Positions 1 through 64,000 of a stretch of 64,000 bases of DNA are shown in pieces. This DNA comes from Terriglobales bacterium (lineage in GTDB: Bacteria; Acidobacteriota; Terriglobia; Terriglobales; Acidobacteriaceae). The DNA is taken from positions 1 to 64,000 of the forward strand of contig DATHMF010000116.1 of NCBI GenBank assembly GCA_035487355.1, in the 5' to 3' direction. Both the position numbers and the translations under genes were made by a program. The first letter of the stretch is position 1; each line of letters starts with the position of its first letter. The notes under the pieces are model-generated. The model had not been told where the DNA came from. It did not search any database and saw only the letters and a list, made by a program, of their open reading frames with translations.

Positions 1-123
1 TCCTCTAAGAACGCCAAATTATTTAATTGGATCACGTGCGGCTTGCTGGTTGGAGCTATTGTGCTTTATTTCCTGTTAGTATTCTTCGGCGCTATGGGTA
101 ACTATTGGGAGCACCGTTTTTAG
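1..123 (+). CDS. C-terminal end of a small membrane protein (partial)
   Basis: The frame is open from the window edge and ends with TAG at 121-123, giving the last 40 residues. They contain one hydrophobic segment (about residues 10-32) followed by a short polar tail ending in HRF. The start lies outside the window. A DUF2752 gene follows 28 bases later in the same direction. In other bacteria DUF2752 proteins often sit beside CD225/TM2-like small membrane proteins, so this may be one of those; the fragment is too short to prove it. Confidence 0.5.
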   Translation, partial: SSKNAKLFNWITCGLLVGAIVLYFLLVFFGAMGNYWEHRF

Positions 124-151
124 TTTCTGGCGACTCCAAGGAGCATCGCTG

Positions 152-592
152 ATGGCAGTTCTTCCCAGCTTGGCCGATATTGAAAGTCCCAGACTGCGGC
201 ACGCAATATTTTGGACGGGAGCAGCTTTCTGCGCAGCAGGTGCGGCTGTGGTCTATCACTGGAACCCTGAAGGCGCCGGGTTTTTCCCCACCTGCCCTCT
301 GCGTACTTATACCGGATACTATTGCCCCGGCTGCGGCGCGACCCGTGCACTTCACCACCTCTTGCACGGACATATAGGCACCGCATTCGGTTACAACCCC
401 TTGTTCGTCCTCAGCGTGCCTTTCTTGGCCTACTGGATGATCTCTGAACTGTTCTTGCTTCTTGGCGGACCGGCGCTCCCCAGGATTCCAGCTCCAGATA
501 AGTTCATGTGGCTTGCCTTGGTTATCGTCGTCACTTTTGGGGTGGCACGCAATATTCCATACTACCCGCTCACGCTGCTTGCACCGCACTAG
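152..592 (+). CDS. DUF2752 family membrane protein
   Basis: 146 aa. It has the DUF2752 hallmark: a CPLRTYTGYYCPGCGATRAL stretch (residues about 49-68) followed by HHLLHGH, with hydrophobic segments near residues 19-36, 86-105 and 118-136. The function of the family is unknown; the conserved cysteines suggest metal or disulfide chemistry at the membrane. It probably forms a transcription unit with the upstream small membrane protein, whose stop codon is 28 bases away. No clear ribosome-binding site is visible beyond a GGAGC at about 139-143. Confidence 0.8.
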   Translation: MAVLPSLADIESPRLRHAIFWTGAAFCAAGAAVVYHWNPEGAGFFPTCPLRTYTGYYCPGCGATRALHHLLHGHIGTAFGYNPLFVLSVPFLAYWMISELFLLLGGPALPRIPAPDKFMWLALVIVVTFGVARNIPYYPLTLLAPH

Positions 593-965
593 TAGCGCCG
601 ACGTCGTGGGTAGTTTCCGAAGTTTCCATCGAAACACTGTCATCCTTCGCCACGTGGCGAAGGATCTCCGATGGCGATAGGAATCACCAGCGGCTGGAAT
701 CGGCCTTTCGCTGGGTTTTGTCCCCCGTGCTTACGGGCATCGAAAGTTTTTATTTTGCGTGCGAAAGAACATCGCCGTTCTATGCCGTTTTAACTATTTC
801 TGTAAGAGCTCTATTAAGCTTTTGTCATCCCGACCGGAGCCGCTCTTTGCGGTGGAGTGGAGGGATATAGATTTTTGCGCGCCCTTTCAGATTCGCTGTT
901 CATCCTGAGCACGTTGTTACCTTACATAAAAAACTAAACAAGTCTAAACAGCGCAAGCGCGCTTC
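593..965. other. intergenic region with dispersed repeats
   Basis: 373 bases between convergent genes. It holds a copy of a GTCATCC...GAAGGATCTCCGATG repeat (639-717, listed separately) and a second GTCATCCCGACCGGAGC-type fragment near 824-870. The rest shows no coding signal I can support. The short frames here overlap the repeats and are not called. Confidence 0.6.
639..717 (+). repeat. dispersed repeat, family B copy 1
   Basis: About 79 bases beginning GTCATCCTTCGCCACGTGGC and containing GAAGGATCTCCGATG, then GGAATCACC and CGGCTGGAATCGG. A close copy lies at 9967-10047. Both copies are intergenic, near 3' ends of genes. The first part contains a small hairpin (CCTTCGCCACGTGGCGAAGG, perfectly self-complementary). 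Confidence 0.75.
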
Positions 966-1763
966 TTAAATCCCCTTTTTCTCAATCACCCGCGCACTCA
1001 ACATGACCCCCGGACGGTTGTCATGCAACTTGATGGGAAAAAGAATGACGTTCCACACCCATCGCGGATTTTTTTTGGGTAACAAAGGAAAGCCGCGGAA
1101 GCTGCGGTCAATGTAAGTCTCGCGTGTATCGGCGACAGTGCGAATGTTCTCCAACCACTCCGCGCTGACCTCAGGAAATTCCTGGAAAAGATTTTTCCCT
1201 GGAAACCACTGCCGTTTTTTTTCAAACAGTGCTGCACAGGTATCGTTGACGTACTGCCAGTTGCCCTCGCTATCCATGATCTCGACCACCACGTCGTCTC
1301 CCATGGCCATGCTGATGCGCGAATAGTAAAAGTCACGCGCATCCACCACCACTGGCTTTCCGCGCTTCTTGGCCTCGAAGGAGCGCAACGCCGCCAGCAT
1401 GTCCTCCACCGAGCTGTATCCCTTGAGCAGGTGCATATCTTCAATGCCGCCGAACTTGCGCTCCAGCGTGGCGGAAAGAATGATAATCGGAACCTCGGGA
1501 CGCGTCTGCCGCAACTTTTCGGCTACATCGGTTCCAAATTTTCCCGCGCCCAGATGATAGTCGAGCACGGCAATGTCAATTGCCTTGAGTTGCTCTTCCG
1601 CGGCTTCAATGGACGAGGCCGTCAGCACCTCGTAACCTTTTTTACGCAGGATCGTGGCCCGAAGAACCAGGTTTTCTTCGCGATCGTCGAGCAAAAGTAC
1701 ACGAATCGGTCCCTTGCCCTCGCTCTTACGCTGAATGGTGGTAACGGTCTTGTCTTCGCTCAT
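966..1763 (-). CDS. response regulator with PAS-like output domain
   Basis: 265 aa. Residues about 20-130 form a receiver domain: paired acidic residues in LLLDDREEN (about 26-27), the phosphoacceptor Asp in AVLDYH (about 68), and a Lys in LLKGYSS near 114. Residues about 140-262 resemble a PAS domain (GNWQYVNDTCAALF, then a C-terminal strand region). There is no DNA-binding or catalytic domain, so it may act through protein contacts or as a sensor. It starts at ATG 1763, 30 bases downstream of lpxD and in the same direction, so the two may be co-transcribed. No Shine-Dalgarno sequence is evident. Confidence 0.8.
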   Translation of the reverse strand: MSEDKTVTTIQRKSEGKGPIRVLLLDDREENLVLRATILRKKGYEVLTASSIEAAEEQLKAIDIAVLDYHLGAGKFGTDVAEKLRQTRPEVPIIILSATLERKFGGIEDMHLLKGYSSVEDMLAALRSFEAKKRGKPVVVDARDFYYSRISMAMGDDVVVEIMDSEGNWQYVNDTCAALFEKKRQWFPGKNLFQEFPEVSAEWLENIRTVADTRETYIDRSFRGFPLLPKKNPRWVWNVILFPIKLHDNRPGVMLSARVIEKKGI

Positions 1764-1793
1764 GGGGAGGTCGCGAATTTATTTGTATTCTTG

Positions 1794-2813
1794 TTATTTG
1801 TCTTCTGGATTGTCCTGATTTTTGCCACGTACCGCTTTAGCAAGCTCAGGCAATTTATTAAAAAGCGCAATGCTGCGCAGCCACTGCTTGTTTTCGATGG
1901 CGGGAGACCCGCTCATCACCTTACCCGCGGGCACGTCTTTCAGGATGCCGCTTTGCGCAGTGACCACAACCCCGTCGCCGATGCGGCAATGCCCGGCCGA
2001 GCCTGCCTGGCCGGCAAATACGGCATTGCTGCCCACCTCCGTCGAGCCTGCCAGCCCTGCCTGCGCGCACAGCAGGGTATTGCTGCCCACCTTGGAGCCA
2101 TGGCCGACTTGCACCAGGTTATCAATTTTGACTCCGCGTCCAATGCGGGTCTCGCCAATACTGGCGCGGTCTACACAGGCATTGGCCTGCACCTCGACCT
2201 CGTCTTCCAGCACTGCCGGCCCGGATTGAACGATCTTGTGCCAATCTCCGGCGTTGTCCCGGGCAAATCCGTAGCCATCTGCGCCGATAATGGCGCCATT
2301 CTGTAGGATGACGTTATTGCCGATCCGGCAATGCTCCCGCACAACGGCATGGGCGTGCGCAAAGAAGTTGTGGCCAATCCGCGCACCGGGATAAATCACC
2401 ACATGCGGTAGAAGAACACAGTTATCGCCGATCTGAACGTCGTCGTAGACGACCACGTAGGCCCCAACAGAAGCGTTTTTTCCGAGACGGGCCGAAGAGT
2501 ATATGACCGCACTGGGATGAATCCCAGGCACATACTGTGGCGGCTTATAAAAAAGTTCGATGGCCTGGGCAAATGCCAGATAAGGATTTTTTGTTCTCAG
2601 CGTCGGCACGCTCAAAGCAGGGAAGTCATTGGCCACAATGACCGCTGAGGCACGCGTATTCTTCGCTGCCAAAGCATACTTGGGATTGGAAACAAATGTA
2701 ATGTCGCCGGCCTGGGCGTCTTCAATGCCGGCCAGCCCGGTGATCTCGACCTCTCCGGGGCCTTCCAGATGCACATTCAGCGCGGCTGCAATTTGACTGA
2801 GTTTCATGCTCAT
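1794..2813 (-). CDS. lpxD: UDP-3-O-(3-hydroxyacyl)glucosamine N-acyltransferase
   Basis: 339 aa, the usual length. LpxD adds the N-linked 3-hydroxyacyl chain in lipid A synthesis, using acyl-ACP, in the cytoplasm. An N-terminal uridine-binding domain (about 1-95) is followed by a left-handed beta-helix of hexapeptide repeats (about 98-310) and a helical tail. The catalytic His is in VQVGH (His 238), and the FARD/DWHKI region matches the family. Two in-frame ATGs occur (MSMK); the first is used here. An AGGA lies 9-12 bases upstream, and a -10-like TACAAT is read at 2844-2839. The presence of lpxD indicates an LPS-bearing outer membrane. Confidence 0.96.
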
Positions 2814-2903
2814 GCTGCAAATCCTGAAGAAAAATTTGATTGTACTTGAGCAGAGGTATGCCAGGTCGCTAAATTTTGACCGCGCAACCAGGAAAGCGGC
2901 GAA

Positions 2904-3386
2904 TTATTCTGAAAACATCGGTACCTGGCCCTCGGCTGTCGGCAATGTTTTCCGGCGCCGCGCCTGCGGGCCGCCAATCACGGCCAGCACGGCCAGCGAT
3001 TCCAATGCTTGTTTCGGAACAAATATCCGTTGCGTATTGGACCGTGTATCGGGAGGAATGATGAGAAATCCATCCGCACTAAGCTGTGTCAGCTCATTCG
3101 GCATCATGCCTTCAATGACCTCACCATCCCGGAACCTCAGCCGCACCCAAAGTCCCTCGCTGCGGGGGCGGGCGGCAAAGGTTTTGCGGTTGAGCGACTC
3201 GGAATCATTGAACTCCCGGACAAAATACACTCCCTTGATCTCTTCCAGATCAATGAATACCTGCTTGCCGCTGGTGTTCAGCAACTCCAGTTTGCCCTCG
3301 GTCACAAAGCTGGCTGGCGACACATGCCCCTGGACTGCGTCCCGATCTAGCTTGCGCACGATTACTTTTTTATGAGTCGAAGGCAT
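2904..3386 (-). CDS. conserved hypothetical protein (DUF6982-like?)
   Basis: 160 aa from the ATG at 3386; a TTG 15 bases further up is also in frame. It opens MPSTHKKVIVRKLDRD and is rich in predicted beta strands (VIVRKLD, KLELLN, VFIDLEEIKGVYFVREF, LWVRLRFRDGEVIEGMM). It ends in a short basic and polar tail. There is no signal peptide and no catalytic motif that I recognise. The VRFxDGxxxxG pattern recalls small domains of unknown function common in Acidobacteriota and Deltaproteobacteria. A TACAAT box lies about 26 bases upstream (3420-3415, read leftward). Function unknown. Confidence 0.65.
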   Translation of the reverse strand: MPSTHKKVIVRKLDRDAVQGHVSPASFVTEGKLELLNTSGKQVFIDLEEIKGVYFVREFNDSESLNRKTFAARPRSEGLWVRLRFRDGEVIEGMMPNELTQLSADGFLIIPPDTRSNTQRIFVPKQALESLAVLAVIGGPQARRRKTLPTAEGQVPMFSE

Positions 3387-3631
3387 GGTAGGTATCGGCA
3401 ATCACCCCTAGCTATTGTATTGGGTTATTCTCGCATTTTTACCTGTTTTCGTGTCAGACTAACCTCAAAGTAGCCAAAGAGACAATGTTCATGATATGTT
3501 AAGGGGTTTGTGACGGGCCCTTGAAGCGCATTACCAGCCGTATAAGTCTATTATCATGAGCAACTTGCAGACAGAAGACCACTTCCGCAATATGGGGGAA
3601 GTGTGTTATCAGGAGTGTTTAGTCCCCGTCC

Positions 3632-5284
3632 ATGGCTGATTACATTTACATGATGGAAAGCCGGCTCACGCCGGAACAACAGCGGGCTGTAGCTTTGATT
3701 TCAGAAGCGGCACGCGCTCACGAGATGAACATTTTCCTCACCGGAGGAACGGTCCGCGATGTCATCAGCGGATTTCCCATTCGCGATATTGACCTGACGG
3801 TCGAGGGTAACCCCTTCAAGCTGCAAAAAGACCTGGAAAAGGGCGGCGCCACCATCCAGGACGCCGACGAAGACTACCGCGAACTCTATGTATCTTATCC
3901 GGGAAGCGTGCGCCTCAGTATTAATATGGCGCGGCGGGAATCCTATCCCAAGCCGGGAAGGGCGCCTGAGATTGCTCCGGCTTCGATCATGGAAGACCTG
4001 CGGCGCCGCGATTTTACGGTCAACGCCATTGCGCTTTCGTTAAACACCGGCTCCCGCGGTCTGATGCTCGACCCCAGCAACGGCGTTGCCGACATTGAAG
4101 CCAAGCTGCTCCGCGTCTTACATAACTATTCGTTCCTCGAAGATCCTTCGCGTTTGATCCGCGCCACGCGTTTTCTTGCGCGTTTTCACTGGAACTTAGA
4201 AGAGCGGACGCAAGCCCGCTATGCCGCGGCAATCGAGAATAATTACATCGAATATCTCCATAACGAGCGGGTGATTGGCCAGGAGACCGAGCAACTGGCG
4301 TACGAAGATGAGCCTTTGCCCATCATGAAAGCTCTGGAAAAAGAGGGCTGGCTGAAAGTGTTGCATCCCCACTGGAGTGTAGCCAAGGTAGATACCGCTG
4401 GGTTGACGCAGCTTTTAAAGACACGGCAGCAGATGTCGGAGTTGGGATACGCCGCCAACATCGCGCCCGCGGTGATGTATTTCCTGACGGCGCGCTTGAG
4501 TGAACGCGAGACCACTGAGCTGCAAAAGCATATTCTCCACAAAGGACTGGTGAAATCCTGGCAGAGCCTGGAATCCGATGCCAAGGAATTAGCCCACAGG
4601 CTTACCGGCAAGGAAGCAGCCACACCTTCGCGTACATGGCATCTGCTCTCTGCCAGCCGGCCGGAGATGATCATCTTCCTGGAGACGACCTCGCGGCAAC
4701 AATCGGTCGTCCATAAAATACGTAATTATCTGGGTAAATGGCGGCAGGTAAAGCAACGCTTCCCATTGCCGGAAATGATCGAGATGCGCATCACGCCGGA
4801 GCTGCCCGTCTACCAAAAGCTGGTGGATGACATGTTCTTCCTGATGCTCGATGGCAAACTGCGTAACAGCACGGAGATAAGAAAATTTCTCAGGCCTTAT
4901 GAACCACCACCGCCGCCTCCACCACCGCCGCCCCCAGTCAAACGCGGACGCGGAGCTAAAGCGGAGCCCCCGGCGCCTGCGACTGTGCCTGCAGTGGTTC
5001 CTCCGCAGAAGGGCAAAGGAAAAAGAGGGCCCAAAGGAAAAGCTGTTGTTGTTGCTGCGGCGCCTGCTGCACCGCCAGCGGCGGCGAAACCGGTGGTGCA
5101 CGGCAAGCACCCAGTGCCGCCGGAAGCCGCGAAGAAGCCGCCAATTCCCGTGGGGAAAGATAAAAAAGCTCCGGCACCGGCGCCACCCGAAAAGCCGAAA
5201 GCTAAACCTGTGCCCGAAAAAGCCAGCAAGAAACCGGCGAAGGCTAAAGCGGCCGCTAAGGACAAAAAGAAGAAAAAGCGGTAG
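3632..5284 (+). CDS. CCA-adding enzyme/poly(A) polymerase-like nucleotidyltransferase with basic Pro/Ala/Lys tail
   Basis: 550 aa. Residues 30-160 form the class II nucleotidyltransferase head: LTGGTVRD (36-43), the metal-binding DxD in IRDIDLTV (50-57) and RRRDFTVNAIAL (about 125-136). The RNA-binding neck domain follows (FLEDPSRLIRATRFLARF). Enzymes of this family add CCA or A residues to RNA 3' ends. From about residue 421 the protein becomes a 130-residue tail with 11 consecutive prolines, then Ala/Pro/Lys-rich blocks and a final KKKKKR, resembling histone H1-like tails. The middle domain lacks an obvious HD motif. ATG 3632 is preceded by AGGAG at 3611-3615, rather far away (16 bases). 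Whether it adds CCA or A cannot be told from sequence. Confidence 0.82.
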   Translation: MADYIYMMESRLTPEQQRAVALISEAARAHEMNIFLTGGTVRDVISGFPIRDIDLTVEGNPFKLQKDLEKGGATIQDADEDYRELYVSYPGSVRLSINMARRESYPKPGRAPEIAPASIMEDLRRRDFTVNAIALSLNTGSRGLMLDPSNGVADIEAKLLRVLHNYSFLEDPSRLIRATRFLARFHWNLEERTQARYAAAIENNYIEYLHNERVIGQETEQLAYEDEPLPIMKALEKEGWLKVLHPHWSVAKVDTAGLTQLLKTRQQMSELGYAANIAPAVMYFLTARLSERETTELQKHILHKGLVKSWQSLESDAKELAHRLTGKEAATPSRTWHLLSASRPEMIIFLETTSRQQSVVHKIRNYLGKWRQVKQRFPLPEMIEMRITPELPVYQKLVDDMFFLMLDGKLRNSTEIRKFLRPYEPPPPPPPPPPPVKRGRGAKAEPPAPATVPAVVPPQKGKGKRGPKGKAVVVAAAPAAPPAAAKPVVHGKHPVPPEAAKKPPIPVGKDKKAPAPAPPEKPKAKPVPEKASKKPAKAKAAAKDKKKKKR

Positions 5285-5366
5285 TTCTGAGATGGAGGGC
5301 CGGTCCTTTCGGGACTTCATCCACACCCACGAGCTTTATTGTTCCAAGAGATACTTCAAACAGAGG

Positions 5367-5434
5367 TCCGCTAAGAGTACTGCCCGGTTGCACAATTTTG
5401 CGGCATAGCTCTTAGCGGAACTACTCGTTACAAT
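5367..5434 (+). promoter_or_regulatory. inverted repeat and -10 box upstream of dnaE
   Basis: Two perfect 11-base arms, TCCGCTAAGAG (5367-5377) and CTCTTAGCGGA (5409-5419), enclose 31 bases. A TACAAT box follows at 5429-5434, only 11 bases before the dnaE ATG. The right arm lies where a -35 element or an operator would be. It could be a regulatory site or a weak terminator for the upstream gene; there is no T-run, which argues for regulation. Confidence 0.4.
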
Positions 5435-5445
5435 AAAAATAGTCC

Positions 5446-8400
5446 ATGTCTGAGTTCGTTCACCTACATTTGCATTCGGATTACTCGCTGCTCGATGGCG
5501 CCTGTGACGTCGAGAAGCTGGTTAATCGCGCCAAGGAACTGAAGATGCCGGCGGTGGCCGTTACCGACCACGGCAATATCTTTGGGGCATTCGCATTTTA
5601 CGATGCCGCCCAAAGGGCCGGCGTTAAGCCCATCATTGGCTGCGAATTGTATGTCTGCAAAAAAGACAACCACCGCGATCCGCCCGAGGGCGATACCTAC
5701 AACCATCTTTGTGTACTTGCGGAAACCGATGAAGGCTACCGCAACCTGGTCAAGATCACCTCAGAGGCCTCTTTGCACGGCTTTTATTACAAGCCGCGCA
5801 TCAGCAAGAAGTTTCTCGCCGAGCATTCCAAAGGATTGATTGGCCTCTCGGGGTGCCTGAAAGGCGAGGTGGCAGAATTTCTAACGGAAGGCAAATACGA
5901 CGCAGCCCTGAGCGCGGCTGGCTTCTACCGCGAAATATTCGGAAAAGAAAACTTCTTCCTTGAAATTCAAGATCAGGGACTTGAACTCGAACACCGTATT
6001 CACAACGATCTCTTTCGTCTGGAAAAAGAGACTGGCATCCCCATGGTGGCGACCAATGACAGCCACTACCTCTGCGAGGACGATGCCCAGGCCCACGATG
6101 TCCTCGTCTGCGTACAAACCGGGAAGACCGTGCAGGATACCAACCGGCTCAAGTTCCACGGCAATCAGTTTTTCGTGAAATCGGCGGAAGAGATGCAGCG
6201 CGTGTTCAAGGATGTGACCAGCGTCATCACGCGGACGATGGGCATAGCCGAGCGTTGCAACGTGAAATTAGGCAAGGTCAAGAACCCGTTTCCGTTTTTT
6301 GAGGTCCCCAGCAGTTACACCCTGGACAGCTATTTTGAACACGTCACCCGTGAAGGATTTGCTCGACGACTGAATCTGCTCCGCGAGGCGGAGCGCCAGG
6401 GACGTTTGAAGAACCCGATCACCGCCTATGAGCAAAGGCTGACGCAAGAGATTGCCATCATTCAACAGATGAAGTTTCCTGGCTATTTCCTTATTGTTTG
6501 GGACTTTATCCGTTATGCTCGCGAACATAATATTCCAGTCGGTCCGGGCCGTGGCTCGGCGGCCGGTTCTCTGGTTTCTTACGCGCTCGCCATCACCGAT
6601 ATTGATCCTTTACAAAACGAGCTTCTCTTTGAGCGTTTTTTGAATCCGGAGCGCGTCTCGCTGCCTGACATTGATATTGATTTCTGCATGAACCGCCGCG
6701 GAGAGGTGATTAATTACGTTACGCAAAAGTACGGACGCGACCAGGTAGCACAGATCATTACATTTGGCACCATGGCGGCCAAAGCAGCGATTAAGGATGT
6801 GGGCCGCGCCATGGACATGCCTTACAACGAAGTCGACCGCATCGCCAAGATGGTCCCCACCACTCTTAATATCAAACTCGATGATGCGTTAAGAGACTCA
6901 CCGCCTCTGCAGACTGCTTACGAAAATGAACCACAGGTGCGTGAGTTGCTGGATACGGCGCGCAAGCTCGAAGGACTGGTTCGTAATGCCGGTGTGCACG
7001 CCGCTGGAGTGGTGATTGCCCCCGAGCCGCTGACCAACCTGGTGCCGCTACACCGCACCAAGAACGATGAAATCGTAACCGCCTTCGACATGAAGGCCAT
7101 TGAAAAGATGGGCCTGCTCAAGATGGATTTCCTCGGGCTCACCACGCTCACCATCGTTGATGATGCGCTCAAGCTGATCGTGCAGCGGGAAGGCAAGTCG
7201 CTTGACTTGAACCAGATTTCGCTGGATGACGCTGCCACCTATGAAAGAGTTTTTCACACCGGGCTGACCTCGGGCGTGTTCCAGTTTGAATCGCACGGCA
7301 TGCGCGATGTCTTGCGGCGCTACAAGCCGAACGTGGTGGAAGATCTTACCGCTTTGAATGCACTTTACCGGCCAGGGCCGATTCAAGGCGGCATGATTGA
7401 TGACTTTATTGAGCGCAAGCACGGCCGCAGAAAAATCGAATACGAACTGCCCGAGTTGGAAGCAATCCTGAAAGAAACCCTGGGCGTGATTGTTTACCAG
7501 GAGCAGGTGATGCAGATCGCCAACCGGCTCGCTGGATATTCCTTGGGCGAAGCCGACCTGTTGCGGCGGGCCATGGGTAAGAAAAACGCAGAAGAGATGG
7601 CGGCGCAGCGCGAGCGTTTTGTTAAAGGCGCGATTGATCGCGGGTTTCCTGAGAAAAAAGTAGTCCGAATCTTCGATCTGATGGAGCAGTTCGCCGGATA
7701 CGGCTTCAACAAATCACACTCTGCTGCGTACGCCCTGCTGGCCTATCACACCGCATGGCTCAAGACGCACTATCCGGTGGAGTTCATGGCCGCTCTGCTT
7801 ACATCGCAGACCGGCAGCACCGACAGCGTGGTGAAGTACATCAATGAATGCCGGGAGATGGGAATCCCTGTTGAAGCCCCTGATATCAACGTCAGCGATG
7901 CTTATTTCACGCCACACGAGAGTGCAATTCGCTTTGGGCTGGCGGCGGTCAAGAACGTGGGACAAAACGCCATTGACTCTATTGTTACTGCTCGTAAAAA
8001 AGAAGGGAAATTTAACTCCTTTTTTGAATTTTGCGACAAAGTAGACCTGCGTCTGCTCAATAAGCGCGTGCTGGAATCGCTCATCAAAGCCGGAGCCATG
8101 GACCCATTGGGAAAGCGCGCACAGCTCATGGCGGTCCTGGATAAAGCTATGGAACAGGCACAAAAATCGCAGCGCGACGCGGAATCAGGCCAGCATGGTT
8201 TGTTTGGCGTTTTTGATGATGGACCGTCCCCGGCAAGCGAGAATGGGCATCTGCCTGACCTTCCGGATTGGGATGAGCACCAGCGACTGTCGTCAGAAAA
8301 AGAAGTGTTGGGTTTCTTTATCACCGGCCATCCGCTGGAAAAATACAAATCAAAGCTGGAAGATTTCAACGCAATGGATACCGAAGCCATTTCTGGGCTG

Positions 8401-8919
8401 AAACAATCCACCGGCAAAGACGAGATCTTCGCCGCCGGCATTATTGCCAACCTGCGCGTGCTGAAATCAAAAAAAGGCGACTTCTACGCGCAAGGTACGC
8501 TTGAAGACATGGTGGGAGCGGTTGACATCCTGGTTTTTCCCGAGGCTTACCGCCGCCTACAAGATAAAGTGAAGCTGGAAGTCCCTGTGTTGGTGCGCGG
8601 CGGAGTTCGGGTGGAAGAAGGCGCAAATCCCAAACTTACCGTGGGAGATATTACTCCGCTGGAACAGGCCCAACCCAAACTGCCGCGTTCCTTGCGCATC
8701 CGTATCGCGCTGGAGAGCGCCAGCCCGGGAACAATAGACGCCCTCCATTCGCTTTGCATCGAGAAACGCGGCGAGGCCAAGATATTGTTCGATGTGGAAC
8801 GCGCCGGCGATTTCATGGTGGTCATGGAGCCCGACGGATATAATGTTCTTCCTGACCGTTCCTTTATGAACCGGGTGGAAGAGTTGCTGGGACGCGGTGC
8901 AGTTCGCATTATTGACTAA
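5446..8919 (+). CDS. dnaE: DNA polymerase III alpha subunit
   Basis: 1157 aa, the normal DnaE1 length. It is the replicative polymerase catalytic subunit. The N-terminal PHP domain begins HLHLHSDYSLLDGAC (residues 6-20) with VTDHGN. The polymerase core has GPGRGSAAGSLVSYAL (about 365-380) and the catalytic acidic pair in LPDIDIDFCMNRR (about 406-418). Helix-hairpin-helix elements and a C-terminal OB-fold (about 985-1080) follow. The ATG at 5446 directly follows a TACAAT box with an 11-base gap and no Shine-Dalgarno sequence, so its transcript may have a very short leader. accA follows in the same direction after 31 bases. Confidence 0.98.
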   Translation: MSEFVHLHLHSDYSLLDGACDVEKLVNRAKELKMPAVAVTDHGNIFGAFAFYDAAQRAGVKPIIGCELYVCKKDNHRDPPEGDTYNHLCVLAETDEGYRNLVKITSEASLHGFYYKPRISKKFLAEHSKGLIGLSGCLKGEVAEFLTEGKYDAALSAAGFYREIFGKENFFLEIQDQGLELEHRIHNDLFRLEKETGIPMVATNDSHYLCEDDAQAHDVLVCVQTGKTVQDTNRLKFHGNQFFVKSAEEMQRVFKDVTSVITRTMGIAERCNVKLGKVKNPFPFFEVPSSYTLDSYFEHVTREGFARRLNLLREAERQGRLKNPITAYEQRLTQEIAIIQQMKFPGYFLIVWDFIRYAREHNIPVGPGRGSAAGSLVSYALAITDIDPLQNELLFERFLNPERVSLPDIDIDFCMNRRGEVINYVTQKYGRDQVAQIITFGTMAAKAAIKDVGRAMDMPYNEVDRIAKMVPTTLNIKLDDALRDSPPLQTAYENEPQVRELLDTARKLEGLVRNAGVHAAGVVIAPEPLTNLVPLHRTKNDEIVTAFDMKAIEKMGLLKMDFLGLTTLTIVDDALKLIVQREGKSLDLNQISLDDAATYERVFHTGLTSGVFQFESHGMRDVLRRYKPNVVEDLTALNALYRPGPIQGGMIDDFIERKHGRRKIEYELPELEAILKETLGVIVYQEQVMQIANRLAGYSLGEADLLRRAMGKKNAEEMAAQRERFVKGAIDRGFPEKKVVRIFDLMEQFAGYGFNKSHSAAYALLAYHTAWLKTHYPVEFMAALLTSQTGSTDSVVKYINECREMGIPVEAPDINVSDAYFTPHESAIRFGLAAVKNVGQNAIDSIVTARKKEGKFNSFFEFCDKVDLRLLNKRVLESLIKAGAMDPLGKRAQLMAVLDKAMEQAQKSQRDAESGQHGLFGVFDDGPSPASENGHLPDLPDWDEHQRLSSEKEVLGFFITGHPLEKYKSKLEDFNAMDTEAISGLKQSTGKDEIFAAGIIANLRVLKSKKGDFYAQGTLEDMVGAVDILVFPEAYRRLQDKVKLEVPVLVRGGVRVEEGANPKLTVGDITPLEQAQPKLPRSLRIRIALESASPGTIDALHSLCIEKRGEAKILFDVERAGDFMVVMEPDGYNVLPDRSFMNRVEELLGRGAVRIID

Positions 8920-8950
8920 ATAAAATCCATCAGACCAACGGGAACCAAAT

Positions 8951-9907
8951 TTGGAAGCTTCCACGAAAACGCAGCGCGAATTGGAAATAATTGAACGGCA
9001 GATTGAGCAGTTGCAATCTGTCGCAGGCGAAAACCAGGAAGCGCGTACCCGCCTGCAAAAACTCCAGGAACAAGTGAGTACGTTGCGCCAGCAGCTCCAT
9101 TCCCATATGGACGCCTGGCAGAAGACGGAACTGGCCCGTCATGCGCAACGTCCTTATACGCTCGACTACATTGAGCGCATCTTTACCGACTGGAGTGAAA
9201 TTCACGGAGACCGTTTTTTCGGCGATGACCCCGCTCTCATCTGCGGCATAGCCCGTTTTCATGGGAAAGAGGTGGTTGTATTGGGCCACCAGAAGGGCCG
9301 CGACATCAAGACGCGAGTTTACCGCAACTTTGGCCAGGCCAACCCAGAGGGCTATCGCAAATCTTTGCGGGTGATGAAGTTCGCAGAAAAATTTAACCGC
9401 CCTATTTTTACTTTCATCGATACTCCCGGGGCTTATCCCGGCCTCGGCGCCGAAGAGCGCGGACAAGCCGAAGCCATTGCGCGCAGTCTGCGGGAGATGG
9501 CGCGGTTGAAAGTCCCTATCATCACCACGATTACGGGTGAGGGAGGAAGCGGCGGCGCGCTGGCCATCGCCGTCGCCGACCGGATCCTGATGCTGGAAAA
9601 CACGGTTTATTCGGTGATTTCGCCGGAGGGCTGTGCCTCCATCATGTGGCGCGATTCCACCAAGCGCGATGTTGCCGCCCAGGCGCTACGCATCACGCCC
9701 AAAGACCTGATGCAGCTCGGCTGCATTGATGAGATCATATCTGAGCCTCCGGGCGGAGCTCACAGCGACCACGATGCCGCCGCCATGCTGCTCAACCAGG
9801 CCTTACAGAAACATTTTGAAGAACTGCAGAAACTGCCTGCCCAGCAGCTTACAGAAAATCGTTACCAAAAATTCCGCAAAATGGCGCAGTTCTTCACCGA
9901 AGAGTAG
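8951..9907 (+). CDS. accA: acetyl-CoA carboxylase carboxyltransferase subunit alpha
   Basis: 318 aa, standard for AccA. It transfers the carboxyl group from biotin-BCCP to acetyl-CoA together with AccD, the first step of fatty acid synthesis. A coiled N-terminal helix (1-60) is followed by the crotonase-like carboxyltransferase domain: PGAYPGLGAEERGQ (about 157-170), GEGGSGGALAIAVAD and SVISPEGCASIMWRD. The start is TTG 8951, with GGGAACC as a weak ribosome-binding site; there is no ATG nearby that would keep the N-terminal helix. accD is not in the window. It may be co-transcribed with dnaE. Confidence 0.96.
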   Translation: MEASTKTQRELEIIERQIEQLQSVAGENQEARTRLQKLQEQVSTLRQQLHSHMDAWQKTELARHAQRPYTLDYIERIFTDWSEIHGDRFFGDDPALICGIARFHGKEVVVLGHQKGRDIKTRVYRNFGQANPEGYRKSLRVMKFAEKFNRPIFTFIDTPGAYPGLGAEERGQAEAIARSLREMARLKVPIITTITGEGGSGGALAIAVADRILMLENTVYSVISPEGCASIMWRDSTKRDVAAQALRITPKDLMQLGCIDEIISEPPGGAHSDHDAAAMLLNQALQKHFEELQKLPAQQLTENRYQKFRKMAQFFTEE

Positions 9908-9966
9908 AAATGTTGTTGTAACATACTGGCGGCAAGCCGTAATGAAAACTATACCTTTCAAGCGGT

Positions 9967-10047
9967 GTCATCCTGAGCCCCGTGGCGAAGGATCTCCGAT
10001 GAGGATGGGAATCACCCACGGCTGAAATCGGTTTTTCGGTTGGATTT
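9967..10047 (+). repeat. dispersed repeat, family B copy 2
   Basis: It begins GTCATCCTGAGCCCCGTGGC, followed by GAAGGATCTCCGATGAGG, GGAATCACCCACGGCTG and AATCGG, and ends in a T-rich stretch. It matches the copy at 639-717 over nearly its whole length. It lies in the 528-base gap (9908-10435) between accA and korA, just downstream of accA. Confidence 0.75.
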
Positions 10048-10115
10048 TTTCCTCGCGCTGACGGAATCAAGACGATGACTCGTGAGTTTCGGTGAGCGTC
10101 GTCTACTAGGCCGTA

Positions 10116-10133
10116 GTGCGGGCATCTTGCCCA
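10116..10133. repeat. short REP-like palindrome, family A remnant
   Basis: GTGCGGGCATCTTGCCCAC is an imperfect copy, in the opposite orientation, of the CGTGGGCAAGATGCCCACG palindrome found at 21017 and 33026. The rest of the 9908-10435 gap holds family B copy 2, the korA promoter and no gene that I can support. Confidence 0.5.
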
Positions 10134-10357
10134 CAACGACCCACTCCCAATCATGAACCAAAGTGCCTACCAGGCATACCACCATGGTCACTATGGCTCC
10201 GCTTATGCAAGCGCTATACTAGAGCCAAGTGTAAGGCAGGGGTGAGGCCCATATCGGGCCAATGATTTGTAATGGATTTTGACCAGGCATTTACTTTCCC
10301 GATTGCTGCGAAAAATTTGCCTTTCAATATGAAATAGCGCCCATCTGCTGTGCTTAT

Positions 10358-10387
10358 TTGAGTGATTTGAGTTATACGACGTATAAT
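10358..10387 (+). promoter_or_regulatory. sigma-70-type promoter for korAB
   Basis: TTGAGT (10358-10363), an 18-base spacer and a perfect TATAAT (10382-10387). A transcript would start near 10394 and have a leader of about 42 bases containing GAAGGAAA about 13 bases before the korA ATG. The box sits inside a small imperfect palindrome, TTATACGACGTATAA. Confidence 0.6.
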
Positions 10388-10435
10388 CATGGGTTTGCTT
10401 TTAATCACAACTGAAGCTGAAGGAAACTTTTCCCA

Positions 10436-12280
10436 ATGGCAACGAGTGACGTAGGTGTGAGCGAAGCGTCTTCGCCGCAAACTACTGGACAAAAACAGAT
10501 AGTCAATGATTTAAGTATTCAAGTAGCAACCGTCAACGGCTCCGGTTCGCAATCCGCCAACACAGTTTTGTTGCGCACGATTTTCCAGATGGGCGTGCCC
10601 GTCTCAGGAAAGAACCTCTTTCCTTCCAACATTGCAGGGCTGCCGACCTGGTATACCATCCGCGCCAATAAGAACGGCTACATTGCGCGCAAAAAAGAGA
10701 TTGATTTCCTGATCGCCATGAATCCCGAGACCGCCAGGGAAGACGTTTTGTCCCTTGCTCCGGGTGCTGCCGTGCTGTTCGATGAGCCCCTGCAGCTTGA
10801 TAAGCTCCGCAATGATTTGACCTTCTACGTCGTGCCATACGACAAGCTCGTGGCCGCGGTCTGTCCGGAAGCCAAGTTGCGCAAGCTGGTCAAGAACATG
10901 ATCTATGTAGGCGTGGCCGCGCAACTGCTTGGGTTAGACATGCAGCAGGTGGAAAAAGCCATCCGCAAACAGTTCAAGAAGAAACAGAAGGCCGCTGATC
11001 TGAACATGAATGCCGTGAAGGCGGGTTACGATTACGCGGCTTCCACGCTGACCAAATCCGATCCGTATTACATCGAGCCATCAAACCAGACGCAGGGAAA
11101 GATCATCATTGATGGCAATGCGGCCGCCGCACTGGGATGCATGTTTGCCGGTGTTAGCGTAGTCACCTGGTATCCCATCACGCCTTCGTCTTCGCTGGTC
11201 GAGCAACTGATTGATTACATGAAGCGTTTTCGCATTGGCCCCGACGGCAAGGCGACCTTCGCTATCGTGCAGGCCGAAGACGAACTCGCTGCTGTAGGTA
11301 TGGTAATTGGCGCAGGCTGGGCGGGCGCGCGCTCGATGACCTCGACCTCCGGGCCGGGGATCTCACTCATGGCCGAGTTTGCCGGCTTTGGCTATTACAC
11401 CGAAGTCCCGGGCGTGATCTTTGATGTGCAACGCGTGGGGCCCTCGACCGGATTGCCTACGCGCACCGCGCAAGGTGATGTGCTGGCAACAGCCGTGCTC
11501 TCTCACGGAGACACCAAGCACATTCTCTTATTCCCCAGCACGGTGGAAGAATGCTTCACCCTGGCCATGGACGCCTTCGATCTGGCCGAGCAGTTCCAGA
11601 CGCCCGTCTTTGTGCTCACCGATCTGGACTTGGGCATGAACAACTGGATGAGCGAACCTTTCCGCTATCCGGAAAAGCCGCTGCAGCGCGGCAAGGTGCT
11701 CTCGAAAGAGGACCTGGAAAAGCTGGGAAGTTTTGCCCGTTACAAAGACGTAGATGGCGACGGTATTCCATACCGCACGCTGCCGGGAACCGACCATCCT
11801 GCTGCGGCCTACTTTACCCGCGGCAGCGGACACAACGAAAAAGCCCAGTACAGCGAACGGCCCGACGATTATCAGAACAATCTAGACCGCCTGGGCCGCA
11901 AGTTTGAGACGGCACGCAGTTTTGTTCCCAAACCGGTCAAGGTGGTGGACGGAACTTCTGAAGCCGGCATTATCGCCTATGGCACAACCCATTGGGCGAT
12001 CGAAGAGAGCCTGGACCAGATGCGTAATGAGCACAAACTGAAGGCCGATTATCTGCGCGTGCGGGCTTACCCATTCACCCGCGAAGTCTTCGACTTCATT
12101 GAGAGACACAAGCGTATTTACATTGTTGAGCAAAATCGTGACGCACAACTGCTGAGCCTGCTCAAGATGGAGCTGCCGGCGGCGCAGGCTGCAAAGCTGC
12201 GCAGCGTGCTCCATTACAACGGCCTGCCCATTGACGCCCGCTCGGTCACGGTTGCCATCAGCTCACAGGAGGGCAAATAA
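10436..12280 (+). CDS. korA: 2-oxoacid:acceptor oxidoreductase subunit alpha (gamma-alpha fusion)
   Basis: 614 aa. Residues about 30-200 are the gamma (catalytic) domain (GSGSQSANTVLLRTIFQMG, PSNIAGLPTWYTIR). Residues about 215-460 are the pyrimidine-binding domain (IDGNAAAALGCMFAGVSVVTWYPITPSSSL), and the C-terminal part is the transketolase-C-like domain (SEAGIIAYGTTHWAIEE). With KorB it forms an enzyme that oxidises 2-oxoglutarate or another 2-oxoacid to the acyl-CoA, reducing ferredoxin. The substrate cannot be fixed from sequence, though this fused form is most often the 2-oxoglutarate type. korB starts 2 bases after its stop. No ferredoxin-type delta subunit is adjacent. Confidence 0.9.
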   Translation: MATSDVGVSEASSPQTTGQKQIVNDLSIQVATVNGSGSQSANTVLLRTIFQMGVPVSGKNLFPSNIAGLPTWYTIRANKNGYIARKKEIDFLIAMNPETAREDVLSLAPGAAVLFDEPLQLDKLRNDLTFYVVPYDKLVAAVCPEAKLRKLVKNMIYVGVAAQLLGLDMQQVEKAIRKQFKKKQKAADLNMNAVKAGYDYAASTLTKSDPYYIEPSNQTQGKIIIDGNAAAALGCMFAGVSVVTWYPITPSSSLVEQLIDYMKRFRIGPDGKATFAIVQAEDELAAVGMVIGAGWAGARSMTSTSGPGISLMAEFAGFGYYTEVPGVIFDVQRVGPSTGLPTRTAQGDVLATAVLSHGDTKHILLFPSTVEECFTLAMDAFDLAEQFQTPVFVLTDLDLGMNNWMSEPFRYPEKPLQRGKVLSKEDLEKLGSFARYKDVDGDGIPYRTLPGTDHPAAAYFTRGSGHNEKAQYSERPDDYQNNLDRLGRKFETARSFVPKPVKVVDGTSEAGIIAYGTTHWAIEESLDQMRNEHKLKADYLRVRAYPFTREVFDFIERHKRIYIVEQNRDAQLLSLLKMELPAAQAAKLRSVLHYNGLPIDARSVTVAISSQEGK

Positions 12281-12281
12281 C

Positions 12282-13319
12282 ATGGCTACGACTCCTACTC
12301 CACAAAAGACCAATCACATCGGACTCTCCGTGCTCGACTACAAAGGCGGCAAGACCACGCTGTGCGCCGGCTGCGGCCACAACGTAATCTCGGAGCGCGT
12401 GATTGATGCCATGTATGAGATGGGCGTCAGGCCCGAAGGCGTGATCAAGATGTCGGGCATTGGCTGCTCGTCCAAGACGCCGGCCTATTTCATGAGCCGC
12501 TCGTTCAGCTTCAACAGCGTCCACGGACGCATGCCATCGGTCACAACCGGCGCTATGCTGGCGAATCATAGCCTTCTGGCCATAGGCGTCAGCGGCGATG
12601 GCGACACCGCGTCCATCGGCATAGGACAGTTCATCCACCTCATGCGGCGAAATCTGCCGGTGATTTATATCATTGAAGATAACGGTGTGTACGGGCTTAC
12701 CAAGGGCCAGTTCTCGGCCACCGCCGATATTGGATCGAAGCTCAAAACGGGTGTGATCAACGATCTTCCCGCCCTGGATACCTGCGCGCTGGCCATTCAG
12801 GCGGGCGCGACTTTCGTGGGACGTTCATTTTCCGGCGACAAGCGCCAGCTCACCGCCATGCTGAAGGCCGCCATTGCGCATCGGGGAACGGTGATGCTTG
12901 ATATCATCTCTCCCTGCGTGACCTTCAACGACCACGAAGGCTCGACCAAGTCTTATCAGTACATGAAGGAGCATGACGAGCCCTTGCATGAGGTCAGCTT
13001 CGTGCCCCACTTTGAAAACATTGACGTGGATTATGACCCCGGCACAACCACAGACGTCACCATGCACGATGGTTCCCACTTGCGGCTGCGCAAGCTGCAT
13101 GAAGACTACGACCCGTCAGACCGTGTGCATGCCGTCCAGGCCCTCATGGAATCGCACGCCAAAGGGGAAGTCCTGACCGGCGTCTTTTACCTGGATACGA
13201 AGAAGCCCAGCTTCATTGATCTGTTGAACCTGGGCGAGCGCCCGCTGGCCTCGCTGGGCATGAAAGATCTGCGGCCTTCACCGCAGGCGCTGCAGGAAGC
13301 GATGGAAGAGCTGCGGTAA
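12282..13319 (+). CDS. korB: 2-oxoacid:ferredoxin oxidoreductase subunit beta (TPP-binding)
   Basis: 345 aa from ATG 12282, chosen because AGGAGGG (12267-12273) sits 8 bases upstream; an earlier TTG overlapping korA is less likely. The thiamine pyrophosphate module shows LCAGCGHN (27-34), GDGDTASIG (105-113) and EDNGVYGLTKGQ (132-143). CAGC and GIGC cysteines occur, but there is no ferredoxin-like 4Fe-4S repeat. It is the partner of KorA in oxidative decarboxylation of a 2-oxoacid. The C-terminal part (about 230-345) is the usual extension of this subunit. Confidence 0.93.
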   Translation: MATTPTPQKTNHIGLSVLDYKGGKTTLCAGCGHNVISERVIDAMYEMGVRPEGVIKMSGIGCSSKTPAYFMSRSFSFNSVHGRMPSVTTGAMLANHSLLAIGVSGDGDTASIGIGQFIHLMRRNLPVIYIIEDNGVYGLTKGQFSATADIGSKLKTGVINDLPALDTCALAIQAGATFVGRSFSGDKRQLTAMLKAAIAHRGTVMLDIISPCVTFNDHEGSTKSYQYMKEHDEPLHEVSFVPHFENIDVDYDPGTTTDVTMHDGSHLRLRKLHEDYDPSDRVHAVQALMESHAKGEVLTGVFYLDTKKPSFIDLLNLGERPLASLGMKDLRPSPQALQEAMEELR

Positions 13320-13537
13320 AGCAAGTACTCGGTACCCAGTACTCAGTTTCCAGACTGCTTGCTCTGAGAAAAAAGTGAAACCGATCGTGCAAACCTGCAT
13401 CCATACTGCTGCAAAGTTTTTGCTCCTCTGTGTCTCGGTGAAATTGTTGTTTTCGTAATAAGACAGCTTCCGAGATCAACCCAACATTTATTCATCTATA
13501 ACCATGATTCAGAAGTCCACGATCAAGGAGATCGCTC

Positions 13538-13921
13538 ATGAGCAACACGTTAGAAGTCGGAAAGAAATTGGTTGAATTGTGCCGCCAGGGCAAAGCCATG
13601 GAAGCCATCAATACCCTTTACCATCCGAAGATTGTGAGCCTCGAAGTGGCGGATAATCCCTCCGGTCCCGCGCGCATGGAAGGACTGGCAGCGATCAAGG
13701 GCAAGGGTGAATGGTGGGAAAAGAACCATGAGATCCATAGCGGCGAAGTCGAAGGACCCTGGCCTAATGGCGACCGCTTCATCGTGCACTTCAAGTACGA
13801 AGTGACGCCTAAGACAGGCCCGATGGCCGGCAAACGCCTCAACCTGGATGAAACCGGGCTCTACACAGTCAAAGACGGCAAGATTATCCAGGAGGAATTC
13901 TTCTATCACCACGGTGGATAA
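13538..13921 (+). CDS. SnoaL-like / NTF2-fold protein
   Basis: 127 aa. It opens NTLEVGKKLVELCRQGKAMEAINTLYHPKIVSLE and continues with WWEKNHEIHSGEVEGPW and DRFIVHFKYEVTP, the helix-helix-sheet pattern of SnoaL/NTF2 cone-fold proteins, and ends DGKIIQEEFFYHHGG. Such proteins bind small ligands or act as isomerases or cyclases; the substrate here is unknown. AAGGAGATCGCTC directly precedes the ATG. The 200 bases from korB contain tag-like repeat fragments (AAGTACTCGGTACC, CTCTGTGTCTCGGTGAAATT). Confidence 0.8.
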   Translation: MSNTLEVGKKLVELCRQGKAMEAINTLYHPKIVSLEVADNPSGPARMEGLAAIKGKGEWWEKNHEIHSGEVEGPWPNGDRFIVHFKYEVTPKTGPMAGKRLNLDETGLYTVKDGKIIQEEFFYHHGG

Positions 13922-13934
13922 GAGGGCAGGGGCT

Positions 13935-14150
13935 TTACTCTGCTTCTTCCAGACTCATATATTCTTGCAGTTCGCCCGAGTGTTCCGGGCTGCTGCCCGG
14001 TTCGGGAAAATCTGAGTCTGAATCCTTAATCATGCGGTTGGTGGTGCGGTGTCCTTGCTGGCCAGCCATTGAGGAGTTGCCAGACTGCGAGCGGTCTTCC
14101 GGCTCCATCGCTCCTTTGCTGATATCGCTGTCGTGCCAATACTTCTGCAT
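13935..14150 (-). CDS. small hypothetical polar protein
   Basis: 71 aa from the ATG at 14150, preceded by GAGG 7 bases away; an in-frame ATG 12 bases upstream is possible. The protein is polar and acidic at its C-terminus (SGELQEYMSLEEAE) and has no membrane segment, cysteine or recognisable motif. It lies convergent to the SnoaL-like gene, 13 bases away. I do not recognise a family; the clean start signal and isolation argue that it is real, but only weakly. Confidence 0.4.
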   Translation of the reverse strand: MQKYWHDSDISKGAMEPEDRSQSGNSSMAGQQGHRTTNRMIKDSDSDFPEPGSSPEHSGELQEYMSLEEAE

Positions 14151-14243
14151 GGCTAACCTCATGTAGTAGGCCCTACCTTACTCTTGTAACCAGGCAATTA
14201 CCACCCAATAGTGCACACATTTATGGATTGCGAACTTCTGCGT

Positions 14244-14249
14244 TACAAT
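14244..14249 (+). promoter_or_regulatory. -10 box close to the start of the 2Fe-2S protein
   Basis: TACAAT preceded by GCGT and followed by 11 bases before the ATG at 14261. The same box and the same 11-base spacing occur before dnaE. No Shine-Dalgarno sequence is visible between it and the ATG, suggesting a leaderless or nearly leaderless transcript. Confidence 0.35.
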
Positions 14250-14260
14250 CTTCTTTCTCC

Positions 14261-14593
14261 ATGAGCAGCCATAGCACGCCGGGTCCTCTCTTTCGTCCCT
14301 ACCAGAAGCTGATACGGATCACCATCAAAGGCAAAGAATTTGAGATTCCAGAAAACAACATGCTGTTGCGTGGGTTTCAGTATCTGGCGGAAGAAAATAT
14401 CTCCTACGGCAAATTCTGCTGGAATGAAGAGTGCCAGTACTGCCGCGTGACCTATGACACCGGCGAAGGCACCCAGAGCCGCCAGGCGCTCTCCTGCAAG
14501 CTGATGGTGCAAGAGGGAATGCGAATCACCGAGATTGCTACGGAGATCGCCTATTGCCTGCGGGAGCTGAAGCTGAACGAGCCAAAGAAATAA
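14261..14593 (+). CDS. 2Fe-2S ferredoxin-like protein
   Basis: 110 aa from ATG 14261; a TTG 33 bases further up would put the start inside the promoter. The core has FCWNEECQYCR with a fourth Cys in ALSCKL, i.e. C-x4-C-x2-C plus a distant C, the plant-type 2Fe-2S pattern. The fold order also fits: ITIKGKEFEIPENNMLLRGFQYL, then the cluster loop. The N-terminal 15 residues are polar. It may pass electrons for a nearby or distant oxidoreductase; korAB is 1 kb upstream but separated by other genes. The partner is unknown. Confidence 0.75.
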   Translation: MSSHSTPGPLFRPYQKLIRITIKGKEFEIPENNMLLRGFQYLAEENISYGKFCWNEECQYCRVTYDTGEGTQSRQALSCKLMVQEGMRITEIATEIAYCLRELKLNEPKK

Positions 14594-14962
14594 AAAACTC
14601 ACCGCGGATAACGCGGATTTGCACGGATTTTTCTCAGGTTGTCTGATGGATTTGGGGGGAGTCCCCCCTTGCCAGCTTGGTCGGAAGGAAGAAGCTTTTT
14701 CGCGTTTTAGCTTTTGGCTTTTTAGCTAAAACAAGCTCGCTGTGGGATGAACGGGATTGAATCAGGGGGATTTTGCTGCCAATTTGAGCGGGAAGAGGCC
14801 CGAACGCCAGGCTTTAAACCAAGCGTTTGCCGCCGGGGATGCGGGGTTAGGCAAAGGTGCACGCAGCTACGCGGAATCGCGGCAGGCGACTTGTTGTTGC
14901 TCTTATTTTCTAAGATCTTTTCAAAGATCTTTGTATTTTGTCTCTTAAGTTTTTTAAAACCT
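14594..14962. other. intergenic region with short repeats and a GC hairpin
   Basis: 369 bases. Just after the 2Fe-2S gene is a repeat fragment CACCGCGGATAACGCGGATT, of a type also seen near 48822 and 56911. GGGGGG-AGT-CCCCCC at 14654-14668 is a perfect hairpin without a T-run. GCTTTTGGCTTTTTAGC near 14708 is another repeat type. A run of plus-strand frames here has no start signal or recognisable product and is not called. Confidence 0.5.
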
Positions 14963-15519
14963 TCAACTTCTTAAATCCTGGGACCATGATTGCCGGCCGT
15001 GCCTTTTCGGATCTTGTGCGCTCGCGACAGGTTCTGAGCTGACGGTGCTTTGATCCTGTTGTGCTTCCTGCTGGTCTTCAGGTTGATCTGGCTTACAGAG
15101 CTGGGAGTAGTAGCTCATGGTTCGGGCTGAGGCCAGTTGCTCCAGCAGAGCGGTTTCTTTCAGGGAGCGGAGCAAGAGGCAGGCCATATTGCAGAGAGCC
15201 TTGGCAGCGCGGAGGTCTATCTCTCTGCGGCGGAATTGGTTGACGGTTTCGGCCAGCAGTTTGGTGATGTCGGAGGGAGTCTCGAGAGAGAGAACGGGGA
15301 GACCGGGAGGCATGGTGATTGTGTCAGCCTCACGGCTGGGGGCTTCTTCTGGGCTTCTTTCTGCACTTCTTTTTGGGCCTGGGCTTGTTTGTTCTTCTGC
15401 TCGGGATCGTGAAAAAAGCAATAGAATTTGCCGGCTTCGACATCGCCGTGGCAGCGGGCGCCGATTTTGCTGATGTATCGGCAGCGGGGGGTTTTGGCGT
15501 TAACTTCAGCGTTCTTCAT
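14963..15519 (-). pseudogene. frameshifted paralogue of the adjacent Cys/His-rich protein
   Basis: The reading frame from ATG 15519 (AGGAGA 9 bases upstream) encodes a Cys/His module, PRCRYISKIGARCHGD then FYCFFHDPEQK, matching the intact neighbour at 15627-16064. After about residue 58 the frame no longer matches, while a second frame (ending 14963) continues with LETPSDITKLLAETVNQFRRREIDLRAAKAL, matching LETPSDVAELLSETINQF of the neighbour. The two halves join near GGGGG at 15338-15342 and need a -1 shift (or one lost base). This suggests an inactivated gene or a sequencing error in a homopolymer. The C-terminal tail is longer and unrelated to the neighbour. Confidence 0.75.
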
Positions 15520-15626
15520 ATCTATTTTCTCCTGAGAATCAATCCCACACAGGTTTGCCGCCGGTGTGGGATTCCAGATTTCGGTCTGGTCTTCGAATCA
15601 TCGAATCAATGAATCAATCCATGGAA

Positions 15627-16064
15627 TTAATTCATGAGGTAATCGTTTGGGCCGGGGTAAGCCTCGGTCTTTTTGGCGGAGCGGGCAGCCCTGCGCTTTT
15701 GTGTGTCGGCCACTTTCATGAGGCTGAGCATGACGTTGGCCATTTGGCCGACGGCTTTGGCGGTGTCCATGTCTATCTCTCCCATGCGAAACTGGTTGAT
15801 GGTTTCGGATAACAGCTCGGCCACATCGGAGGGTGTCTCCAGCGATTTGGCGGAGAGATTGGGAGGCAGGAAGGTCTTTTTTTCAGTCGCACCGCTGCGA
15901 ACCTTTCCGCCTTGCTTGCGGGCTGCGGCCTGTTTTTGTTTCTGCTCGGGATCGTGAAAAAAACAATAAGGTTTGCCGGTCTGGGGATCGGCCTGGCAGG
16001 GGCTCCCGTTTTTGCTGGTGTGCTGGCAACGGGGCTTGTTGCCGAACAATTCTTTAATGCCCAT
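15627..16064 (-). CDS. small Cys/His-rich (zinc-ribbon-like) protein
   Basis: 145 aa. Residues 12-39 hold CQHTSKNGSPCQAD and YCFFHDPEQK, a C-x9-C-x10-C-x3-H pattern that probably binds zinc. A basic linker (QKQAAARKQGGKVRSG) leads to a helical region, LETPSDVAELLSETINQFRMGEIDMDTAKAVGQMANVMLSLMKV. An excellent ribosome-binding site (AAGGAGGT) precedes ATG 16064. The frameshifted copy lies 107 bases downstream in the same direction, so this is a tandem duplication. Similar short modules occur in many acidobacterial proteins of unknown role. Confidence 0.75.
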   Translation of the reverse strand: MGIKELFGNKPRCQHTSKNGSPCQADPQTGKPYCFFHDPEQKQKQAAARKQGGKVRSGATEKKTFLPPNLSAKSLETPSDVAELLSETINQFRMGEIDMDTAKAVGQMANVMLSLMKVADTQKRRAARSAKKTEAYPGPNDYLMN

Positions 16065-16302
16065 TTGTTGTACCTCCTTCTAGTACATAAGAGAGGATGG
16101 CATGGATTTGGGTGGAATGAGCAACATGGTGCCAGAGTGATATCATGCTGGCACTAAAAGCTTTACATTTTTAGGATTTATGATTTGCGAATTACGATTT
16201 ACGATTTTCCTGATCTTAAATTTCAGAACACCAGTCCTCTTCGTCAGCCCCATATAAAAACCCGCCCCTGTGGAAAACTTGGCCCATTGCGGTATGTATT
16301 GG

Positions 16303-16325
16303 ATTGAAAATTCAATATTTTCAAT
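16303..16325. repeat. perfect inverted repeat, AT-rich
   Basis: ATTGAAAAT (16303-16311) and ATTTTCAAT (16317-16325) are exact inverse complements around TCAAT. It lies about 50 bases upstream of the -35 element of the island promoter, so an upstream regulator site or a terminator remnant is possible. Confidence 0.5.
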
Positions 16326-16356
16326 GTGTTAGGTAAATCTCCTTAAGTACTACAAT

Positions 16357-16401
16357 ATATTGGGATAGGGCCTTGACAGGCCCAATATAGAGGCGTACAT
16401 T
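16357..16401 (+). promoter_or_regulatory. promoter of the island operon with nested inverted repeats
   Basis: A perfect TTGACA (16373-16378), a 17-base spacer and TACATT (16396-16401). The -35 element is the centre of GGGCCTTGACAGGCCC (16368-16383, 6-base arms around TGAC). An outer pair, ATATTGGG (16357-16364) and CCCAATAT (16381-16388), competes with it. A repressor bound here would cover the -35. The predicted start near 16408 leaves a leader of about 150 bases. Confidence 0.55.
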
Positions 16402-16558
16402 AACATTCCACCAGGTATTGGTAGAAGTAGCTTTTCGGCGAATGAGTTGCCGCCCGAGGTTCAAGCAGTAGGTTTCTGTAGACCCCGCAGCAAGCACGCC
16501 GGTTTCACACTTCTCCCTAGGGCCGAACCCATGGGAAACAATTCTCTTTAGGAGATGT

Positions 16559-16987
16559 GTGAAAGTGGCATCCGACAAAATCGAACTTCAGCGTATCTTT
16601 GACCGCACTGATGGACATTGTCACATCTGCTGGAAAAAACTCTGCTTTAACAATTACGGTGATTTTGGTTCACGGGGCTGCTGGGAGGTCGAGCATTCAA
16701 TCGCCCGCGCCAACGGCGGCACCTGCCACGGAAACAACAAGTACGCCGCGTGCATTTCATGCAATCGGTCAAAAGGCACAAATTCCAGTCGTCTTGCGCG
16801 TTTGCTCAATGGAAGAACTCGTGCTCCGCTTTCGAGAAGTAAAAAAGAGAAAATACGGAAAGACAACACAGTCGGCGGAAGTTTCCTAGGCGGCTTAGCT
16901 GGTGCTTTTCTTGGGCCCGGCGGGATTCTACTCGGAGCGATCTTAGGCGGCGTCATTGGTAATTCGATTAAACCGGAGGCGAAATGA
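16559..16987 (+). CDS. HNH nuclease domain with C-terminal glycine zipper
   Basis: 142 aa. Residues 16-80 form an HNH module with zinc-binding pairs: CHICWKKLCF (21-30), the active-site region WEVEHSIARANGG (about 42-54) and NNKYAACISCNRSKGT. A basic linker leads to a glycine zipper at about 105-138 (GGSFLGGLAGAFLGPGGILL and GAILGGVIGNS), a type of segment that inserts in membranes or oligomerises. GTG 16559 is preceded by AGGAG (16550-16554) 4 bases away; GTG 16565 has better spacing and is an alternative. The stop overlaps the next start by 4 bases (ATGA). The fusion suggests a nuclease tethered to a membrane or oligomer; its target is unknown. Confidence 0.8.
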   Translation: MKVASDKIELQRIFDRTDGHCHICWKKLCFNNYGDFGSRGCWEVEHSIARANGGTCHGNNKYAACISCNRSKGTNSSRLARLLNGRTRAPLSRSKKEKIRKDNTVGGSFLGGLAGAFLGPGGILLGAILGGVIGNSIKPEAK

Positions 16988-17685
16988 GCCAGATCAGATT
17001 GCCAGCAACCTGTATCGCTGAGTTAGCGTACGCCACACCAGGTGCTCGAGCAAGCAAGCTTCGACCTTATAAATATAGTAACCGGGGTGAAGGTGCAGGC
17101 CGCAGCGCCTACTACAAAGGAACAAGAGATACGGTACGAGAGTACCATCGCTCCCAAAACAATACTCGTGTGCTTCGTCAAGCTATCGAGAGACTCACTG
17201 CAATCGAGAATGACTTGAGCTTGCCAAGACAAACTCGTACTAAGGCCAGAAAGAATATCGAAGCCTTATATGCATACGAAGATTTATATGGGGCTCGCAA
17301 GTTTACCGTGATGCCAAACCATTTTCTGGCATTGGAGGTTGGTTCGGTCACAATTAAAGCACAACCGGACCTATGGGTTTCAGAAAATGGAACAGAGGTT
17401 CTAATAAAGATAGGAGTAGCTAAGAATAGGAGCGCTGACCAAGTGGATTTGCTGCTGCACCTGATAAGAAAAGCTGCAATAAAAACCGGTTATAAAATTC
17501 GTGCGAGAAATGTCGTCTATCTGAATACCAAGACAGGTGAAGAGGTAATATCGCATCGTCCTTTGAATTACTTTAATCGCACTATTGTGAATACTTGCCA
17601 CGCAATTAGCGGTGTTTGGCAGGATGTGCGTCCTCCTGTGCCACGTCAGCGACCAGTTACATCGCAAAATGTAAACTCCAAATGA
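16984..17685 (+). CDS. hypothetical protein with degenerate PD-(D/E)XK-like core
   Basis: 233 aa, overlapping the HNH gene by 4 bases. The N-terminal half is basic and polar. The C-terminal half has a beta-rich block, FLALEVGSVTIKAQPDLWVS then EVLIKIGVAKN, with Pro-Asp at 128-129 and Lys 142. A helix (VDLLLHLIRKAAIKTGYKI) and a strand pair (RNVVYLNTKTGEEV) follow. The order strand-PD-strand-K-helix-strand is that of PD-(D/E)XK nucleases, but the residue two before Lys is Leu instead of Glu/Asp, so it may be inactive or use a variant site. No family name is certain. Translational coupling to the HNH protein points to a joint function. Confidence 0.7.
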   Translation: MSQIRLPATCIAELAYATPGARASKLRPYKYSNRGEGAGRSAYYKGTRDTVREYHRSQNNTRVLRQAIERLTAIENDLSLPRQTRTKARKNIEALYAYEDLYGARKFTVMPNHFLALEVGSVTIKAQPDLWVSENGTEVLIKIGVAKNRSADQVDLLLHLIRKAAIKTGYKIRARNVVYLNTKTGEEVISHRPLNYFNRTIVNTCHAISGVWQDVRPPVPRQRPVTSQNVNSK

Positions 17686-17694
17686 GGGTGTCAC

Positions 17695-17925
17695 ATGACA
17701 AAGAATACGGGCAATGAGGAATCCACGAACGATTTGCAAAAGACAATGAAGGCTTTATTGTTAGTTCAGATTGGCGGTTGGAAGCAGCGGCAACAGGTCG
17801 AGTTACTAGACAGGGTGGGGTTTAGACAGACAGAGATCGCTCAACTATTAGGAACAACCGGAAATGCCGTGAGTGTTAGATTGGCCGAAATTAGAAGGGA
17901 AGCGAAGAGGGCTTGTAAAGGTTAA
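17695..17925 (+). CDS. small HTH protein 1 of 6
   Basis: 76 aa. A polar N-terminus is followed by a helix (KTMKALLLVQIGGWKQRQQVELL) and a helix-turn-helix, RVGFRQTEIAQLLGTTGNAV then SVRLAEIRREAKR, which resembles sigma-70 region 4. GAGGGTG stands just before the ATG, 9 bases after the preceding stop. It is the first of six consecutive small proteins with the same plan: one hydrophobic helix, then a Gly-x-x-x-x-E-I-A-x-x-L-G-type HTH and a basic tail. Likely a DNA-binding subunit; the target is unknown. Confidence 0.8.
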   Translation: MTKNTGNEESTNDLQKTMKALLLVQIGGWKQRQQVELLDRVGFRQTEIAQLLGTTGNAVSVRLAEIRREAKRACKG

Positions 17926-17940
17926 CAGAAGGGAGTGGCA

Positions 17941-18171
17941 ATGGCTAAGAAAAAGGAAGAAGCAACGGAGATATCCAATCCAATTCTCGATGAACTGCGC
18001 AAACTTGTGCGCCTAGCAGCGCTGTCGTTAACAAAGGGAAGAACCCAACGTGAACAAATCTACATGATGGCAGATGCTGGAATGAATAGAAATGAGATTG
18101 CAAGCTTGGTGGGAACGAGCGCTGGAACCGTTAGCGTGGAACTGTCGAATCGCAAAGATAAAAAGCGCTAG
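17941..18171 (+). CDS. small HTH protein 2 of 6
   Basis: 76 aa from ATG 17941 (AAGGGAG 6 bases upstream); an in-frame GTG 6 bases earlier overlaps that site and is less likely. A charged N-terminus (AKKKEEATE), a helix LDELRKLVRLAALSL, then the HTH AGMNRNEIASLVGTSAGTVS and a basic end KDKKR. It has the same layout as protein 1, but identity is confined to HTH core positions, so the copies are strongly diverged. Confidence 0.78.
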   Translation: MAKKKEEATEISNPILDELRKLVRLAALSLTKGRTQREQIYMMADAGMNRNEIASLVGTSAGTVSVELSNRKDKKR

Positions 18172-18201
18172 ATATTTAGGGGTGTGGAAAGGTCACCAAC
18201 T

Positions 18202-18429
18202 ATGAAGAAGAATAATTCCTCAAGTGATGAGTCTCAAGATACACAACTAAAGTACCTTGAATTAATTGCGGCTTTACTTCTTGAATCGCAGTATGAAGGA
18301 AATCAAACTCGTCAAATCGAGTTCCTTGTTAGACAGAACTTTACTTCGCAACAGATCGCAGGCCTTCTTGGGAAGGATCCAACTCAAGTTAGTAAAGACA
18401 TTTATAAAATCAAAAATCGGAAAAGCTAA
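18202..18429 (+). CDS. small HTH protein 3 of 6
   Basis: 75 aa from ATG 18202, chosen because AAAGG lies 9 bases upstream; a GTG at 18184 is in frame. Acidic-polar N-terminus, then LKYLELIAALLLESQ, QTRQIEFLVRQ and the HTH NFTSQQIAGLLGKDPTQVSK with a basic tail. The next gene starts 4 bases after its stop. The aliphatic helix before the HTH is shared by all six proteins and could mediate dimer or hetero-oligomer formation. Confidence 0.75.
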   Translation: MKKNNSSSDESQDTQLKYLELIAALLLESQYEGNQTRQIEFLVRQNFTSQQIAGLLGKDPTQVSKDIYKIKNRKS

Positions 18430-18433
18430 AGAT

Positions 18434-18592
18434 ATGCCTAACAACGATGACAAAACCAAAGATTTGCTTGAATCACTTCTGCTACTACAACTATACAATC
18501 TGGGAATATCCCAGGGGGCTATTGCCAAGTTCATGGGAAAAAGTAAAACATGGGTCAATGAGCGACTCGAAGGCCTTCCCAAGAAGCAATAA
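18434..18592 (+). CDS. small HTH protein 4 of 6 (shortest)
   Basis: 52 aa. ATG 18434 follows the previous stop after 4 bases (CTAAAGATATG). The sequence has the leucine-rich helix KDLLESLLLLQLYNLG followed directly by the HTH GISQGAIAKFMGKSKTWVNE and a short basic end. It lacks the middle helix segment (the QRxQ region) of the other five. It is too short for most automatic gene callers; the layout, position and codon pattern support it. Confidence 0.65.
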   Translation: MPNNDDKTKDLLESLLLLQLYNLGISQGAIAKFMGKSKTWVNERLEGLPKKQ

Positions 18593-18647
18593 CGAAATCT
18601 CTTGATTAATTTCCGCCCCGACGCACTCAATGCGAGATGAGGAAACG

Positions 18648-18914
18648 ATGCGAAAGAAGACTGGTCTTAGTGCTGAAGAGCTTTTGCAAGATGTTAACAA
18701 GAAACTTGATCAATTTTTGCGAGATGTTAATAAAAAACTTGATCAGCTTATTATGATTATTAGCATACAAGCATCAGGCGAAAGAAGCGTGACTGATAAC
18801 GCTCGGATGTTTAAGACTGCAGGTTTAGATAACGAAACCATTTCCGAAATCCTGGGCACAACGCCAGCGACAATACGCACGCTTACTTCTAATTTAAGGA
18901 AGAAAAAGAGATGA
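18648..18914 (+). CDS. small HTH protein 5 of 6 with duplicated helix
   Basis: 88 aa from ATG 18648 (GAGG about 6 bases upstream); an ATG at 18630 is also in frame. Residues 14-36 contain a duplicated unit, LLQDVNKKLDQ and FLRDVNKKLDQ, encoded by two nearly identical 33-base stretches, forming a longer coiled-coil-like helix. Then IMIISIQ, KTAGLDNETISEILGTTPAT and a basic tail NLRKKKR. It lies 55 bases after protein 4 and overlaps protein 6 by 4 bases. Confidence 0.75.
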   Translation: MRKKTGLSAEELLQDVNKKLDQFLRDVNKKLDQLIMIISIQASGERSVTDNARMFKTAGLDNETISEILGTTPATIRTLTSNLRKKKR

Positions 18915-19123
18915 CCGAAACAAGGGAAACTAGAGAAGAACGTTTGCTCGCAGTAATTTTGCTGCAACTGATGAAAGGCGCAACTCAAAAGGAGAAGGCG
19001 TTGCAACTTAGCATTGCCGGCTTTACGAATGTTGAGATAGCAGATCTTCTTGGAATGAAGGCGAACGTAGTCGCTCAAAGCGTTTACGACGCGAAGAAAG
19101 TCATGAAGTTCAAGAAGAAATAG
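18911..19123 (+). CDS. small HTH protein 6 of 6
   Basis: 70 aa. Its ATG overlaps the stop of protein 5 (ATGA), indicating translational coupling. Layout: charged start (TETRETREERL), helix LLAVILLQLMKGATQKEKAL, HTH IAGFTNVEIADLLGMKANVV, then a basic end KFKKK. The HEPN-like gene begins 3 bases after its stop. Confidence 0.78.
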   Translation: MTETRETREERLLAVILLQLMKGATQKEKALQLSIAGFTNVEIADLLGMKANVVAQSVYDAKKVMKFKKK

Positions 19124-19126
19124 CTT

Positions 19127-19639
19127 ATGCCTGTCCCTAAGGATTTCAGACGATTCAAGTATCAATCGGTACGCATCGATCGCTGTGGCAGGTCAATTGG
19201 CCGTAACTCTTATTGGAAGCTTTATGCTATAGAGAACTCCTGGAGAATCATCATCCATTCGGTCTTGTCAGTCCAAATCAGCCCGACGTGGTGGGCCGTT
19301 GCTGTCGGTCCGAAGAAGCAAAGGACCCTTACGAGCTTCCGAAATCAATATCTTAACAATCCCTTGCATGCATCACCTGGCCATCACGACATCTACTTAT
19401 TTTTTCTGAGTGATCTTACTAAGATGCTTGCCGATTACCGTAATTTGTTCATTACAGTTCTGTCTGATATAGATCAATGGATAGTTCGTCTGGAAACGAT
19501 ACGTCTTCCCAGAAATTTGGTCGGTCACATGAATTATCCAAATACCTATGACAGACAGAGAATTGACACCACTTATGCGTCGCTGCCTGGAGCTTTTGCA
19601 CAGCTAAATCAGAACGGAATAACGGTTCTGATTCCTTGA
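19127..19639 (+). CDS. HEPN-like protein (putative RNase)
   Basis: 170 aa. Largely helical after residue 25: NSYWKLYAIENSWRIIIHSVL (28-48), HHDIYLFFLSDLTKMLADY (86-104), LFITVLSDIDQWIVRLETI (107-125) and LPRNLVGHMNYPN. Arg 129 and His 134 form an Rx4H motif, the catalytic signature of HEPN RNases, and Glu 36/Arg 40 in helix 1 fit the usual conserved pair. HEPN proteins are common RNA-cutting effectors in defence and toxin systems. It is the last gene of the plus-strand operon, convergent with the nuclease gene ending 10 bases away. The family is assigned by motif and helix pattern only. Confidence 0.65.
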   Translation: MPVPKDFRRFKYQSVRIDRCGRSIGRNSYWKLYAIENSWRIIIHSVLSVQISPTWWAVAVGPKKQRTLTSFRNQYLNNPLHASPGHHDIYLFFLSDLTKMLADYRNLFITVLSDIDQWIVRLETIRLPRNLVGHMNYPNTYDRQRIDTTYASLPGAFAQLNQNGITVLIP

Positions 19640-19649
19640 AGACCAGGTT

Positions 19650-20429
19650 TTATCTGAGCTTGTTCGGTGGTACTGGATTAACGTCTACTACAATGGTTCG
19701 TATTGTGCCAGACGCTCTCGAAATTACTGCTGGTATAGCTTGTTTCTGATTTAGCTTGCGTACATCAAAGAAAACAAGCCAACCTTCTCGGCGGGCTCTG
19801 TTTCGCATGTAACTCTCCAATTGAGCTGGACCCGGAATGCCGCTGCCACTTAGCATCTTCAATTCAACAATGTGAACCAAGCCTGATGAGAAGGTCACGA
19901 GGACGTCAACAAAGCCAATGCCAGAAACTGCTTCACGAAGCAAGGAGCCTCTCCCTGCAAGTTTTGCCTTGGCAAAGACTCCGAGGAGTTCTTGACCATG
20001 TTTTTCGGGATGTTTTTTAAGCCGTCCTTTTGATCGAGACTCCCAAAAAGAATTTACCGCCTCCGCTTCGACGGTGTGCTTAAATTCATCAAGAAACTTA
20101 CGAATAGTGATGCGGGGAAGTACTGTTAGGCGCTTTCCGGAAGATTCAACCCTTTCCGCGACAGCCTTTGTGAGGAAGATCAGCCTTTTTTTGAACTTGG
20201 TGTCCAAGAGAGAAAGAATGTTTAGGCTGAATTCATCACGATTGATATTCGTGTTTCTACGATAGAAGGCCGTACGAATTCGTTTCATTGAAGCAAGAAA
20301 TTCGGCTACTGTCCTACCTGACCGCTCCTGGTCATAGAGCTTGGCCAAGGTAATGGCATACCGATCAGGATCACTAAGGCCGCGACTAACAAAGTAATCC
20401 TCGAGATATCCTTGGACTGCGAAAATCAT
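19650..20429 (-). CDS. PD-(D/E)XK nuclease family protein
   Basis: 259 aa. The N-terminal part is helical (residues 1-160). The C-terminal domain has the full nuclease set: Glu 166 in LLREAVSG, Asp 175 in GFVDVLVTF, ELK (Glu 189, Lys 191) in HIVELKMLSG and a RecB-type QxxxY (Gln 203, Tyr 207) in PAQLESYM, then WLVFFDVRKL. It should cut DNA using a divalent metal. Its gene starts 14 bases after the stop of the winged-helix regulator, and they probably form a two-gene unit. The ATG is the first codon of the frame (MIFAVQGYLED). The helical N-terminus may bind a partner. Confidence 0.75.
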   Translation of the reverse strand: MIFAVQGYLEDYFVSRGLSDPDRYAITLAKLYDQERSGRTVAEFLASMKRIRTAFYRRNTNINRDEFSLNILSLLDTKFKKRLIFLTKAVAERVESSGKRLTVLPRITIRKFLDEFKHTVEAEAVNSFWESRSKGRLKKHPEKHGQELLGVFAKAKLAGRGSLLREAVSGIGFVDVLVTFSSGLVHIVELKMLSGSGIPGPAQLESYMRNRARREGWLVFFDVRKLNQKQAIPAVISRASGTIRTIVVDVNPVPPNKLR

Positions 20430-20443
20430 GTCGGTATCACAGA

Positions 20444-20884
20444 CTATCTCTTCTTCTTTGTTGCCTGGTTAGTGTGTCCGTCAGGCCTAAGATTGTATTC
20501 TTTGCAAAGATATCTAGTGATTTGAAGAGTGCGATCAATCGGTTTTTTTGCCCATATATCGCGTCTACCGGTGGCATCCACAATTTCTAGAAGCCCCTCT
20601 TCTTTAAGTATGCGTAGCTCCCGACTTACATTTGGTTGCTTCATTCCCAGGTGCTGAGCAATTTGAATAACACCTCTATTCCCATTGGCAGCGAGATAAA
20701 TCTGCGCTCTGCGCTTGCCGTGCCTGAAAATCTTTTTAACGGTCTCAGCGTGCTTACCGGCCTCTGCACGTAGCGCAAATGCATTCGTTTCATCAATTGA
20801 CTCTACCTTATTTTCGATATGAGCGAGGCGGCTGAGTATCTGTTGGTAGGACTCTTCTCTTATATCTCGTTTTTGGTTCTTCAT
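20444..20884 (-). CDS. winged-helix transcriptional regulator
   Basis: 146 aa from ATG 20884; the frame extends upstream into a repeat, which is not used. The N-terminal 50 residues form a coiled helix (SYQQILSRLAHIENKVESI). Then an ArsR/MarR-like winged helix: RRAQIYLAANGNRGVIQIAQ, LGMKQPNVSRELRILKEEGL and a wing LEIVDATGRRDIWAKKP. No metal-binding cysteines are seen. The gene is followed by the PD-(D/E)XK nuclease. Two direct TGAACCTAAA repeats 30-51 bases upstream of its start could be an autoregulatory operator. Confidence 0.75.
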   Translation of the reverse strand: MKNQKRDIREESYQQILSRLAHIENKVESIDETNAFALRAEAGKHAETVKKIFRHGKRRAQIYLAANGNRGVIQIAQHLGMKQPNVSRELRILKEEGLLEIVDATGRRDIWAKKPIDRTLQITRYLCKEYNLRPDGHTNQATKKKR

Positions 20885-20913
20885 TTCTTCTTTGGTCTCT
20901 TTCTCATCTATGC

Positions 20914-20935
20914 TGAACCTAAAGTTGAACCTAAA
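20914..20935. promoter_or_regulatory. direct repeats upstream of the winged-helix gene
   Basis: TGAACCTAAA occurs at 20914-20923 and 20926-20935 with a 12-base period. The position just upstream of a regulator gene suggests an operator. Read on the gene's strand the units are TTTAGGTTCA. Confidence 0.4.
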
Positions 20936-21016
20936 ACTGCAATGAGGTAGGAAGTGCCGTTCTTTCTTAGCATAACAACGCCTTCTAAGAAGTCCAAGAC
21001 CGAAGTGGGGAACGTC

Positions 21017-21084
21017 CGTGGGCAAGATGCCCACGGGACAGCCGGCGGGACGCCGGCGCTACAACACAGCCGAGGACGGCTGTG
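21017..21084. repeat. compound REP-like element with three hairpins, family A
   Basis: Three adjacent perfect stem-loops: CGTGGGCAAGATGCCCACG (21017-21035), GCCGGCG/CGCCGGC around GGA (21041-21057), and CACAGCCG/CGGCTGTG around AGGA (21065-21084). The first two units recur in the same order at 33026-33070. The element sits between ftsK and the island, at its right border. Confidence 0.75.
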
Positions 21085-21140
21085 CCACACAATCTTCTTC
21101 CTGCTAACGGCTAAAAGCTAAGAGCCAAGGGCTTAAGAGC

Positions 21141-23561
21141 TTATCTCAACGCCTCTTCCACCTCAGACAGCCAATCCGGGCGCTTGAGTATCTCGCGGGG
21201 CTTCGGTCCATCTGCGGGGCCTACGATGCCTTCTCTTTCCATCAGGTCTATCAGGTGCGCGGCGCGGCCGTAGCCTATGCGCAGGCGGCGTTGCAGCAGG
21301 GAAGTGGACGCCTTGCCGAAGTCCAGGACCAGGCGAACGGCATCTTCGAAGAGTTCGTCGTGTTCGGCCTCGCCGCCGGCATCATCGCCGCCAGATTCTC
21401 CGCGCTCGCTGTCTTCTTTGAGGGCCTCCAGGAATTTCTGCTCATACTGGGCGGTGCCTTGAGCGCGCCACGACTCCACGACCAGGGCAATTTCTTTTTC
21501 TGTAACAAATGGGGCGTGCAGCCGCAGCACGCGCGAGGTGCCGGCGGGGAGATAGAGCAAATCGCCGCGTCCCAGCAGAGATTCGGCGCCGTTGGCATCG
21601 AGAATGGTGCGCGAGTCAACCTTGGTGGCCACGCGGAACGAAACCCGGGCGGGGAAGTTAGCTTTGATCAATCCTGTGATTACATCCACCGAGGGCCGCT
21701 GCGTCGCCAGGATCAAGTGGATCCCGACTGCACGCGCCATCTGCGCCAGGCGGGTGATGGATTCCTCCACATTCGAGCCATCGAGCATCATCAGGTCGGC
21801 CAATTCGTCGATGATGATCACGATGTAGGGAATGGGTTTGTGTTCGGTCTCGCCTTCTTCAAACAGGCTGAGCGAGCCGCCGCTGTCAAAGAGCTTGTTG
21901 TATTGCTCGATGTTGCGGACGCCTTTTTCCGCCAGCAGCTTCAACCGGCGCTCCATCTCGCGGACGGCATTGCGCAGCGCGTTGCTGGCCAGCTTGGGCT
22001 CGGTAATGATGGGCGTATAAAGATGGGGAACGCCCTCGTAGTTGCCTAGCTCCAGGCGCTTGGGGTCAACCAGGATCAGGCGCACCTGCTCGGGCGTGGA
22101 CTTGTACAGGATCGACATGATCATGGCGTTGATGGCCACGCTCTTGCCCGTGCCCGTTGAACCGGCAATGAGCAGATGCGGCATGGAGGCAAGATCGGCG
22201 GTCACAATGCGTCCGTTGATATCTTTGCCCATGGCCAGCGTGAGCTTCGATTTCAAGCCGATAAACTCGGGCGACTCGATCACCTCGCGCAACCAGATGG
22301 TCTCGCGCTCCCGATTTGGGACCTGGATGCCGACCGTTGCCTTGCCCGGCATACGCTCAATGAGAATGCTTTCCGCGCGCAGGCCCAGGCAGAGGTCTTC
22401 GGCCATGCCGGTGATGCGGTTGTATTTGATTCCGGCTTCAGGCTTGAATTCGTAAGTCGTAACTACCGGGCCGGGATTGATATGGGTGATCTGTCCGGTG
22501 ATGTCGAATTCGCCGAACTTGTCGAGCAGGTCCTGGGCCAGCCCTTTCAGCTCGTTTTCATCAATGGCATGCTGCTCATCCGGACGATGCAGCAGGGAAC
22601 TGGCCGGGAGCTTGAAGCCTCCGGCGATCTTAGGCATAGTGGTCTTAGGCTTATTGTCACTGTCGGCGCGCTTGCCGACTTCCAAAGAGTCCATGGCCCA
22701 TTCGTGGGCTGGCGCAGGCTTGGAAGGAATAGCCGGTGCGGCCACACTTTTGAAGGCGGCAATTCCTGTGGTTGAACTCATCCTGCTGGCGGTCTCCTCG
22801 GCTACGCGCTCCACACCGGTTTTTGGGAATTCAACCGGCGCCGGAGCAGCCACAAACGGGGCCCGGCGGGCGGATACAACCTGGGTGGTAACCGCAGGTT
22901 TGCTGGTACGCCGCTTTTCCAGCTCACGCTGTTCGCGCGCCTTGGCACGCCCTGCGCGCCAATCCACAAAGCGGTTCCAGGCGGCAATAACGAAGGCAAA
23001 GCGGGTTTGCATCCAGACGCGCGCGCCGCTGAGGGAAAATGCAGTCGTCAGGTAAAGAGCAACAGAGATAACGCTGGCACACAAAATATATGCACCGGCA
23101 ATATTAAAGTAACGGATAAAAATGTCGGCAACGATGCGTCCTGCCAGGCCCTCGACAGGAACAGCCTGCAGCCAGCGCAAATGCCAGGGCAACAAGCCCA
23201 GCAACGCCGGAACAAAGACCATCAGAGTGCTGCAGCCTACCAGCTTGGCAATGGGAGAGGTAACTTCTCTGGATTTAAACCAGCGCATGCCCAGGAATCC
23301 CAGCATCAGTGGGAGCAGGAATACGGTAATTCCTTCTGCTTGTAAGAACAGGTCGCTGGTCAGTGCGCCTGCCATTCCAATCAAGTTTCTCGCCGGACGC
23401 GCAGTCAGTGTAGACGCGGCGGTGTTTAACGACGGATCAGCAGGGGAATACGAGGCTAATGCGAGGAAAAGGAGGACCGCGGCAGCAAACAACAACAATC
23501 CCACCAGCTCATTCAGCCGGCGGTTCTTGGTCGGCACAAAGGCACGAACGATAATTTTCAT
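21141..23561 (-). CDS. ftsK: DNA translocase FtsK
   Basis: 806 aa, the short FtsK/SpoIIIE form. Four to five membrane segments lie in residues 20-175. A linker of about 170 residues is followed by the motor: Walker A GSTGTGKSVAINAM (about 460-475), Walker B IIIDELADLMM and the ATQRPSVDVITGLIKANFP segment. The C-terminal gamma winged helix (EDAVRLVLDFGKASTSLLQR) recognises chromosome-orienting sequences. FtsK pumps DNA through the septum and activates dimer resolution. ATG 23561 begins MKIIVRAFVP. It is 39 bases downstream of uppP in the same direction. Confidence 0.97.
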   Translation of the reverse strand: MKIIVRAFVPTKNRRLNELVGLLLFAAAVLLFLALASYSPADPSLNTAASTLTARPARNLIGMAGALTSDLFLQAEGITVFLLPLMLGFLGMRWFKSREVTSPIAKLVGCSTLMVFVPALLGLLPWHLRWLQAVPVEGLAGRIVADIFIRYFNIAGAYILCASVISVALYLTTAFSLSGARVWMQTRFAFVIAAWNRFVDWRAGRAKAREQRELEKRRTSKPAVTTQVVSARRAPFVAAPAPVEFPKTGVERVAEETASRMSSTTGIAAFKSVAAPAIPSKPAPAHEWAMDSLEVGKRADSDNKPKTTMPKIAGGFKLPASSLLHRPDEQHAIDENELKGLAQDLLDKFGEFDITGQITHINPGPVVTTYEFKPEAGIKYNRITGMAEDLCLGLRAESILIERMPGKATVGIQVPNRERETIWLREVIESPEFIGLKSKLTLAMGKDINGRIVTADLASMPHLLIAGSTGTGKSVAINAMIMSILYKSTPEQVRLILVDPKRLELGNYEGVPHLYTPIITEPKLASNALRNAVREMERRLKLLAEKGVRNIEQYNKLFDSGGSLSLFEEGETEHKPIPYIVIIIDELADLMMLDGSNVEESITRLAQMARAVGIHLILATQRPSVDVITGLIKANFPARVSFRVATKVDSRTILDANGAESLLGRGDLLYLPAGTSRVLRLHAPFVTEKEIALVVESWRAQGTAQYEQKFLEALKEDSERGESGGDDAGGEAEHDELFEDAVRLVLDFGKASTSLLQRRLRIGYGRAAHLIDLMEREGIVGPADGPKPREILKRPDWLSEVEEALR

Positions 23562-23600
23562 TTAGGCGAAAGCACTTAGAGCCGATGCCAGTTATGGCGA

Positions 23601-24455
23601 TCAGCCAAAGTACCCGCGGAAAACCAGAGCTAGAACAATTATGCCAAAAATAATGCGATAAACAATGAAAATCTTCAAAGTACGGGTGCGAAGGTAACGT
23701 ATAAACCCCGCGATGGTAATGTACCCCACCACCGCCGAAACCGCCGTTCCTACGATAAATGCCTGCTTCATGTCGGCCGGAATTCCCGTGTGGCGCAGAT
23801 GAATGGCATTGAGCACGCAAGCGCCGGCGATGATGGGCGTAGCCAGCAGGAAGCTGAAGCGCGCGGCGGCGTCACGTGTCATTCCACGGAACAGGCCGGC
23901 GGCGATGGTAGAGCCCGAACGCGAGACTCCGGGGACAATCGCTGCCGCCTGGGCAATGCCTACAGTCAGAGCGTCTGCCACGCCGGTCTGGGATAGGCTC
24001 TTACGGTAGCTTCCGGCTTTCTCAGCCCACCACATGATCAATGCGACCACGATCATCATGGATGCCACCAGCGCGGGCTGGCGAAAGGTTTCTTCGGCTT
24101 GTTTCTCAAACAGCTTGCCAATAATCGCGCCTGGGACCGTTCCCAGCACCAGCAGCCAGAGCAACCAACGCTGTTGCCGCAGCTCTTCCGGTGAAAGCGG
24201 GCTGGTATCACCAGAGGCGTCGTCAATTCTGACGTTGGCGCCGAAGGCAGCGCGCAGGATGCGTATCCACAGGCCGGCGAAATAAATGAGCACGGCAACC
24301 AGCGTTCCGGCGTGCAGTGCTACATCAAAGGCCAGGCCAGGATCAGACCAGTGCAGCAGGTCGCGCACCAGGATGAGATGACCTGAGCTGGAAACCGGTA
24401 AAAATTCTGTGAGACCCTGAACGATTCCGAGGACGATTGCCTGATAGAGGGGCAC
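23601..24455 (-). CDS. uppP: undecaprenyl-diphosphatase
   Basis: 284 aa with about eight membrane segments. It dephosphorylates undecaprenyl diphosphate to recycle the lipid carrier for peptidoglycan and O-antigen. The two BacA/UppP motifs are present: GLTEFLPVSSSGHLIL (15-30, with the catalytic Glu and Ser/His) and PGVSRSGSTIAAGLFRG (about 170-186). The start is GTG 24455, which shares one base with the stop codon of the upstream gene (TAGTG), so the two are translationally coupled. Confidence 0.96.
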   Translation of the reverse strand: MPLYQAIVLGIVQGLTEFLPVSSSGHLILVRDLLHWSDPGLAFDVALHAGTLVAVLIYFAGLWIRILRAAFGANVRIDDASGDTSPLSPEELRQQRWLLWLLVLGTVPGAIIGKLFEKQAEETFRQPALVASMMIVVALIMWWAEKAGSYRKSLSQTGVADALTVGIAQAAAIVPGVSRSGSTIAAGLFRGMTRDAAARFSFLLATPIIAGACVLNAIHLRHTGIPADMKQAFIVGTAVSAVVGYITIAGFIRYLRTRTLKIFIVYRIIFGIIVLALVFRGYFG

Positions 24456-25384
24456 TATTCTTTATCACTCCCGTAAGTAGGTATGTTCTGCTCGATCTTA
24501 TATTCCAGCGTCAAAGCGCGGTTGGCCCAATCCGAATCGGGATACTCCGTTGCTACCCGCTTGGCCAGTATGCTGGCTTTACCGGCGGCAGCGGTGCTGC
24601 GGGCAGCCTGCTCCTGTGTTTTGTAAATTTCTATCAATGCCGACTGGCGCCAGGCTGCATTGTAAAGTGCTTCGGCGGCTTTAGGCGACTGCGGGTGCTC
24701 TTTCACATAATTTTCATAGAGCTCAGTTTCTTTTTCCGGACACTTGGGTTGCGCCTGCCAGTCACCGCAAACTTTGTTGTCGAGCAGATGATACGCAGCC
24801 AGATCAGCCCACTTGGTGTGCGGATACTTTTTCATGACCTGGCGCATTACGTCTTCATCCATCTTGGAACGCACATCCGGGTCCTGCTCCTTGGCCGAGG
24901 GCAGGGTCATGATATCGGCGTACTCGATTTGCCAGCGGATATCCCCAGCACGGTACAAGGCTTCAGCCGCCAGGGGCGAGTTGGGGAAATATTCTGCCAT
25001 GCGCGCGTACATTCGCATGGCGTCCTGGGCGGCGCCACGGCGGCCGTGCGGGCGCGAGGCTTCTTCTTCGGCTTCAGCAGCAGCGCCAAACAGGACCCGG
25101 TCACCGTTGGGAGTTGTGGTGAGAATAACGCCCTTGGCCAGAGTCCAGCCGGTCAACTGTTGCTCTTCGCTCACCTGGGCAAAAACCTTGACCCAGTCGT
25201 GGCTTTTCTCAAAGATCGCAACCTCGCGGCCGCGTCCGGCGGCACCGATCTTCTGGGAGGTGGCGTCGGGGCTGATATACAGCCCGGCTTCACGGATCAG
25301 GATGCCGCGCACGGAGTCGGCGAAAGAAAGTGCGGGGCAGAGCAAGAGGAAGAGAGCAATTTTGTAAAACATTCTATGTGGCAT
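24455..25384 (-). CDS. exported SH3-like and TPR-repeat protein
   Basis: 309 aa. An N-terminal signal peptide (YKIALFLLLCPALSFAD, about 7-23) is followed by an SH3b-like domain (about 25-90: GLYISPDATSQKIGAAGRGR, then HDWVKVFAQ and GWTLAKG). From about 115 onward TPR-like helical repeats resemble BamD/YbgF (YARMAEYFPNSPLAAEALYRAGDI, VMKKYPHTKWADLAAYHLLD, YVKEHPQSPKAAEALYNAA). It is likely periplasmic or an envelope scaffold. There is no lipobox cysteine directly after the signal. It is coupled to uppP by a one-base overlap. Confidence 0.8.
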   Translation of the reverse strand: MPHRMFYKIALFLLLCPALSFADSVRGILIREAGLYISPDATSQKIGAAGRGREVAIFEKSHDWVKVFAQVSEEQQLTGWTLAKGVILTTTPNGDRVLFGAAAEAEEEASRPHGRRGAAQDAMRMYARMAEYFPNSPLAAEALYRAGDIRWQIEYADIMTLPSAKEQDPDVRSKMDEDVMRQVMKKYPHTKWADLAAYHLLDNKVCGDWQAQPKCPEKETELYENYVKEHPQSPKAAEALYNAAWRQSALIEIYKTQEQAARSTAAAGKASILAKRVATEYPDSDWANRALTLEYKIEQNIPTYGSDKE

Positions 25385-25422
25385 GGCAATATTCTAAGTT
25401 TGGCTGCACAGTCAGATTTCTT

Positions 25423-25552
25423 GTCATTCCGAACACGAAGCGTAGCGAAGTGGAGGAATCCCTATTGTGCGGCGATTCTTCACCTTATGCTACCCAAATC
25501 CTCAAAGCTCATAGGGATTCCTCGTCACTTCGTTCCTCGGAATGACAACTCT
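25423..25552. repeat. long imperfect inverted repeat built of two family C copies
   Basis: The left arm starts TTGTCATTCCGAACACGAAG and includes GAGGAATCCCTA; the right arm has TAGGGATTCCTCG and ends in GTTCCTCGGAATGACAA. Arms of about 40 bases enclose about 45 bases. A single copy of the same unit lies at 56433-56474. The pair lies between threonine ammonia-lyase and the SH3/TPR gene and could fold into a long hairpin in RNA. Confidence 0.7.
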
Positions 25553-25560
25553 TTCTTCAT

Positions 25561-26613
25561 TCATAACTCATTCTTCAGGATGCCTACCAGCATTTTTGGA
25601 TCAACATTACCGCCGCTGACTACCGCTGCAATCTTACGCGCTTTTGGTAGTTGCTCGGCATGGAAGAAAACTGCGGCTGGAGCTACAGCGCCGCTGGGCT
25701 CGGCGACAATTCTAGTATTGTGCAGGATCAGGCGCATGGATTCGCGAATCTCATCTTCGCTTACGGTCACGATATCATCCACAAATTTCATGATGTGCGC
25801 GAAGGGAATTTCTCCTACCGGCGAGGTGCGCAAGCCGTCGGCAATAGTGCGTCCTACCTGCTCGGCAGGGAATGTCACCCGCTGCTTCTGGCGCAAGCTG
25901 GCTTGGGCATCGCCGGCCAGCTCTGGTTCAACTCCCACAATTTTTACCTTCGGGTTGATCTGTTTTACAGCGGAAGCAATTCCGCTGATGAGTCCGCCTC
26001 CGCTTACAGGGGCCAGAACCAGCTCTACATCGGCCAGGTCTTCCATGATCTCCAAACCAATTGTGCCCTGACCGGCAATGATCTTTTCATCATTGTAGGG
26101 CGGGACGGGCACGAAGCCGTATTGCGCTTCCAACTCCGCTGTCTTTTGGATGCGGTCAGCGCTGTTAGGGCCTACAATTACCACCTCGGCGCCGTATCCT
26201 TTGGTTGCCTTGAGTTTGATCTCGGGAATATTGTCGGGTACCACGATGGTGGCACGCACTCCCAGGGCACGGGCAGCATAGGCCACGCCTTGCGCATGGT
26301 TGCCGCTGGAGTGAGCAATCACACCGCGTTTTCTTTCGGCATCGGTCAGAGAAGCAATTTTGTTATAGGCGCCACGCAGCTTGAACGATCCGACGGGCTG
26401 CAGGCACTCGGCTTTCAGAAAAAGACTGAAATCCTTGCTCCGCGGAAAGCGAAGCAACGGAGTGCGAATGGCCACTCCAAGGATGCGTTTTCGGGCCTGC
26501 TTGATATCGCTTAGCTTGACGATGACGGCACCTCGGGAGATGGTTTGGCAGGCGCTTCTTTTTCTGTTTCGGCTTGTTGCAAAATTGCCGTTATGAATGA
26601 AACCAATTGCCAC
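25561..26613 (-). CDS. ilvA: threonine ammonia-lyase (PLP-dependent)
   Basis: About 350 aa. It converts threonine to 2-oxobutanoate, the first step to isoleucine, or degrades threonine and serine. The PLP lysine lies in VGSFKLRGAYNK, the SSGNHAQG motif and the glycine loop SGGGLISG are present. There is no C-terminal ACT regulatory domain, so it resembles the short catabolic (TdcB-like) or unregulated form. The start is uncertain: GTG 26613 has AAGGA just upstream, but the conserved N-terminal helix (LSDIKQARKRI) begins 34 residues later with no good start codon. Either way the gene overlaps the upstream hydrolase by up to 103 bases. Confidence 0.85.
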   Translation of the reverse strand: MAIGFIHNGNFATSRNRKRSACQTISRGAVIVKLSDIKQARKRILGVAIRTPLLRFPRSKDFSLFLKAECLQPVGSFKLRGAYNKIASLTDAERKRGVIAHSSGNHAQGVAYAARALGVRATIVVPDNIPEIKLKATKGYGAEVVIVGPNSADRIQKTAELEAQYGFVPVPPYNDEKIIAGQGTIGLEIMEDLADVELVLAPVSGGGLISGIASAVKQINPKVKIVGVEPELAGDAQASLRQKQRVTFPAEQVGRTIADGLRTSPVGEIPFAHIMKFVDDIVTVSEDEIRESMRLILHNTRIVAEPSGAVAPAAVFFHAEQLPKARKIAAVVSGGNVDPKMLVGILKNEL

Positions 26614-27716
26614 TCTTCCTTCCAAGACATTTTATGCTGCATATCCACGTGGCTGAACGCTGTAGTAATCAAACGGACGCGAAGGTACTCGGGAGGAAGC
26701 TCACGCGCCAGCCACTCGGTTTCTGAAGAGGGAATCACATTGTCCGCTTCACCGTGGAGCAGAAACACAGGCACCTGAATTTGATTCAGATGTCCGGCGG
26801 GAGAAACCTGTTGCATAAGTATCTGGTGCTGATCAATCTCTTTCAACAACTGCGGACGCACGGCATCCATCTTGTGCTGAAATAACGCTTCTACGGTTGC
26901 CTTGGCGGGAGCGCTAAGCCGGCCCTCTTGCGCTCGCGCAGCGTCAAAGCTCTCCCAAAGCCACAGCCGCAAGGCATCGCGTGCTGCGGGTTGATCGGCA
27001 GGAGGGAAAAAATCCTCGAGATGCGCATACACCAGTACGAGTCCTGCATATTGGTGGGCAGGAAGAGATTTGACCGAACCATCAGGCAGTTCGATCTGAT
27101 CGCTCGCCAAAAAACGCGAAACCCGGGCGAGGTCATGGTGTGCACCGACCGCAACTACGAAATTAATGTCATGCAAATAATGAGGATCAACAGCAGCCAG
27201 TAACGCCAACCCGCCGGCAAAGCTAAGGCCCATCACTCCAACAGACTCGCGGTTCAGTTTCTGGGACAGGAAGTGTGCTGCCTCGCCGATAGTCTCGATG
27301 GATACAGGATCAACTCGATAATCCGCCAGCTCAGTTACTTCGGGAGTAAGTACAGCCACACCACTCTGCGCGAATGTATGGGCGAAACTCACCAGGCGAG
27401 GCTCCTCCATCCCGAGATGATGAATGCCATGGACCAGAACGATCCCTGGCGGTTGCGTGACACCTTGAGGCATGTAAAGACGGGCTCGTACGCTGCCAGA
27501 AGGAGCGTTCAAGCTCAGAATGGTTTCATCAACCTGATAGACACCGAACTCACCCAACCTGCCGGGATGGTCGGGGTTATTCATGCGGAGCAGCAGTGAC
27601 GCGGCGCGCTGGTAGTCATGCGCCGGCGTGAAGGGCAGCGCTCCTACAGTAAGCACAATCGCGCAGAACGCGATCTTAAGGAACAACAGCAGCCGTTTGC
27701 GTCGGGTGGATTTCAA
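26511..27716 (-). CDS. membrane-anchored alpha/beta hydrolase
   Basis: 401 aa from TTG 27716. The start codon 39 bases further up lies in a dispersed repeat and is doubtful. An N-terminal hydrophobic segment (LLLFLKIAFCAIVLTVGALP) probably anchors or exports it. The hydrolase fold shows the oxyanion region VLVHGIHH, the nucleophile elbow GLSFAGG, the acid in LLHGEADNVIP and His in AFSHVDMQ. The C-terminus is a short polar Ser/Pro-rich tail. Substrate unknown. Its 3' end overlaps the threonine ammonia-lyase gene. Confidence 0.78.
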   Translation of the reverse strand: MKSTRRKRLLLFLKIAFCAIVLTVGALPFTPAHDYQRAASLLLRMNNPDHPGRLGEFGVYQVDETILSLNAPSGSVRARLYMPQGVTQPPGIVLVHGIHHLGMEEPRLVSFAHTFAQSGVAVLTPEVTELADYRVDPVSIETIGEAAHFLSQKLNRESVGVMGLSFAGGLALLAAVDPHYLHDINFVVAVGAHHDLARVSRFLASDQIELPDGSVKSLPAHQYAGLVLVYAHLEDFFPPADQPAARDALRLWLWESFDAARAQEGRLSAPAKATVEALFQHKMDAVRPQLLKEIDQHQILMQQVSPAGHLNQIQVPVFLLHGEADNVIPSSETEWLARELPPEYLRVRLITTAFSHVDMQHKMSWKEEWQLVSFITAILQQAETEKEAPAKPSPEVPSSSS

Positions 27717-27726
27717 GAGGACAATT

Positions 27727-27762
27727 ATAGCTTCACCACAGAGGCACAGAGACACAGAGAAA
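27727..27762. repeat. short dispersed repeat (CACAGAGGCACAGAGACACAG type)
   Basis: CACCACAGAGGCACAGAGAC and its continuation are followed by AGTCATTGAATCATCGGGGC-like tracts. A related fragment, CTCCTCTGTGTCTCGGTGAA, lies at 13423-13442. It overlaps the apparent 5' end of the hydrolase frame, which is why the start was moved inward. Confidence 0.45.
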
Positions 27763-27953
27763 ATTGAGTCATTGAATCATCGGGGCATTGAGTCATTGAA
27801 GAAATTGGGGAACTGCGTAATTTGGGTAATTTTCGATTAAGAATTTCGATTTTTTTCCTTGCCACGTTGAACTCGGTTTCACCGGATGTTTCTAAGTACC
27901 GAGTACTTGTTTTTTTAGCTGAATGCTGATCGCTGAGTACTGAATGCTCGGCT

Positions 27954-29633
27954 TCAGATTTCCAAAATCACCGGCATGATGAGCGGACGGCGGGCTGTAT
28001 TCTTGTTAATGTAACGCTTTAAGTCCTGGCGGATTTTCTCTTTAATCACGCCGTAATCTGCCTTTTCTTCGGCGCTCGATTCCTCCAGCGTTTTCATGAC
28101 AATGGTGCGGGCCTGTTCGAGAAAGCCGACTTCTTCGGCCAAGCCTCCAGCGCCGGCAAAGCCGCGCATCACGATCTCGGGCGTAGCCTCCACCCTTCCA
28201 GAGAGCTTGTTAATCGCGATGATGGGCAGCACAATGCCGTCTTCTCCCAAGTGTCTGCGGTCGCGGATCACCAAATCTTCGACGACGTCGGTCATGGATC
28301 CAGAATCAATACAAACCCGGCCTACGGTCACGCGGCCAGCTTTGCGCGCGCCGAGCTCGTCGAATTCCAGAATGTCGCCGCTTTCAATCTGCATCACCTG
28401 GCCTACTGCGCCGTGCATGGTGGCGGCCAGCTCTCCGTGCCGCCGCAGTTGGCGATACTCGCCGTGAATAGGAATAAAATATCGCGGCTTCACCAAGTTG
28501 ATGATCAACTTGAGCTCTTCTTGGCTGGCGTGTCCGCTCACGTGGACCGGTGGGGAAGAGCCGTCTTCGTAAATCACGTGCGCCTCGCGGCGGAATATGT
28601 GATCAATCATCCGGTAAATACTTTTTTCGTTGCCGGGGATAATGCGGGAAGAAAGCACGACGGTATCGCCGGGTTCGATGCGTGCGTGCTTGTGGTTATC
28701 AACCGCCGCGCGTGAGAGGGCAGACATGGGCTCGCCCTGCGTACCGCTGATGAGAATGCATACCTTTTCCGGAGGATAATTCTTCAGATCGCCGGGATGA
28801 ATCAGCACCCCGTTGGGAATCTCGACGTATCCCAAATCCTCTGCGATCTCTGCCGAATTGGTCATCGAGCGGCCCACAAGAACAATCTTGCGGCGATATT
28901 CGTAGGCCAGATCAAAAGCCAGTTTGATGCGATGAATGGAGGAAGAAAAGCAGGAGATGAAAATCCGCTTTTGAGCCCGGGTGAACACTTCATCGAATTT
29001 GCGCCGTACGGCGCGTTCGCTGGGCGTATAGCCCGGGCGCTCTACGTTCGTGGAATCCTGTAATAGCGCCAGCACACCTTCTTTTCCATACTCGGCGAAA
29101 GCATGCAAGTCGAACAGGCGGTTATCCGTAGGGGTGGGGTCAACTTTGAAGTCGCCGGTGTGAATGATGACCCCAAGCGGCGTGTGGATAGCCAACGCCA
29201 CGCAATCCACCAGGCTGTGGGTCACCTGAATGGGATTGATGGTAAACGGTCCAATGCTGAAACGTTTGCCGCTTTCGATAATGTGCAATTTGGCGTTTTC
29301 AAGCAGGGCGTGCTCTTCCAGCCTGTCTTCCACGTAGGCCAGGGTGAACTCCGTGCCATAGACCGGCACGTTCAATTCGGTGAGGATCCATGGCAATCCT
29401 CCGATGTGGTCCTCATGGCCGTGGGTCAAGATGATCGCCCTGACCTTGTCGCGATTTTCTATGAGGTAGGTGATGTCGGGGACAACAATATCCACCCCCA
29501 ACAGTTCGGATTCAGGGAACATCAGGCCGGCGTCAATGACGATGATGTCATCTTCCCAGCGCACGGCCATGCAGTTCATCCCGAACTCGCCCAGGCCGCC
29601 CAAGGGCACGATATGTAGCTTTCCAGAAGGCAT
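27954..29633 (-). CDS. rnj: ribonuclease J
   Basis: 559 aa. A beta-lactamase-fold RNase with 5'-exonuclease and endonuclease activity in RNA decay. The metal site is in LTHGHEDHIGGLPW (about 75-88), further ligands in HSLVDCVALAI and HTGDFKVDPTP, and the beta-CASP domain follows with SGHASQEELK and PIHGEYRQL. The C-terminal domain (about 450-559) is present, so the protein is full length. ATG 29633 begins MPSGKLHIVPLGGLGEFGMN, the normal family start. Confidence 0.95.
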   Translation of the reverse strand: MPSGKLHIVPLGGLGEFGMNCMAVRWEDDIIVIDAGLMFPESELLGVDIVVPDITYLIENRDKVRAIILTHGHEDHIGGLPWILTELNVPVYGTEFTLAYVEDRLEEHALLENAKLHIIESGKRFSIGPFTINPIQVTHSLVDCVALAIHTPLGVIIHTGDFKVDPTPTDNRLFDLHAFAEYGKEGVLALLQDSTNVERPGYTPSERAVRRKFDEVFTRAQKRIFISCFSSSIHRIKLAFDLAYEYRRKIVLVGRSMTNSAEIAEDLGYVEIPNGVLIHPGDLKNYPPEKVCILISGTQGEPMSALSRAAVDNHKHARIEPGDTVVLSSRIIPGNEKSIYRMIDHIFRREAHVIYEDGSSPPVHVSGHASQEELKLIINLVKPRYFIPIHGEYRQLRRHGELAATMHGAVGQVMQIESGDILEFDELGARKAGRVTVGRVCIDSGSMTDVVEDLVIRDRRHLGEDGIVLPIIAINKLSGRVEATPEIVMRGFAGAGGLAEEVGFLEQARTIVMKTLEESSAEEKADYGVIKEKIRQDLKRYINKNTARRPLIMPVILEI

Positions 29634-29880
29634 TTAATGGAGCACTTGAAAACTATGATGCTAGCACACGCCCCTTGATACTCAGTGATTTTCCTTGTTT
29701 ATGCTTTCTTGCCATGCCCAAATAATGAATTGCTTCTCTCCGCCCGACGACCTCTTATGATTTCAATAGAATCTTCAGATTGTCGCGGACTATCCACCCA
29801 GGCGATTTTGTTGCATAATTGATGCACCTCCCGGAGAACGGTCTTACCAGGTTACGGCGCACAACAATTTAAGTTTGCAG

Positions 29881-32800
29881 ATGAAATTCTGCTTTCGACT
29901 TTCGCACATCCGGATTGTCATGCTGGGGTGTTTTTTGCTGGCATCCGGAAAAATAATCGCTTACCCGGCCGGGGCAACCTTTGAGCTCTCGCTGCCGGCA
30001 AACCCTCGCTACGCCTTTGAGCACATTGAACGCGCAGGTCTGAGCACAAAGACGGTCACGGCGTTAGTCCAAGATCGTCAAGGCTTCCTGTGGATAGGCA
30101 CGCAAAGCGGCCTGATGCGCTTTGACGGCACGGAAGTAGTCACGTTTACCCGTAACGAAGGGCTCCCGACAGCCTTTATTGATCAGCTCCTGCTCTCGCC
30201 TAACGGCACTGTATGGGTGGGAACCGCATCGGGCATTGCGCACTTTAACGGCAAGCGCTTTGTGCCGCTGCCACTGCCTTCGTCGGCTATGAGCATCCAA
30301 CCGATTCATCAGCTCTTTGCCATAGACAAGCGTAATGGAATCTACATTGCCACCACCGATGGGTTGCTTTGGATTGATGGTTTTGATCCTAACCACACGC
30401 GTCTGGTAACCAGCAAAGATGGCCTGCCCGCAGGAACGATTGATGCCCTCTATTTCGGATCCGATGGCGTGCTTTGGTTTGCCGTCGGGCACCGTTTAGG
30501 CAGGCTGCGGACCCCGGCGTCGCGTCCGGAAATTTTACCCACGGGTATTGGAAGGCCAAAAGAAGCGATCATCGCCATTCTGGTGGATGGTGAACAGAAC
30601 CTATGGGTCAGAACCACCGAGCATTTGGACCGCTTCAATCTGGGAACCAGTCAATTCATCAAGGATGACGCCGGCATCCCCGAAGCCAATGATTTTGGGG
30701 CCCCATCGTTTGATCGCCAGGGGAATTTGCTGGTTCCAACCGTAAATGGTCTATTCCGGCGTATCAATCATCACTGGCAAGCCTATGGTGAAAAACAAGG
30801 CATGTCGTCCGAGGCCGTTTTTGCCGCACTCGAGGACCGTGAAGGCGCCATATGGATTGGCTACGGCGGCATGGGGCTAGATCGCTGGCCGAATCCCACT
30901 ACCTGGTCTGGGTGGGGAAAGTCGGAAGGACTTCCCGACAACGTAGTCTGGTGCACTTTGCGCGACCGTCAAGGGCGTCTCTGGGTGGGAACCAACAAAG
31001 GCCTTGCCTTGTGGAATGCCTCCACGCACTCCTGGCGCGTCTGGAAGCAAGCCCAGGGGCTTGCGGGCTCGATTGTCCGCCGGCTGGCCCTGGCAAAAGA
31101 TGGGGCGATTTGGGTCCTCTCCTATCCCGGTGGGTTGACTCATATTGATCCGGCAACCCTGCAGCTCAAGCAGGTGCGGGTTGAACCCGCCAGTGCACGC
31201 GACCCCACGGGAATGGCGCTCGCTCCTGATAACAAGCTCTGGATCGGCAACGCGCAATACCTGAAGACCCTCAGCAACGAAAACGGAAGATGGGTTTCCC
31301 GTAATATCAGCTTTCCTTCAGAGGTCATCCATTCCACGAGTCATCCGGTTTTTTCGTCCGACGGAATCTTGTGGACATGCGGCCGCAGCGGCATCTCTCG
31401 TTTTGACGGCAAGCACTGGCTGCACTTTACCACCAAAGACGGCCTGCGTTCCGACGTGGTCACTGAGATTGTTCCGGTCAGCGGTGATGAAATCTGGTTT
31501 CGCTATGACGAAGCCATGGGATTAGGACATCTTCGGCTCTCAGGTTCCACCGCTAGTGTTGAACACATCACCACTGCCCAGGGGCTCCGCACCGATGCGA
31601 TCTACATGATCGGCCTCGACCATGCCGGAAATGTATGGACCGGCGGTGACAGCGGCGTCTCGGTCATAGATTCGCAGAGACATATCACCAACCTTACTCG
31701 CGCCGATGGGCTCATCTGGGATGACATCAGCGCCGCAGCCTTCTGGGTAGAACCCGATGGCAGCTTGTTGATCGGCACCAGCCGCGGTTTGGCCCACTAT
31801 GCTCCTCACAAAACGGATGGAGCAGAGGCCGCACAATCCGTGCCGGTAGTGATCACATCAGCCCGCCTGGGAAGCCAGGAGCGCCTCGCGGAAGCTAATC
31901 CTGAGGCCAAATACAGCGAACGAGTATTTTCAGCGCAGTTTGTGCCGCTGACCTTCCGCGAGCCCCAGCGCTACCTCTGCCGTTACCGGCTGAATGGTTT
32001 GGAATCTGAGTTTACTGAAACTGCTCTGCGTCAGGTACGTTACCCTTCGCTTGGCGCGGGCTCCTATGTATTCGAAGTTTCTTGCCGTCTTGACGAGAAT
32101 GAATGGAGCGATTCTGCCAGATTTTCTTTTTCCATACACCCGGCGTGGTGGGAGCGTTGGTGGGCGCGCCTGCTCGGGCTTGGCCTGTTGGTCTTTTTGA
32201 TTTACCTCATGTTGCGCATTCGAACTGCCGCCCTGCAGGCCGACCGCAGACGCCTGGAGGCCGCTGTGGCTGCGCGCAGCGCGGAATTGGCAAACGCAAA
32301 CCGTGAACTTGCCGAAGCGGCTCTGACCGATCCTCTGACCGGGGTCGGCAACCGCAGGTTCTTCGACAGTATGATTGCCTCCGACATCAGCCAGGCGATT
32401 CGCGCATATTCCGATTCCTCTCACAGCACCGATCACCGCGACCTGATTTTTTATCTGGTTGATATTGACCACTTCAAAGAAATCAACGATATGCACGGCC
32501 ACCATGTGGGAGATCATGCGCTGGTCGAGATGGCGCGGCGCTTTTCGCGCGTGGTACGCACATCTGACATGCTCATCCGCTGGGGTGGCGAGGAGTTCCT
32601 GATCGTCTCGCGCGCTTCAGAACGCCGCGATGCTCAGGCGCTGGCGGCACGCATTCTTTCTATCGTGGCCTCTGAGCCCATTGACCTGGGAGGCGGAAAA
32701 TCTATGTTCCGGACCTGTTCCCTCGGGTGGGGAAGCTTTCCCTGGTTCCGGTCTGCTCCCGAAGCAGTTTCTATGGAAGAGATGCTTACGCTGGTTGACC

Positions 32801-32973
32801 GCGCGTTGTATGTGGCCAAAAACTCCGGCCGCAACCAGGCCATCGGCATCATGGCGGCTGAAAGAGAACCAGCCGGTCTGCAAGGGGAAAAATCAGTTGG
32901 AGAAACCATGGAAGTTGAGGGACGCAAAGTCAGGATATCTCGACTTCCCGGGCCGCAGAAAAAAGCCAATTAG
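29881..32973 (+). CDS. two-propeller periplasmic sensor with GGDEF diguanylate cyclase
   Basis: 1030 aa from ATG 29881 (a TTG 6 bases earlier is possible). A signal sequence (about 8-30) precedes about 14 repeats of the type DRQGFLWIGTQSGLMRFDG, enough for two seven-bladed Reg_prop propellers, then a Y_Y_Y-like domain (about 670-755), one membrane segment (LLGLGLLVFLIYLMLRI), a short coiled coil and a GGDEF domain. The active site RWGGEEF (about 898-904) is intact, and an RTSD I-site stands five residues before GGEEF, so the cyclase should be product-inhibited. It probably converts a periplasmic signal, often a glycan, into cyclic di-GMP. No partner gene lies adjacent. Confidence 0.92.
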   Translation: MKFCFRLSHIRIVMLGCFLLASGKIIAYPAGATFELSLPANPRYAFEHIERAGLSTKTVTALVQDRQGFLWIGTQSGLMRFDGTEVVTFTRNEGLPTAFIDQLLLSPNGTVWVGTASGIAHFNGKRFVPLPLPSSAMSIQPIHQLFAIDKRNGIYIATTDGLLWIDGFDPNHTRLVTSKDGLPAGTIDALYFGSDGVLWFAVGHRLGRLRTPASRPEILPTGIGRPKEAIIAILVDGEQNLWVRTTEHLDRFNLGTSQFIKDDAGIPEANDFGAPSFDRQGNLLVPTVNGLFRRINHHWQAYGEKQGMSSEAVFAALEDREGAIWIGYGGMGLDRWPNPTTWSGWGKSEGLPDNVVWCTLRDRQGRLWVGTNKGLALWNASTHSWRVWKQAQGLAGSIVRRLALAKDGAIWVLSYPGGLTHIDPATLQLKQVRVEPASARDPTGMALAPDNKLWIGNAQYLKTLSNENGRWVSRNISFPSEVIHSTSHPVFSSDGILWTCGRSGISRFDGKHWLHFTTKDGLRSDVVTEIVPVSGDEIWFRYDEAMGLGHLRLSGSTASVEHITTAQGLRTDAIYMIGLDHAGNVWTGGDSGVSVIDSQRHITNLTRADGLIWDDISAAAFWVEPDGSLLIGTSRGLAHYAPHKTDGAEAAQSVPVVITSARLGSQERLAEANPEAKYSERVFSAQFVPLTFREPQRYLCRYRLNGLESEFTETALRQVRYPSLGAGSYVFEVSCRLDENEWSDSARFSFSIHPAWWERWWARLLGLGLLVFLIYLMLRIRTAALQADRRRLEAAVAARSAELANANRELAEAALTDPLTGVGNRRFFDSMIASDISQAIRAYSDSSHSTDHRDLIFYLVDIDHFKEINDMHGHHVGDHALVEMARRFSRVVRTSDMLIRWGGEEFLIVSRASERRDAQALAARILSIVASEPIDLGGGKSMFRTCSLGWGSFPWFRSAPEAVSMEEMLTLVDRALYVAKNSGRNQAIGIMAAEREPAGLQGEKSVGETMEVEGRKVRISRLPGPQKKAN

Positions 32974-33025
32974 AAAAAGTTTACTGCGGGCGTGCCCTGA
33001 CGCAAACCTGCTTCCCTCTAAGGGA

Positions 33026-33070
33026 CGTGGGCAAGATGCCCACGCGACAGCCGGCGAGACGCCGCGCTAC
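33026..33070. repeat. REP-like element, family A
   Basis: CGTGGGCAAGATGCCCACG (33026-33044) followed by CGACAGCCGGCGAGACGCCG and CGCTAC. It repeats the first two hairpin units of the element at 21017. It is placed just after the sensor gene, between convergent genes, and may act as a transcription end or mRNA-stabilising structure. Confidence 0.7.
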
Positions 33071-33097
33071 GGTTTTAGATCAGTTTTCGAGACTAAC

Positions 33098-33373
33098 TTA
33101 TCGGGCTGCCTTTTTCTCCAGGGGCAGCAGGCGGGCACTGCGCGGTGGGCGGCGCACGCCGTTCAATGTGCGCAGATCAATCTTCAACTCGGAGATGGTG
33201 CGGCTGAGCGTATTACGGTGCATGCCCAGTTCGCGGGCAGCTTTACATTGGTTGCCGCTGTTTTCTTGCAGAACAGTGCAGATAAACCGCTTTTTGAATT
33301 CGTGTACTGCCTCGGTATAAAGAATGCCGCTTTTATGCATCTGCTGAACAAGAGCTTCGAGTTGGTCCTTCAC
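33098..33373 (-). CDS. Fis-type HTH protein
   Basis: 91 aa from GTG 33373. Residues about 40-70 form a Fis-like helix-turn-helix (NSGNQCKAARELGMHRNTLS, then RTISELKIDL), preceded by a helix like that of Fis dimers (LYTEAVHEFKKRFICTVLQ). The C-terminus is basic. Fis-type domains also end NtrC activators, but this frame is a stand-alone gene with its own start. It follows cvpA by 67 bases in the same direction. Likely a nucleoid-type or local transcription factor. Confidence 0.8.
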   Translation of the reverse strand: MKDQLEALVQQMHKSGILYTEAVHEFKKRFICTVLQENSGNQCKAARELGMHRNTLSRTISELKIDLRTLNGVRRPPRSARLLPLEKKAAR

Positions 33374-33440
33374 CTGAGCGCCTCTCTTCCTAATGGGTTG
33401 CTATGAAATTAATTCCTGCCGTACGCAATTACTTCCAGCT

Positions 33441-33998
33441 TTACTGGCTGGGGGTTTTCTGTGGGCCACTGTGGTCTTCCTGTTCAAGGATGAATGCGTT
33501 CACCTTTTCCATTCCTTGTTTCAGCCGTCCGCGCAACTCTGCCGGCGCCAACCAACTGGCTCCATAACCAAACACTAGAAAGTAATGTCCTAGCTTGGAT
33601 TGGGCCACCAGGTTGACACCTGGTGAAAATGCAACCATGCTCATCACCAGAACCGTAGCAATTACGATTCCGCGCGCCAGACCGAAGACCGCACCCAATG
33701 CCCGGTCAACCCATTGCAATCCTGCTTCCTTAAAAATCCACCGCGAAATACGTCCCGCCATCCCCGCCAGGAGAATGACGCCAAAGAAAATTGTTAAAAA
33801 GCCCGCTGAACTCGCCATCCAGGGTGCGCTGACAAATTGTTGAAACCAGGGCGCAACCCGGTGATAATCCCACGCCGCCAGAAGATAACCAGCGACCGAT
33901 CCTGCGAGAAAAAATATTTCAAAGAAAAAACCCTCTGCCGCCGCCATCAACGCAGACAGCACAACAATCGCCACCAGGACCCAATCAAAACCAGTCAT
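33441..33998 (-). CDS. cvpA: CvpA family membrane protein
   Basis: 185 aa with four hydrophobic segments (about 5-22, 26-44, 62-82, 100-125). The pattern FDWVLVAIVVLSALMAAAEG and WVDRALGAVFGLARGIVIA matches the CvpA/colicin V production family, whose role is linked to envelope stability. The C-terminus is polar and cytoplasmic. It begins 2 bases after purC ends; purC-cvpA linkage is a classical arrangement with purine genes. Confidence 0.85.
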   Translation of the reverse strand: MTGFDWVLVAIVVLSALMAAAEGFFFEIFFLAGSVAGYLLAAWDYHRVAPWFQQFVSAPWMASSAGFLTIFFGVILLAGMAGRISRWIFKEAGLQWVDRALGAVFGLARGIVIATVLVMSMVAFSPGVNLVAQSKLGHYFLVFGYGASWLAPAELRGRLKQGMEKVNAFILEQEDHSGPQKTPSQ

Positions 33999-34000
33999 GT

Positions 34001-34924
34001 CTATGACAGGTCCAGAGTCCGCCCGGTCAGCAAGCGGTATGCCTCTGTGTACTTCTCACTGGTACGTTCCACAACATTCTCGGGCAACGCCGGCGCCGGA
34101 GGCTGCTTGTTCCAGTGGATCTCCTCCAGATAATCGCGCACGTACTGTTTGTCGTAAGAATCCTGCGCCCGTCCGGGCTGGTACTTTTCCGCCGGCCAGA
34201 AGCGGGAAGAGTCGGGCGTAAGCACCTCGTCACCCAGCACCAATCCCTTGGGCGTATTGCCAAACTCAAATTTTGTATCTGCAATGATGATGCCTCGCCC
34301 AGCGGCGTATTCTGCCGCTTTGGTATAGATCTCCAGGCTCAAGGTGCGTAATTTCTTGCTAAGCTCGGGGCCGGCGTGCTTAACCATTTCTTCGAACGAA
34401 ATATTTTCGTCATGCCCGCTCAACGCCTTGGTTGACGGGGTAAAGATCGGCTCCGGTAGTTTGTCGGATTCTTTTAATCCAGCCGGCAATTGAATGCCGC
34501 ATACCGTGCCGTTCTGTTTATATTCCTTCCAGGCCGAGCCTGAAATGTATCCGCGCACCACACACTCAATGGCTATCATGTCGGCCTTGACCACAAGCAT
34601 GGAGCGGCCTGATAGATCATTGCGGTACTTTTGAAGATGCACCGGGTAGTCGTTCACGTTGGCTGTCACCAGATGGTTCTGGGTCACATCCTTCAAAAAA
34701 TCAAACCAGAACAGGGAAAGCTGGGTGAGCACGCGGCCCTTATGCGGGATACCGGAAGCCAAAACGTAATCAAAGGCTGAGATGCGATCGGTCGCCACGA
34801 ACAAAAGATGTTCGTTATCAACACGATAGACATCGCGCACCTTGCCGCTGGCATAAAGTTCCAAGTCCGCGAAATCGGTTTGCATCAAGACGGGATGGTC
34901 GGTTCGGGTCTGCACAGAACTCAT
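34001..34924 (-). CDS. purC: phosphoribosylaminoimidazole-succinocarboxamide synthase
   Basis: 307 aa, the longer SAICAR synthase form. It joins aspartate to CAIR in purine synthesis. Motifs: YASGKVRDVYRVD with ATDRISAFDYVL (about 25-57), CVVRGYISGSAWKEY, GLKESDKLPEPIFTPSTKA, IADTKFEFG and DEVLTPDSSRFW. ATG 34924 is followed by MSSVQTRTDHPVLMQTDF. A good promoter lies just upstream (34943-34970). Confidence 0.96.
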   Translation of the reverse strand: MSSVQTRTDHPVLMQTDFADLELYASGKVRDVYRVDNEHLLFVATDRISAFDYVLASGIPHKGRVLTQLSLFWFDFLKDVTQNHLVTANVNDYPVHLQKYRNDLSGRSMLVVKADMIAIECVVRGYISGSAWKEYKQNGTVCGIQLPAGLKESDKLPEPIFTPSTKALSGHDENISFEEMVKHAGPELSKKLRTLSLEIYTKAAEYAAGRGIIIADTKFEFGNTPKGLVLGDEVLTPDSSRFWPAEKYQPGRAQDSYDKQYVRDYLEEIHWNKQPPAPALPENVVERTSEKYTEAYRLLTGRTLDLS

Positions 34925-34942
34925 ACTCGAGGATAGTCGCGT

Positions 34943-34986
34943 ATTCTAACCCCACAGAAAAATTTGTCAACATGACCAATTGGTCA
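34943..34986 (-). promoter_or_regulatory. purC promoter with upstream palindrome
   Basis: Read leftward: TTGACA (34970-34965), a 16-base spacer and TAGAAT (34948-34943), giving a transcript start about 12 bases before the purC ATG. Immediately upstream of the -35 is a perfect 14-base palindrome, TGACCAATTGGTCA (34973-34986), a candidate operator. The remaining bases up to smc (34987-35214) contain a plus-strand TTGACA (35025) with a 19-base spacer to TATACA, and CCCGC/GCGGG near 35204-35216 at the smc end; no gene is seen. Confidence 0.6.
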
Positions 34987-35214
34987 CTTGACCTATTGTG
35001 CAAAATTTCTTCGCTGAAAAACAGTTGACAGAAATTATTTTTTAGTTTTTATACAGGCGCTCAATGGTTTAGAGCTGTGGAAAAGTAAGTGGAAAAGTAG
35101 ATCGCTTCAAAAAATACAAAATAGAGGCTGGTATTTTATCGGTTGAACCAAGCCGTAAAAACTTTTGATGGCGAACTATGCAACAGGGTGCATGTAATTT
35201 TCCCGCCGCGCGGG

Positions 35215-38200
35215 CTAACTGGCCGCCTTGGCTTCTTCACCGAAGCGCACGGAGACGATCTTGGAGACGCCCGGCTCCTGCATGGTCACTCCATAAAGCG
35301 TGGGCGAGATGCCCATCGTCTTCTTGTTGTGGGTGATGATGACAAATTGCGTCTGCACGCTCATTTCTTTTACCAGATCGGTGAAACGGCCGACGTTGGC
35401 TTCATCGAGTGGAGCATCCACTTCATCAAGGATGCAGAACGGGCTGGGCTGGAACTGGAAGATGCCCACCAGCAACGCCAGCGCGGTAAGCGCCTTTTCA
35501 CCGCCAGAGAGCAATAGGACGTTCTGCAGCTTCTTGCCCGGAGGCGAAGCGATAACGTCAATACCGCTTTCGCTGCTGTTCTCCTGGTCGGTCAACCGCA
35601 TGAACGCCTGACCGCCGCCGAACAGCTTGCGGAAGGTGAACTGGAAATTCTCGTTGATGCGCTCGAATGCCTCTTCGAACTTCTGGCGCGAGATGGCATC
35701 AATTTCCTTGATCGAGTTCAAGGTGTTCTCAATGGAATCCAGCAGGTCTTTGCGTTGCGTCTCCAGGAACGAGTGGCGTTCAGCGGTCTTCTTGTACTCT
35801 TCCAGCGCCATCATGTTGACCGGTCCCATGTTCTCGAGCTTGGTGCGCATCTCGCGATAAGCCGTATCTTCCAGCGCAAGCGCTTCGCCTTCCACTCGGC
35901 CCACGTTCGTATCGGTCAACAACTCTTCACGGCCCAGGTTTAGTTCGTTGCGGCAGGTCTCGGCCATGTACTCGGCATCGGAAGTCAGTTTGGCAATGGC
36001 AGCGGAGAGCTCACCACGGCGGTCGCGAGCGGCATCGAGCAACTGGCGCACCTCGCGCAACTGGTGCTCGATTTCAGCCATGCGCGCACGCACCTGCTCC
36101 GATTCCTTTTGCAGTTCAACCCCACGGGCTTCCGTAGACTGACGCTCGGCTGCATAAGCAATAAGCTGCTCGGCCAGACGCGCATTTTCGCTGAGGCGCT
36201 GTTGCTTTTCCGCGTGCGCAGATTCGATTTGCGCTTCCAGCGAGGCCACACGCGCATTGACCTCGGAGACCAGGGTCTCAATCCGTTGTAATGCTGAGGA
36301 GGCCGCAATACGGCGCTCTTCCAGAGCCGCTACCCGCGCCGACATCTGGGAGGCCGTTTGCACCGCCAGGTCGCGCGATTCCTTCATCGTTGCCAGCCTG
36401 GACTGTATGGCCGCGACTTCAGATTCCAGCTCTTTGCGGTGCGACTCGTGCTGCGCCGATTCCTGCTGCATCTCCGCCACAGTCTGCTGTGCCTCTTCGC
36501 GCTCAGAACGGACCCGGCTGATCTCTGCTTCGTAGGTCCCCAACCGCTGCTGGGTTTTTTCTAATTCGGCTTCAAGCTGTTGCAGGGCATGTCCTGAGGT
36601 CAACGCCAGTTTTTCTGCTTCGCGCCTTTCCTCTTCGAGCCGTACCAGCAGGGAAGTAAGCTCAGTAATTTCACGCCCCAGCACGGCCGTGCGGGCCTCA
36701 TCGGCGCGCAGGGTCTGCTCCATGTCAGAAAGAGTGCGCTGCAGCTCCCGCAATTCGCGCTTCATGGAAAGCGGACCCTCGGTGCGCTGCTTGCCACCCG
36801 TGACCGTGAGATTGTGAAAAGTCTCCCCGTTCGGCGCCAGGAAGAAGGCATTGGGGTTTTCCAGTGCCATCTCGCGCGCGGTTGCCGAGTCGGGAGCGAT
36901 ATACCCGTTGCCCAACTTGGGAAGAATTCCTTCCAGCGACTTTCCAAAACCGTTGAGCACCCGAATGCAGCTCTTCAAGGGAACGATAGCATCACGCCGG
37001 ACAGCAGAACGCGTGTGCTGATCAACGAGGAAAGAAAACTTTTCCTGGCTATCTTCAGAATGCACCAGGAATGTGGCCCGCCCATCGACATCGTTGCGCA
37101 GGATCTGCAATCCCTGATCGGCCGCATCCCAGGACTTGACCACGATGTAGTTCAACTCGTCACGCAGGAAGTCTTCCACGACCCTTTCATACTGGTCATC
37201 CACCTCAAGAAAATCAGCCAGTATCCCCGCCGGCGCAAAATCTTTTTCCATGGCGCCGGACTGGAACAAACGCTTTACCGATTCGGTCGTATATCCGTGT
37301 TCGGCGATCAACGCTTCGAGTGAACCTCGTTTCCCCAATGCGGAAGCATACTCAGCGCGCAGGGAATCGAGACGTATCTTAGCTTCGCTTTCGGCAGCTT
37401 TCTTTTCCTTAACCTGTTGCTGGGCTTCAGCAATCTGTGCCGTAAGTGCAGAAACTTTTTGGGAAACAGACTCAAACTCAAAAGCAATCTGTCCGCGCTG
37501 CCCACCGAACGCGGTGATTTGAGACTGGGCTCCTGCCGTCTCCTGCTGCAAGCGATGCAGTTCGCGCTCCAGAGAGGCGCTATGTTCTTCTGCCTTCGCC
37601 ATGCGATTGTGAACGGCGGATGCAGCAGCCACGGCTTCCATGATCTCGCTGCGTCGTGCTTCCTGGCTCTGTTCTGTCGCTGCCAGTGTTTCGGTTGCAG
37701 TCGCGGCTTCGTGCTGCCGCAGGCTGGCTTCACTTTGAGCAGCAGCCACATCAGCGGCAGCCGATTCCAGCACCGACCGGTTGCTGTTTAATTCAGCCTG
37801 TAAGCCGCCAAGTTGTTCGCGGGTGCGTTCCAGTTCGGCAAGAGCGGCAGCCGAGCGGGCATCGAGCTCTGCGCAACGCTCTTCATTGGTGTGCCGGCGC
37901 GAGACGCTGCGCTCCATCTCCAGGGCCAGCGTGTTCAGGTGTTCGGTGTTGCGCTTGGCTTCTTCTTCGATGGCGTAGCCGCGCTGTGTGCGCTCGCCGT
38001 GTTCAGATTCCAACCTCTGCACGGTTTCATTCTTCGTCTGCATCTCTGCGGTGATGCTCGCGAGTTCAGACTCGAGTTGTGCCGCCTCACGCTCCAGTTG
38101 GGTAAACTTGCTGGCCAGCACGAGGCGGAGCTTTTCGCGCATCTCATCGCGCAGCTTGGCGTAACGCTCAGCCTTGGCGGCCTGGCGCTTAAGGGAATTC

Positions 38201-39183
38201 ATCTGGCGCGTGACTTCATCGAAAATGTCGTTAATTCGGGCCAAGTTCAGCTTCGATTGCTCAAGCCGCGCCTCGGCCAACCGCTTCTTGGTTTTGAACT
38301 TGGTAATGCCGGCAGCTTCTTCGATAATCGCGCGCCGGTCATAGGGCTTGCTGCTGAGAATCTGGCCAATGCGGCCCTGCTCAATGATCGCGTAGGACTC
38401 AGGGCCAAGTCCTGTTCCCATAAAGATATCCTGGATATCGCGCAGGCGGCAGAGTTTGCCATTCAGCAGATACTCGCTCTCGCCAGAGCGGAACAACCGC
38501 CGCGTGACAACAAGTTCGCCGGCTTTGAATTGCGTGGTCTTGAACTTGCGGCGGCGGATCTTCAAAACAACATGCTGCGGAGCGTTTTCGCTGGCTGAAG
38601 CATCTGGAGCTTGCGGTTCGGCTGTGTCACTTTCCGCAGTCTGTTGTGCCTCTTCCGGAGCAGCTTGTGCAGCAGCGTTCTCTGAATCCTCGACTGTATT
38701 TTCGGGGGTCGTGTTCTCGCCGGCGATGGCATCATCCGCTGCGGCAGCGTTTTCTACAATAACCTCTTCCGGTCCCAGCGGCTGAACGTCAGCGATGTGG
38801 CGTTCTGTGTCTTCCGCGGCAGTTGCGCGATCGCCGGCTTCATCCCAATCGTCGAAGGGTTCGTTCTGGATATCAACTTCAGGTTCTGTGAAGCTGGTAT
38901 TGCCTTCGTACTCTTCAGGGTCAATCAGAGTGAGAGAGACTTCGGCCATGCCAGTAGGCTTGCGATCGCGTGTCCCGATAAAGATCACGTCTTCCATGCG
39001 CGAGCCGCGCAGGCTCTTGGCTGACTGTTCGCCCAAGACCCACGAGATGGCATCAGCGATATTCGACTTGCCGCAGCCGTTCGGTCCCACAATGGCGGCG
39101 ACGCCATCACCTTGGAACTTCAGTTCCGTACGGTCACAGAAAGATTTGAACCCCAGGATTTGCAGCTTCTTCAGTTTTAGCAA
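35215..39183 (-). CDS. smc: chromosome segregation protein SMC with acidic insertion
   Basis: 1322 aa, about 120-150 longer than usual. Walker A GPNGCGKS (33-40), a long coiled coil with a central hinge (about 640-770: FLEVDDQYERVVEDFLRDEL), then the signature LLSGGEKALTALALL and Walker B CILDEVDAPLDEANV. SMC with ScpAB condenses and segregates the chromosome. Residues about 92-205 are an inserted Glu/Ala/Asp/Thr-rich, low-complexity segment between two strands of the N-terminal head, before KIRRRKFKTTQF. TTG 39183 is the start, with AGGGAG about 8 bases upstream. scpA and scpB are not in the window. Confidence 0.96.
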   Translation of the reverse strand: MLKLKKLQILGFKSFCDRTELKFQGDGVAAIVGPNGCGKSNIADAISWVLGEQSAKSLRGSRMEDVIFIGTRDRKPTGMAEVSLTLIDPEEYEGNTSFTEPEVDIQNEPFDDWDEAGDRATAAEDTERHIADVQPLGPEEVIVENAAAADDAIAGENTTPENTVEDSENAAAQAAPEEAQQTAESDTAEPQAPDASASENAPQHVVLKIRRRKFKTTQFKAGELVVTRRLFRSGESEYLLNGKLCRLRDIQDIFMGTGLGPESYAIIEQGRIGQILSSKPYDRRAIIEEAAGITKFKTKKRLAEARLEQSKLNLARINDIFDEVTRQMNSLKRQAAKAERYAKLRDEMREKLRLVLASKFTQLEREAAQLESELASITAEMQTKNETVQRLESEHGERTQRGYAIEEEAKRNTEHLNTLALEMERSVSRRHTNEERCAELDARSAAALAELERTREQLGGLQAELNSNRSVLESAAADVAAAQSEASLRQHEAATATETLAATEQSQEARRSEIMEAVAAASAVHNRMAKAEEHSASLERELHRLQQETAGAQSQITAFGGQRGQIAFEFESVSQKVSALTAQIAEAQQQVKEKKAAESEAKIRLDSLRAEYASALGKRGSLEALIAEHGYTTESVKRLFQSGAMEKDFAPAGILADFLEVDDQYERVVEDFLRDELNYIVVKSWDAADQGLQILRNDVDGRATFLVHSEDSQEKFSFLVDQHTRSAVRRDAIVPLKSCIRVLNGFGKSLEGILPKLGNGYIAPDSATAREMALENPNAFFLAPNGETFHNLTVTGGKQRTEGPLSMKRELRELQRTLSDMEQTLRADEARTAVLGREITELTSLLVRLEEERREAEKLALTSGHALQQLEAELEKTQQRLGTYEAEISRVRSEREEAQQTVAEMQQESAQHESHRKELESEVAAIQSRLATMKESRDLAVQTASQMSARVAALEERRIAASSALQRIETLVSEVNARVASLEAQIESAHAEKQQRLSENARLAEQLIAYAAERQSTEARGVELQKESEQVRARMAEIEHQLREVRQLLDAARDRRGELSAAIAKLTSDAEYMAETCRNELNLGREELLTDTNVGRVEGEALALEDTAYREMRTKLENMGPVNMMALEEYKKTAERHSFLETQRKDLLDSIENTLNSIKEIDAISRQKFEEAFERINENFQFTFRKLFGGGQAFMRLTDQENSSESGIDVIASPPGKKLQNVLLLSGGEKALTALALLVGIFQFQPSPFCILDEVDAPLDEANVGRFTDLVKEMSVQTQFVIITHNKKTMGISPTLYGVTMQEPGVSKIVSVRFGEEAKAAS

Positions 39184-39645
39184 AAACTCACTCCCTCATG
39201 CCGCATCGGTGTGGTCTTTCAATTGGTCAGATTCCATGAAAGCACTCCCGGCGTTTGTACTGCCTTGTGGGCAGGTAAATTCGCTCCCTGCGGCTGGACA
39301 GGGATCGGAAACACAACCATTGCTGCTTAATGTACCGGGTAAGTTACTACCGGTCAAGCATTAAACGCCCAATATATTGTGTGGCATATGCCTATACCGC
39401 TGCCTATTGCACAGCCTCTGATGCAATTAGCCAAAAAACTGCTTAACCAGTGCAATTTTCGTTCGGAGATTCGACGAAGGCGGGAGTTACCGCGAGAGCT
39501 ACTGAAACTTTAACGCGGATAATGGCCGAAATCAAGCGCTAAAGCATAGGAATTACTCATCCAGTTTCCGGGAAAGGGAAACGAAATCCACGTGCCCCTC
39601 ACTATCTGCTATGCAAGACAACTTTGAAAGGAGCAATTCAAATTT
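39184..39645. other. 462-base divergent intergenic region
   Basis: It lies between smc (leftward) and a secreted-protein gene (rightward). No repeat family member, hairpin with T-run, RNA gene or convincing coding frame is seen. GAAAGGAGC at about 39628-39636 is the ribosome-binding site of the gene at 39646. Both genes presumably have promoters here, but I could not place them with confidence. Confidence 0.5.
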
Positions 39646-40281
39646 ATGAGTGTGCCCAGGGAAAATGAAGCTTTATCAGTATCTCGAAGCAGGAAAAGAC
39701 CCTTATTTTTTGCCATTTGCCTCGGAATGGCTTTGCTGCTCGCGCGTTCTGTCGCAACCGCACAAGAGCGTCCCCGTTTCGATCCTGATCGTGATCATGA
39801 TCGAGACCGGATTCACACCATGTGGATTGATCACCTTGTATTTCTGCCGGGTGACCCCAGCGTGCAGACCTCGTTCAACGCGGTTAACTCGGGTGTTGGA
39901 GGCGGATTGAGCGGCCTCATCATCACCTCCTCAACCCTCGGCGACGAGGCACAGGGTGGGGGAAACAAAGTCGTCGAGACCGCTCTGGAAGTACCGCCAG
40001 GCTTCCAGATTGTAAGCGTGCGCGTGTGCTACGAGAATTCCAACCCGCGCAGCTTTATCACTCAGACACGGCTGGCGCAGGTGCAGAACCCTCCCAGCAC
40101 CGCCATTGTTTTGCTGGATGACCCAACCCATCTCAACGCTGCGGGTCCGGTCTGCGTTAACAGTCAACCAACGTTGGTCAATCCCGCAAAGGGTTCTGTC
40201 CTTCTCGATTTGCGTGTCAATTTTGGCGATACCACCGACAAGATTGTGCTTCGGGCGGTAGGGTTGAACCTTGTGAAGTAA
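39646..40281 (+). CDS. secreted protein of unknown function
   Basis: 211 aa. A basic N-terminus (SRSRKRP) and a hydrophobic core (LFFAICLGMALLLARSVATAQ, about 20-40) form a signal peptide with likely cleavage after ATAQ. The mature protein starts with charged repeats (DPDRDHDRDRIH) and is then beta-rich: VQTSFNAVNSG, LEVPPGFQIVSVRVCYEN, FITQTRLAQVQ, GSVLLDLRVNFGDTTDKIVL. Two cysteines may pair. The carbohydrate-binding-like strand pattern is suggestive only. GAAAGGAGC precedes the ATG. No family recognised. Confidence 0.65.
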   Translation: MSVPRENEALSVSRSRKRPLFFAICLGMALLLARSVATAQERPRFDPDRDHDRDRIHTMWIDHLVFLPGDPSVQTSFNAVNSGVGGGLSGLIITSSTLGDEAQGGGNKVVETALEVPPGFQIVSVRVCYENSNPRSFITQTRLAQVQNPPSTAIVLLDDPTHLNAAGPVCVNSQPTLVNPAKGSVLLDLRVNFGDTTDKIVLRAVGLNLVK

Positions 40282-40332
40282 TCTCCTGTTCGCAACTGGC
40301 AGTTATAGCCTGGGGATGTGAATGATGGAGAG

Positions 40333-40374
40333 AGGGGAAGTATCTGAGAGAAACTACTCACGCATACTTCCCCT
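40333..40374. terminator. hairpin between convergent genes (possible bidirectional terminator)
   Basis: AGGGGAAGTAT (40333-40343) and ATACTTCCCCT (40364-40374) are exact inverse complements around a 20-base loop. It lies 52 bases after the secreted-protein stop and 17 bases after the rimO stop on the other strand, the right place for a shared terminator. No T-run follows on either strand, so termination is not assured. Confidence 0.5.
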
Positions 40375-40390
40375 TGCAAAATTGAATTGG

Positions 40391-41932
40391 TTATACCAGC
40401 CGCGCTACAAGATCGTAGTCATGAGTTTCGGTGATCTCGCAGCGGTGGAATTCGCCGGCCTGAACATTATCGAGGGCGCCAAAATCATTGATAAAGACTT
40501 TGCCATCAATTTCTGGTGCGTGCATCTCGGTGCGTCCTTCCCAAAGCCAATCAGTTTCTTGCGACGGGCCTTCCAGGACAACATCAAACTGCTTGCCAAT
40601 CAAAGCGCGTTTTTTACGTTTGCTGATCTGGCGCTGGATTTGCATCAGTTTCTTGCGACGGCCTTCAATCACACGATGCGGTAATTTTTCTTCCAGATGG
40701 AATGCTTTAGCACCCTCTTCATCGGAGTAGGCAAAGGTCCCCATCCAATCGAACTCAGCGGCGCGAACAAAATCACACAGCGCCTCGAAGTCGCGTTCAC
40801 TTTCTCCCGGAAACCCCACGATGAATGAAGTCCGCAATGTGAGTTGGGGAACGGCGCGGCGCATCTTCTCGATGGATTTCAGGAAGATGTCGGCACTGCT
40901 GCCGCGCTTCATGCTCTTAAGCACGGGAGCCGAAGCATGTTGCAACGGGACATCAATGTAAGAACAAATCTTCGGATGAGAGGCGATAGCTTCGAGCAGG
41001 CGCCCGGTGATCTTGTTGGGGTAGGCATATAAAAAACGCACCCAGCGCAGATCGTCAATTGCAGCCAGCCGCTCCAGCAGAAGTGCCAAGCCGTCTTTCA
41101 AGCCAAGGTCCTCGCCGTAGCAGGTCGTATCTTGTCCGATCAGAGTAATCTCTCGCACACCACTCTGTACGAGACGCTCGGCTTCTGTTATTACCGATTC
41201 GAACCGGCGCGAGCGAAATTTGCCGCGCAGTTGCGGGATGATGCAGAAGCTGCAAGGATGATCGCATCCTTCGGCAATCTTGATATACGCCAGATGCCGG
41301 GGCGTAGCCAGCACACGCGGCGTGGTTTCGTCGTAAAGATAATTGGGCAGATCGGCGATGGCCCCATCCCACTCGTTGCGCGAGAAGCGTCCGGCCGCTT
41401 GGCGGGCGTCGCCTTCGGCACGGGAAGTCGACCCTCCATCCGGCTTCGAATAGGTTGCCTCCGGACGCGAAGTAATAATCTTAAAGGGTGAAAAATCCTG
41501 ACTTGCGCCGGTTGCCGATTGCGCCAGTCCAGCGCTGGCAATTATTTTTTGCAGCTCGCCGGTGCCGACAACCGCATCTACTTCGGGAATATTTTTTTGA
41601 ATTTCATTGCGGTAACGTTCTACCAGACAGCCGGCGACAATCAGTTTTTTTGCGCGGCCGCCTGGGTTTTCCGCAGAAGCTTTGTGCCGCGCCATCTGCA
41701 GGATGGTATCCACCGACTCCTGCTTGGCCGTGTCAATGAACGAGCAGGTATTGACTACGATGACATCCGCTTCATCGGCACGAGCAGTGATTTGCGCGCC
41801 CGACGAGGCCAGCATCCCCATCATGACCTCGCTATCCACGAGATTCTTGGGGCACCCCAGGCTGACAAAGCCTATCTTGACCGGGGTTTCTGCCCGGGCT
41901 GAGGGGGTCTCAGTTGTGTTTTTGGATGACAT
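40391..41932 (-). CDS. rimO: ribosomal protein uS12 methylthiotransferase RimO
   Basis: 513 aa. It methylthiolates an Asp of ribosomal protein S12 with two 4Fe-4S clusters. The N-terminal UPF0004 domain has GCPKNLVDSEVM (26-37), NTCSF (61-65) and VAGCLVERY (99-107). The radical-SAM cluster is at EGCDHPCSFC (Cys 223, 227, 230), and a TRAM domain ends the protein. GCPKNLVDSE separates RimO from MiaB. About 60 extra residues (about 135-210, poor in conserved motifs) lie between the N-terminal and radical-SAM domains, so the cluster cysteines come roughly 70 positions later than in E. coli. Confidence 0.94.
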   Translation of the reverse strand: MSSKNTTETPSARAETPVKIGFVSLGCPKNLVDSEVMMGMLASSGAQITARADEADVIVVNTCSFIDTAKQESVDTILQMARHKASAENPGGRAKKLIVAGCLVERYRNEIQKNIPEVDAVVGTGELQKIIASAGLAQSATGASQDFSPFKIITSRPEATYSKPDGGSTSRAEGDARQAAGRFSRNEWDGAIADLPNYLYDETTPRVLATPRHLAYIKIAEGCDHPCSFCIIPQLRGKFRSRRFESVITEAERLVQSGVREITLIGQDTTCYGEDLGLKDGLALLLERLAAIDDLRWVRFLYAYPNKITGRLLEAIASHPKICSYIDVPLQHASAPVLKSMKRGSSADIFLKSIEKMRRAVPQLTLRTSFIVGFPGESERDFEALCDFVRAAEFDWMGTFAYSDEEGAKAFHLEEKLPHRVIEGRRKKLMQIQRQISKRKKRALIGKQFDVVLEGPSQETDWLWEGRTEMHAPEIDGKVFINDFGALDNVQAGEFHRCEITETHDYDLVARLV

Positions 41933-41962
41933 GCAATCTTTCTATTTTAACATCTGGTGAAT

Positions 41963-44140
41963 TCATCGCCGGGCGGCAATCTCTACTTCCGCGAACAGCT
42001 CAGGTAAGCGTTTGGCGTCTTCTGTCATCTCCCCAAATCGTGCCCGCAGGTAGTGCAGGGTAAACACTGAAACCACGCGTCGAAGCTCAGGTTCAAGAAT
42101 CGAGTTCACGAATTCTGCTGGAGTTTGGGCGGGCTTTTTCTCACATCCCCGGCGGGCGAGGGAAGCCGTCATGCGTTCATACCAGATGGAAGCCGCCGCG
42201 CGTGGGGCGTCTTCTGGCCTCGCCGCAATCCGATAGTCGCGCCAGGTGTGCAGCAGCCTGCGGCCGTTCACCGCCAGCAAGAACAGGGCGACCAGAGCTG
42301 TCAGGACCAGGCCGTAACGTCGCGCGATTTGCCGTACGTCCGTCGTGCTGGCATGGCTGACCAGTTTGTAATACCGGCGCATCAGTGCCAGCTTCCAGGC
42401 AAACATGCGGCTGCGGGAGAACAGGAACATCCTGATCTGCAGGTTAGATTGGTGTCCAAAGTCGTAGTTGATCACCCATTCGCGCCAGAACTCGCCGACC
42501 GCATCAAGGTATAGACCCATGCGCGAATTGCGCAACACCGAAGTGGAACCAGGATCGGGTGGTGTGGGATCGAAAGTGCTCCATCCGTAACCAGGGAAAT
42601 ACACTTCCACCCAGGTATGCGCTTCGCTCGCGCGCACGATGTAACTGGAGGTCAGATCGTTGAACTGGGCGCTACGGAAGCCGTTGACCACGCGCGTGGG
42701 AATCTGCAATGTGCGCAGCATAATGGCCATGGCGGAGGCAAAATATTCGCAGTGGCCCTCTTTGCGCACGAAAAGAAATTCCGCTAAAGGATCATCCGGT
42801 GGTGTCTGCGAAAGCTTCAGTGTGTATCCATAATGCGTGCTCAGGTAATTCTCGATTTCGCGGGCGCGATCGTAGTTATTGGTTTTGCCCGCTGTAACTT
42901 TTGCCGCCAGTTGCGCGATGCGAGGATCAAGCTTGGGCACCTGCAGATAATGCAGCGCAATTTCTGGTGGAAACTCTCCAGAAGCTTTGCGTAACAGCTC
43001 TGGTTCGGCCTCAAGCACATTAGAGCGCCCCACGTAAATACCGATGGGTTCATCTGTAAATGCCGAACCCGCCAGGTCTTGCGAGACAGAACGATAATTG
43101 CCCACGATGGCGTCTCCAAAGGGGGCCACAAAGAAGACGTTTGTGCCAATCGGTTCCATCACCACGCGGTAATTCAGCATGTGCGCGTAGGGGTGCGTGT
43201 ACTTTGCAGACGTTTCCGGGCGAAATCCTTCTCCGGTTTGCGGCCGCAGGCTGAATGTTCCAGAAATTCCATGTGGAATGGGAGAAAATGTAAGCGGATT
43301 GTCCCACTTGCGGCCGTCAAAGAGCCCCAGCGCCACGCCACGCCACTTCAAATTGGTGAAATTTCCGCGCGTATCGCCGAACACTTGGACATGCATGACG
43401 ATGGAGCTGGATTGCTTGATCTCGCCAATCTGGCCGAGTTGTACCTCGTTTCCAAATCCGGTCAGCACCTGGTTGTTTTGAGCAAGCTGGCTCAGATAAC
43501 CATTGCTGGTGCGGGGAAGGACGTAGAAAACAATCGGCGATGTCACGCTGATGCTGATCACCAGGACTACGGCCGCAATCAGAAGCGAGCGGGCCAGCAC
43601 AGATTGGTCTGGTATTTCGCGCGCCTGCGCCGTAGCGGTTTCTGCGGAGCGTTTCATCTCCATGCTGAGAAAGGTTGTGGCTGTCAAAACGAGAAACAGC
43701 AGGAAGGCAAAAAAGAAGGTGCTATCCACAGTGAGCACCGCTGCCGCCAGGACCATTAAGAACGCAAGCAAGGCGAGATAGAAATTGTCGCGCTGGCGAT
43801 GCACAGAAAACATTTTGACCACCATGCTGAACAGCACAAGGTGCACGGTGGCATTAACAAAGCTTCCAGATATCAGAAAGAAATCGGCAACGTAAAAAAC
43901 CACGTACACAAGTGTGGCGTAATTGGTGTAGCGTTCCGAGATCTTGAATTCCCGTCCGCGTGCCAGCAATACACCCCGAACGATGAGCGCAACAGCGACG
44001 AACAACACAGAGAGCATATCCAGCTTACCGGTACCGGCCAGGGTAAAAAAACCCGTGGCGATCAACAGGTAGAGCGAGGTATCAAAGAAGCGTTCGATCG
44101 CCAAAGGCACCCGTAAGCGCACTGCTGAAGCGGAAGACAC
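41963..44140 (-). CDS. TgpA-like membrane transglutaminase
   Basis: 725 aa. Six or seven membrane segments (DUF3488-type, about 15-210) are followed by a periplasmic region with the transglutaminase core: Cys in EGHCEYFASAM (about 463), His in ASEAHTWVEVYFPGYGWSTF and Asp in FDPTPPDPG. A last membrane segment (about 630-650, LVLTALVALFLLAV) and a DUF4129-like cytoplasmic C-terminus follow. Family members are peptidoglycan-associated or protease-like; TgpA of Pseudomonas is essential. The start is GTG 44140, 6 bases after a TACAAT box, suggesting a leaderless transcript. rimO follows in the same direction after 30 bases. Confidence 0.88.
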   Translation of the reverse strand: MSSASAVRLRVPLAIERFFDTSLYLLIATGFFTLAGTGKLDMLSVLFVAVALIVRGVLLARGREFKISERYTNYATLVYVVFYVADFFLISGSFVNATVHLVLFSMVVKMFSVHRQRDNFYLALLAFLMVLAAAVLTVDSTFFFAFLLFLVLTATTFLSMEMKRSAETATAQAREIPDQSVLARSLLIAAVVLVISISVTSPIVFYVLPRTSNGYLSQLAQNNQVLTGFGNEVQLGQIGEIKQSSSIVMHVQVFGDTRGNFTNLKWRGVALGLFDGRKWDNPLTFSPIPHGISGTFSLRPQTGEGFRPETSAKYTHPYAHMLNYRVVMEPIGTNVFFVAPFGDAIVGNYRSVSQDLAGSAFTDEPIGIYVGRSNVLEAEPELLRKASGEFPPEIALHYLQVPKLDPRIAQLAAKVTAGKTNNYDRAREIENYLSTHYGYTLKLSQTPPDDPLAEFLFVRKEGHCEYFASAMAIMLRTLQIPTRVVNGFRSAQFNDLTSSYIVRASEAHTWVEVYFPGYGWSTFDPTPPDPGSTSVLRNSRMGLYLDAVGEFWREWVINYDFGHQSNLQIRMFLFSRSRMFAWKLALMRRYYKLVSHASTTDVRQIARRYGLVLTALVALFLLAVNGRRLLHTWRDYRIAARPEDAPRAAASIWYERMTASLARRGCEKKPAQTPAEFVNSILEPELRRVVSVFTLHYLRARFGEMTEDAKRLPELFAEVEIAARR

Positions 44141-44146
44141 AGCATT

Positions 44147-44152
44147 ATTGTA
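44147..44152 (-). promoter_or_regulatory. -10 box directly before the transglutaminase start
   Basis: Read leftward it is TACAAT, followed by 6 bases and the GTG start at 44140. A transcript started at the usual distance would begin at the GTG itself. This is the third TACAAT immediately before a start codon in the window (see 5429 and 14244). Confidence 0.4.
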
Positions 44153-44206
44153 CCCCTTACGTTAACCATCTTTTTTGTGCTGCGGTGGGTCATTCTTAGG
44201 TCATTT

Positions 44207-44214
44207 GATAAAAT
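44207..44214 (+). promoter_or_regulatory. extended -10 promoter of the SRP RNA
   Basis: TGATAAAAT contains an extended -10 (TG, one base, TAAAAT at 44209-44214). Transcription would start near 44220, where the SRP RNA begins. No convincing -35 is seen 17 bases upstream, as is usual for extended -10 promoters. Confidence 0.5.
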
Positions 44215-44218
44215 CGTC

Positions 44219-44327
44219 TGTCAGGCATTGGGTCCCGCGCAACGCAATCCCGCCAACCCCGCCAGGTCCGGAAGGAAGCAACGGTAACGGGCTCGTGCGT
44301 GTGCAGCGGGTACCCCGGTGCCTGGCA
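44219..44327 (+). ncRNA. ffs: signal recognition particle RNA, small bacterial (4.5S) type
   Basis: The tetraloop hairpin and asymmetric loop are unmistakable: CCAGGTCCGGAAGGAAGCAA at 44262-44281 with ACGGTAACGGGC following. The ends pair: TCAGGCA (44221-44227) with TGCCTGG (44319-44325), and inner blocks GGGTCCCGC and GCGGGTACCCC. The length of about 105-110 bases fits the 4.5S class without Alu domain. It binds Ffh and targets membrane proteins. It lies between the transglutaminase (divergent) and fabH. Confidence 0.93.
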
Positions 44328-44487
44328 AACTGGCCCTCCAGGCAATAGATTCCACACGCAGCGAGTTTACGAAAGCTCGTGTTCTTCTTGGTAAGGGTGG
44401 TTTTTTGGTGAGCGCCGTGCCGCGCGAACCAAAAAGCGAGGGCGCAGCGGTTTACCGCGGAGCCTTATATAACTGGAGATATTAATT

Positions 44488-45486
44488 TTGCAAAATCTAT
44501 TAGGCGCCAAGATTACCGCTCTGGGAACCTATGTCCCGCCCAAAATTCTTACCAACAATGATCTTGAAAAAATGGTGGATACCACCGACCAGTGGATTGT
44601 CGAACGCACCGGCATCCGCCAGCGCCATATCGTGGAAAAAGGAGTCGCCTCCAGCGATCTGGCAGTTGAAGCGGCCCGCAAAGTACTGACCGAGCGTGGA
44701 ATCACTCCTGGAGATGTAGAGGCCATCATTGTTGCCACGGTCACGCCCGATATGATGTTTCCCGCCACCGCCTGTCTGGTGCAAAACAAACTCGGCGCCA
44801 AAGGCGCATGGGGCTTCGACGTATCGGCGGCCTGCTCGGGTTTTCTCTATGCTTTGCAGGCGGGCGTGCAGTTCGTACGCACGGGAGCCCACAAAAAAGT
44901 TTTGGTCATCGGTGCGGACGTGATGTCTTCCATCATTGATTACACCGATCGTGCCACCTGTGTAATTTTTGGCGATGGCGCTGGGGCTGTGCTGGTAGAG
45001 CCCGCTGCCGCTGACGAGCCCGGTTTTATAGACTTTCTTCATGAGGTAGACGGCTCCGGCGGATCCGCTCTCAATATGCCGGGAGGCGGAAGCCTGCATC
45101 CGCCATCGCACGAGACGGTAGACAAGAAATTGCATTACGTCCATCAGGATGGGCAGGCCGTATTCAAGTTCGCGGTGCGTAAGATGGTTGAGGTTTGCGA
45201 GACCATCTTGAAGCGCAACGGATTGAAGGGCTGCGACGTAGCCGTATTCCTGCCTCACCAGGCCAATCTGCGGATCATCACCGCCACGGCAGACCGCATT
45301 GGCCTAAAATCCGAGAACGTGATCGTCAACATTGATCAGTTTGGGAATACTACGGCAGCAACTATTCCTTTAGCCATGCAGACCGCACGCGAACGCGGTA
45401 AGCTAAAGAAAGGCGATCTCGTACTTCTGGCGTCGGTTGGCGCAGGATTTACCGTTGGAGCAACCTTGCTGCGATGGGCTTATTAG
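44488..45486 (+). CDS. fabH: beta-ketoacyl-ACP synthase III
   Basis: 332 aa. It starts fatty acid elongation by condensing acetyl-CoA (or a branched acyl-CoA) with malonyl-ACP. The triad is present: Cys 116 in [11 protein letters not shown], His in [10 protein letters not shown] (about 256) and Asn in [10 protein letters not shown] (about 286). The start is TTG 44488 with GGAG 10 bases upstream; the sequence then follows the family start ([24 protein letters not shown]). Upstream lies the SRP RNA. Confidence 0.95.
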
Positions 45487-45547
45487 GCAATTGCTATTCA
45501 ATGGCCTCAAATATTTTGCGCTATATCAGTTCTACCGGCCAAAACTT

Positions 45548-46168
45548 ATGTCTCGGAAGCATCAGATTCGTGTTGTCCTGTTTGATTTGGGCGGAGTGCT
45601 GGTCGAGCTGTCCGGGGTCCCGACCATGCTCGCGTGGATGAGCAACCGGGTTTCATCGGAAGAGCTTTGGAAAATGTGGCTTACCTCTCCGGTAGTCCGC
45701 GCATTTGAAACCGGACGAGCTACCCCTGAGTGGTTCGCCGATCAACTTATTGTGGAGATGGGCCTCCCCGTCGGAACACCTCAGCTTCTGGACGAGTTCG
45801 CACGTTGGCCGCGTGGTCTGTTTCCGGGCGCCCTTGACCTGATCGGCAGAGTTCCGCAGCGGTACACGCGGGCCACGCTGTCCAATTCCAACGCGCTGCA
45901 CTGGCCTCGCATGATGGAAGAAATGCAACTAGCCGAGGCTTTCGATCTGTATTTTGCCTCGCATCTGATGGGCAAGATCAAGCCTGATGAAGAAGTGTTC
46001 CAACACGTGACTGACACACTGAACTGCGCCGCGGACGAAGTCCTTTTTCTCGATGACAGCAAACTAAACGTAGAGGCGGCGCAAGCCGTTGGGATGAATG
46101 CTGTCCAGGTCAAAGGAGTAACGGCCGCGGAGCAAGCTTTGATTGAAGCCGGGGTGATAGAAAATTAA
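45548..46168 (+). CDS. HAD-superfamily hydrolase (subfamily IA)
   Basis: 206 aa from ATG 45548. Motif I is VVLFDLGGVLVE (9-20) with nucleophile Asp and Gly in place of the second Asp, as in the DLGGVL group. Motif II is the Ser in TLSNSNALH, motif III Lys in GKIKPDEEVF, and motif IV FLDDSKLNVEAA. The group includes glucose-1-phosphatase-like and epoxide-hydrolase-N-like phosphatases; the substrate is unknown. It follows fabH by 61 bases and may be co-transcribed. Confidence 0.87.
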   Translation: MSRKHQIRVVLFDLGGVLVELSGVPTMLAWMSNRVSSEELWKMWLTSPVVRAFETGRATPEWFADQLIVEMGLPVGTPQLLDEFARWPRGLFPGALDLIGRVPQRYTRATLSNSNALHWPRMMEEMQLAEAFDLYFASHLMGKIKPDEEVFQHVTDTLNCAADEVLFLDDSKLNVEAAQAVGMNAVQVKGVTAAEQALIEAGVIEN

Positions 46169-46170
46169 GG

Positions 46171-47616
46171 TTACTTCTTCTTGATCTCTTCTCGATGCTT
46201 GGCCGCTTCTTTCGGCACCTGTGGCTCAGTCATGTTCACAGGATCAAGGATTTCCGCAATTTCATTTTCCGTCAGCAACTTTTTCTCGCGGGCAATATCT
46301 ATGATTGATCTGCCCGTTGCCACGGATTCTTTTACGATCTCCGCCGCCTTGGCGTACCCGATATACGGATTAAGCGCCGTTGCCAGCGAAACCGTGCTTT
46401 GCGCGTAGAACTCGCAGCGTTTCTGGTTGGCGGTCAATCCGGCTACGCACTTTTCGTTGAAGACCTGCAGCATATTGCTCAGGATGGTAATGGACTGCAG
46501 CACGCTATAAGACATCGTAGGCATCATGACGTTGAGTTCGAGCTGTCCCGCCTGCACCGCCATAGCTACTGCTACGTCGTTGCCAATCACCTGAAAGCAA
46601 ACCATCGCCGCCAGCTCAGGCATAACCGGATTAATTTTTCCCGGCATGATCGAAGAACCGGGCTGCAATCCGGGCAGATTAATTTCGGCGAATCCTGTAT
46701 TGGGGCCGGAAGAGAGCAGTCGCAAGTCATTCGAGATACGAATGATTTCCAACGCTAGATTGCGCAGCGCGCTGGAGACGGCCGCCATCGCAGAATTTGA
46801 CTGCATCGCCCAACGCATATCTTTCGCGGGAACAAGCTTTTGTCCGGAGAGGCGTGCCAGATTGGCAATGGCCCTTTCACGGTAATCAGGATGCGTATTA
46901 ATGCCGGTCCCAACCGCCGAACCTCCCAACCCTAGTTCGCGCAGCTCGTTGCTGTTCAGTTTGATGCTCTCGATTGCCTTACGTACAGAGACTGCGTAGG
47001 CGGCGAATTCCTGCCCCAGGCGAATCGGCACAGCATCCTGCATGTGCGTGCGGCCCGACTTCATCACATCGTGAAATTCCTTTGTCTTTTTCTCTAACGA
47101 CGCTGCCAGCGCGTCCAGGGCAGGGTAGAGTTTCTCCAACTCCAGCAGCGTGGCTAGACGCATGCTGGTAGGGAAGACGTCGTTGGTAGATTGTCCGTAG
47201 TTGACGTGGTCATTGGGATGCACCGTGTATTCGCCCAGCTTGCCGCCCATCAGCTCAGTAGCGCGGTTGGCGATGACTTCATTGCTGTTCATGTGGAAGC
47301 TGACACCGGCCCCGGCCTGAAAAACATCCACCACAAATTCTTTGTCCCACTTGCCCTCGGCAACCTCCTGTGCGGCCTGGATGATGGCGTTCGCGCGTTG
47401 CTCATCTACCAGTTCCAGCGACTTGTTGGCCTCGGCTGCGGCCTGCTTCACCAGGCCGATAGCGCGAATCAGCGTGGGATGCGCCCTCATTCCCGAAATA
47501 GGATAGTTCTCAACCGCTCGCGCCGTCTGCACGCCGTAGTAAGCGTTTGCCGGGACCTCTTTAAATCCAATGGAATCCTTTTCCTGCCGGGTTGCATTCA
47601 TGGTTGCTGTAGCCAT
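46171..47616 (-). CDS. aspA: aspartate ammonia-lyase
   Basis: 481 aa from ATG 47616; an upstream TTG would add 12 residues but lacks a ribosome-binding site. It reversibly removes ammonia from aspartate to give fumarate. It is AspA rather than fumarase class II because of VPANAYYGVQTARAVENYPIS near the start and the signature GSSIMPGKINPVMPE (FumC has NPT). The catalytic serine is in this loop, and HPNDHVNYGQSTND holds another conserved site. Convergent with the HAD gene, 2 bases between stops. Confidence 0.9.
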   Translation of the reverse strand: MATATMNATRQEKDSIGFKEVPANAYYGVQTARAVENYPISGMRAHPTLIRAIGLVKQAAAEANKSLELVDEQRANAIIQAAQEVAEGKWDKEFVVDVFQAGAGVSFHMNSNEVIANRATELMGGKLGEYTVHPNDHVNYGQSTNDVFPTSMRLATLLELEKLYPALDALAASLEKKTKEFHDVMKSGRTHMQDAVPIRLGQEFAAYAVSVRKAIESIKLNSNELRELGLGGSAVGTGINTHPDYRERAIANLARLSGQKLVPAKDMRWAMQSNSAMAAVSSALRNLALEIIRISNDLRLLSSGPNTGFAEINLPGLQPGSSIMPGKINPVMPELAAMVCFQVIGNDVAVAMAVQAGQLELNVMMPTMSYSVLQSITILSNMLQVFNEKCVAGLTANQKRCEFYAQSTVSLATALNPYIGYAKAAEIVKESVATGRSIIDIAREKKLLTENEIAEILDPVNMTEPQVPKEAAKHREEIKKK

Positions 47617-47827
47617 TTTGGAAGGGCTCTCTCCTTGTTTGAATCTGAGCAAATGCCAAACAGAAAATTATAACAACCGCCGGTGATCAAAGCTGGAGTA
47701 CATTGCGCCAATCCAGCCCCGAAAAAACTACAGTGGAGACGTAGCTTGCTACGTCTCTGGCCAGAGCTAAAAGCCAAGAGCTAAGAGCTTCTACTGATGA
47801 TTTAGAATCGGAACAGTGATCGAAGCC

Positions 47828-48841
47828 ATGTCACAAGCAACGGAAGAGAAGACAGATGTCATCGTGATCGGAGCCGGCCCCACCGGCATGGCCTGCGCGA
47901 TTGAAGCGCAGCGCGCCGGGCTGAGCGCCCTGCTGATTGATAAGGGCTGCTTGGTCAATTCGCTCTTTCACTATCCCGCCAACATGGTTTTTTTCACAAC
48001 GCCTGAGCTGCTGGAGATCGGCGATATTCCTTTTCCCTCCGCTAACGTAAAGCCGACCCGGCCAGAAGCGCTGGAGTACTACCGCAATGTCGCCCAGCAC
48101 TACCAGTTAAAGATCCGCCAGTATGAAAGGGTAGAGAAGATCTGCGGTAAAGATAACGAATTTCTGATTGATACTACCCACGACCAGCGTGGCGATAAAT
48201 TCCAGTATCGCGCCCGTAAAGTCATTATCGCCACCGGCTACTACGACCTGCCCAATATCATGAACGTACCCGGTGAAGAGCTGCTCAAGGTTCTGCACTA
48301 TTACCGCGAACCGCATCCGTACTTTGATACCGACGTTCTCATTGTCGGCGGCAAGAACTCTGCCGCCATTGCCGCGCTGGAACTGTGGCGACGCGGCGCC
48401 CGAGTAACCCTGGTGCATCGCGGACCGGGCATGCATGCAAACGTAAAGTATTGGATTAAGCCTGATATTGAAAATCGCATAAAGAATGGGGAGGTTAAGG
48501 CTTACTTCGAGTCCATCGTGCGCGAGATTCGTCCGGATTGCGTGCTGCTAAGCACTCCTGCAGGCGAGATCCGAATCAAGAACGATTTTGTCTTCGCCCT
48601 GACCGGTTACCATCCCGATTACGATTTCCTGCGCAGCGTGGGCATTCGCCTTAACCAGAACGACTATCGCCCCGAGTGCAACCCGCAAACCTTGGAAAGT
48701 AACGTACCTGGAATTTACGTGGCCGGAGTGATCGTGGCCGGCGCCAAGACCAGCGAAATTTTCATCGAGAATGGCCGGTTCCACGGCAAGCAAATCGCCG
48801 AAGACTTAAAAAGAAAACTTGCCACAGATTTACACGGATAA
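47828..48841 (+). CDS. ypdA: YpdA-type FAD/NADPH disulfide reductase
   Basis: 337 aa from ATG 47828 (a GTG 12 bases earlier is in frame). An FAD-binding GAGPTGMACAIEAQRAG and an NADPH-binding VGGKNSAAIAALELWRRG frame a thioredoxin-reductase-like fold; the redox-active CxxC of thioredoxin reductases is missing and FHYPANMVFF marks the YpdA family. YpdA enzymes reduce bacillithiol disulfide. The last residues (KLATDLHG) and the stop codon are encoded by a dispersed repeat (GCCACAGATTTACACGGATAA), so the natural C-terminus may have been altered. Confidence 0.85.
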   Translation: MSQATEEKTDVIVIGAGPTGMACAIEAQRAGLSALLIDKGCLVNSLFHYPANMVFFTTPELLEIGDIPFPSANVKPTRPEALEYYRNVAQHYQLKIRQYERVEKICGKDNEFLIDTTHDQRGDKFQYRARKVIIATGYYDLPNIMNVPGEELLKVLHYYREPHPYFDTDVLIVGGKNSAAIAALELWRRGARVTLVHRGPGMHANVKYWIKPDIENRIKNGEVKAYFESIVREIRPDCVLLSTPAGEIRIKNDFVFALTGYHPDYDFLRSVGIRLNQNDYRPECNPQTLESNVPGIYVAGVIVAGAKTSEIFIENGRFHGKQIAEDLKRKLATDLHG

Positions 48842-48985
48842 ACACGGATTAGAAGCTATCTCATAAATGCGCTGTCCGGCGGTTGCTGGTGAAATGGCGA
48901 TGTTAATGCCAACTATCGAATTGCACCTAACTTTCCACTTGCAGATTTTGGATCTTACTTGGAATTGAGCCGGGCGCTCGGACGT

Positions 48986-49642
48986 CTATTCAGGCGCATG
49001 TTCCTTCGGTAGCGGATGAAGTTGCAGGAAGGCGGCTGCGGCGTCGCGGGCACGTACCGCGATTTCGCGGGGGTTCGGTCGCTCGGCGACGCCGAGCAAC
49101 AGGCTGACCATCAAATCGCCCCAGAGCAGCCCCGCGAACTGCTGGCCAAGTTCGGCAGGACGCCCTGCGAGCAGTCCGGCCGCCTGGGCCCGGGCCATGA
49201 TTTTACGCAAAGCGGCGCGGCTTGTCTCGCGTCCTATAGAGTTGAGCGCACGCGCCACTTCGGGGGCCTGGACCGCCTCGGCGATCGCCAATCGGAATAC
49301 CGCAATGACCGTGGGATCGCTTATCTCGCGGAAGAGCTTGGTCCCGAAAGAAGCCAGCACCTGCTCTAGGGTATCGCGATCGCGCAGCACGGGCAGGTCA
49401 ACGGGCACGTCAAATCGTTTGGCGCGCTCGCTTATGCAGGCGATCAGCATTTCTTGTTTGTTGCCAACTAGCGCGTAAAGCTCTCGCTTCGAAACGCGCG
49501 CGCGCGTCGCGATCTCAAGTGTGCTGGTCGTTGCGTAGCCGCTCTTCATGAACGCCGCAAAGGCCGCCTCAAGGATGCGCTCGCGCACTGCGGTTTCGTC
49601 GCCGCCTTCCTGGCGGCGTTTTGACATGGATGTCGTAGCCAT
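48986..49642 (-). CDS. TetR family transcriptional regulator
   Basis: 218 aa from ATG 49642, chosen for the strong ribosome-binding site GGAGGGGTG just upstream. The N-terminal HTH is RERILEAAFAAFMKSGYATT, then TLEIATRARVSKRELYALVGNKQEM. The C-terminal part is a helical ligand-binding domain typical of AcrR/TetR members. It is divergent from the gene at 49744, and the 100 bases between contain two GGTACC-type inverted repeats and a promoter, so it probably represses both directions. The ligand is unknown. Confidence 0.9.
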   Translation of the reverse strand: MATTSMSKRRQEGGDETAVRERILEAAFAAFMKSGYATTSTLEIATRARVSKRELYALVGNKQEMLIACISERAKRFDVPVDLPVLRDRDTLEQVLASFGTKLFREISDPTVIAVFRLAIAEAVQAPEVARALNSIGRETSRAALRKIMARAQAAGLLAGRPAELGQQFAGLLWGDLMVSLLLGVAERPNPREIAVRARDAAAAFLQLHPLPKEHAPE

Positions 49643-49651
49643 CACCCCTCC

Positions 49652-49708
49652 TTGACGAAGCTGGTACCGTATAGTACCATTATGAGTGTGTGGTACCCAA
49701 GGGTACCA
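49652..49708 (+). promoter_or_regulatory. promoter with two palindromic operators (TetR target)
   Basis: TTGACG (49652-49657), a 17-base spacer and TACCAT (49675-49680) form a promoter for the gene at 49744. Operator 1, GGTACCGTATAGTACC (49663-49678), covers the spacer and -10. Operator 2, TGGTACCCAAGGGTACCA (49691-49708), is a perfect 18-base palindrome just downstream. Centres are 29 bases apart. A regulator bound at both would block transcription. Confidence 0.7.
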
Positions 49709-49743
49709 ACTCAAATTCCGAGAGGAATCAAAGGAGCTGAACC

Positions 49744-50139
49744 ATGAAGATTGAAATGTTTTACCTGATGCTGGCGTTCGCGACGGTCCTGGCGCCTATG
49801 GCGCAAGGCCAGGTCACACCGCCGCAGCCCAAGATCACCGGCGTGCTGACGATCCTTTCGCCAAAACCGGGGGTTACTCCCGAGCAAGTCATGAAAATCA
49901 TGCCCGCCGAAATTCGTGCGACCGTTCCCCTGTATCTCGACGGCAAGATTCAGCAGTGGTTCACGCGCGGCGACGGCCGGGGCGTCATCTTCATACTGAA
50001 CTGCAAGGACGTAGAGGAGGCCCGGGCCCTCATCGAGGACCTACCTCTCTCGAAGGAAAACCTCATGGACGAGCAGTTCATTCCGGTCGGGCCACTCATG
50101 CCGCTCAGGATGCTATTGCGTGATAGCCCTAACCAATAA
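49744..50139 (+). CDS. exported dimeric alpha/beta-barrel-like protein (muconolactone isomerase-like)
   Basis: 131 aa. Signal peptide MFYLMLAFATVLAPMAQGQ (about 5-23). The mature domain, ITGVLTILSPKPGVTPEQVM, IRATVPLYLDGKIQQWF, GVIFILNCKDVEEARALIED and FIPVGPLMPLRM, matches the ferredoxin-like fold of muconolactone isomerase/YCII-type proteins. A secreted member is unusual and its role is unknown. AAAGGAGC precedes the ATG. It is under the TetR-type operator region. Confidence 0.7.
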   Translation: MKIEMFYLMLAFATVLAPMAQGQVTPPQPKITGVLTILSPKPGVTPEQVMKIMPAEIRATVPLYLDGKIQQWFTRGDGRGVIFILNCKDVEEARALIEDLPLSKENLMDEQFIPVGPLMPLRMLLRDSPNQ

Positions 50140-50310
50140 GTGAACTCGGCCACTGCGGCCGGATACAAAGCCCTGGGCGGAGGCTGGCAGTCTTTCCCAT
50201 TGGAAGCCAACGCTGGAAGTAAACGGCCATTCGACGGCGATGGCTGAACTTCGAACACCGAAACCTTAGGCCGCGTTGAGAACCGTGATTCGCGGTGTGG
50301 ATCTTGCTCT

Positions 50311-50336
50311 CGTTAGATGACGTATGTCATCTAACG
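50311..50336. promoter_or_regulatory. 26-base inverted repeat upstream of a membrane protein gene
   Basis: CGTTAGATGAC (50311-50321) and GTCATCTAACG (50326-50336) are exact complements around GTAT. It lies 28 bases before the next start codon with no T-run, so an operator is more likely than a terminator. It differs from the GGTACC operators upstream, so a second regulator is implied. Confidence 0.5.
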
Positions 50337-50364
50337 GGAAGCCGTCAATCTGATAGGAGGCCAA

Positions 50365-50886
50365 ATGTCGCCGGAAATTATCTTCAATCTGCATCTCATT
50401 CTAGGTTATGTCGCGTGGCTGCTTTGCTTCGGCGTGTACATCATGCCCAGGCTCAAGGCGATGGACCTGGTTGCAGCGCAACGTGCCATCGCTACCCTAC
50501 ACAGCTTCCGCTTCTTCGGGCTCGTCTTTATTCTTCCAGGTGTCGTCGGCAATCTGCCCGCGAGCTTCGCGACGTTCGCCGCCTACTGGGACCTGGCAAC
50601 CGGGGTGCTCGCCATCCTCGCGCTTCTCACGGTAAGGATACGTCCACTCTTTTGGCTGTTCGTAGTCGCCTTCAATCTCGTGGGAGTGGTCGACCTCATC
50701 CTCGACTATTACCACGCCGTCCAGGTCGGCCTTCCCGCGCTGGCGGGACAGTTGGGCGCCACATACGCGATCCCGATCATCTACGTGCCCGTGCTGATGA
50801 TCACGCACGTCGTCGCATTCTATTTGCTGCTGCGTCCTCAGCCCAAGGCGGTTCGAGCCTTCGCCGGGGATGCGGCGGCATCTTAA
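50365..50886 (+). CDS. integral membrane protein of unknown function
   Basis: 173 aa with about five membrane segments (about 9-27, 48-66, 72-88, 93-112, 132-155). It starts MSPEIIFNLHLILGYVAWLL and has ISO-type features of small multi-pass proteins found beside TetR genes (HSFRFFGLVFILPGVVGNLP, LVGVVDLILDYYHA). TAGGAGG stands just before the ATG. No family is assigned. Possibly part of the same regulated cassette as the exported protein. Confidence 0.7.
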   Translation: MSPEIIFNLHLILGYVAWLLCFGVYIMPRLKAMDLVAAQRAIATLHSFRFFGLVFILPGVVGNLPASFATFAAYWDLATGVLAILALLTVRIRPLFWLFVVAFNLVGVVDLILDYYHAVQVGLPALAGQLGATYAIPIIYVPVLMITHVVAFYLLLRPQPKAVRAFAGDAAAS

Positions 50887-51179
50887 GGGTCCCCGCGTGT
50901 GTGTTCAGAAGTAGTTGAAGCTAGAAGAGCTGCGCCTGTAGGGGAGTGTCTAAAGTGACCGGCGGCGCGGACTACGCACCCTCATTCTGCGAATTGTTGA
51001 GCTTCGTACCGACGGGGATAGCGCCGCATTTGAGCTGCGTCGTAAACAATTTTCCACCGTGACGGGCGCCGGGCAATACGGAAGTAACTGTTGAAAACAG
51101 GCGATTACACCACCTATGTTGGGCGCACCTCGCAGAGCTATTTATGAGATAGCCTATAGAAACACCGAATAAGTGGCGC

Positions 51180-51512
51180 TTATTTCAGGCTCACTACCTG
51201 CTCACCCAATTGTTCGTTGATCAGCCGCGAAAGCAGTATCTTCAGGTCCTCGCCCGTCTTGCCCAATACAAATGCATTGGCCGCGTCGGACCAATCAAGC
51301 TTAAAGCTGGTGGAGAGGGCCGAGATCCAGATTTGCTTCACCGGCGCATTGGGTGAAATCACAAAAATAGCGGGCGGCTCTTCAAAGTTGACTTTAAGAG
51401 CGCCTCCGCTCTCTTCCACTTCTATTTCGGCGGAATCCTCAGCGCGAATCAGGCTTTGTTTGAGCGACTCCAGTGCAGAGTCGGCATGTCGGCGAAATTG
51501 CTGTTCATCCAT
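51180..51512 (-). CDS. cyaY: frataxin-like iron-sulfur protein CyaY
   Basis: 110 aa from ATG 51512; the longer frame reaches into a region without start signals. The acidic first helix (MDEQQFRRHADSALESLKQSL) and the sheet with IEVEESGGALKVNFEEPPAIFVIS, KQIWISA and FKLDW, then LSRLINEQLG, match frataxin/CyaY. It modulates iron delivery in Fe-S cluster assembly. The right inverted repeat of the TetR cassette ends 27 bases after its stop. Confidence 0.85.
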   Translation of the reverse strand: MDEQQFRRHADSALESLKQSLIRAEDSAEIEVEESGGALKVNFEEPPAIFVISPNAPVKQIWISALSTSFKLDWSDAANAFVLGKTGEDLKILLSRLINEQLGEQVVSLK

Positions 51513-51615
51513 GGGCAGTTCCAGTTTCAAGTTTCGAGCCAGGGAATAGTTTAAATCATGCCTCCTGCTATGAAACAGCAACTCGAAACCTGAAACCCGA
51601 AACTAAGAACTGCAT

Positions 51616-52083
51616 TTAGAACGGAATATCCTCATCCGTAATCTGCGAGGCTTCGCTGAACTCTTGTTCTGGTGGTGCCGGGGCGTTGTTGCCCGCGGCA
51701 GCACCGCGTGAACGTGAGCCGCCGCCTTCGTGATCGGCCTCGCCGCCGCGTCCGCCGAGCAGAACTAAATCATGAGCGATGATCTCAGTGCGATACTTTT
51801 TCTCACCGCTCTGTTTGTCTTCCCAGGAAGAAGTCTGCAGGCGTCCTTCGATGTAGATCTTGTTGCCTTTCTTCACGTACTCGCCCACGATCTCCGCCAG
51901 GCGCTGCCAGGCGACAATGTTGTGCCACTCGGTGCGGTCCTGCCATTCGCCGGCTTTGTCTTTATAGCGTTCGTTGGTCGCCAGGCTGAACTTGGCCACT
52001 GCCGTGCCGCTGGGAGTAAATTTGACCTCGGGGTCCTTTCCGAGATTTCCGATGAGAATAACTTTATTCACGCTTTTTGCCAT
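51616..52083 (-). CDS. ssb: single-stranded DNA-binding protein
   Basis: 155 aa from ATG 52083; AGGAGC stands about 10 bases upstream. The OB-fold spans 1-105 (NKVILIGNLGKDPEVKFTPS, TEWHNIVAWQRLAEIVGEYV, KGNKIYIEGRLQTSSWED). A Gly/Arg/Ala-rich linker and the partner-binding tip DEDIPF complete the normal SSB architecture. It protects ssDNA and recruits replication and repair enzymes. Confidence 0.97.
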   Translation of the reverse strand: MAKSVNKVILIGNLGKDPEVKFTPSGTAVAKFSLATNERYKDKAGEWQDRTEWHNIVAWQRLAEIVGEYVKKGNKIYIEGRLQTSSWEDKQSGEKKYRTEIIAHDLVLLGGRGGEADHEGGGSRSRGAAAGNNAPAPPEQEFSEASQITDEDIPF

Positions 52084-52221
52084 GGCTCTGTTGCTCCTGG
52101 GTACTGCAGAAATGTTTCGATGCAATATACCACCTTCGCTGCATCTTTGCCTGCTTGCCGCCGGGGCCTGCATTCATTTAACTTAAAAGTATTGGTTGAC
52201 TCCCATGAAAGTGTGCCTTCT

Positions 52222-52872
52222 ATGATTTCCCTCCAACCGTGGGAGAAACTGCAGCCAGAGCTGATGGCCTTGAACCAGCGCTTGCTGCTTTGGCAGCAGC
52301 AGGTCAAAGACGAACTGGGCAGGTTACTCGATCCGGTCAAGGCTGCTGCTGGCGAGTACAAACATGAGCAGCAACATGAGGCCTTGCGCCATGCTATGGC
52401 CAAGGCTGGAGACGGCCCCCGGCACGATCTGAACCTGGCCATTGACCAACTCTGTAGCTTGTATCTTGGTGCCACATCCAAGGAACGCGAAAACATTCGG
52501 TTTTTTCTGGGAAAGCAGCCTTACATCCTGCATGACCTTTGGGGATACCTCCATCGCGCCGCTGAGCAGGTTCGCGCCGGGGGCCCAGCCGGGAGTGAAG
52601 AACAGTGGCTGCGATTTGGGGTCGCCGTTGCTTCTATGGAAGACCTGCGTGGCGACTACCACGACACGCTTGCCGGGTTGGGAGATTTATATATGGCGGC
52701 AACCGAGGCGGGATTGCAGCCTGACCGGGCTTTTCAGGAAATCGCGGAGCTCTCCAGCGAGGCGCCAGTTGCAGAAACTTCCATACGCGGGCTGCTGAAG
52801 ATTTTTGAGAAAACTGAGTATTTCCTGCAAGAGATTCAACCGCAACTGGCCCGGCACGCTAACCGAAGCTAG
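52222..52872 (+). CDS. conserved hypothetical helical protein
   Basis: 216 aa from ATG 52222. The protein is almost wholly helical and charged (WEKLQPELMALNQRLLLWQQ, HDLNLAIDQLCSLYLGAT, LHDLWGYLHRAAEQVR, MEDLRGDYHDTLAGLGDLYM) and ends KIFEKTEYFLQEIQPQLARH. No signal peptide, membrane segment or catalytic motif. Its stop overlaps the lspA stop by 4 bases on the other strand. No family recognised. Confidence 0.65.
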   Translation: MISLQPWEKLQPELMALNQRLLLWQQQVKDELGRLLDPVKAAAGEYKHEQQHEALRHAMAKAGDGPRHDLNLAIDQLCSLYLGATSKERENIRFFLGKQPYILHDLWGYLHRAAEQVRAGGPAGSEEQWLRFGVAVASMEDLRGDYHDTLAGLGDLYMAATEAGLQPDRAFQEIAELSSEAPVAETSIRGLLKIFEKTEYFLQEIQPQLARHANRS

Positions 52873-53393
52873 CGGTTGGTCACCGTGCCTTCTTCGGCGG
52901 GAGATTTGGCGAACATGATCTCGCCGACCAGCAGGAGCGCTCCGATCACAATGGCGCTGTCGGCGATGTTGAAAGAGGGCCAATGCGAATTGCCCAGATA
53001 AAAATCCAGAAAATCAACCACGTGGCCTGCGACCACCCGATCCCATAGATTCCCAATTGCTCCTCCCAGGATGAGCGAGAGCGCAATTCCTGTGGAGTTC
53101 ATGGCATGGCTGTTCTTCCAGAGCAGGATAGACACTACCACCAGCGCCAGCGCTGAAAAAGCTATCAACGCTGCACCCCGCCACTCGGAGGGCGAATCCG
53201 CAAACAAGCCGAAGGCTGCGCCCTGGTTCTCAACGTGGGTGATACGGAACAGTCCCGGAATAATACTGATGGTGTCATGCAGCGAGATATTTGTCGCCAC
53301 CAGCCATTTCGTAAACTGATCGGCGAGCACAACAAGGGTTGCGATCAAAAAGTGGTATTTACGTTTGGCGTGGTTATTGGAAGCGGGTTTCAA
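52869..53393 (-). CDS. lspA: lipoprotein signal peptidase (signal peptidase II)
   Basis: 174 aa with four membrane segments. It cleaves the signal of prolipoproteins in the inner membrane. The catalytic Asp pair lies in GGAIGNLWDRV, GHVVDFLDFYL and PSFNIADSAIVIG; VENQGAAFG is the conserved loop. The start is TTG 53393, overlapping the ileS stop (TTGA), so translation is coupled, the common ileS-lspA pairing. Confidence 0.96.
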   Translation of the reverse strand: MKPASNNHAKRKYHFLIATLVVLADQFTKWLVATNISLHDTISIIPGLFRITHVENQGAAFGLFADSPSEWRGAALIAFSALALVVVSILLWKNSHAMNSTGIALSLILGGAIGNLWDRVVAGHVVDFLDFYLGNSHWPSFNIADSAIVIGALLLVGEIMFAKSPAEEGTVTNR

Positions 53394-56242
53394 TTTTGAG
53401 CCTTGTTTCCTATTTCATCTTCGTTTCGTGGGCCAAACATCTCGGCCAAAGCCTGGCTGCAACGTTCGCATACCGTCGGATACTGCTTATCTTCTCCCAC
53501 ATGCGTTGAGTACGTCCAGCAGCGTTCGCACTTTGTCCCCTGCGCCCGAGCCACCTTAACGTGGATCGCCGCGGCTCCGTTCCCAGAGGCTGCCTTTTCT
53601 AATACAACACTAGAGACCTTCAAAAGTTCCCGCAAATGCTTACGATTGCGTTCCAGCACCTGGTGGGCCTGCTCCGCCGCCGAGATTGTCACTTGCGCCT
53701 CCTCACTGCGGCCAATCGTCTCTTTCTTGCGCTCTTCCTCCAGCGCCTTCAAAGCGGCATCACGCACCGAAAGCATCACCGCCCAATCGGCACGGAAAGC
53801 CGCGTCATCCCAATTGGATGCTCCGGCAACTTCTTCCGGTGCTGGAAACCGCGCCAGATGCACACTCGCCGGCCAATCCTTGCCCTGGGGCAGGTATTGC
53901 CAAACCTCCTCGGCGGTAAAGCTCAGGATCGGTGCTGTTAGTTTGACGAGCGCCGAGGCAATTTGCCACAACGCAGTTTGCGCCGAGCGGCGCGCCTGCG
54001 AATTGGTGGCTGCCGTATAGAGACGGTCTTTAATCACGTCAAAATAGAAGGCACTCAGGTCTACCACGCAAAACTGGTTCAGCCGCTGGTAGATTTTGTG
54101 AAAGGCAAACTCTTCGTACCATTGCCGAAGTTCTTTTGTCAGGTCGGCGGTCAGAACCAGCGCATAGCGATCCAGGGGCTCCAGCTTCGAAAATTCCACC
54201 GCGTGCTCGGCTGGGTTGAAGTCGTAAAGATTGCCCAGCATGTTCTTGAACGTATTGCGTACCTTCTTGTAGTTGTCCGCCACCCGCTGCATCAGCTCTT
54301 CGGAAGCATGCACGTCTTCGCGGAAATCCACCGACGCCACCCACAGGCGCACAATCTCGCTGCCCAGGCGCTTGGCGACATCTACCGGATCAACTCCGTT
54401 GCCCAGCGACTTTGACATCGGCCGTCCTTCGGGGTCGAGCGTCCAGCCATTGGTAACCACCATCCGATAAGGCGATTGATTACGCGTACCCACGGCGCAC
54501 AGCAGGGAAGAGTGGAACCAGCCGCGATATTGGTCGCTGCCTTCCAAGTACATATCGGCAGGCCAGGGAAGTCCGGGCTCGTGGCCCAGCACCGCGGCAT
54601 GGCTTGAGCCCGATTCGAACCAGACATCAATGATGTCCATCTCTTTGCGGAACTCTGCGCCGCTACACTTCGTACATTTCGTCCCCGCAGGGAGGATCTC
54701 TTTGGCATCGTGCTTGTACCAGGCATCGGAGCCCTCGCGCGCAAATAACTCGACCACAGCGCGGTTGGCCTGGGGCGAGCGCAGCAACTCGTTGCAGTCT
54801 TTCCCGGCGCAGAAAAATACAGCGATAGGCACGCCCCAAACCCGCTGGCGTGAGATGCACCAATCCGGACGCGTCGCAATCATGTTGGAGATGCGCTCTT
54901 CGCCCCACGCCGGGTCCCACTTCACCTTCTTGATTTCATCCAGCGCGCGTTGCCGCAACGTTGAACCCTCGAGTGGACTCTCCATGCCGATAAACCACTG
55001 CTCGGTAGCGCGGAAGATCACCGGATTATGACAGCGCCAGCAATGCGGATACTGGTGCTCCAGCTTTGCCTGGGCCATGAGTACGCCCCGCTTCTTCAGC
55101 AACTCGATGATGGGTTCGTTCGCCTGAAAAACGGTTTTGCCTTCGTATTCGGGAAGCCCGTTGCGCATTCTGCCGGCTTCATCCACGTTGCAGGTCTGGT
55201 CGAGCTTGTACTTCGCGCCAGTATAAAAGTCGTCCGCGCCGTGAGAAGGGGCGGTATGCACCGCGCCCGTTCCCTGATCGGTCGTGACGTAGTCGGCGAG
55301 GACCCCGAGAATCTTTCTATCCAAAAAGGGATGCGCGAAGGTGACGTTTTCCAGCTTGCGTCCGGGGAAGCGGGCAATGACCTGCGCCCCGGTCAGCGAA
55401 GTGTTTTCGATGGTCGCCTTAGCCAGCGCTTCAGCCACAATGTAAACCGAATCGCCGCTTTCGAGGGCCACATACTCAATCCCCGGATGAAAAGCTACCG
55501 CCATCGAAGCCGGCAAAGTCCATGGGGTCGTAGTCCAGATGATGGTGGATACCTTTTTGCCCTTCAGGGCAGGATCAATGGCTGCGGGATCGCTGGTCAG
55601 GGCATACTTTACCCACACGCTCGGGCTGGTATGCGTTTCATACTCAACTTCCGCCTCTGCCAGTGCGGTTTTATCGAAGATGCACCAGTAAACCGGTCTG
55701 AGCCCCTTATAAACGGCATCTTTTTCCAGGAAGCTAAAAAGTGTCTCTACGATCACCGCTTCGTAGTCCGGTGACATGGTGGAATAGGGCCGGTCGAATC
55801 GGCCAAAAACACCCAAACGCTGGAATTGCTCACGCTGAATGTTGAGAAAATTGTCGGCGTAGGCGCGGCATTCCTGCCGGACCCGTAGCGGGTCCATCTC
55901 CAGCTTTTTCTTGCCCAGTTTTTCATCTACTTTGATCTCAATAGGCAAGCCATGGCAGTCCCAGCCCGGGACATACGGCGCATCGAACCCTGCCATAGTC
56001 TTTGACTTTACGACAAAATCCTTCAAGCATTTGTTTAAGGCATGACCAAGGTGAATAGAGCCATTGGCATACGGCGGCCCATCGTGCAAAACGTAGATAG
56101 GAGCACCTTTTCTGGCTTCACGGATACGCTCATAGATCCCCGTCTCCTGCCAGCGAGCCAGTATCGCTGGCTCTTTCTGCGGCAGGTTGGCCTTCATGGC
56201 AAATTCCGTGCGGGGCAGGTTGAGGGTTGCTTTCAATTCCAC
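53390..56242 (-). CDS. ileS: isoleucyl-tRNA synthetase
   Basis: 950 aa. Class I synthetase: HIGH variant in DGPPYANGSIHLGHALNK (about 55-72), the KMSKS loop in GRPMSKSLGNGVD (PMSKS) and the editing domain between (WTTTPWTLPASMAVAFHPG). The C-terminus has a zinc site (CERCWTYSTHV, VCERCSQAL) as in the bacterial type. It charges tRNA-Ile with editing of valine. The start is GTG 56242 with AAGGAATG about 11 bases upstream. No T-box is seen upstream. Confidence 0.97.
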   Translation of the reverse strand: MELKATLNLPRTEFAMKANLPQKEPAILARWQETGIYERIREARKGAPIYVLHDGPPYANGSIHLGHALNKCLKDFVVKSKTMAGFDAPYVPGWDCHGLPIEIKVDEKLGKKKLEMDPLRVRQECRAYADNFLNIQREQFQRLGVFGRFDRPYSTMSPDYEAVIVETLFSFLEKDAVYKGLRPVYWCIFDKTALAEAEVEYETHTSPSVWVKYALTSDPAAIDPALKGKKVSTIIWTTTPWTLPASMAVAFHPGIEYVALESGDSVYIVAEALAKATIENTSLTGAQVIARFPGRKLENVTFAHPFLDRKILGVLADYVTTDQGTGAVHTAPSHGADDFYTGAKYKLDQTCNVDEAGRMRNGLPEYEGKTVFQANEPIIELLKKRGVLMAQAKLEHQYPHCWRCHNPVIFRATEQWFIGMESPLEGSTLRQRALDEIKKVKWDPAWGEERISNMIATRPDWCISRQRVWGVPIAVFFCAGKDCNELLRSPQANRAVVELFAREGSDAWYKHDAKEILPAGTKCTKCSGAEFRKEMDIIDVWFESGSSHAAVLGHEPGLPWPADMYLEGSDQYRGWFHSSLLCAVGTRNQSPYRMVVTNGWTLDPEGRPMSKSLGNGVDPVDVAKRLGSEIVRLWVASVDFREDVHASEELMQRVADNYKKVRNTFKNMLGNLYDFNPAEHAVEFSKLEPLDRYALVLTADLTKELRQWYEEFAFHKIYQRLNQFCVVDLSAFYFDVIKDRLYTAATNSQARRSAQTALWQIASALVKLTAPILSFTAEEVWQYLPQGKDWPASVHLARFPAPEEVAGASNWDDAAFRADWAVMLSVRDAALKALEEERKKETIGRSEEAQVTISAAEQAHQVLERNRKHLRELLKVSSVVLEKAASGNGAAAIHVKVARAQGTKCERCWTYSTHVGEDKQYPTVCERCSQALAEMFGPRNEDEIGNKAQN

Positions 56243-56566
56243 CGGGTTGTCATTCCTTTTCTGGTCGTCATGAATCTTTGTATCTGGATTCTAATTATAA
56301 GTGCTGGCCCTATGTTCTGCGTGTAATGAACCGGGAATCAATAAACATTAGACGACTCTGACCACAGGAACGGTGCAAAGCCAGTGGGGCGGGAAGAATC
56401 GAGAAAATGTGGAATCACCGTCCTTAATTTCTTGTCATTCCGAACGCGGAGCGGAGGAATCCCTATTGTGCCGAACATTTTTATTGCGTTTTCCGAGGCA
56501 TCGGAAATCTATCCTCCTCTGAATGTCTCGTCTTATGGGCGAGGAAGGAGCTAGAATGGCAGTGTC
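56243..56566. other. intergenic region with a family C repeat
   Basis: 324 bases upstream of ileS. TTGTCATTCCGAACGCGGAG with GAGGAATCCCTATTGTGCC (56433-56474) copies the unit that forms the inverted pair at 25423-25552. No T-box motif or RNA gene is seen. The promoter of ileS must lie in the left part but could not be placed. Confidence 0.55.
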
Positions 56567-56863
56567 ATGGAGAGTTCAGAACCTTGCCGCGAATGCAAGA
56601 CCATCGCTGAGGAGCTGGCGATGGCCTACACGCAAGCCTGGGAAACCGCCGATCCAGCGACGCGGCGCGCGTGGACTGCCATTCGGAAGATGAGCACGGA
56701 GGAAGAAATGCAGCGCGTGGAAGAGTTGCTGCAAAGTCGGCCACGCCTCAACACTCAAAGTTCTCTCGCGCCTAACGACGTGCTGCGGCATCTTGAGAAC
56801 CCGATCCTGCGCACCCTGTTGAAGAAGGACGCCCACGAGTGCAGCACCGGCCATCGGAGATGA
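56567..56863 (+). CDS. small hypothetical protein with CxxC
   Basis: 98 aa. It starts MESSEPCRECKTIAEELAMAY and is helical throughout (RRAWTAIRKMSTEEEMQRVEE, NDVLRHLENPILRTLLKKDAHE) with Cys 7 and Cys 10 forming a CxxC and another Cys near the end. GAAGGAG lies about 18 bases upstream, too far for a sure start. I recognise no family. Confidence 0.45.
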   Translation: MESSEPCRECKTIAEELAMAYTQAWETADPATRRAWTAIRKMSTEEEMQRVEELLQSRPRLNTQSSLAPNDVLRHLENPILRTLLKKDAHECSTGHRR

Positions 56864-57144
56864 GAATTCACAACTAGAAACCGTTCTCTGCCAGGTCTAA
56901 CCACTTTTCATAAATCCGCGCAATCCGTGAAATCTGCGGTAAGCTTTTGTTTTAGCTCAACGTCGGTATCATCCTGGTATCAAATCGTTGACTTCCTGGA
57001 AACCGCAGGCCATCATTGAGAAGCAGTTGCCAGTCAAAAACAACCGCAAAAGAACGAAGACGGCATTCAAGAATGCCGGGGTTTCATAGCCTCTTTAGCT
57101 CTTTGAAAATTTCTTGTCTGGGACCGAGTACTAAGTACTACCTC

Positions 57145-57240
57145 AGCAAGTCCTCCTCCCCGGATCGCTTTTCGCCAGCAATGACGAGGGTCAGGCGCGA
57201 TTTGGGGGCCTCAAATCACCTGCTAGCAAGTGGGGCGGGG
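57145..57240 (+). repeat. 96-base direct repeat, copy 1
   Basis: It runs from AGCAAGTCCTCCTCCCCGGA, through TTTTCGCCAGCAATGACG and GGGTCAGGCGCGATTTGGGG, to CACCTGCTAGCAAGTGGGGC. Copy 2 starts exactly 202 bases later and differs at a handful of positions. Each copy ends with a GCTAGCAAGTGGGG motif resembling its own beginning (AGCAAGT), suggesting tandem origin. Confidence 0.8.
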
Positions 57241-57346
57241 AGGTGCTATCTGGCCGTGCGGAGCTGACCGGCCCCGCCTTGCTGTGAGTGCCTTGGATCG
57301 TCCCAGTTGGCCCATCGAGGGATCACCCACATTCCGGCAGACTAGC

Positions 57347-57442
57347 AGCAAGTCCCCCTCTCCGGATCGATTTTCGCCAGCAATGACGCGGGTCAGACGT
57401 GATTTGGGGGCTTCAAATGACCTGCTAGCAAGTGGGGTGGGG
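57347..57442 (+). repeat. 96-base direct repeat, copy 2
   Basis: It begins AGCAAGTCCCCCTCTCCGGA and ends CTAGCAAGTGGGGTGGGG. It ends about 10 bases before the stop codon of the ABC-DtxR gene on the other strand, so it may form part of that gene's 3' untranslated region. The bases between the copies (57241-57346) hold no feature. Confidence 0.8.
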
Positions 57443-57452
57443 GCGTAATAGG

Positions 57453-58658
57453 CTATTTCTGCAGGTTTGCCACTCTGGCCTGGGTGCAGCAGCAGCCCGG
57501 AGGAATAGGGCTCCCATGCGGGCAAGTCTTAGGGTGCCCTAAAAAGGTGCAGATCTTGTCCGTGGCTTCAAAAGAAAGAATGTGCTCGAATTTGCATGCC
57601 TGCTGCTCGACTTCAGCCTCGTTCTCGATGTGCAAGGTTTCCATGAACAGCCGCTCGGCCAGCCGGTGCCGGCGGATAATGTTTGCCGCTCGCTGCTCGC
57701 CGCGCGGAGTGAAATCCACCATCAGGTTCTGCTCTTCGCTGATCTTTGCGCTCTCCGAATAAATCATCTCGTGACAGCGGTTCAGTACTTCTTTGTGGCC
57801 ATTTTCAGATTGTGCGCCGTTCAGCACCAGCAGTAACCCCATCTCTTTCATCTTTTCGACAGCGATGGTTACCGGCAGCGGACCGGAGACGTGCATGCGC
57901 CCAACCTCGGCAGGCACCCCGTTTTCCTTGAGCGTCCAAATCTCTTCCAGCACCTCGTCGAACTGCTCTTCATCGGAAAATTTGAAGGTCTCCTGTTCGG
58001 CGATGCGGCCGTGGTGCAGCTCTACTTTGCGGTCTGCCAGCCGCGCTACCGCCGGGTCGTGCGTCACCATCACGATGGTTCGGCCTTGATTATGGAATCG
58101 CCGCAACAGGTGCAGGACGATTTCTTCGTTTTGCGCATCCAGATTCCCGGTAGGTTCGTCGGCCAGAATAATCTGCGGATCGTTGATGAGAGCGCGCGCA
58201 ATGCAGACCCGCTGCTGCTCCCCGCCCGAGAGATGCGCCGGCAGATGCTGCGCCCGTCCGCGCAATCCAACTCTTTCCAGGGCGGCCAGGGCCTCACCTT
58301 CATCGGTCATGCTGTGGAAGTATTGCGCGAGCATCACGTTTTCCAAAGCCGTGAGGTAGGGGATCAGGTGAAACTGCTGAAAGATAAACCCGATCTTCTC
58401 GGCACGAAAGCGGTCGAGCTGTGCCGTTGAATATTGCGCCAGGTTTTCTCCGCCGATCAGAATTTCTCCCGATGTGGGCCGGTCGAGGCATCCAATAATG
58501 TTGACCAGGGTTGATTTCCCCGAACCTGAGGGCCCCATCACCGCCAGCCACTCTCCGGTGCTCACCTGCAGTGAGACCCCGTCCAAAGCGCGGAGCACGC
58601 CTCCGCCCTCGGCCTTCGCCGGATAGAGTTTGCTGACGTTATCAATCCTGATTGCCAT
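57453..58658 (-). CDS. ABC transporter ATPase fused to a DtxR/MntR-like metalloregulator
   Basis: 401 aa from ATG 58658. Residues 1-222 are a MacB/LolD-type ATPase: Walker A GPSGSGKS (42-49), LSGGEQQR (143-150), Walker [13 protein letters not shown] (163-174) and switch His 200. Residues 230-390 match DtxR end to end: a wHTH ([35 protein letters not shown]), [21 protein letters not shown], then the metal site [10 protein letters not shown] (Cys 355, Glu 358, His 359) and [13 protein letters not shown]. It ends in a CCC cluster. The wing region is longer than in free DtxR. It starts 2 bases after the upstream permease gene. The fusion suggests metal-dependent control of the transporter, of its own operon, or both. 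Confidence 0.9.
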
Positions 58659-58660
58659 TC

Positions 58661-59764
58661 TTACTCGCCTTTCAAAATCACCGCCGGTTGAATGCGATTC
58701 AGCATTGTAATCGGTACGATGGCCGTGACCAGCGTCAATACGACGCTGCCCAGCAGTATTGCTGGAAAAACGCTCCAGCGTGGCTCGATGCCGGCCTGAA
58801 AATTGATTCTTCCAATCAGCGCAGCCACTCCAATACCGGCAAAATATCCCAGCAGAGCTCCGCCGGCGCCCATAAAGGCAGATTCCCCGGCAAAAAGCAG
58901 ATTGGCCGTGCGCTGCGTCGCTCCCAGGGCCTTCATCACGGCGAAATCTTTTCGCCGGTCGAGCACGGAAGAAGTCAGCGTCGCCAGCACACACAGAAAT
59001 GAAGTCAGAATAATAAGCGCAACCGACGCCAGAAGGGCCGCGCGGGTCTTATTAAAAACCCGGGCCTCACCTTCTACGATCTGGCGCACCGGCTGGACCT
59101 GGGCCGAAGGCATCTGCGCTGCCAACCTGTTGATGAATTCCGTGATCTCTTGCTCGCCTCCCACTACACCGATCTCAATGACCGAGGGTTGCAATCCTGT
59201 CCAGGCACTGAAGTCGTTTTGTGAAAGATACACACGGCTGTCTTCGGCGCCGCCGGTACGCAGCGTGCCGGCAATGGAAACGTGCATCGTGCGTCCATCA
59301 AAAATGAGATCGAAGGGCTTGCCCTCAGGCGAGAGTGCCTCCAATGCACGCGCCCCTATCAGTATTGAATTCGGCTCCGAGGGCCATGCCGTCACCGACC
59401 ACCATGTATTCAGTTTGCGGGCGCGCTCCATGTCAACCGCTGCCACCACTACCGATGAGCCATCAGGCGTGCGTGCAGTTGCATAGGTAACCGGAACAGC
59501 CGTGCCCCGATTGGCAATCTCGCGATCAACTACGGCAAGCGCATCTGCCGGCAGGGAAGAGCCCTCTTTCGCCGAAAGGACCACATTGGGGCCGTAGCTT
59601 CGAAATTCACGGTGCAGCTTGGCCTGCATATCAACATAAAGGTTGAGCAGCGCAGTGCTCACGGCGGCAGCCACCGCAATGGCAACGAGAGTAAGAATAG
59701 CGCGTCCTCGGCGTACCGTTGCCGAGCGAAACATGATTCGCAACAGCATCCGCAGGCGCCTCAT
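58661..59764 (-). CDS. MacB/FtsX-type ABC permease 2 of iron operon
   Basis: 367 aa. One N-terminal membrane segment (GRAILTLVAIAVAAAVSTALLN), a periplasmic MacB-like domain (about 50-250) and three C-terminal segments (about 245-270, 293-312, 328-352: LLASVALIILTSFLCVLATL, GAGGALLGYFAGIGVAALIG). KDFAVMKALGATQR is the FtsX-type coupling loop. It corresponds to Cj1662/Cj1661 of the Campylobacter iron system. Its ATG overlaps the stop of permease 1 by 4 bases. Confidence 0.88.
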   Translation of the reverse strand: MRRLRMLLRIMFRSATVRRGRAILTLVAIAVAAAVSTALLNLYVDMQAKLHREFRSYGPNVVLSAKEGSSLPADALAVVDREIANRGTAVPVTYATARTPDGSSVVVAAVDMERARKLNTWWSVTAWPSEPNSILIGARALEALSPEGKPFDLIFDGRTMHVSIAGTLRTGGAEDSRVYLSQNDFSAWTGLQPSVIEIGVVGGEQEITEFINRLAAQMPSAQVQPVRQIVEGEARVFNKTRAALLASVALIILTSFLCVLATLTSSVLDRRKDFAVMKALGATQRTANLLFAGESAFMGAGGALLGYFAGIGVAALIGRINFQAGIEPRWSVFPAILLGSVVLTLVTAIVPITMLNRIQPAVILKGE

Positions 59765-61083
59765 AGGTCGCCTCGCAGAACAACCGTTGGATCCAGACGG
59801 ACCGCGCGCCGTAATGCCAGAGCGCTTCCGGATAGCAGAATGAAGAATGAAATCAGCAGCACGATCGGCAGCAGAGCAACTTCAACGTGGATGCTGCTCC
59901 CAAAAACGCTTAGCGAGATTCGCTGCGCTAATAGAATTCCCAAAGCAAAGCCTAAACCGCCCGCTACAACAGCCAGCATCGCCCCCTCAGCAAAGAACAA
60001 CGCCGCCACCGAAGAGCGGGTTGCGCCCAGGGCCTTCATGAGTCCGATTTCGCGCCGGCGGACCATCAGAGTGTTCATCACGGCGGCAGAAACAGCCAAC
60101 ACCGCTGCCAGAAGAGCAGCGAGCGTTACCAGCCACATTAGTCCTTTGATCCGCGAAAGCACCGAGCCTTCATTCTGCGCGACTTGTCGTATCTGCTCTG
60201 CATGGGCATAGGGCAGAGCTTCACTAATCTGGAGTGCGATGGAGTTGGCGTAAGGTGAGCAATACCAGCGGTCACGCATCTCCCGAGACATCGTGCTGGG
60301 ATTGCGTCGTGCAAAGGCGTCCTCGGGTTTGGTCAGAGCGCTTACGTAGAGCCTGCGAACAGCATCCGGTCTGCCCGCGATTTGCTGCACCAGCACCAGA
60401 GGAGCCATTACAGCTTTTTCTTCGGCGCTGCCGGTGCTCAGAATTCCAGTGATCTTCAACTCACGGTCGCCTACCCGCAAGACGTCGCCTGGTTTCAGGT
60501 GATGCTGATCTGCAAATTGGATTCCGGCCAGCACCTCAATCGGTTGTTTTGCCGAAAGTTCATCCTGAGGCCACTCGCCTTGTACCTTCCACCACGGATA
60601 CGTGCTACGTACGCCCGTAACAAAATCTTCTTTACCGTAATGAATCGTCTTCGCGAAATAGGTGCCAATCAACTCTACGGGGATTTCAGTTGGACTATTT
60701 GCGTTTGCATCCGATCCTGCGTGGTTCGCCGTATTGTTTAAAGCAGCGTTCACGTCCAACGAAAGAAAAGGCGCAAATCCAGTGATGTTGTGTCCCCAAA
60801 AAATGCCCTTGAGCTTCGGCAAGTCTGATTCCTTAAGGAATGCGCCGGAGGTGATGGGCTTCAAATTGACTCCGCCAATTTCCACATCAAGCGTGTCTTC
60901 CTGCGGATAAGCTACAAGATTGGGGCCGTACACTCGCAACTCACGATTCATCTTGTCGCCTATATCGGTCGCCACGGCGATCATGGCCGTGGCCACGGCC
61001 ACGCCGAACACAATGGCCGTTGCAGCCAGGAGCTTGTTTCGCCGCTGGCGGTAGAACGATTGATAGACGAGTCGGAAAAACAT
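59761..61083 (-). CDS. MacB/FtsX-type ABC permease 1 of iron operon
   Basis: 440 aa from ATG 61083; the frame runs further up into the FTR1 gene, which is not used. It opens MFFRLVYQSFYRQRRNKLLA with a membrane segment at 18-38, a large periplasmic domain (GPNLVAYPQEDTLDVEIG and on) and three C-terminal segments with the coupling loop RREIGLMKALGATRSSVAAL. It probably forms a heterodimer with permease 2. The gene begins 2 bases after the FTR1 stop (TGATCATG). Confidence 0.88.
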   Translation of the reverse strand: MFFRLVYQSFYRQRRNKLLAATAIVFGVAVATAMIAVATDIGDKMNRELRVYGPNLVAYPQEDTLDVEIGGVNLKPITSGAFLKESDLPKLKGIFWGHNITGFAPFLSLDVNAALNNTANHAGSDANANSPTEIPVELIGTYFAKTIHYGKEDFVTGVRSTYPWWKVQGEWPQDELSAKQPIEVLAGIQFADQHHLKPGDVLRVGDRELKITGILSTGSAEEKAVMAPLVLVQQIAGRPDAVRRLYVSALTKPEDAFARRNPSTMSREMRDRWYCSPYANSIALQISEALPYAHAEQIRQVAQNEGSVLSRIKGLMWLVTLAALLAAVLAVSAAVMNTLMVRRREIGLMKALGATRSSVAALFFAEGAMLAVVAGGLGFALGILLAQRISLSVFGSSIHVEVALLPIVLLISFFILLSGSALALRRAVRLDPTVVLRGDL

Positions 61084-61085
61084 GA

Positions 61086-62342
61086 TCAGTGTTGGAAGTA
61101 TTCCACCCCGGCGGCCAGGTCGGGCTGCGTGATGACAATGGAATCGGCCGTCTTGGTTGCTTTCAAAGGTATAGGATTGCATCCACCGGGCTGTCCCACT
61201 GACTGCGGATTCACCGGCGCAGCACAGTTCTTGCATACCAATCCCGTACTGGTTTTGTAAAACCCTACCGGGCCGCAAATCGTACAAGCGTCAAGAACGG
61301 TAGCGACACTTCCATCAGGTTTTTGATAAAGGAAGAAGCGCATCTCGGTTCCGTTGATAGTAATGGAATAACGATGCAGGTCTCCATCGGAAACCTGGGA
61401 GAGCGGAACACTCACCTGGCCATTGACCAATTGCACCGGAGTTGCCGGCGAGAGGCCTGTGGTGCTCTGGGCATAAATAAATTGGGCGGTAATGAGAACG
61501 ATAAAAACAAATGTCGTCACATAAACCGAGACCATCCAGAAGCGCTCACGCCGTGCTGTCCATACTGCTTTGCGCTGCTCCGCTCCAGTTGTACCTGAAG
61601 CGGGAGATCCAGAAGGTGCACGACGACGCCACTCCATCAAAACCATCAGCGCAGCCAGCGCCAGGATCGTAATAAAAAAGAAAAGATCATTGCGTACGAT
61701 AGGGCCAATCAGCGCCATCTCGCGCTTACTGGAGGGCAATACGCCGTTTTCTGAGAGCTCATGCAGACCGGAGATGATAAGCTGTGCCGACACGAAAAAT
61801 AGAATCACCGAAGTGACGCGGAAGAATTTCTGCAGGTTAATCCGTACTGAACCTTTTACAAACATGACGCCGAACAAAATTGCCAGCATCACGCCAGCGA
61901 GGGTCCCAACAAAGTTCATCAATTCGGTCGAATTGAAGGAAACTCCAGCCAGGATCAGCACCGTTTCCACGCCCTCGCGCAAGACCATGAGAAAAACAAA
62001 AGCAAACAGGCCAAGGCGCGAGCTGTTACTGGCCAATTGGCTCACTTTACTTTCGATTTCACCCTTTAAGCGGCGGGCCGTGCGCATCATGAAGATGATC
62101 ATGCTGATGGTTAACGCTGCCGCCACAAGCATGACCCAGCCCTCGAAAATGTCCTGATTCAGTTGGATACGGGAGATCACCACCGCCACGCCGACGCTGG
62201 CCACAAAAGCCGCTATGAGCGCGATGTAAACAACCCGGCGCAACTCTTCCCGGCCAATCTTGGCCAGATAGGCGAGGGTAATTCCTACAATTAGGGCAGC
62301 TTCCACGCCCTCTCGTAATGTAATAACAAGTGCTTGCAGCAT
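61086..62342 (-). CDS. FTR1 family iron permease fused to a DUF2318 domain
   Basis: 418 aa. Residues 1-245 are an FTR1/EfeU-type permease with seven segments and two REGVE iron motifs (residues 10-14 and 122-126). After a membrane segment near 275-295, residues about 310-418 form a DUF2318 domain outside the membrane: MRFFLYQKPDGSVATVLDAC with CTICG, then CKNCAAP and a C-terminal FPIP-like strand region. In Campylobacter these are separate genes (Cj1658, Cj1660). It imports ferric or ferrous iron across the inner membrane. ATG 62342 has AGGA about 12 bases upstream. A palindrome at 62362-62378 lies just upstream. Confidence 0.9.
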   Translation of the reverse strand: MLQALVITLREGVEAALIVGITLAYLAKIGREELRRVVYIALIAAFVASVGVAVVISRIQLNQDIFEGWVMLVAAALTISMIIFMMRTARRLKGEIESKVSQLASNSSRLGLFAFVFLMVLREGVETVLILAGVSFNSTELMNFVGTLAGVMLAILFGVMFVKGSVRINLQKFFRVTSVILFFVSAQLIISGLHELSENGVLPSSKREMALIGPIVRNDLFFFITILALAALMVLMEWRRRAPSGSPASGTTGAEQRKAVWTARRERFWMVSVYVTTFVFIVLITAQFIYAQSTTGLSPATPVQLVNGQVSVPLSQVSDGDLHRYSITINGTEMRFFLYQKPDGSVATVLDACTICGPVGFYKTSTGLVCKNCAAPVNPQSVGQPGGCNPIPLKATKTADSIVITQPDLAAGVEYFQH

Positions 62343-62361
62343 ATTATTGGGTCAATCCTAC

Positions 62362-62378
62362 TTGCAAATCGTTTGCAA
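62362..62378. promoter_or_regulatory. perfect palindrome upstream of the iron operon
   Basis: TTGCAAA-TCG-TTTGCAA is a perfect 17-base inverted repeat, 20 bases before the FTR1 start codon. Its place suits a metal-dependent repressor operator. The DtxR domain encoded by the last gene of the operon is a candidate ligand; a Fur protein is another. No DtxR consensus can be claimed. Confidence 0.55.
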
Positions 62379-62525
62379 CTGGAGAAACAAGCATCGAAGT
62401 GTGAAATACAGTCTGCATTTTACGTATGACTACGATTCTAAAGTTCCCTGGAACAGTGCGTCAAATAAAAGCCGGGCCCGGAACCTTGTTGAGAATGACT
62501 GCAGGCATTAAAACGCGCGGTTTTG

Positions 62526-63212
62526 CTAAAGCTTCTGCAAGAATTTCTTGGCCTGCTCATAATGGGGAAATGACTTTTCCTCCGCCTGAAACTCCGGGGG
62601 ATGCACGCAGCGTTTGCTCCCTCGCAGTTTAACCGGATACTTCAAATGCAGCATCTCATGAAACAGCAAATACTCCACGGCAAAACGGGGCACGGCCTCG
62701 CGGTCAAAAATCCTGCTCACCACAATCGTGTTATGCGCCGGGTCGTAATGTCCAAGACTGCTGCGCGAGGCGTTCGAACTCCATGTAAGCCGCGGCTTTC
62801 CCATCAGCCCGTGAAAGTGGCGGGTATTGAGTTCATCGAAAATTTCTTCCAGGTTAAAGCGGTGTCCATTGGCAGAAGAAATTCGCTTGCGACCGCGCAT
62901 CTGGCGGATCAGGTGCGCCTTAGACGCTATTTCATGACTGCCGACATATTTGCGATAGCGGATGGCATGGCTGCTCTCGATGGGTTTGAGGTAAAGCTTG
63001 GCCAGCAGTATGTGGGCGATAGCATACAGCACAGAGTCCGGAGCGCCTTCCAGCAGATCAGAGAGCCGCGCCAGGATGCGTCCTTCGCGTAGCCGAATCG
63101 TATTATTGACATTGGCAAAGGCACGAAACTGGACCTGAAACTCCGGCATCGGCGCCCGCGGACGCAGTTCGCGGTAGCTTTCCTGAAAGATTGGTATGAG
63201 ATTAGGGTTCAC
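62526..63212 (-). CDS. SprT-like metalloprotease
   Basis: 228 aa from GTG 63212. The active site is LLFHEMLHLKYP (HEMLH, about 185-189), a third metal ligand is probably the His in CVHPPEFQAEEK, and the upstream region (HFHGLMGKPRLTWSSNAS, LGHYDPAHNTIVVSRIFD) matches SprT-like domains, which cut DNA-protein crosslinks. The N-terminal part (1-110) is basic and helical and not recognised. No zinc ribbon follows the domain. Confidence 0.82.
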   Translation of the reverse strand: MNPNLIPIFQESYRELRPRAPMPEFQVQFRAFANVNNTIRLREGRILARLSDLLEGAPDSVLYAIAHILLAKLYLKPIESSHAIRYRKYVGSHEIASKAHLIRQMRGRKRISSANGHRFNLEEIFDELNTRHFHGLMGKPRLTWSSNASRSSLGHYDPAHNTIVVSRIFDREAVPRFAVEYLLFHEMLHLKYPVKLRGSKRCVHPPEFQAEEKSFPHYEQAKKFLQKL

Positions 63213-63246
63213 TGTTTTTACAGTATCACGAGAAACTTAAAAGACA

Positions 63247-64000
63247 TCACCAGCCTGTGGTCAGCAGCTTTCGTGCCGCACTCAGAGAACAGCTCTGATA
63301 TTTGTGATAAGCCTCGGCGGCTCGCTCCCGGATTTGCTGGTTGCTCTCCCTGAGAATCCAGCCATCAATGGCGCTTTTCAAAGTGTAAGCTTCCGGTGCC
63401 ATCAGGCCATTTGTCCACAGCAAAGGATATGCACCAGTGGCGTACAGCGACTGCCCAAAGAAAGCCTTACTGTAGCAAGCCAGGATTATTGTTTCCCGCC
63501 AGCTACCATTTCTTTTTTGTGGAAGGGAAGATAGCTGGAAGTCCATCAACCCATCATGCCCCACGTATGCCACCAGGTTGGCATTCCCGCCACCTTCGAA
63601 GGTTAAAGTCTGAGAACTGGTCTTTAGAGTGATCGTTTCGGGATTCGCTCCAGATGCTGCCTGCAGGAAATCAATGACTGCTTGCTTGATCTGATTACCA
63701 TGATAGGCGTCGGCAACAAGATAGACATTTTTGCTGCGGTACTTGAAGATGCATCGTTCCAGCACCTCTGCTTTGGGTCCTTGCCGAGTCGCGAGTAATT
63801 GCCAATCACTACTTCTTGTGAAGAAGGTCTTCACTCCGTAAGCCGATCCCCAGTAGAGGTTATTGTTTGGGTCCTCGCCATTTCCTAGCTTTGCTGGAAC
63901 CGGAACGATACCTTGGCTTTGGTTATCGGCCAATGCCACAAAGACATGGATTGTTTTCGGCGGCTCGCCCTTGTTCTCTTGTGGCTTCGACGTACTCGGC
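63247..64000 (-). CDS. caspase-like protein of unknown role (5' end outside window)
   Basis: The frame stays open to the window edge, giving 251 or more residues; the GTG at 63939 is only an internal codon candidate. Upstream in-frame residues include EPPKTIHVFVALADNQSQG. The conserved-looking core has VYLVADAYHG, a His in NLVAYVGHDGLMDF and a Cys in ETIILACYSKAFFGQS, arranged like the His-Cys dyad of caspase/gingipain-fold proteases. The C-terminus (KYQSCSLSAARKLLTTGW) is complete. Protease activity is inference from two motifs. Confidence 0.6.
   Translation of the reverse strand, partial: PSTSKPQENKGEPPKTIHVFVALADNQSQGIVPVPAKLGNGEDPNNNLYWGSAYGVKTFFTRSSDWQLLATRQGPKAEVLERCIFKYRSKNVYLVADAYHGNQIKQAVIDFLQAASGANPETITLKTSSQTLTFEGGGNANLVAYVGHDGLMDFQLSSLPQKRNGSWRETIILACYSKAFFGQSLYATGAYPLLWTNGLMAPEAYTLKSAIDGWILRESNQQIRERAAEAYHKYQSCSLSAARKLLTTGW

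Follow-up and report, generated by a model that had tools for sequence, protein, structure and literature searches.

A conserved HNH–glycine-zipper protein of bacterial defense islands and its possible role as a membrane-tethered nuclease

What might an HNH nuclease be doing with a glycine-zipper tail in a protein of only 142 amino acids? The question is raised by a gene in a stretch of 64,000 nucleotides (hereafter the window) from the genome of a Terriglobales bacterium (assembly GCA_035487355.1, contig DATHMF010000116.1). The coding sequence (16559–16987, + strand) begins with GTG and is preceded by a probable Shine-Dalgarno sequence, AGGAG, read at 16550–16554 (+); the starts of homologues line up better with a second in-frame GTG at 16565, which leaves an uncertainty of two codons in where translation begins. 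The original prediction had described an HNH nuclease, a basic linker, and a glycine-zipper segment, and its coordinates and domain description are correct. The HNH domain spans residues 4–83 (16568–16807, +), as defined by PHROGs matches, alignment, and a structural model; the linker, net basic in composition, residues 92–102 (16832–16864, +); and the uncharged zipper segment, delimited by composition, motifs, and predicted helices, residues 103–137 (16865–16969, +). Our favored interpretation of this protein (HNH-GZ), held with moderate confidence, is an inner-membrane-tethered HNH DNA nuclease with a C-terminal hairpin, encoded by a portable and mostly autonomous defense gene.

The nuclease part is recognizable by both sequence and predicted structure. 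PHROGs HNH families match it with E-values to 1.4e-7, and the Pfam HNH model (PF01844) gives the window protein 18.5 bits, just under the curated cutoff of 21.4. Among 28 aligned members, C21, C24, H46, N60, C68, N69, and K72 are invariant and C65 is present in at least 90%, and the protein has the catalytic H-N-N/H residues and zinc Cys pairs of the HNH superfamily. A profile search of PDB sequences matched the HNH domains of ZRANB3, IscB, and Cas9 (E from 5e-5). In Foldseek, the top matches of the model were Cas9 HNH domains, EcoKMcrA, and the Gme nickase (E 3e-3 to 1e-2), with PacI also in the list and every E-value at least 3e-3; VIA-align superposed the HNH part on Cas9 HNH with Z up to 9.4 over 84 residues (rmsd 2.4). 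As modeled, the protein has the HNH fold, in a comparison that took in mainly residues 1–95 and thus not the tail. HNH-GZ resembles PF01844 endonucleases (EcoKMcrA, the Gme nickase, the HNH domain of Cas9) in fold, catalytic His/Asn/Asn, and paired Cys, but differs from them in standing alone with a membrane-type tail and in scoring below the Pfam cutoff. Metal-dependent DNA cleavage would be the expected activity. The PADLOC model for Septu PtuB reached only E=0.033, and no PtuA match was found among the window genes scanned.

Whole-length homologues with ~52% identity are present in two other genomes. A search of genome contigs with the window sequence alone gave no match; a three-row alignment was needed, and with it 43 loci were recovered from species-level genomes. 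When every frame was read, 34 of these had the tail (two of them repeating L027), six lacked it, and three were fragments (L052–L054). Dropping the duplicates (L002, L028, and L029, which have the L027 protein; L004, the same as L030; L003 and L009, the same as the window) and adding the window and L010 gave 34 distinct fusion loci. HNH and tail are kept together in all of these, at ~33–55% identity and in at least 10 phyla: Acidobacteriota, Bacteroidota, Pseudomonadota, Planctomycetota, Verrucomicrobiota, Spirochaetota, Myxococcota, Ignavibacteriota, and several candidate phyla. Nearly all of the records are metagenome bins, Catenovulum sp. 2E275 (L045) being the sole one not labeled as a MAG. 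The claim that nuclease and glycine zipper form one protein is therefore upheld, and the search for other such fusions that accompanied it has yielded 34 distinct loci, the window included. The prediction had also warned that the tail might be unconserved or the frame extended by error. Neither is the case: the fusion is conserved, and the whole-length homologues, together with a tail dN/dS of ~0.1 in one close pair (L023/L043), rule out a frame error or chance ORF. The same HNH-GZ protein turns up in bins labeled Acidobacteria, Proteobacteria, and Planctomycetota (L027, L028, L029, L002), with matching neighbor ORFs in L027–L029, which probably reflects mis-binning or a mobile segment. In a tree built from HNH columns only, which included 32 of the 34 fusion proteins (L043, whose N-terminus is lost at a contig edge, and L045, whose frame lacks it, were left out), the six tail-less proteins fall on one side of a single branch with support 99/88, that is, with one change; the more distant, tail-less L011 was left out of the trees.

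The tail itself is a constant feature of the family. In the window protein, residues 103–137 form 35 residues without charge that contain four overlapping GxxxGxxxG motifs, and a C-terminal hydrophobic segment is present in 34 of 34 fusion members. The best 19-residue Kyte-Doolittle mean of the tails ranges from 1.24 to 2.60, reaching at least 1.6 in 23 and staying under that threshold in 11, and peaks at no more than 0.79 in the six tail-less relatives. In 31 of 34 members, a net positive charge is carried by the 15 residues that precede the longest uncharged stretch (in L034 this stretch falls in the HNH part rather than the tail). The window tail alone has five small-xxx-small-xxx-small motifs versus 2.0 when its residues are shuffled (p=0.07, not decisive); over the 34 distinct members, 219 such motifs compare with 87 expected from within-tail shuffles. 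The excess is individually at p≤0.05 in 20 members, and at least one GxxxGxxxG is found in 31 (all except L013, L020, and L048). Across the 34 members, small-xxx-small spacing thus goes beyond what composition provides. Pfam glycine-zipper models match the window tail only below cutoff (PF05433, 14.8 versus 24.2 bits), and the same holds for a lipoprotein model of NCBIfam that covers this segment. Like the PF05433 Glycine-zipper 2TM family, the tail has GxxxG repeats in a hairpin of ~30 residues; unlike it, the tail is below cutoff, is joined to a nuclease, and has no lipoprotein signal. In L023/L043, the sole close pair, the tail has a dN/dS of 0.036/0.34 and the available HNH part one of 0.035/0.50. 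Constraint on the tail is thus about as strict as on the nuclease, and in this pair the tail is under purifying selection.

An AlphaFold2 model based on 28 of the 34 sequences (mean pLDDT 93) places two helices at the C-terminus (93–118 and 120–136), broken at G119-P120. Each hydrophobic arm has ~16–17 residues, which is short for a full crossing of the membrane and makes two such crossings and a re-entrant or tightly packed hairpin equally likely. The prediction that follows is of a protein that is probably a membrane anchor with a cytosolic nuclease. In the mechanism that we infer from sequence, the C-terminal glycine-zipper hairpin would hold the cytosolic HNH part on the inner membrane, with the N-terminal domain and the C-terminus both inside, and the zipper would probably pack subunits together. 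Such a tether would keep the nuclease away from the chromosome and close to entering DNA, and the gene would be able to join many unrelated defense operons. A zipper could also serve to carry a secreted antibacterial toxin, as in the contact-dependent glycine-zipper toxins known from a citation in PMC5821083. This seems very improbable for HNH-GZ, in which the zipper is C-terminal and no N-terminal signal is seen, and around which no immunity-like or secretion neighbor is conserved across loci, by eye.

The fusion, its catalytic residues, and its hydrophobic tail are all conserved, and its neighborhoods are of defense type: HNH-GZ lies in defense islands, often as the first gene of an operon. 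A CBASS CD-NTase is present in five of 34 loci (L014, L015, L036, L038, L039), with a patatin effector beside it in L014 (by scan) and in L036, L038, and L039 (by eye). In L026, QatA follows HNH-GZ and a WYL protein lies on its other side, and in L017 a Prok-E2/ThiF/JAB set adjoins a metallo-beta-lactamase-like protein. The gap from the end of HNH-GZ to the next gene of the defense operon is 3 bp in L014, 6 bp in L038, 8 bp in L017, and 11 bp in L026. BilD immediately precedes HNH-GZ in L010, where a Bil-like operon lies 30 bp upstream (L010/L077). In L077 (G643:C5:262000-281000), the wider stretch around L010, the gene order, read by eye, is a two-Ubl protein, E2-like, JAB-like, BilD, and HNH-GZ last, with a convergent integrase; the integrase looks tyrosine-integrase-like, XRE and ImmA-like genes lie nearby (by eye), and the whole is perhaps a complete mobile defense cassette. 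ThiF/BilD-like and SIR2_2 neighbors are found in L031. E1-E2 is detected by PADLOC in L025, where the upstream gene reads by eye as JAB-E1, and the upstream genes of L021 read by eye as E2-like and JAB-E1; these upstream genes add a further link to ubiquitin-like conjugation modules. Other neighbors include a type IIG restriction enzyme (L018), an SNF2 helicase (L032), Mrr with PD-Lambda-4 (L033), OLD/GajA with type III restriction (L037), Avs4-like (L042), TmtA (L045), PDC-S05 (L020), and an SbcC/LmuB-like protein that is possibly housekeeping (L034).

Altogether, 19 of the 34 loci, counting the window with its PDC-M34B, have a neighbor that matches Pfam or PADLOC at E≤1e-5, a figure to be taken as a description rather than a rate because proteins were picked by eye and seven loci (L012, L021, L022, L024, L030, L040, L048) have no scanned neighbors. 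PADLOC gave no match to the neighbor proteins chosen in L013, L019, L023, L035, and L041. In a control, 113 random genes matched 53 PADLOC models at 1e-8, so weak single matches mean little. Among the 25 of these 53 control families that were listed, each has one member (PD-T4-6, SoFic, MTase_II, RTasDnaG-like, and MkoA are examples), and cyclase (CBASS), Qat, Bil, and E1-E2 models are absent. The tail-less relatives L047, L046, and L051 adjoin, by eye, SIR2-like, DUF262-like, and cytosine methyltransferase genes; their position near restriction-type genes suggests that the family's tie to defense does not depend on the tail.

Because the partners vary so much among loci, HNH-GZ would act mainly alone. 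The main rival to this is an abortive role activated by the neighbors, in which the zipper would serve as a pore or as a switch in the membrane, with the HNH domain cutting the chromosome upon a CBASS, Qat, or Bil signal. Several loci do place HNH-GZ directly next to signaling systems and to effectors (patatin, SIR2). However, the partners are too varied for one signal, the protein lacks a ligand domain (neither SAVED nor CARF matches at E≤1), and a patatin-like effector is already present in four of the five CBASS loci. We consider abortive action unlikely. A comparison with the CBASS effector Cap5 (HNH-SAVED) is instructive: both are HNH nucleases in a CBASS context, with a weak fold match (Foldseek E=0.16), but HNH-GZ is without the SAVED sensor and most of its loci are without a CD-NTase.

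The most regular association is with ImmA/IrrE-type peptidases. With an HMM run on every frame, Peptidase_M78 was found at 15 of the 34 fusion loci, always upstream of HNH-GZ (15 of 15) and never downstream, versus zero of six tail-less loci and zero of 12 random 12-kb stretches. All 34 genomes together have 50 M78 genes. In 15 whole genomes (64.4 Mb), seven of 23 M78 genes are no more than 5 kb from the single HNH-GZ gene (0.055 expected) and three of six CD-NTases lie near it (0.017 expected), odds that are optimistic because the genomes were hand-picked, three with CBASS and some with M78 already known to be present. An XRE-M78 and PIN-like pair is common to L014, L017, L020, L022, and L042 (by Pfam for L014). 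In two unrelated loci (L013 5681–5959, L002 744–1121), the gene directly upstream of HNH-GZ encodes a small HTH protein of XRE type that itself has a membrane-like segment at its C-terminus. From these positions we infer that expression often lies behind ImmA/IrrE-type or WYL regulators, an arrangement resembling CapH/CapP and CapW of CBASS (CapW/BrxR in PMC12255303). In CapH/CapP, according to PMC12255303 and PMC10904395, a protease cleaves a repressor and is activated by ssDNA. One could imagine that HNH-GZ, as the component common to CBASS, Qat, Bil, restriction, and STAND-like operons, cuts DNA at the membrane, and that the resulting ssDNA activates the adjacent ImmA/IrrE-type peptidase, as with CapP, thereby inducing a second-line system; we regard this as a long shot.

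The closest precedent for a tethered nuclease is SNIPE (PD-lambda-1), in which, as PMC13190303 reports, a membrane anchor prevents cutting of host DNA and phage DNA is cleaved during injection. Like SNIPE, HNH-GZ would be a chromosomal defense gene for a cytosolic nuclease joined to an inner-membrane anchor, working by place rather than by sequence. The architectures differ: in SNIPE, a TM at the N-terminus is combined with DUF4041 and a GIY-YIG nuclease (PMC13190303), whereas in HNH-GZ the HNH domain comes first and the glycine-zipper hairpin is C-terminal. Neither DUF4041 nor GIY-YIG is among the Pfam matches of the window protein at E≤1; lacking these domains, HNH-GZ is SNIPE-like at most and not a SNIPE. 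In a narrower form of our favored interpretation, the nuclease would use its anchored position to cut incoming DNA (from a phage, transformation, or conjugation) during passage through the inner membrane, a direct rather than abortive defense. By analogy, cutting at the phage entry site is plausible: the logic is that of SNIPE, whose TM domain prevents self-cutting (PMC13190303), and the loci share no one partner throughout, as would suit a protein that acts alone. Against it, no DUF4041-like domain binding DNA or tape measure was found with Pfam, and 142 amino acids leave no obvious injection sensor, so that we advance this narrower form tentatively. Membrane tethering, as put forward in the original prediction, comes out as the natural reading, given the 23 of 34 tails with Kyte-Doolittle means of at least 1.6, and the defense neighbors support an anti-phage role; insertion, a pore, and entry-site cutting we carry forward in the conditional. 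SNIPE showed that a nuclease at the membrane can tell self from non-self by location. If HNH-GZ does the same with a second, unrelated fold and another anchor, in many phyla and next to many defense systems, the strategy would seem to be a general one with more than one origin, and there would be an explanation for the additional gene seen repeatedly in operons of the CBASS, Qat, and Bil types. The components of HNH-GZ are already known and the combination is new; no description of an HNH–glycine-zipper family was found in the open-access literature searched, a body of work with subscription papers and preprints mostly outside it. HNH-GZ may be a component of bacterial immunity that has so far escaped notice.

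HNH genes are often mobile, and HNH-GZ might be a passenger, a homing-like or mobile nuclease that gathers in islands and whose tail has another role or none. Its occurrence is patchy, with two of 300 genomes of the window's family having it, the window's own included. The short distances of 3–11 bp to the next defense-operon gene in four loci argue against a passenger, as do the conserved tail and the lack of any match in searches of phage, plasmid, and viral-contig collections, and we think this explanation distinctly improbable. The same searches led us to reject a phage or plasmid gene as the identity of HNH-GZ.

In the window, the gene lies in an island of low GC (0.42–0.48 over ~16–21 kb, versus 0.53–0.61 on either side) that sits, by reading, between a ferredoxin-like gene and ftsK. 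No tRNA was found at the island, and in the ftsK stretches of six relatives no other window gene flanks FtsK. HNH-GZ has no CBASS, Qat, Bil, or M78 neighbor here, and no CD-NTase is among the scanned neighbors. Its stop codon overlaps (ATGA) the start of a gene for a 233-aa protein of a family without known match (16984–17685, +), with which it probably shares an operon. Homologues of the 233-aa gene occur in four of 200 genomes of the family, the window's own included. A fixed system of the two genes was rejected, as the homologues in both loci that were read (L005 1492–2196, L006 1465–2169) are without HNH. Downstream is a tandem array (17695–19123, +) of ORFs that are short and diverged and that all match sigma-region-4/HTH weakly in Pfam. 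It runs into the gene for a 170-aa protein (19127–19639, +) that resembles PDC-M34B, a defense candidate of PADLOC (E=7e-13), and whose RNLVGH looks HEPN-like by reading. On the opposite strand are a 259-aa protein with no Pfam or PADLOC match (19650–20429, −), in which a VELK region looks PD-(D/E)XK-like by reading, and a winged-HTH regulator whose HTH is Csa3/CasR-like in the scans (20444–21034, −). Upstream of and divergent from HNH-GZ, two ORFs (15217–16064, −) have, by reading, a common Cys/His motif, and one of them has a below-cutoff DUF5763 match. In L005, the 233-aa gene is divergent from an ORF (3066–3551) that resembles 15627–16064 of the window, with no HNH gene between them; in the window, HNH-GZ is placed between just such a pair.

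Follow-up and report, generated by a model that had tools for sequence, protein, structure and literature searches.

PDC-M34 is a computational phage-defence candidate made up of two genes, A and B; the PDCs were nominated by guilt-by-embedding screening, and for most of them experimental tests are still awaited (PMC12988326). HEPN proteins of the Swt1/Abi2 type form a group that also occurs in restriction-modification operons, according to Anantharaman et al. 2013 (PMC3710099). In type II toxin-antitoxin operons with HTH antitoxins, one or more small HTH genes lie upstream of a toxin-type enzyme.

The locus analysed here, an operon within a window of 64,000 nucleotides from a Terriglobales bacterium (contig DATHMF010000116.1), resembles each of these in part. 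Its HEPN gene (P7), like all the HEPN genes found inside related arrays in other genomes, scores as the B component of PDC-M34, but the A gene is lacking: the A profile matched none of the small HTH proteins (S1-S6), P8 or the HNH protein of the operon, and scored 1e-77 on the positive control, L048. That control (6996-8217), also from this bacterial family, is a true A+B pair and lacks small HTH genes. PDC-M34B was also tried as an anchor for finding further arrays and rejected, as a screen of the small ORFs at nine other loci found arrays in none. The array HEPN proteins share the RNxxxH motif of the Swt1/Abi2 type, and several of the homologues match Pfam HEPN_Swt1, but they are encoded with a small HTH array, a setting not described in the available part of PMC3710099. 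As in type II toxin-antitoxin operons, small HTH genes precede a toxin-type enzyme, but an array operon can hold as many as six distinct HTH genes, and effectors of five kinds replace one another. In the open-access library searched, we came across no account of small HTH arrays that are tandem and non-redundant and have exchangeable effectors; each effector by itself is of a known family, and PADLOC includes the HEPN gene alone, as PDC-M34B.

Organisation of the operon

Six consecutive small HTH genes of 52-88 aa had been reported at 17695-19123 by a first-pass annotation made from the sequence alone, and all six ORFs are present in tandem on the + strand. The run is longer than was thought, a tight operon of nine genes, all on the + strand at 16559-19639 with gaps of -4 to +55 nt, encoding an HNH protein, P8, S1-S6 and P7.

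Gene 1 (16559..16987, +, GTG start) encodes an HNH-type endonuclease that matches HNH/endonuclease VII profiles in PHROGs (E 1.4e-7 to 3e-7) and Pfam HNH below threshold. At its C-terminus is a glycine-zipper stretch, GGSFLGGLAGAFLGPGGILLGAILGG, the character of which suggests membrane insertion. An HNH gene was found in none of the operons of other arrays, so this one is probably local cargo. It overlaps by 4 nt the gene for P8 (16984..17685, +, 233 aa), which has a single good relative, 30% identical and encoded directly after an HsdS-like gene (L004). A PDLxV...IK motif is invariant between the two and, judged by eye, its region is possibly a degenerate PD-(D/E)XK domain. Searches for P8 in 297 genomes of the phylum and for P7 in 61 relatives found little. 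P8 was also considered as a version of the ~300-aa partner protein described below, and this was rejected since profile comparison shows no relation.

The small HTH genes follow, all on the + strand; their types (T numbers) are defined below. S1 (17695-17925, 76 aa, T7) is 53% identical over 64 aa to L110:1335-1550, which adjoins a 300-aa protein gene, and S2 (17941-18171, 76 aa, T0) is 66% identical over 56 aa to L110:1118-1351. S3 (18202-18429, 75 aa) is without a clear counterpart, its best relative (L089) being 29% identical. The shortest, S4 (18434-18592, 52 aa, T3), is 44% identical to L111:6659-6961, S5 (18648-18914, 88 aa, T1) 40% to L111:6244-6471(-) and S6 (18911-19123, 70 aa, grouped in T6) 57% to L111:6032-6244(-). 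The starts given are the likeliest, judged by purine-rich sequence upstream, and longer in-frame starts are possible for S2, S3 and S5. S5 contains an internal duplication of 11 residues, encoded by a 33-nt direct repeat at 18682/18715 (18682-18745, 90% identical), which lengthens helix 1 and is absent from the L111 orthologue.

P7 (19127..19639, +) is a HEPN RNase-like protein of the Swt1/PDC-M34B kind (PADLOC PDC-M34B, E 7.2e-13) with an RNLVGH motif, and the S5, S6 and P7 genes overlap or nearly touch. In its RNxxxH (RX4-6H) active-site motif R129 and H134 are invariant over eight homologues, P7 included, and its orthologue L111:5517-6029(-) is 48% identical. From what is known of the HEPN family, P7 would be an RNase.

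The operon lies in a low-GC patch at ~16.0-21.0 kb (40-51% GC; the housekeeping DNA on either side has mostly 53-61%). Terminal repeats were looked for around the island and none were found, no integrase was seen among its ORFs, and an Rfam search of 14-22 kb gave no match. Seven relatives were compared downstream of ftsK; in each the DNA is different, and none has an array at that place. Also in the low-GC DNA, and convergent to the operon, are genes for a 259-aa protein (19650-20429, -) that matches no library, looks PD-(D/E)XK-like by eye and has the motif VDV...HIVELK, and for a Csa3/ArsR-like winged-helix protein (20444-20962, -; PADLOC Csa3, E 2.8e-10). The two genes perhaps form a second module, of defence or mobile type. 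On the other side lie tandem paralogues (15217-15519, - and 15627-16064, -) with a CQHTSKNGSPCQADPQTGKPYCFFHDPEQ-type motif and a weak match to DUF5763; a similar gene occurs near the array in L087 (1852-2664).

The small HTH proteins

S1-S6 have a variable charged start, an aliphatic helix 1, a second helix, an HTH and a basic tail. This is the plan first proposed for them with the second helix added, which S4 lacks. An AlphaFold2 model of S2 has exactly four helices (14-30, 36-45, 50-57 and 61-75; mean pLDDT 85). Pairwise BLAST connects S1, S2, S3, S5 and S6; S4, the most distant member, has no pairwise match to the other five and was recovered by profile. Profile searches did not split the six into unrelated families.

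The label 'sigma-region-4-like' given to them earlier is a loose one, as Pfam, NCBIfam and PHROGs gave only generic, sub-threshold HTH matches for S1-S6 (Sigma70_r4_2, HTH_38 and HTH_23 in Pfam). The best score against Sigma-70 region 4 (PF08281) was 19.8 bits, below the gathering cut-off of 25.7, and Foldseek found no match to the small HTH model at E < 0.001. The array proteins resemble Sigma-70 region 4 and LuxR-type HTH domains weakly in profile and fold, but they are free-standing (52-118 aa), carry an extra aliphatic helix and match only below curated cut-offs. Between the window genes and their counterparts in other genomes synonymous change is saturated (pS 0.66-0.94) while non-synonymous change is lower (pN 0.32-0.42), which indicates real genes under protein-level constraint.

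Arrays in other genomes

A first profile of the six proteins led to an array of three genes in a second genome from this family. A nine-member profile found arrays in 9 of 250 family genomes, the window's included; its remaining matches were mostly long ORFs (at least 146 aa), the kind of match that ECF sigma factors and other regulators would give. At the level of the phylum the cassette is sporadic (2 of 297 genomes). Together with the window, 23 other loci make 24 small HTH arrays of one to six HTH genes each, from which 88 proteins were collected. They occur in Acidobacteriota, Thaumarchaeota, Nitrospirae, Verrucomicrobia, Planctomycetota, Proteobacteria, Chloroflexi, WOR-3 and CPR, and so many independent tandem arrays in other phyla exclude a chance origin for the run of six ORFs. 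Two candidates were discarded as false positives, an isolated single HTH ORF (G208, L037) and a viral match to a terminase small subunit-like gene (L095).

Arrays of one or two genes are not the rule, as 17 of the 24 have at least three HTH members. The same six subunits are not present in each genome, and with member number (one to six) and composition both varying the fixed hetero-hexameric ring or filament suggested earlier is unsupported. L103, for example, has a single, weak HTH member.

The description of the six as old, diverged and distinct paralogues kept together has stood up well. When sister arrays were excluded, the closest relative lay in a different array for 86 of the 88 proteins; on sequence comparison S1-S6 are not local duplicates. 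Clustering at 42 bits gave 17 types, and no array held two proteins of one type, against 5.3 such duplicates expected from shuffling (P about 0.003); at 38 bits there were 3 against 7.8 expected and at 46 bits none against 3.4. Recognition helices are 17% identical within an array, no more than random pairs, and 42% identical within a type across arrays, a contrast partly built in by defining types on similarity; within a type they are conserved across phyla. Non-redundant types with recognition helices that differ within an array argue, in line with the first-pass annotation, against six interchangeable regulators.

Five of the six window proteins are of a type that recurs elsewhere: S1 and S2 in L110, S4 in L110 and L111, and S5 and S6 in L111, where the S5-S6-HEPN block has the same order as in the window. 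Judged by these counterparts, the window joins S1, S2 and S4, a set that elsewhere accompanies the 300-aa protein, to the S5-S6-HEPN block. T0 is the most widespread type (nine arrays), and co-occurs with HEPN, Ymh and 300-aa effectors. T3, T4 or T11 often stands immediately before the 300-aa gene (T3 in L102, L110 and L111), and T1, T6 or T9 before HEPN. T1 occurs in 5 of 7 arrays with HEPN and in 3 of the 17 others, an excess (one-sided Fisher about 0.02) that comes from a hand count and ignores kinship.

Effectors and partner proteins

The genes that accompany the arrays were overlooked in the first-pass annotation, and they are the main clue to function. HEPN genes of the P7 kind lie inside or beside the arrays of L097, L099, L104, L105, L106 and L111. 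The array in L091 adjoins a Ymh/TIGR02391 protein, that in L089 a SIR2_2 protein (on a gapped contig) and that in L093 a protein with a weak CAP12-type TIR match. Among the other neighbours are an N6/N4 DNA methylase (L100), an Eco57I-type restriction-modification enzyme (L103), AbiEii (L097) and a serine recombinase beside the array of L106; no mobility gene is common to the array loci. Beside a three-HTH array in L094 is a gene (700-1998, -) for a 432-aa protein with an RRDAIIH motif and no library match, which is possibly another HEPN-type effector.

Most arrays are followed by a ~300-aa protein with an N-terminal wHTH and a PD-(D/E)XK-like C-terminal half, for which no family match was found in Pfam, NCBIfam, PADLOC or the PDB. 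Foldseek matched the wHTH half only, to MarR, ArsR and TubR structures. In an AlphaFold2 model (pLDDT 86) the C-terminal half has the order helix-strand-strand-strand-helix-strand, and residues E162, E185, D188, K208 and Q227 (L114 numbering) are invariant. This order and the invariant D188 and K208 would fit a PD-(D/E)XK restriction-type nuclease, but the usual acid two residues before K208 is replaced and the domain is fused to a MarR/ArsR/TubR-like wHTH. Without the canonical (D/E)XK acid nuclease activity is uncertain, and we regard the family as a probable conserved nuclease. No homologue was found in the genome of the window, its operon included.

The 300-aa protein used alone as probe, with one genome per GTDB species, found 19 loci, in Acidobacteriota, Gamma- and Alphaproteobacteria, a Thaumarchaeota MAG, Nitrospirae, Planctomycetota, WOR-3, Chloroflexi, two CPR lineages and Verrucomicrobia; four of them (L096, L097, L102 and L110) are identical to loci found earlier from the HTH side. 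Small HTH genes stand beside the 300-aa protein in 18 of the 19, the exception (L113) being a truncated copy that adjoins a transposase-like ORF. At ten loci reached from the HTH side, counting the window, the array is accompanied by the 300-aa protein in five cases and adjoins a HEPN, Ymh, SIR2 or TIR-like gene in four more.

Proposed function and alternatives

Computationally, the arrays recur with non-redundant types, are linked to effectors, evolve under purifying selection and are sporadically distributed. Since they flank effectors and have restriction-modification, AbiE and recombinase neighbours, they can be read as parts of a modular, defence-type cassette. We give an even chance to the reading in which S1-S6 provide the DNA binding for a mobile cassette of this kind, one that holds and releases effectors through mixed DNA-bound assemblies; the cassette is probably an anti-virus system. 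It would combine between one and six small HTH proteins, all of different ancient types, with one or more lethal effectors: in the window the Swt1-type HEPN RNase with the HNH protein and P8, elsewhere the wHTH-PD-(D/E)XK-like, HEPN, Ymh, SIR2 or TIR-like proteins. Toxicity directed at RNA, DNA or NAD, and a defence role, would follow by analogy with the effector families. We infer that mixed oligomers form on DNA, with the aliphatic helix 1 as the contact between HTH proteins and with a separate half-site of a composite sequence recognised by each type. In the resting state the assembly would restrain the effector and probably repress the operon; phage or other foreign DNA that offers or disturbs the composite site would cause the effector to be released or positioned, and RNA or DNA to be cleaved. 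The varying number and identity of the HTH proteins, down to the single weak one of L103, imply no fixed assembly. Counted against the cassette reading are the lack of an operator-like motif common to the upstream regions of 20 arrays (a weak test), the absence of the 300-aa partner from the window genome, the uncertain nuclease activity of that partner without the canonical acid, the Foldseek match to its wHTH half only and the phage and plasmid collections, which yielded no more of it than the C-terminal domain. A bolder reading, which we think unlikely, is a new class of combinatorial immune system. Here each HTH protein would be specific for one short DNA word, and several would assemble together on foreign DNA, for instance at sites resembling phage promoters, to activate or direct exchangeable effectors (nucleases, RNases or NAD-consuming enzymes), a natural protein code that separates foreign from own DNA.

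The small basic HTH genes directly upstream of HEPN, SIR2 and TIR-like toxins could instead encode antitoxins and autorepressors, each neutralising one effector or effector surface, with no sensing of foreign DNA beyond the loss of a labile antitoxin. The tight coupling of S5, S6 and HEPN fits this, as do the types that tend to stand just before the 300-aa gene (T3/T4/T11) or HEPN (T1/T6/T9). One or two antitoxins would be enough, however, yet 17 of the 24 arrays have at least three distinct types; T0 is present whether the effector is HEPN, Ymh or the 300-aa protein, and the recognition helices are kept from phylum to phylum. We find the toxin-antitoxin explanation doubtful. The missing upstream motif is weak evidence against simple autoregulation. 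HTH proteins are usually regulators, and the resemblance to LuxR and sigma region 4-type domains would suit six separate transcription factors that have stayed together fortuitously or because they allow graded control of operon and island. Against this, they have no signal or sensor domain and no common upstream motif, no type is duplicated, and similar mixtures recur with the same effector genes in distant phyla, which makes plain regulators very unlikely. We consider it just as improbable that the HTH and 300-aa proteins serve the transposition, replication or segregation of a mobile element rather than defence. The low-GC patch, the serine recombinase by the L106 array, the actinobacterial plasmids that carry the 300-aa C-terminal domain and the likeness of its wHTH to plasmid TubR speak for such a role, but the HEPN, Ymh, SIR2 and TIR-like partners are toxins and not mobility genes, the island shows neither terminal repeats nor an integrase, and the loci share no mobility gene.

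If the cassette reading is right, defence catalogues would gain an unnamed, widely scattered cassette with a new partner architecture, a multi-gene defence operon with possibly a categorically new recognition principle, and a conserved 300-aa family of probable nucleases that current libraries overlook. It could also uncover combinatorial DNA reading. Why a single operon should retain as many as six distinct, tiny DNA-binding proteins is a puzzle that can be tested directly, as there are cultured array hosts: Granulicella mallensis X5P3, the cassette of which has six HTH genes and the 300-aa protein, Rudaea cellulosilytica DSM 22992 and Afipia sp. OHSU_II-C1.

Occurrence on plasmids and phages

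Searches by tblastn with S1 and S2 against plasmids and with S6 against phages gave chance-level matches or none. The only part of the cassette found in the phage and plasmid collections is the C-terminal domain of the 300-aa protein, which also occurs on actinobacterial plasmids. On an unverified contig labelled as phage (MT837022.1; L127, 2196-4691) this domain has another N-terminus and is followed by a SIR2_2 protein, a pair that is a possible further variant of the system.
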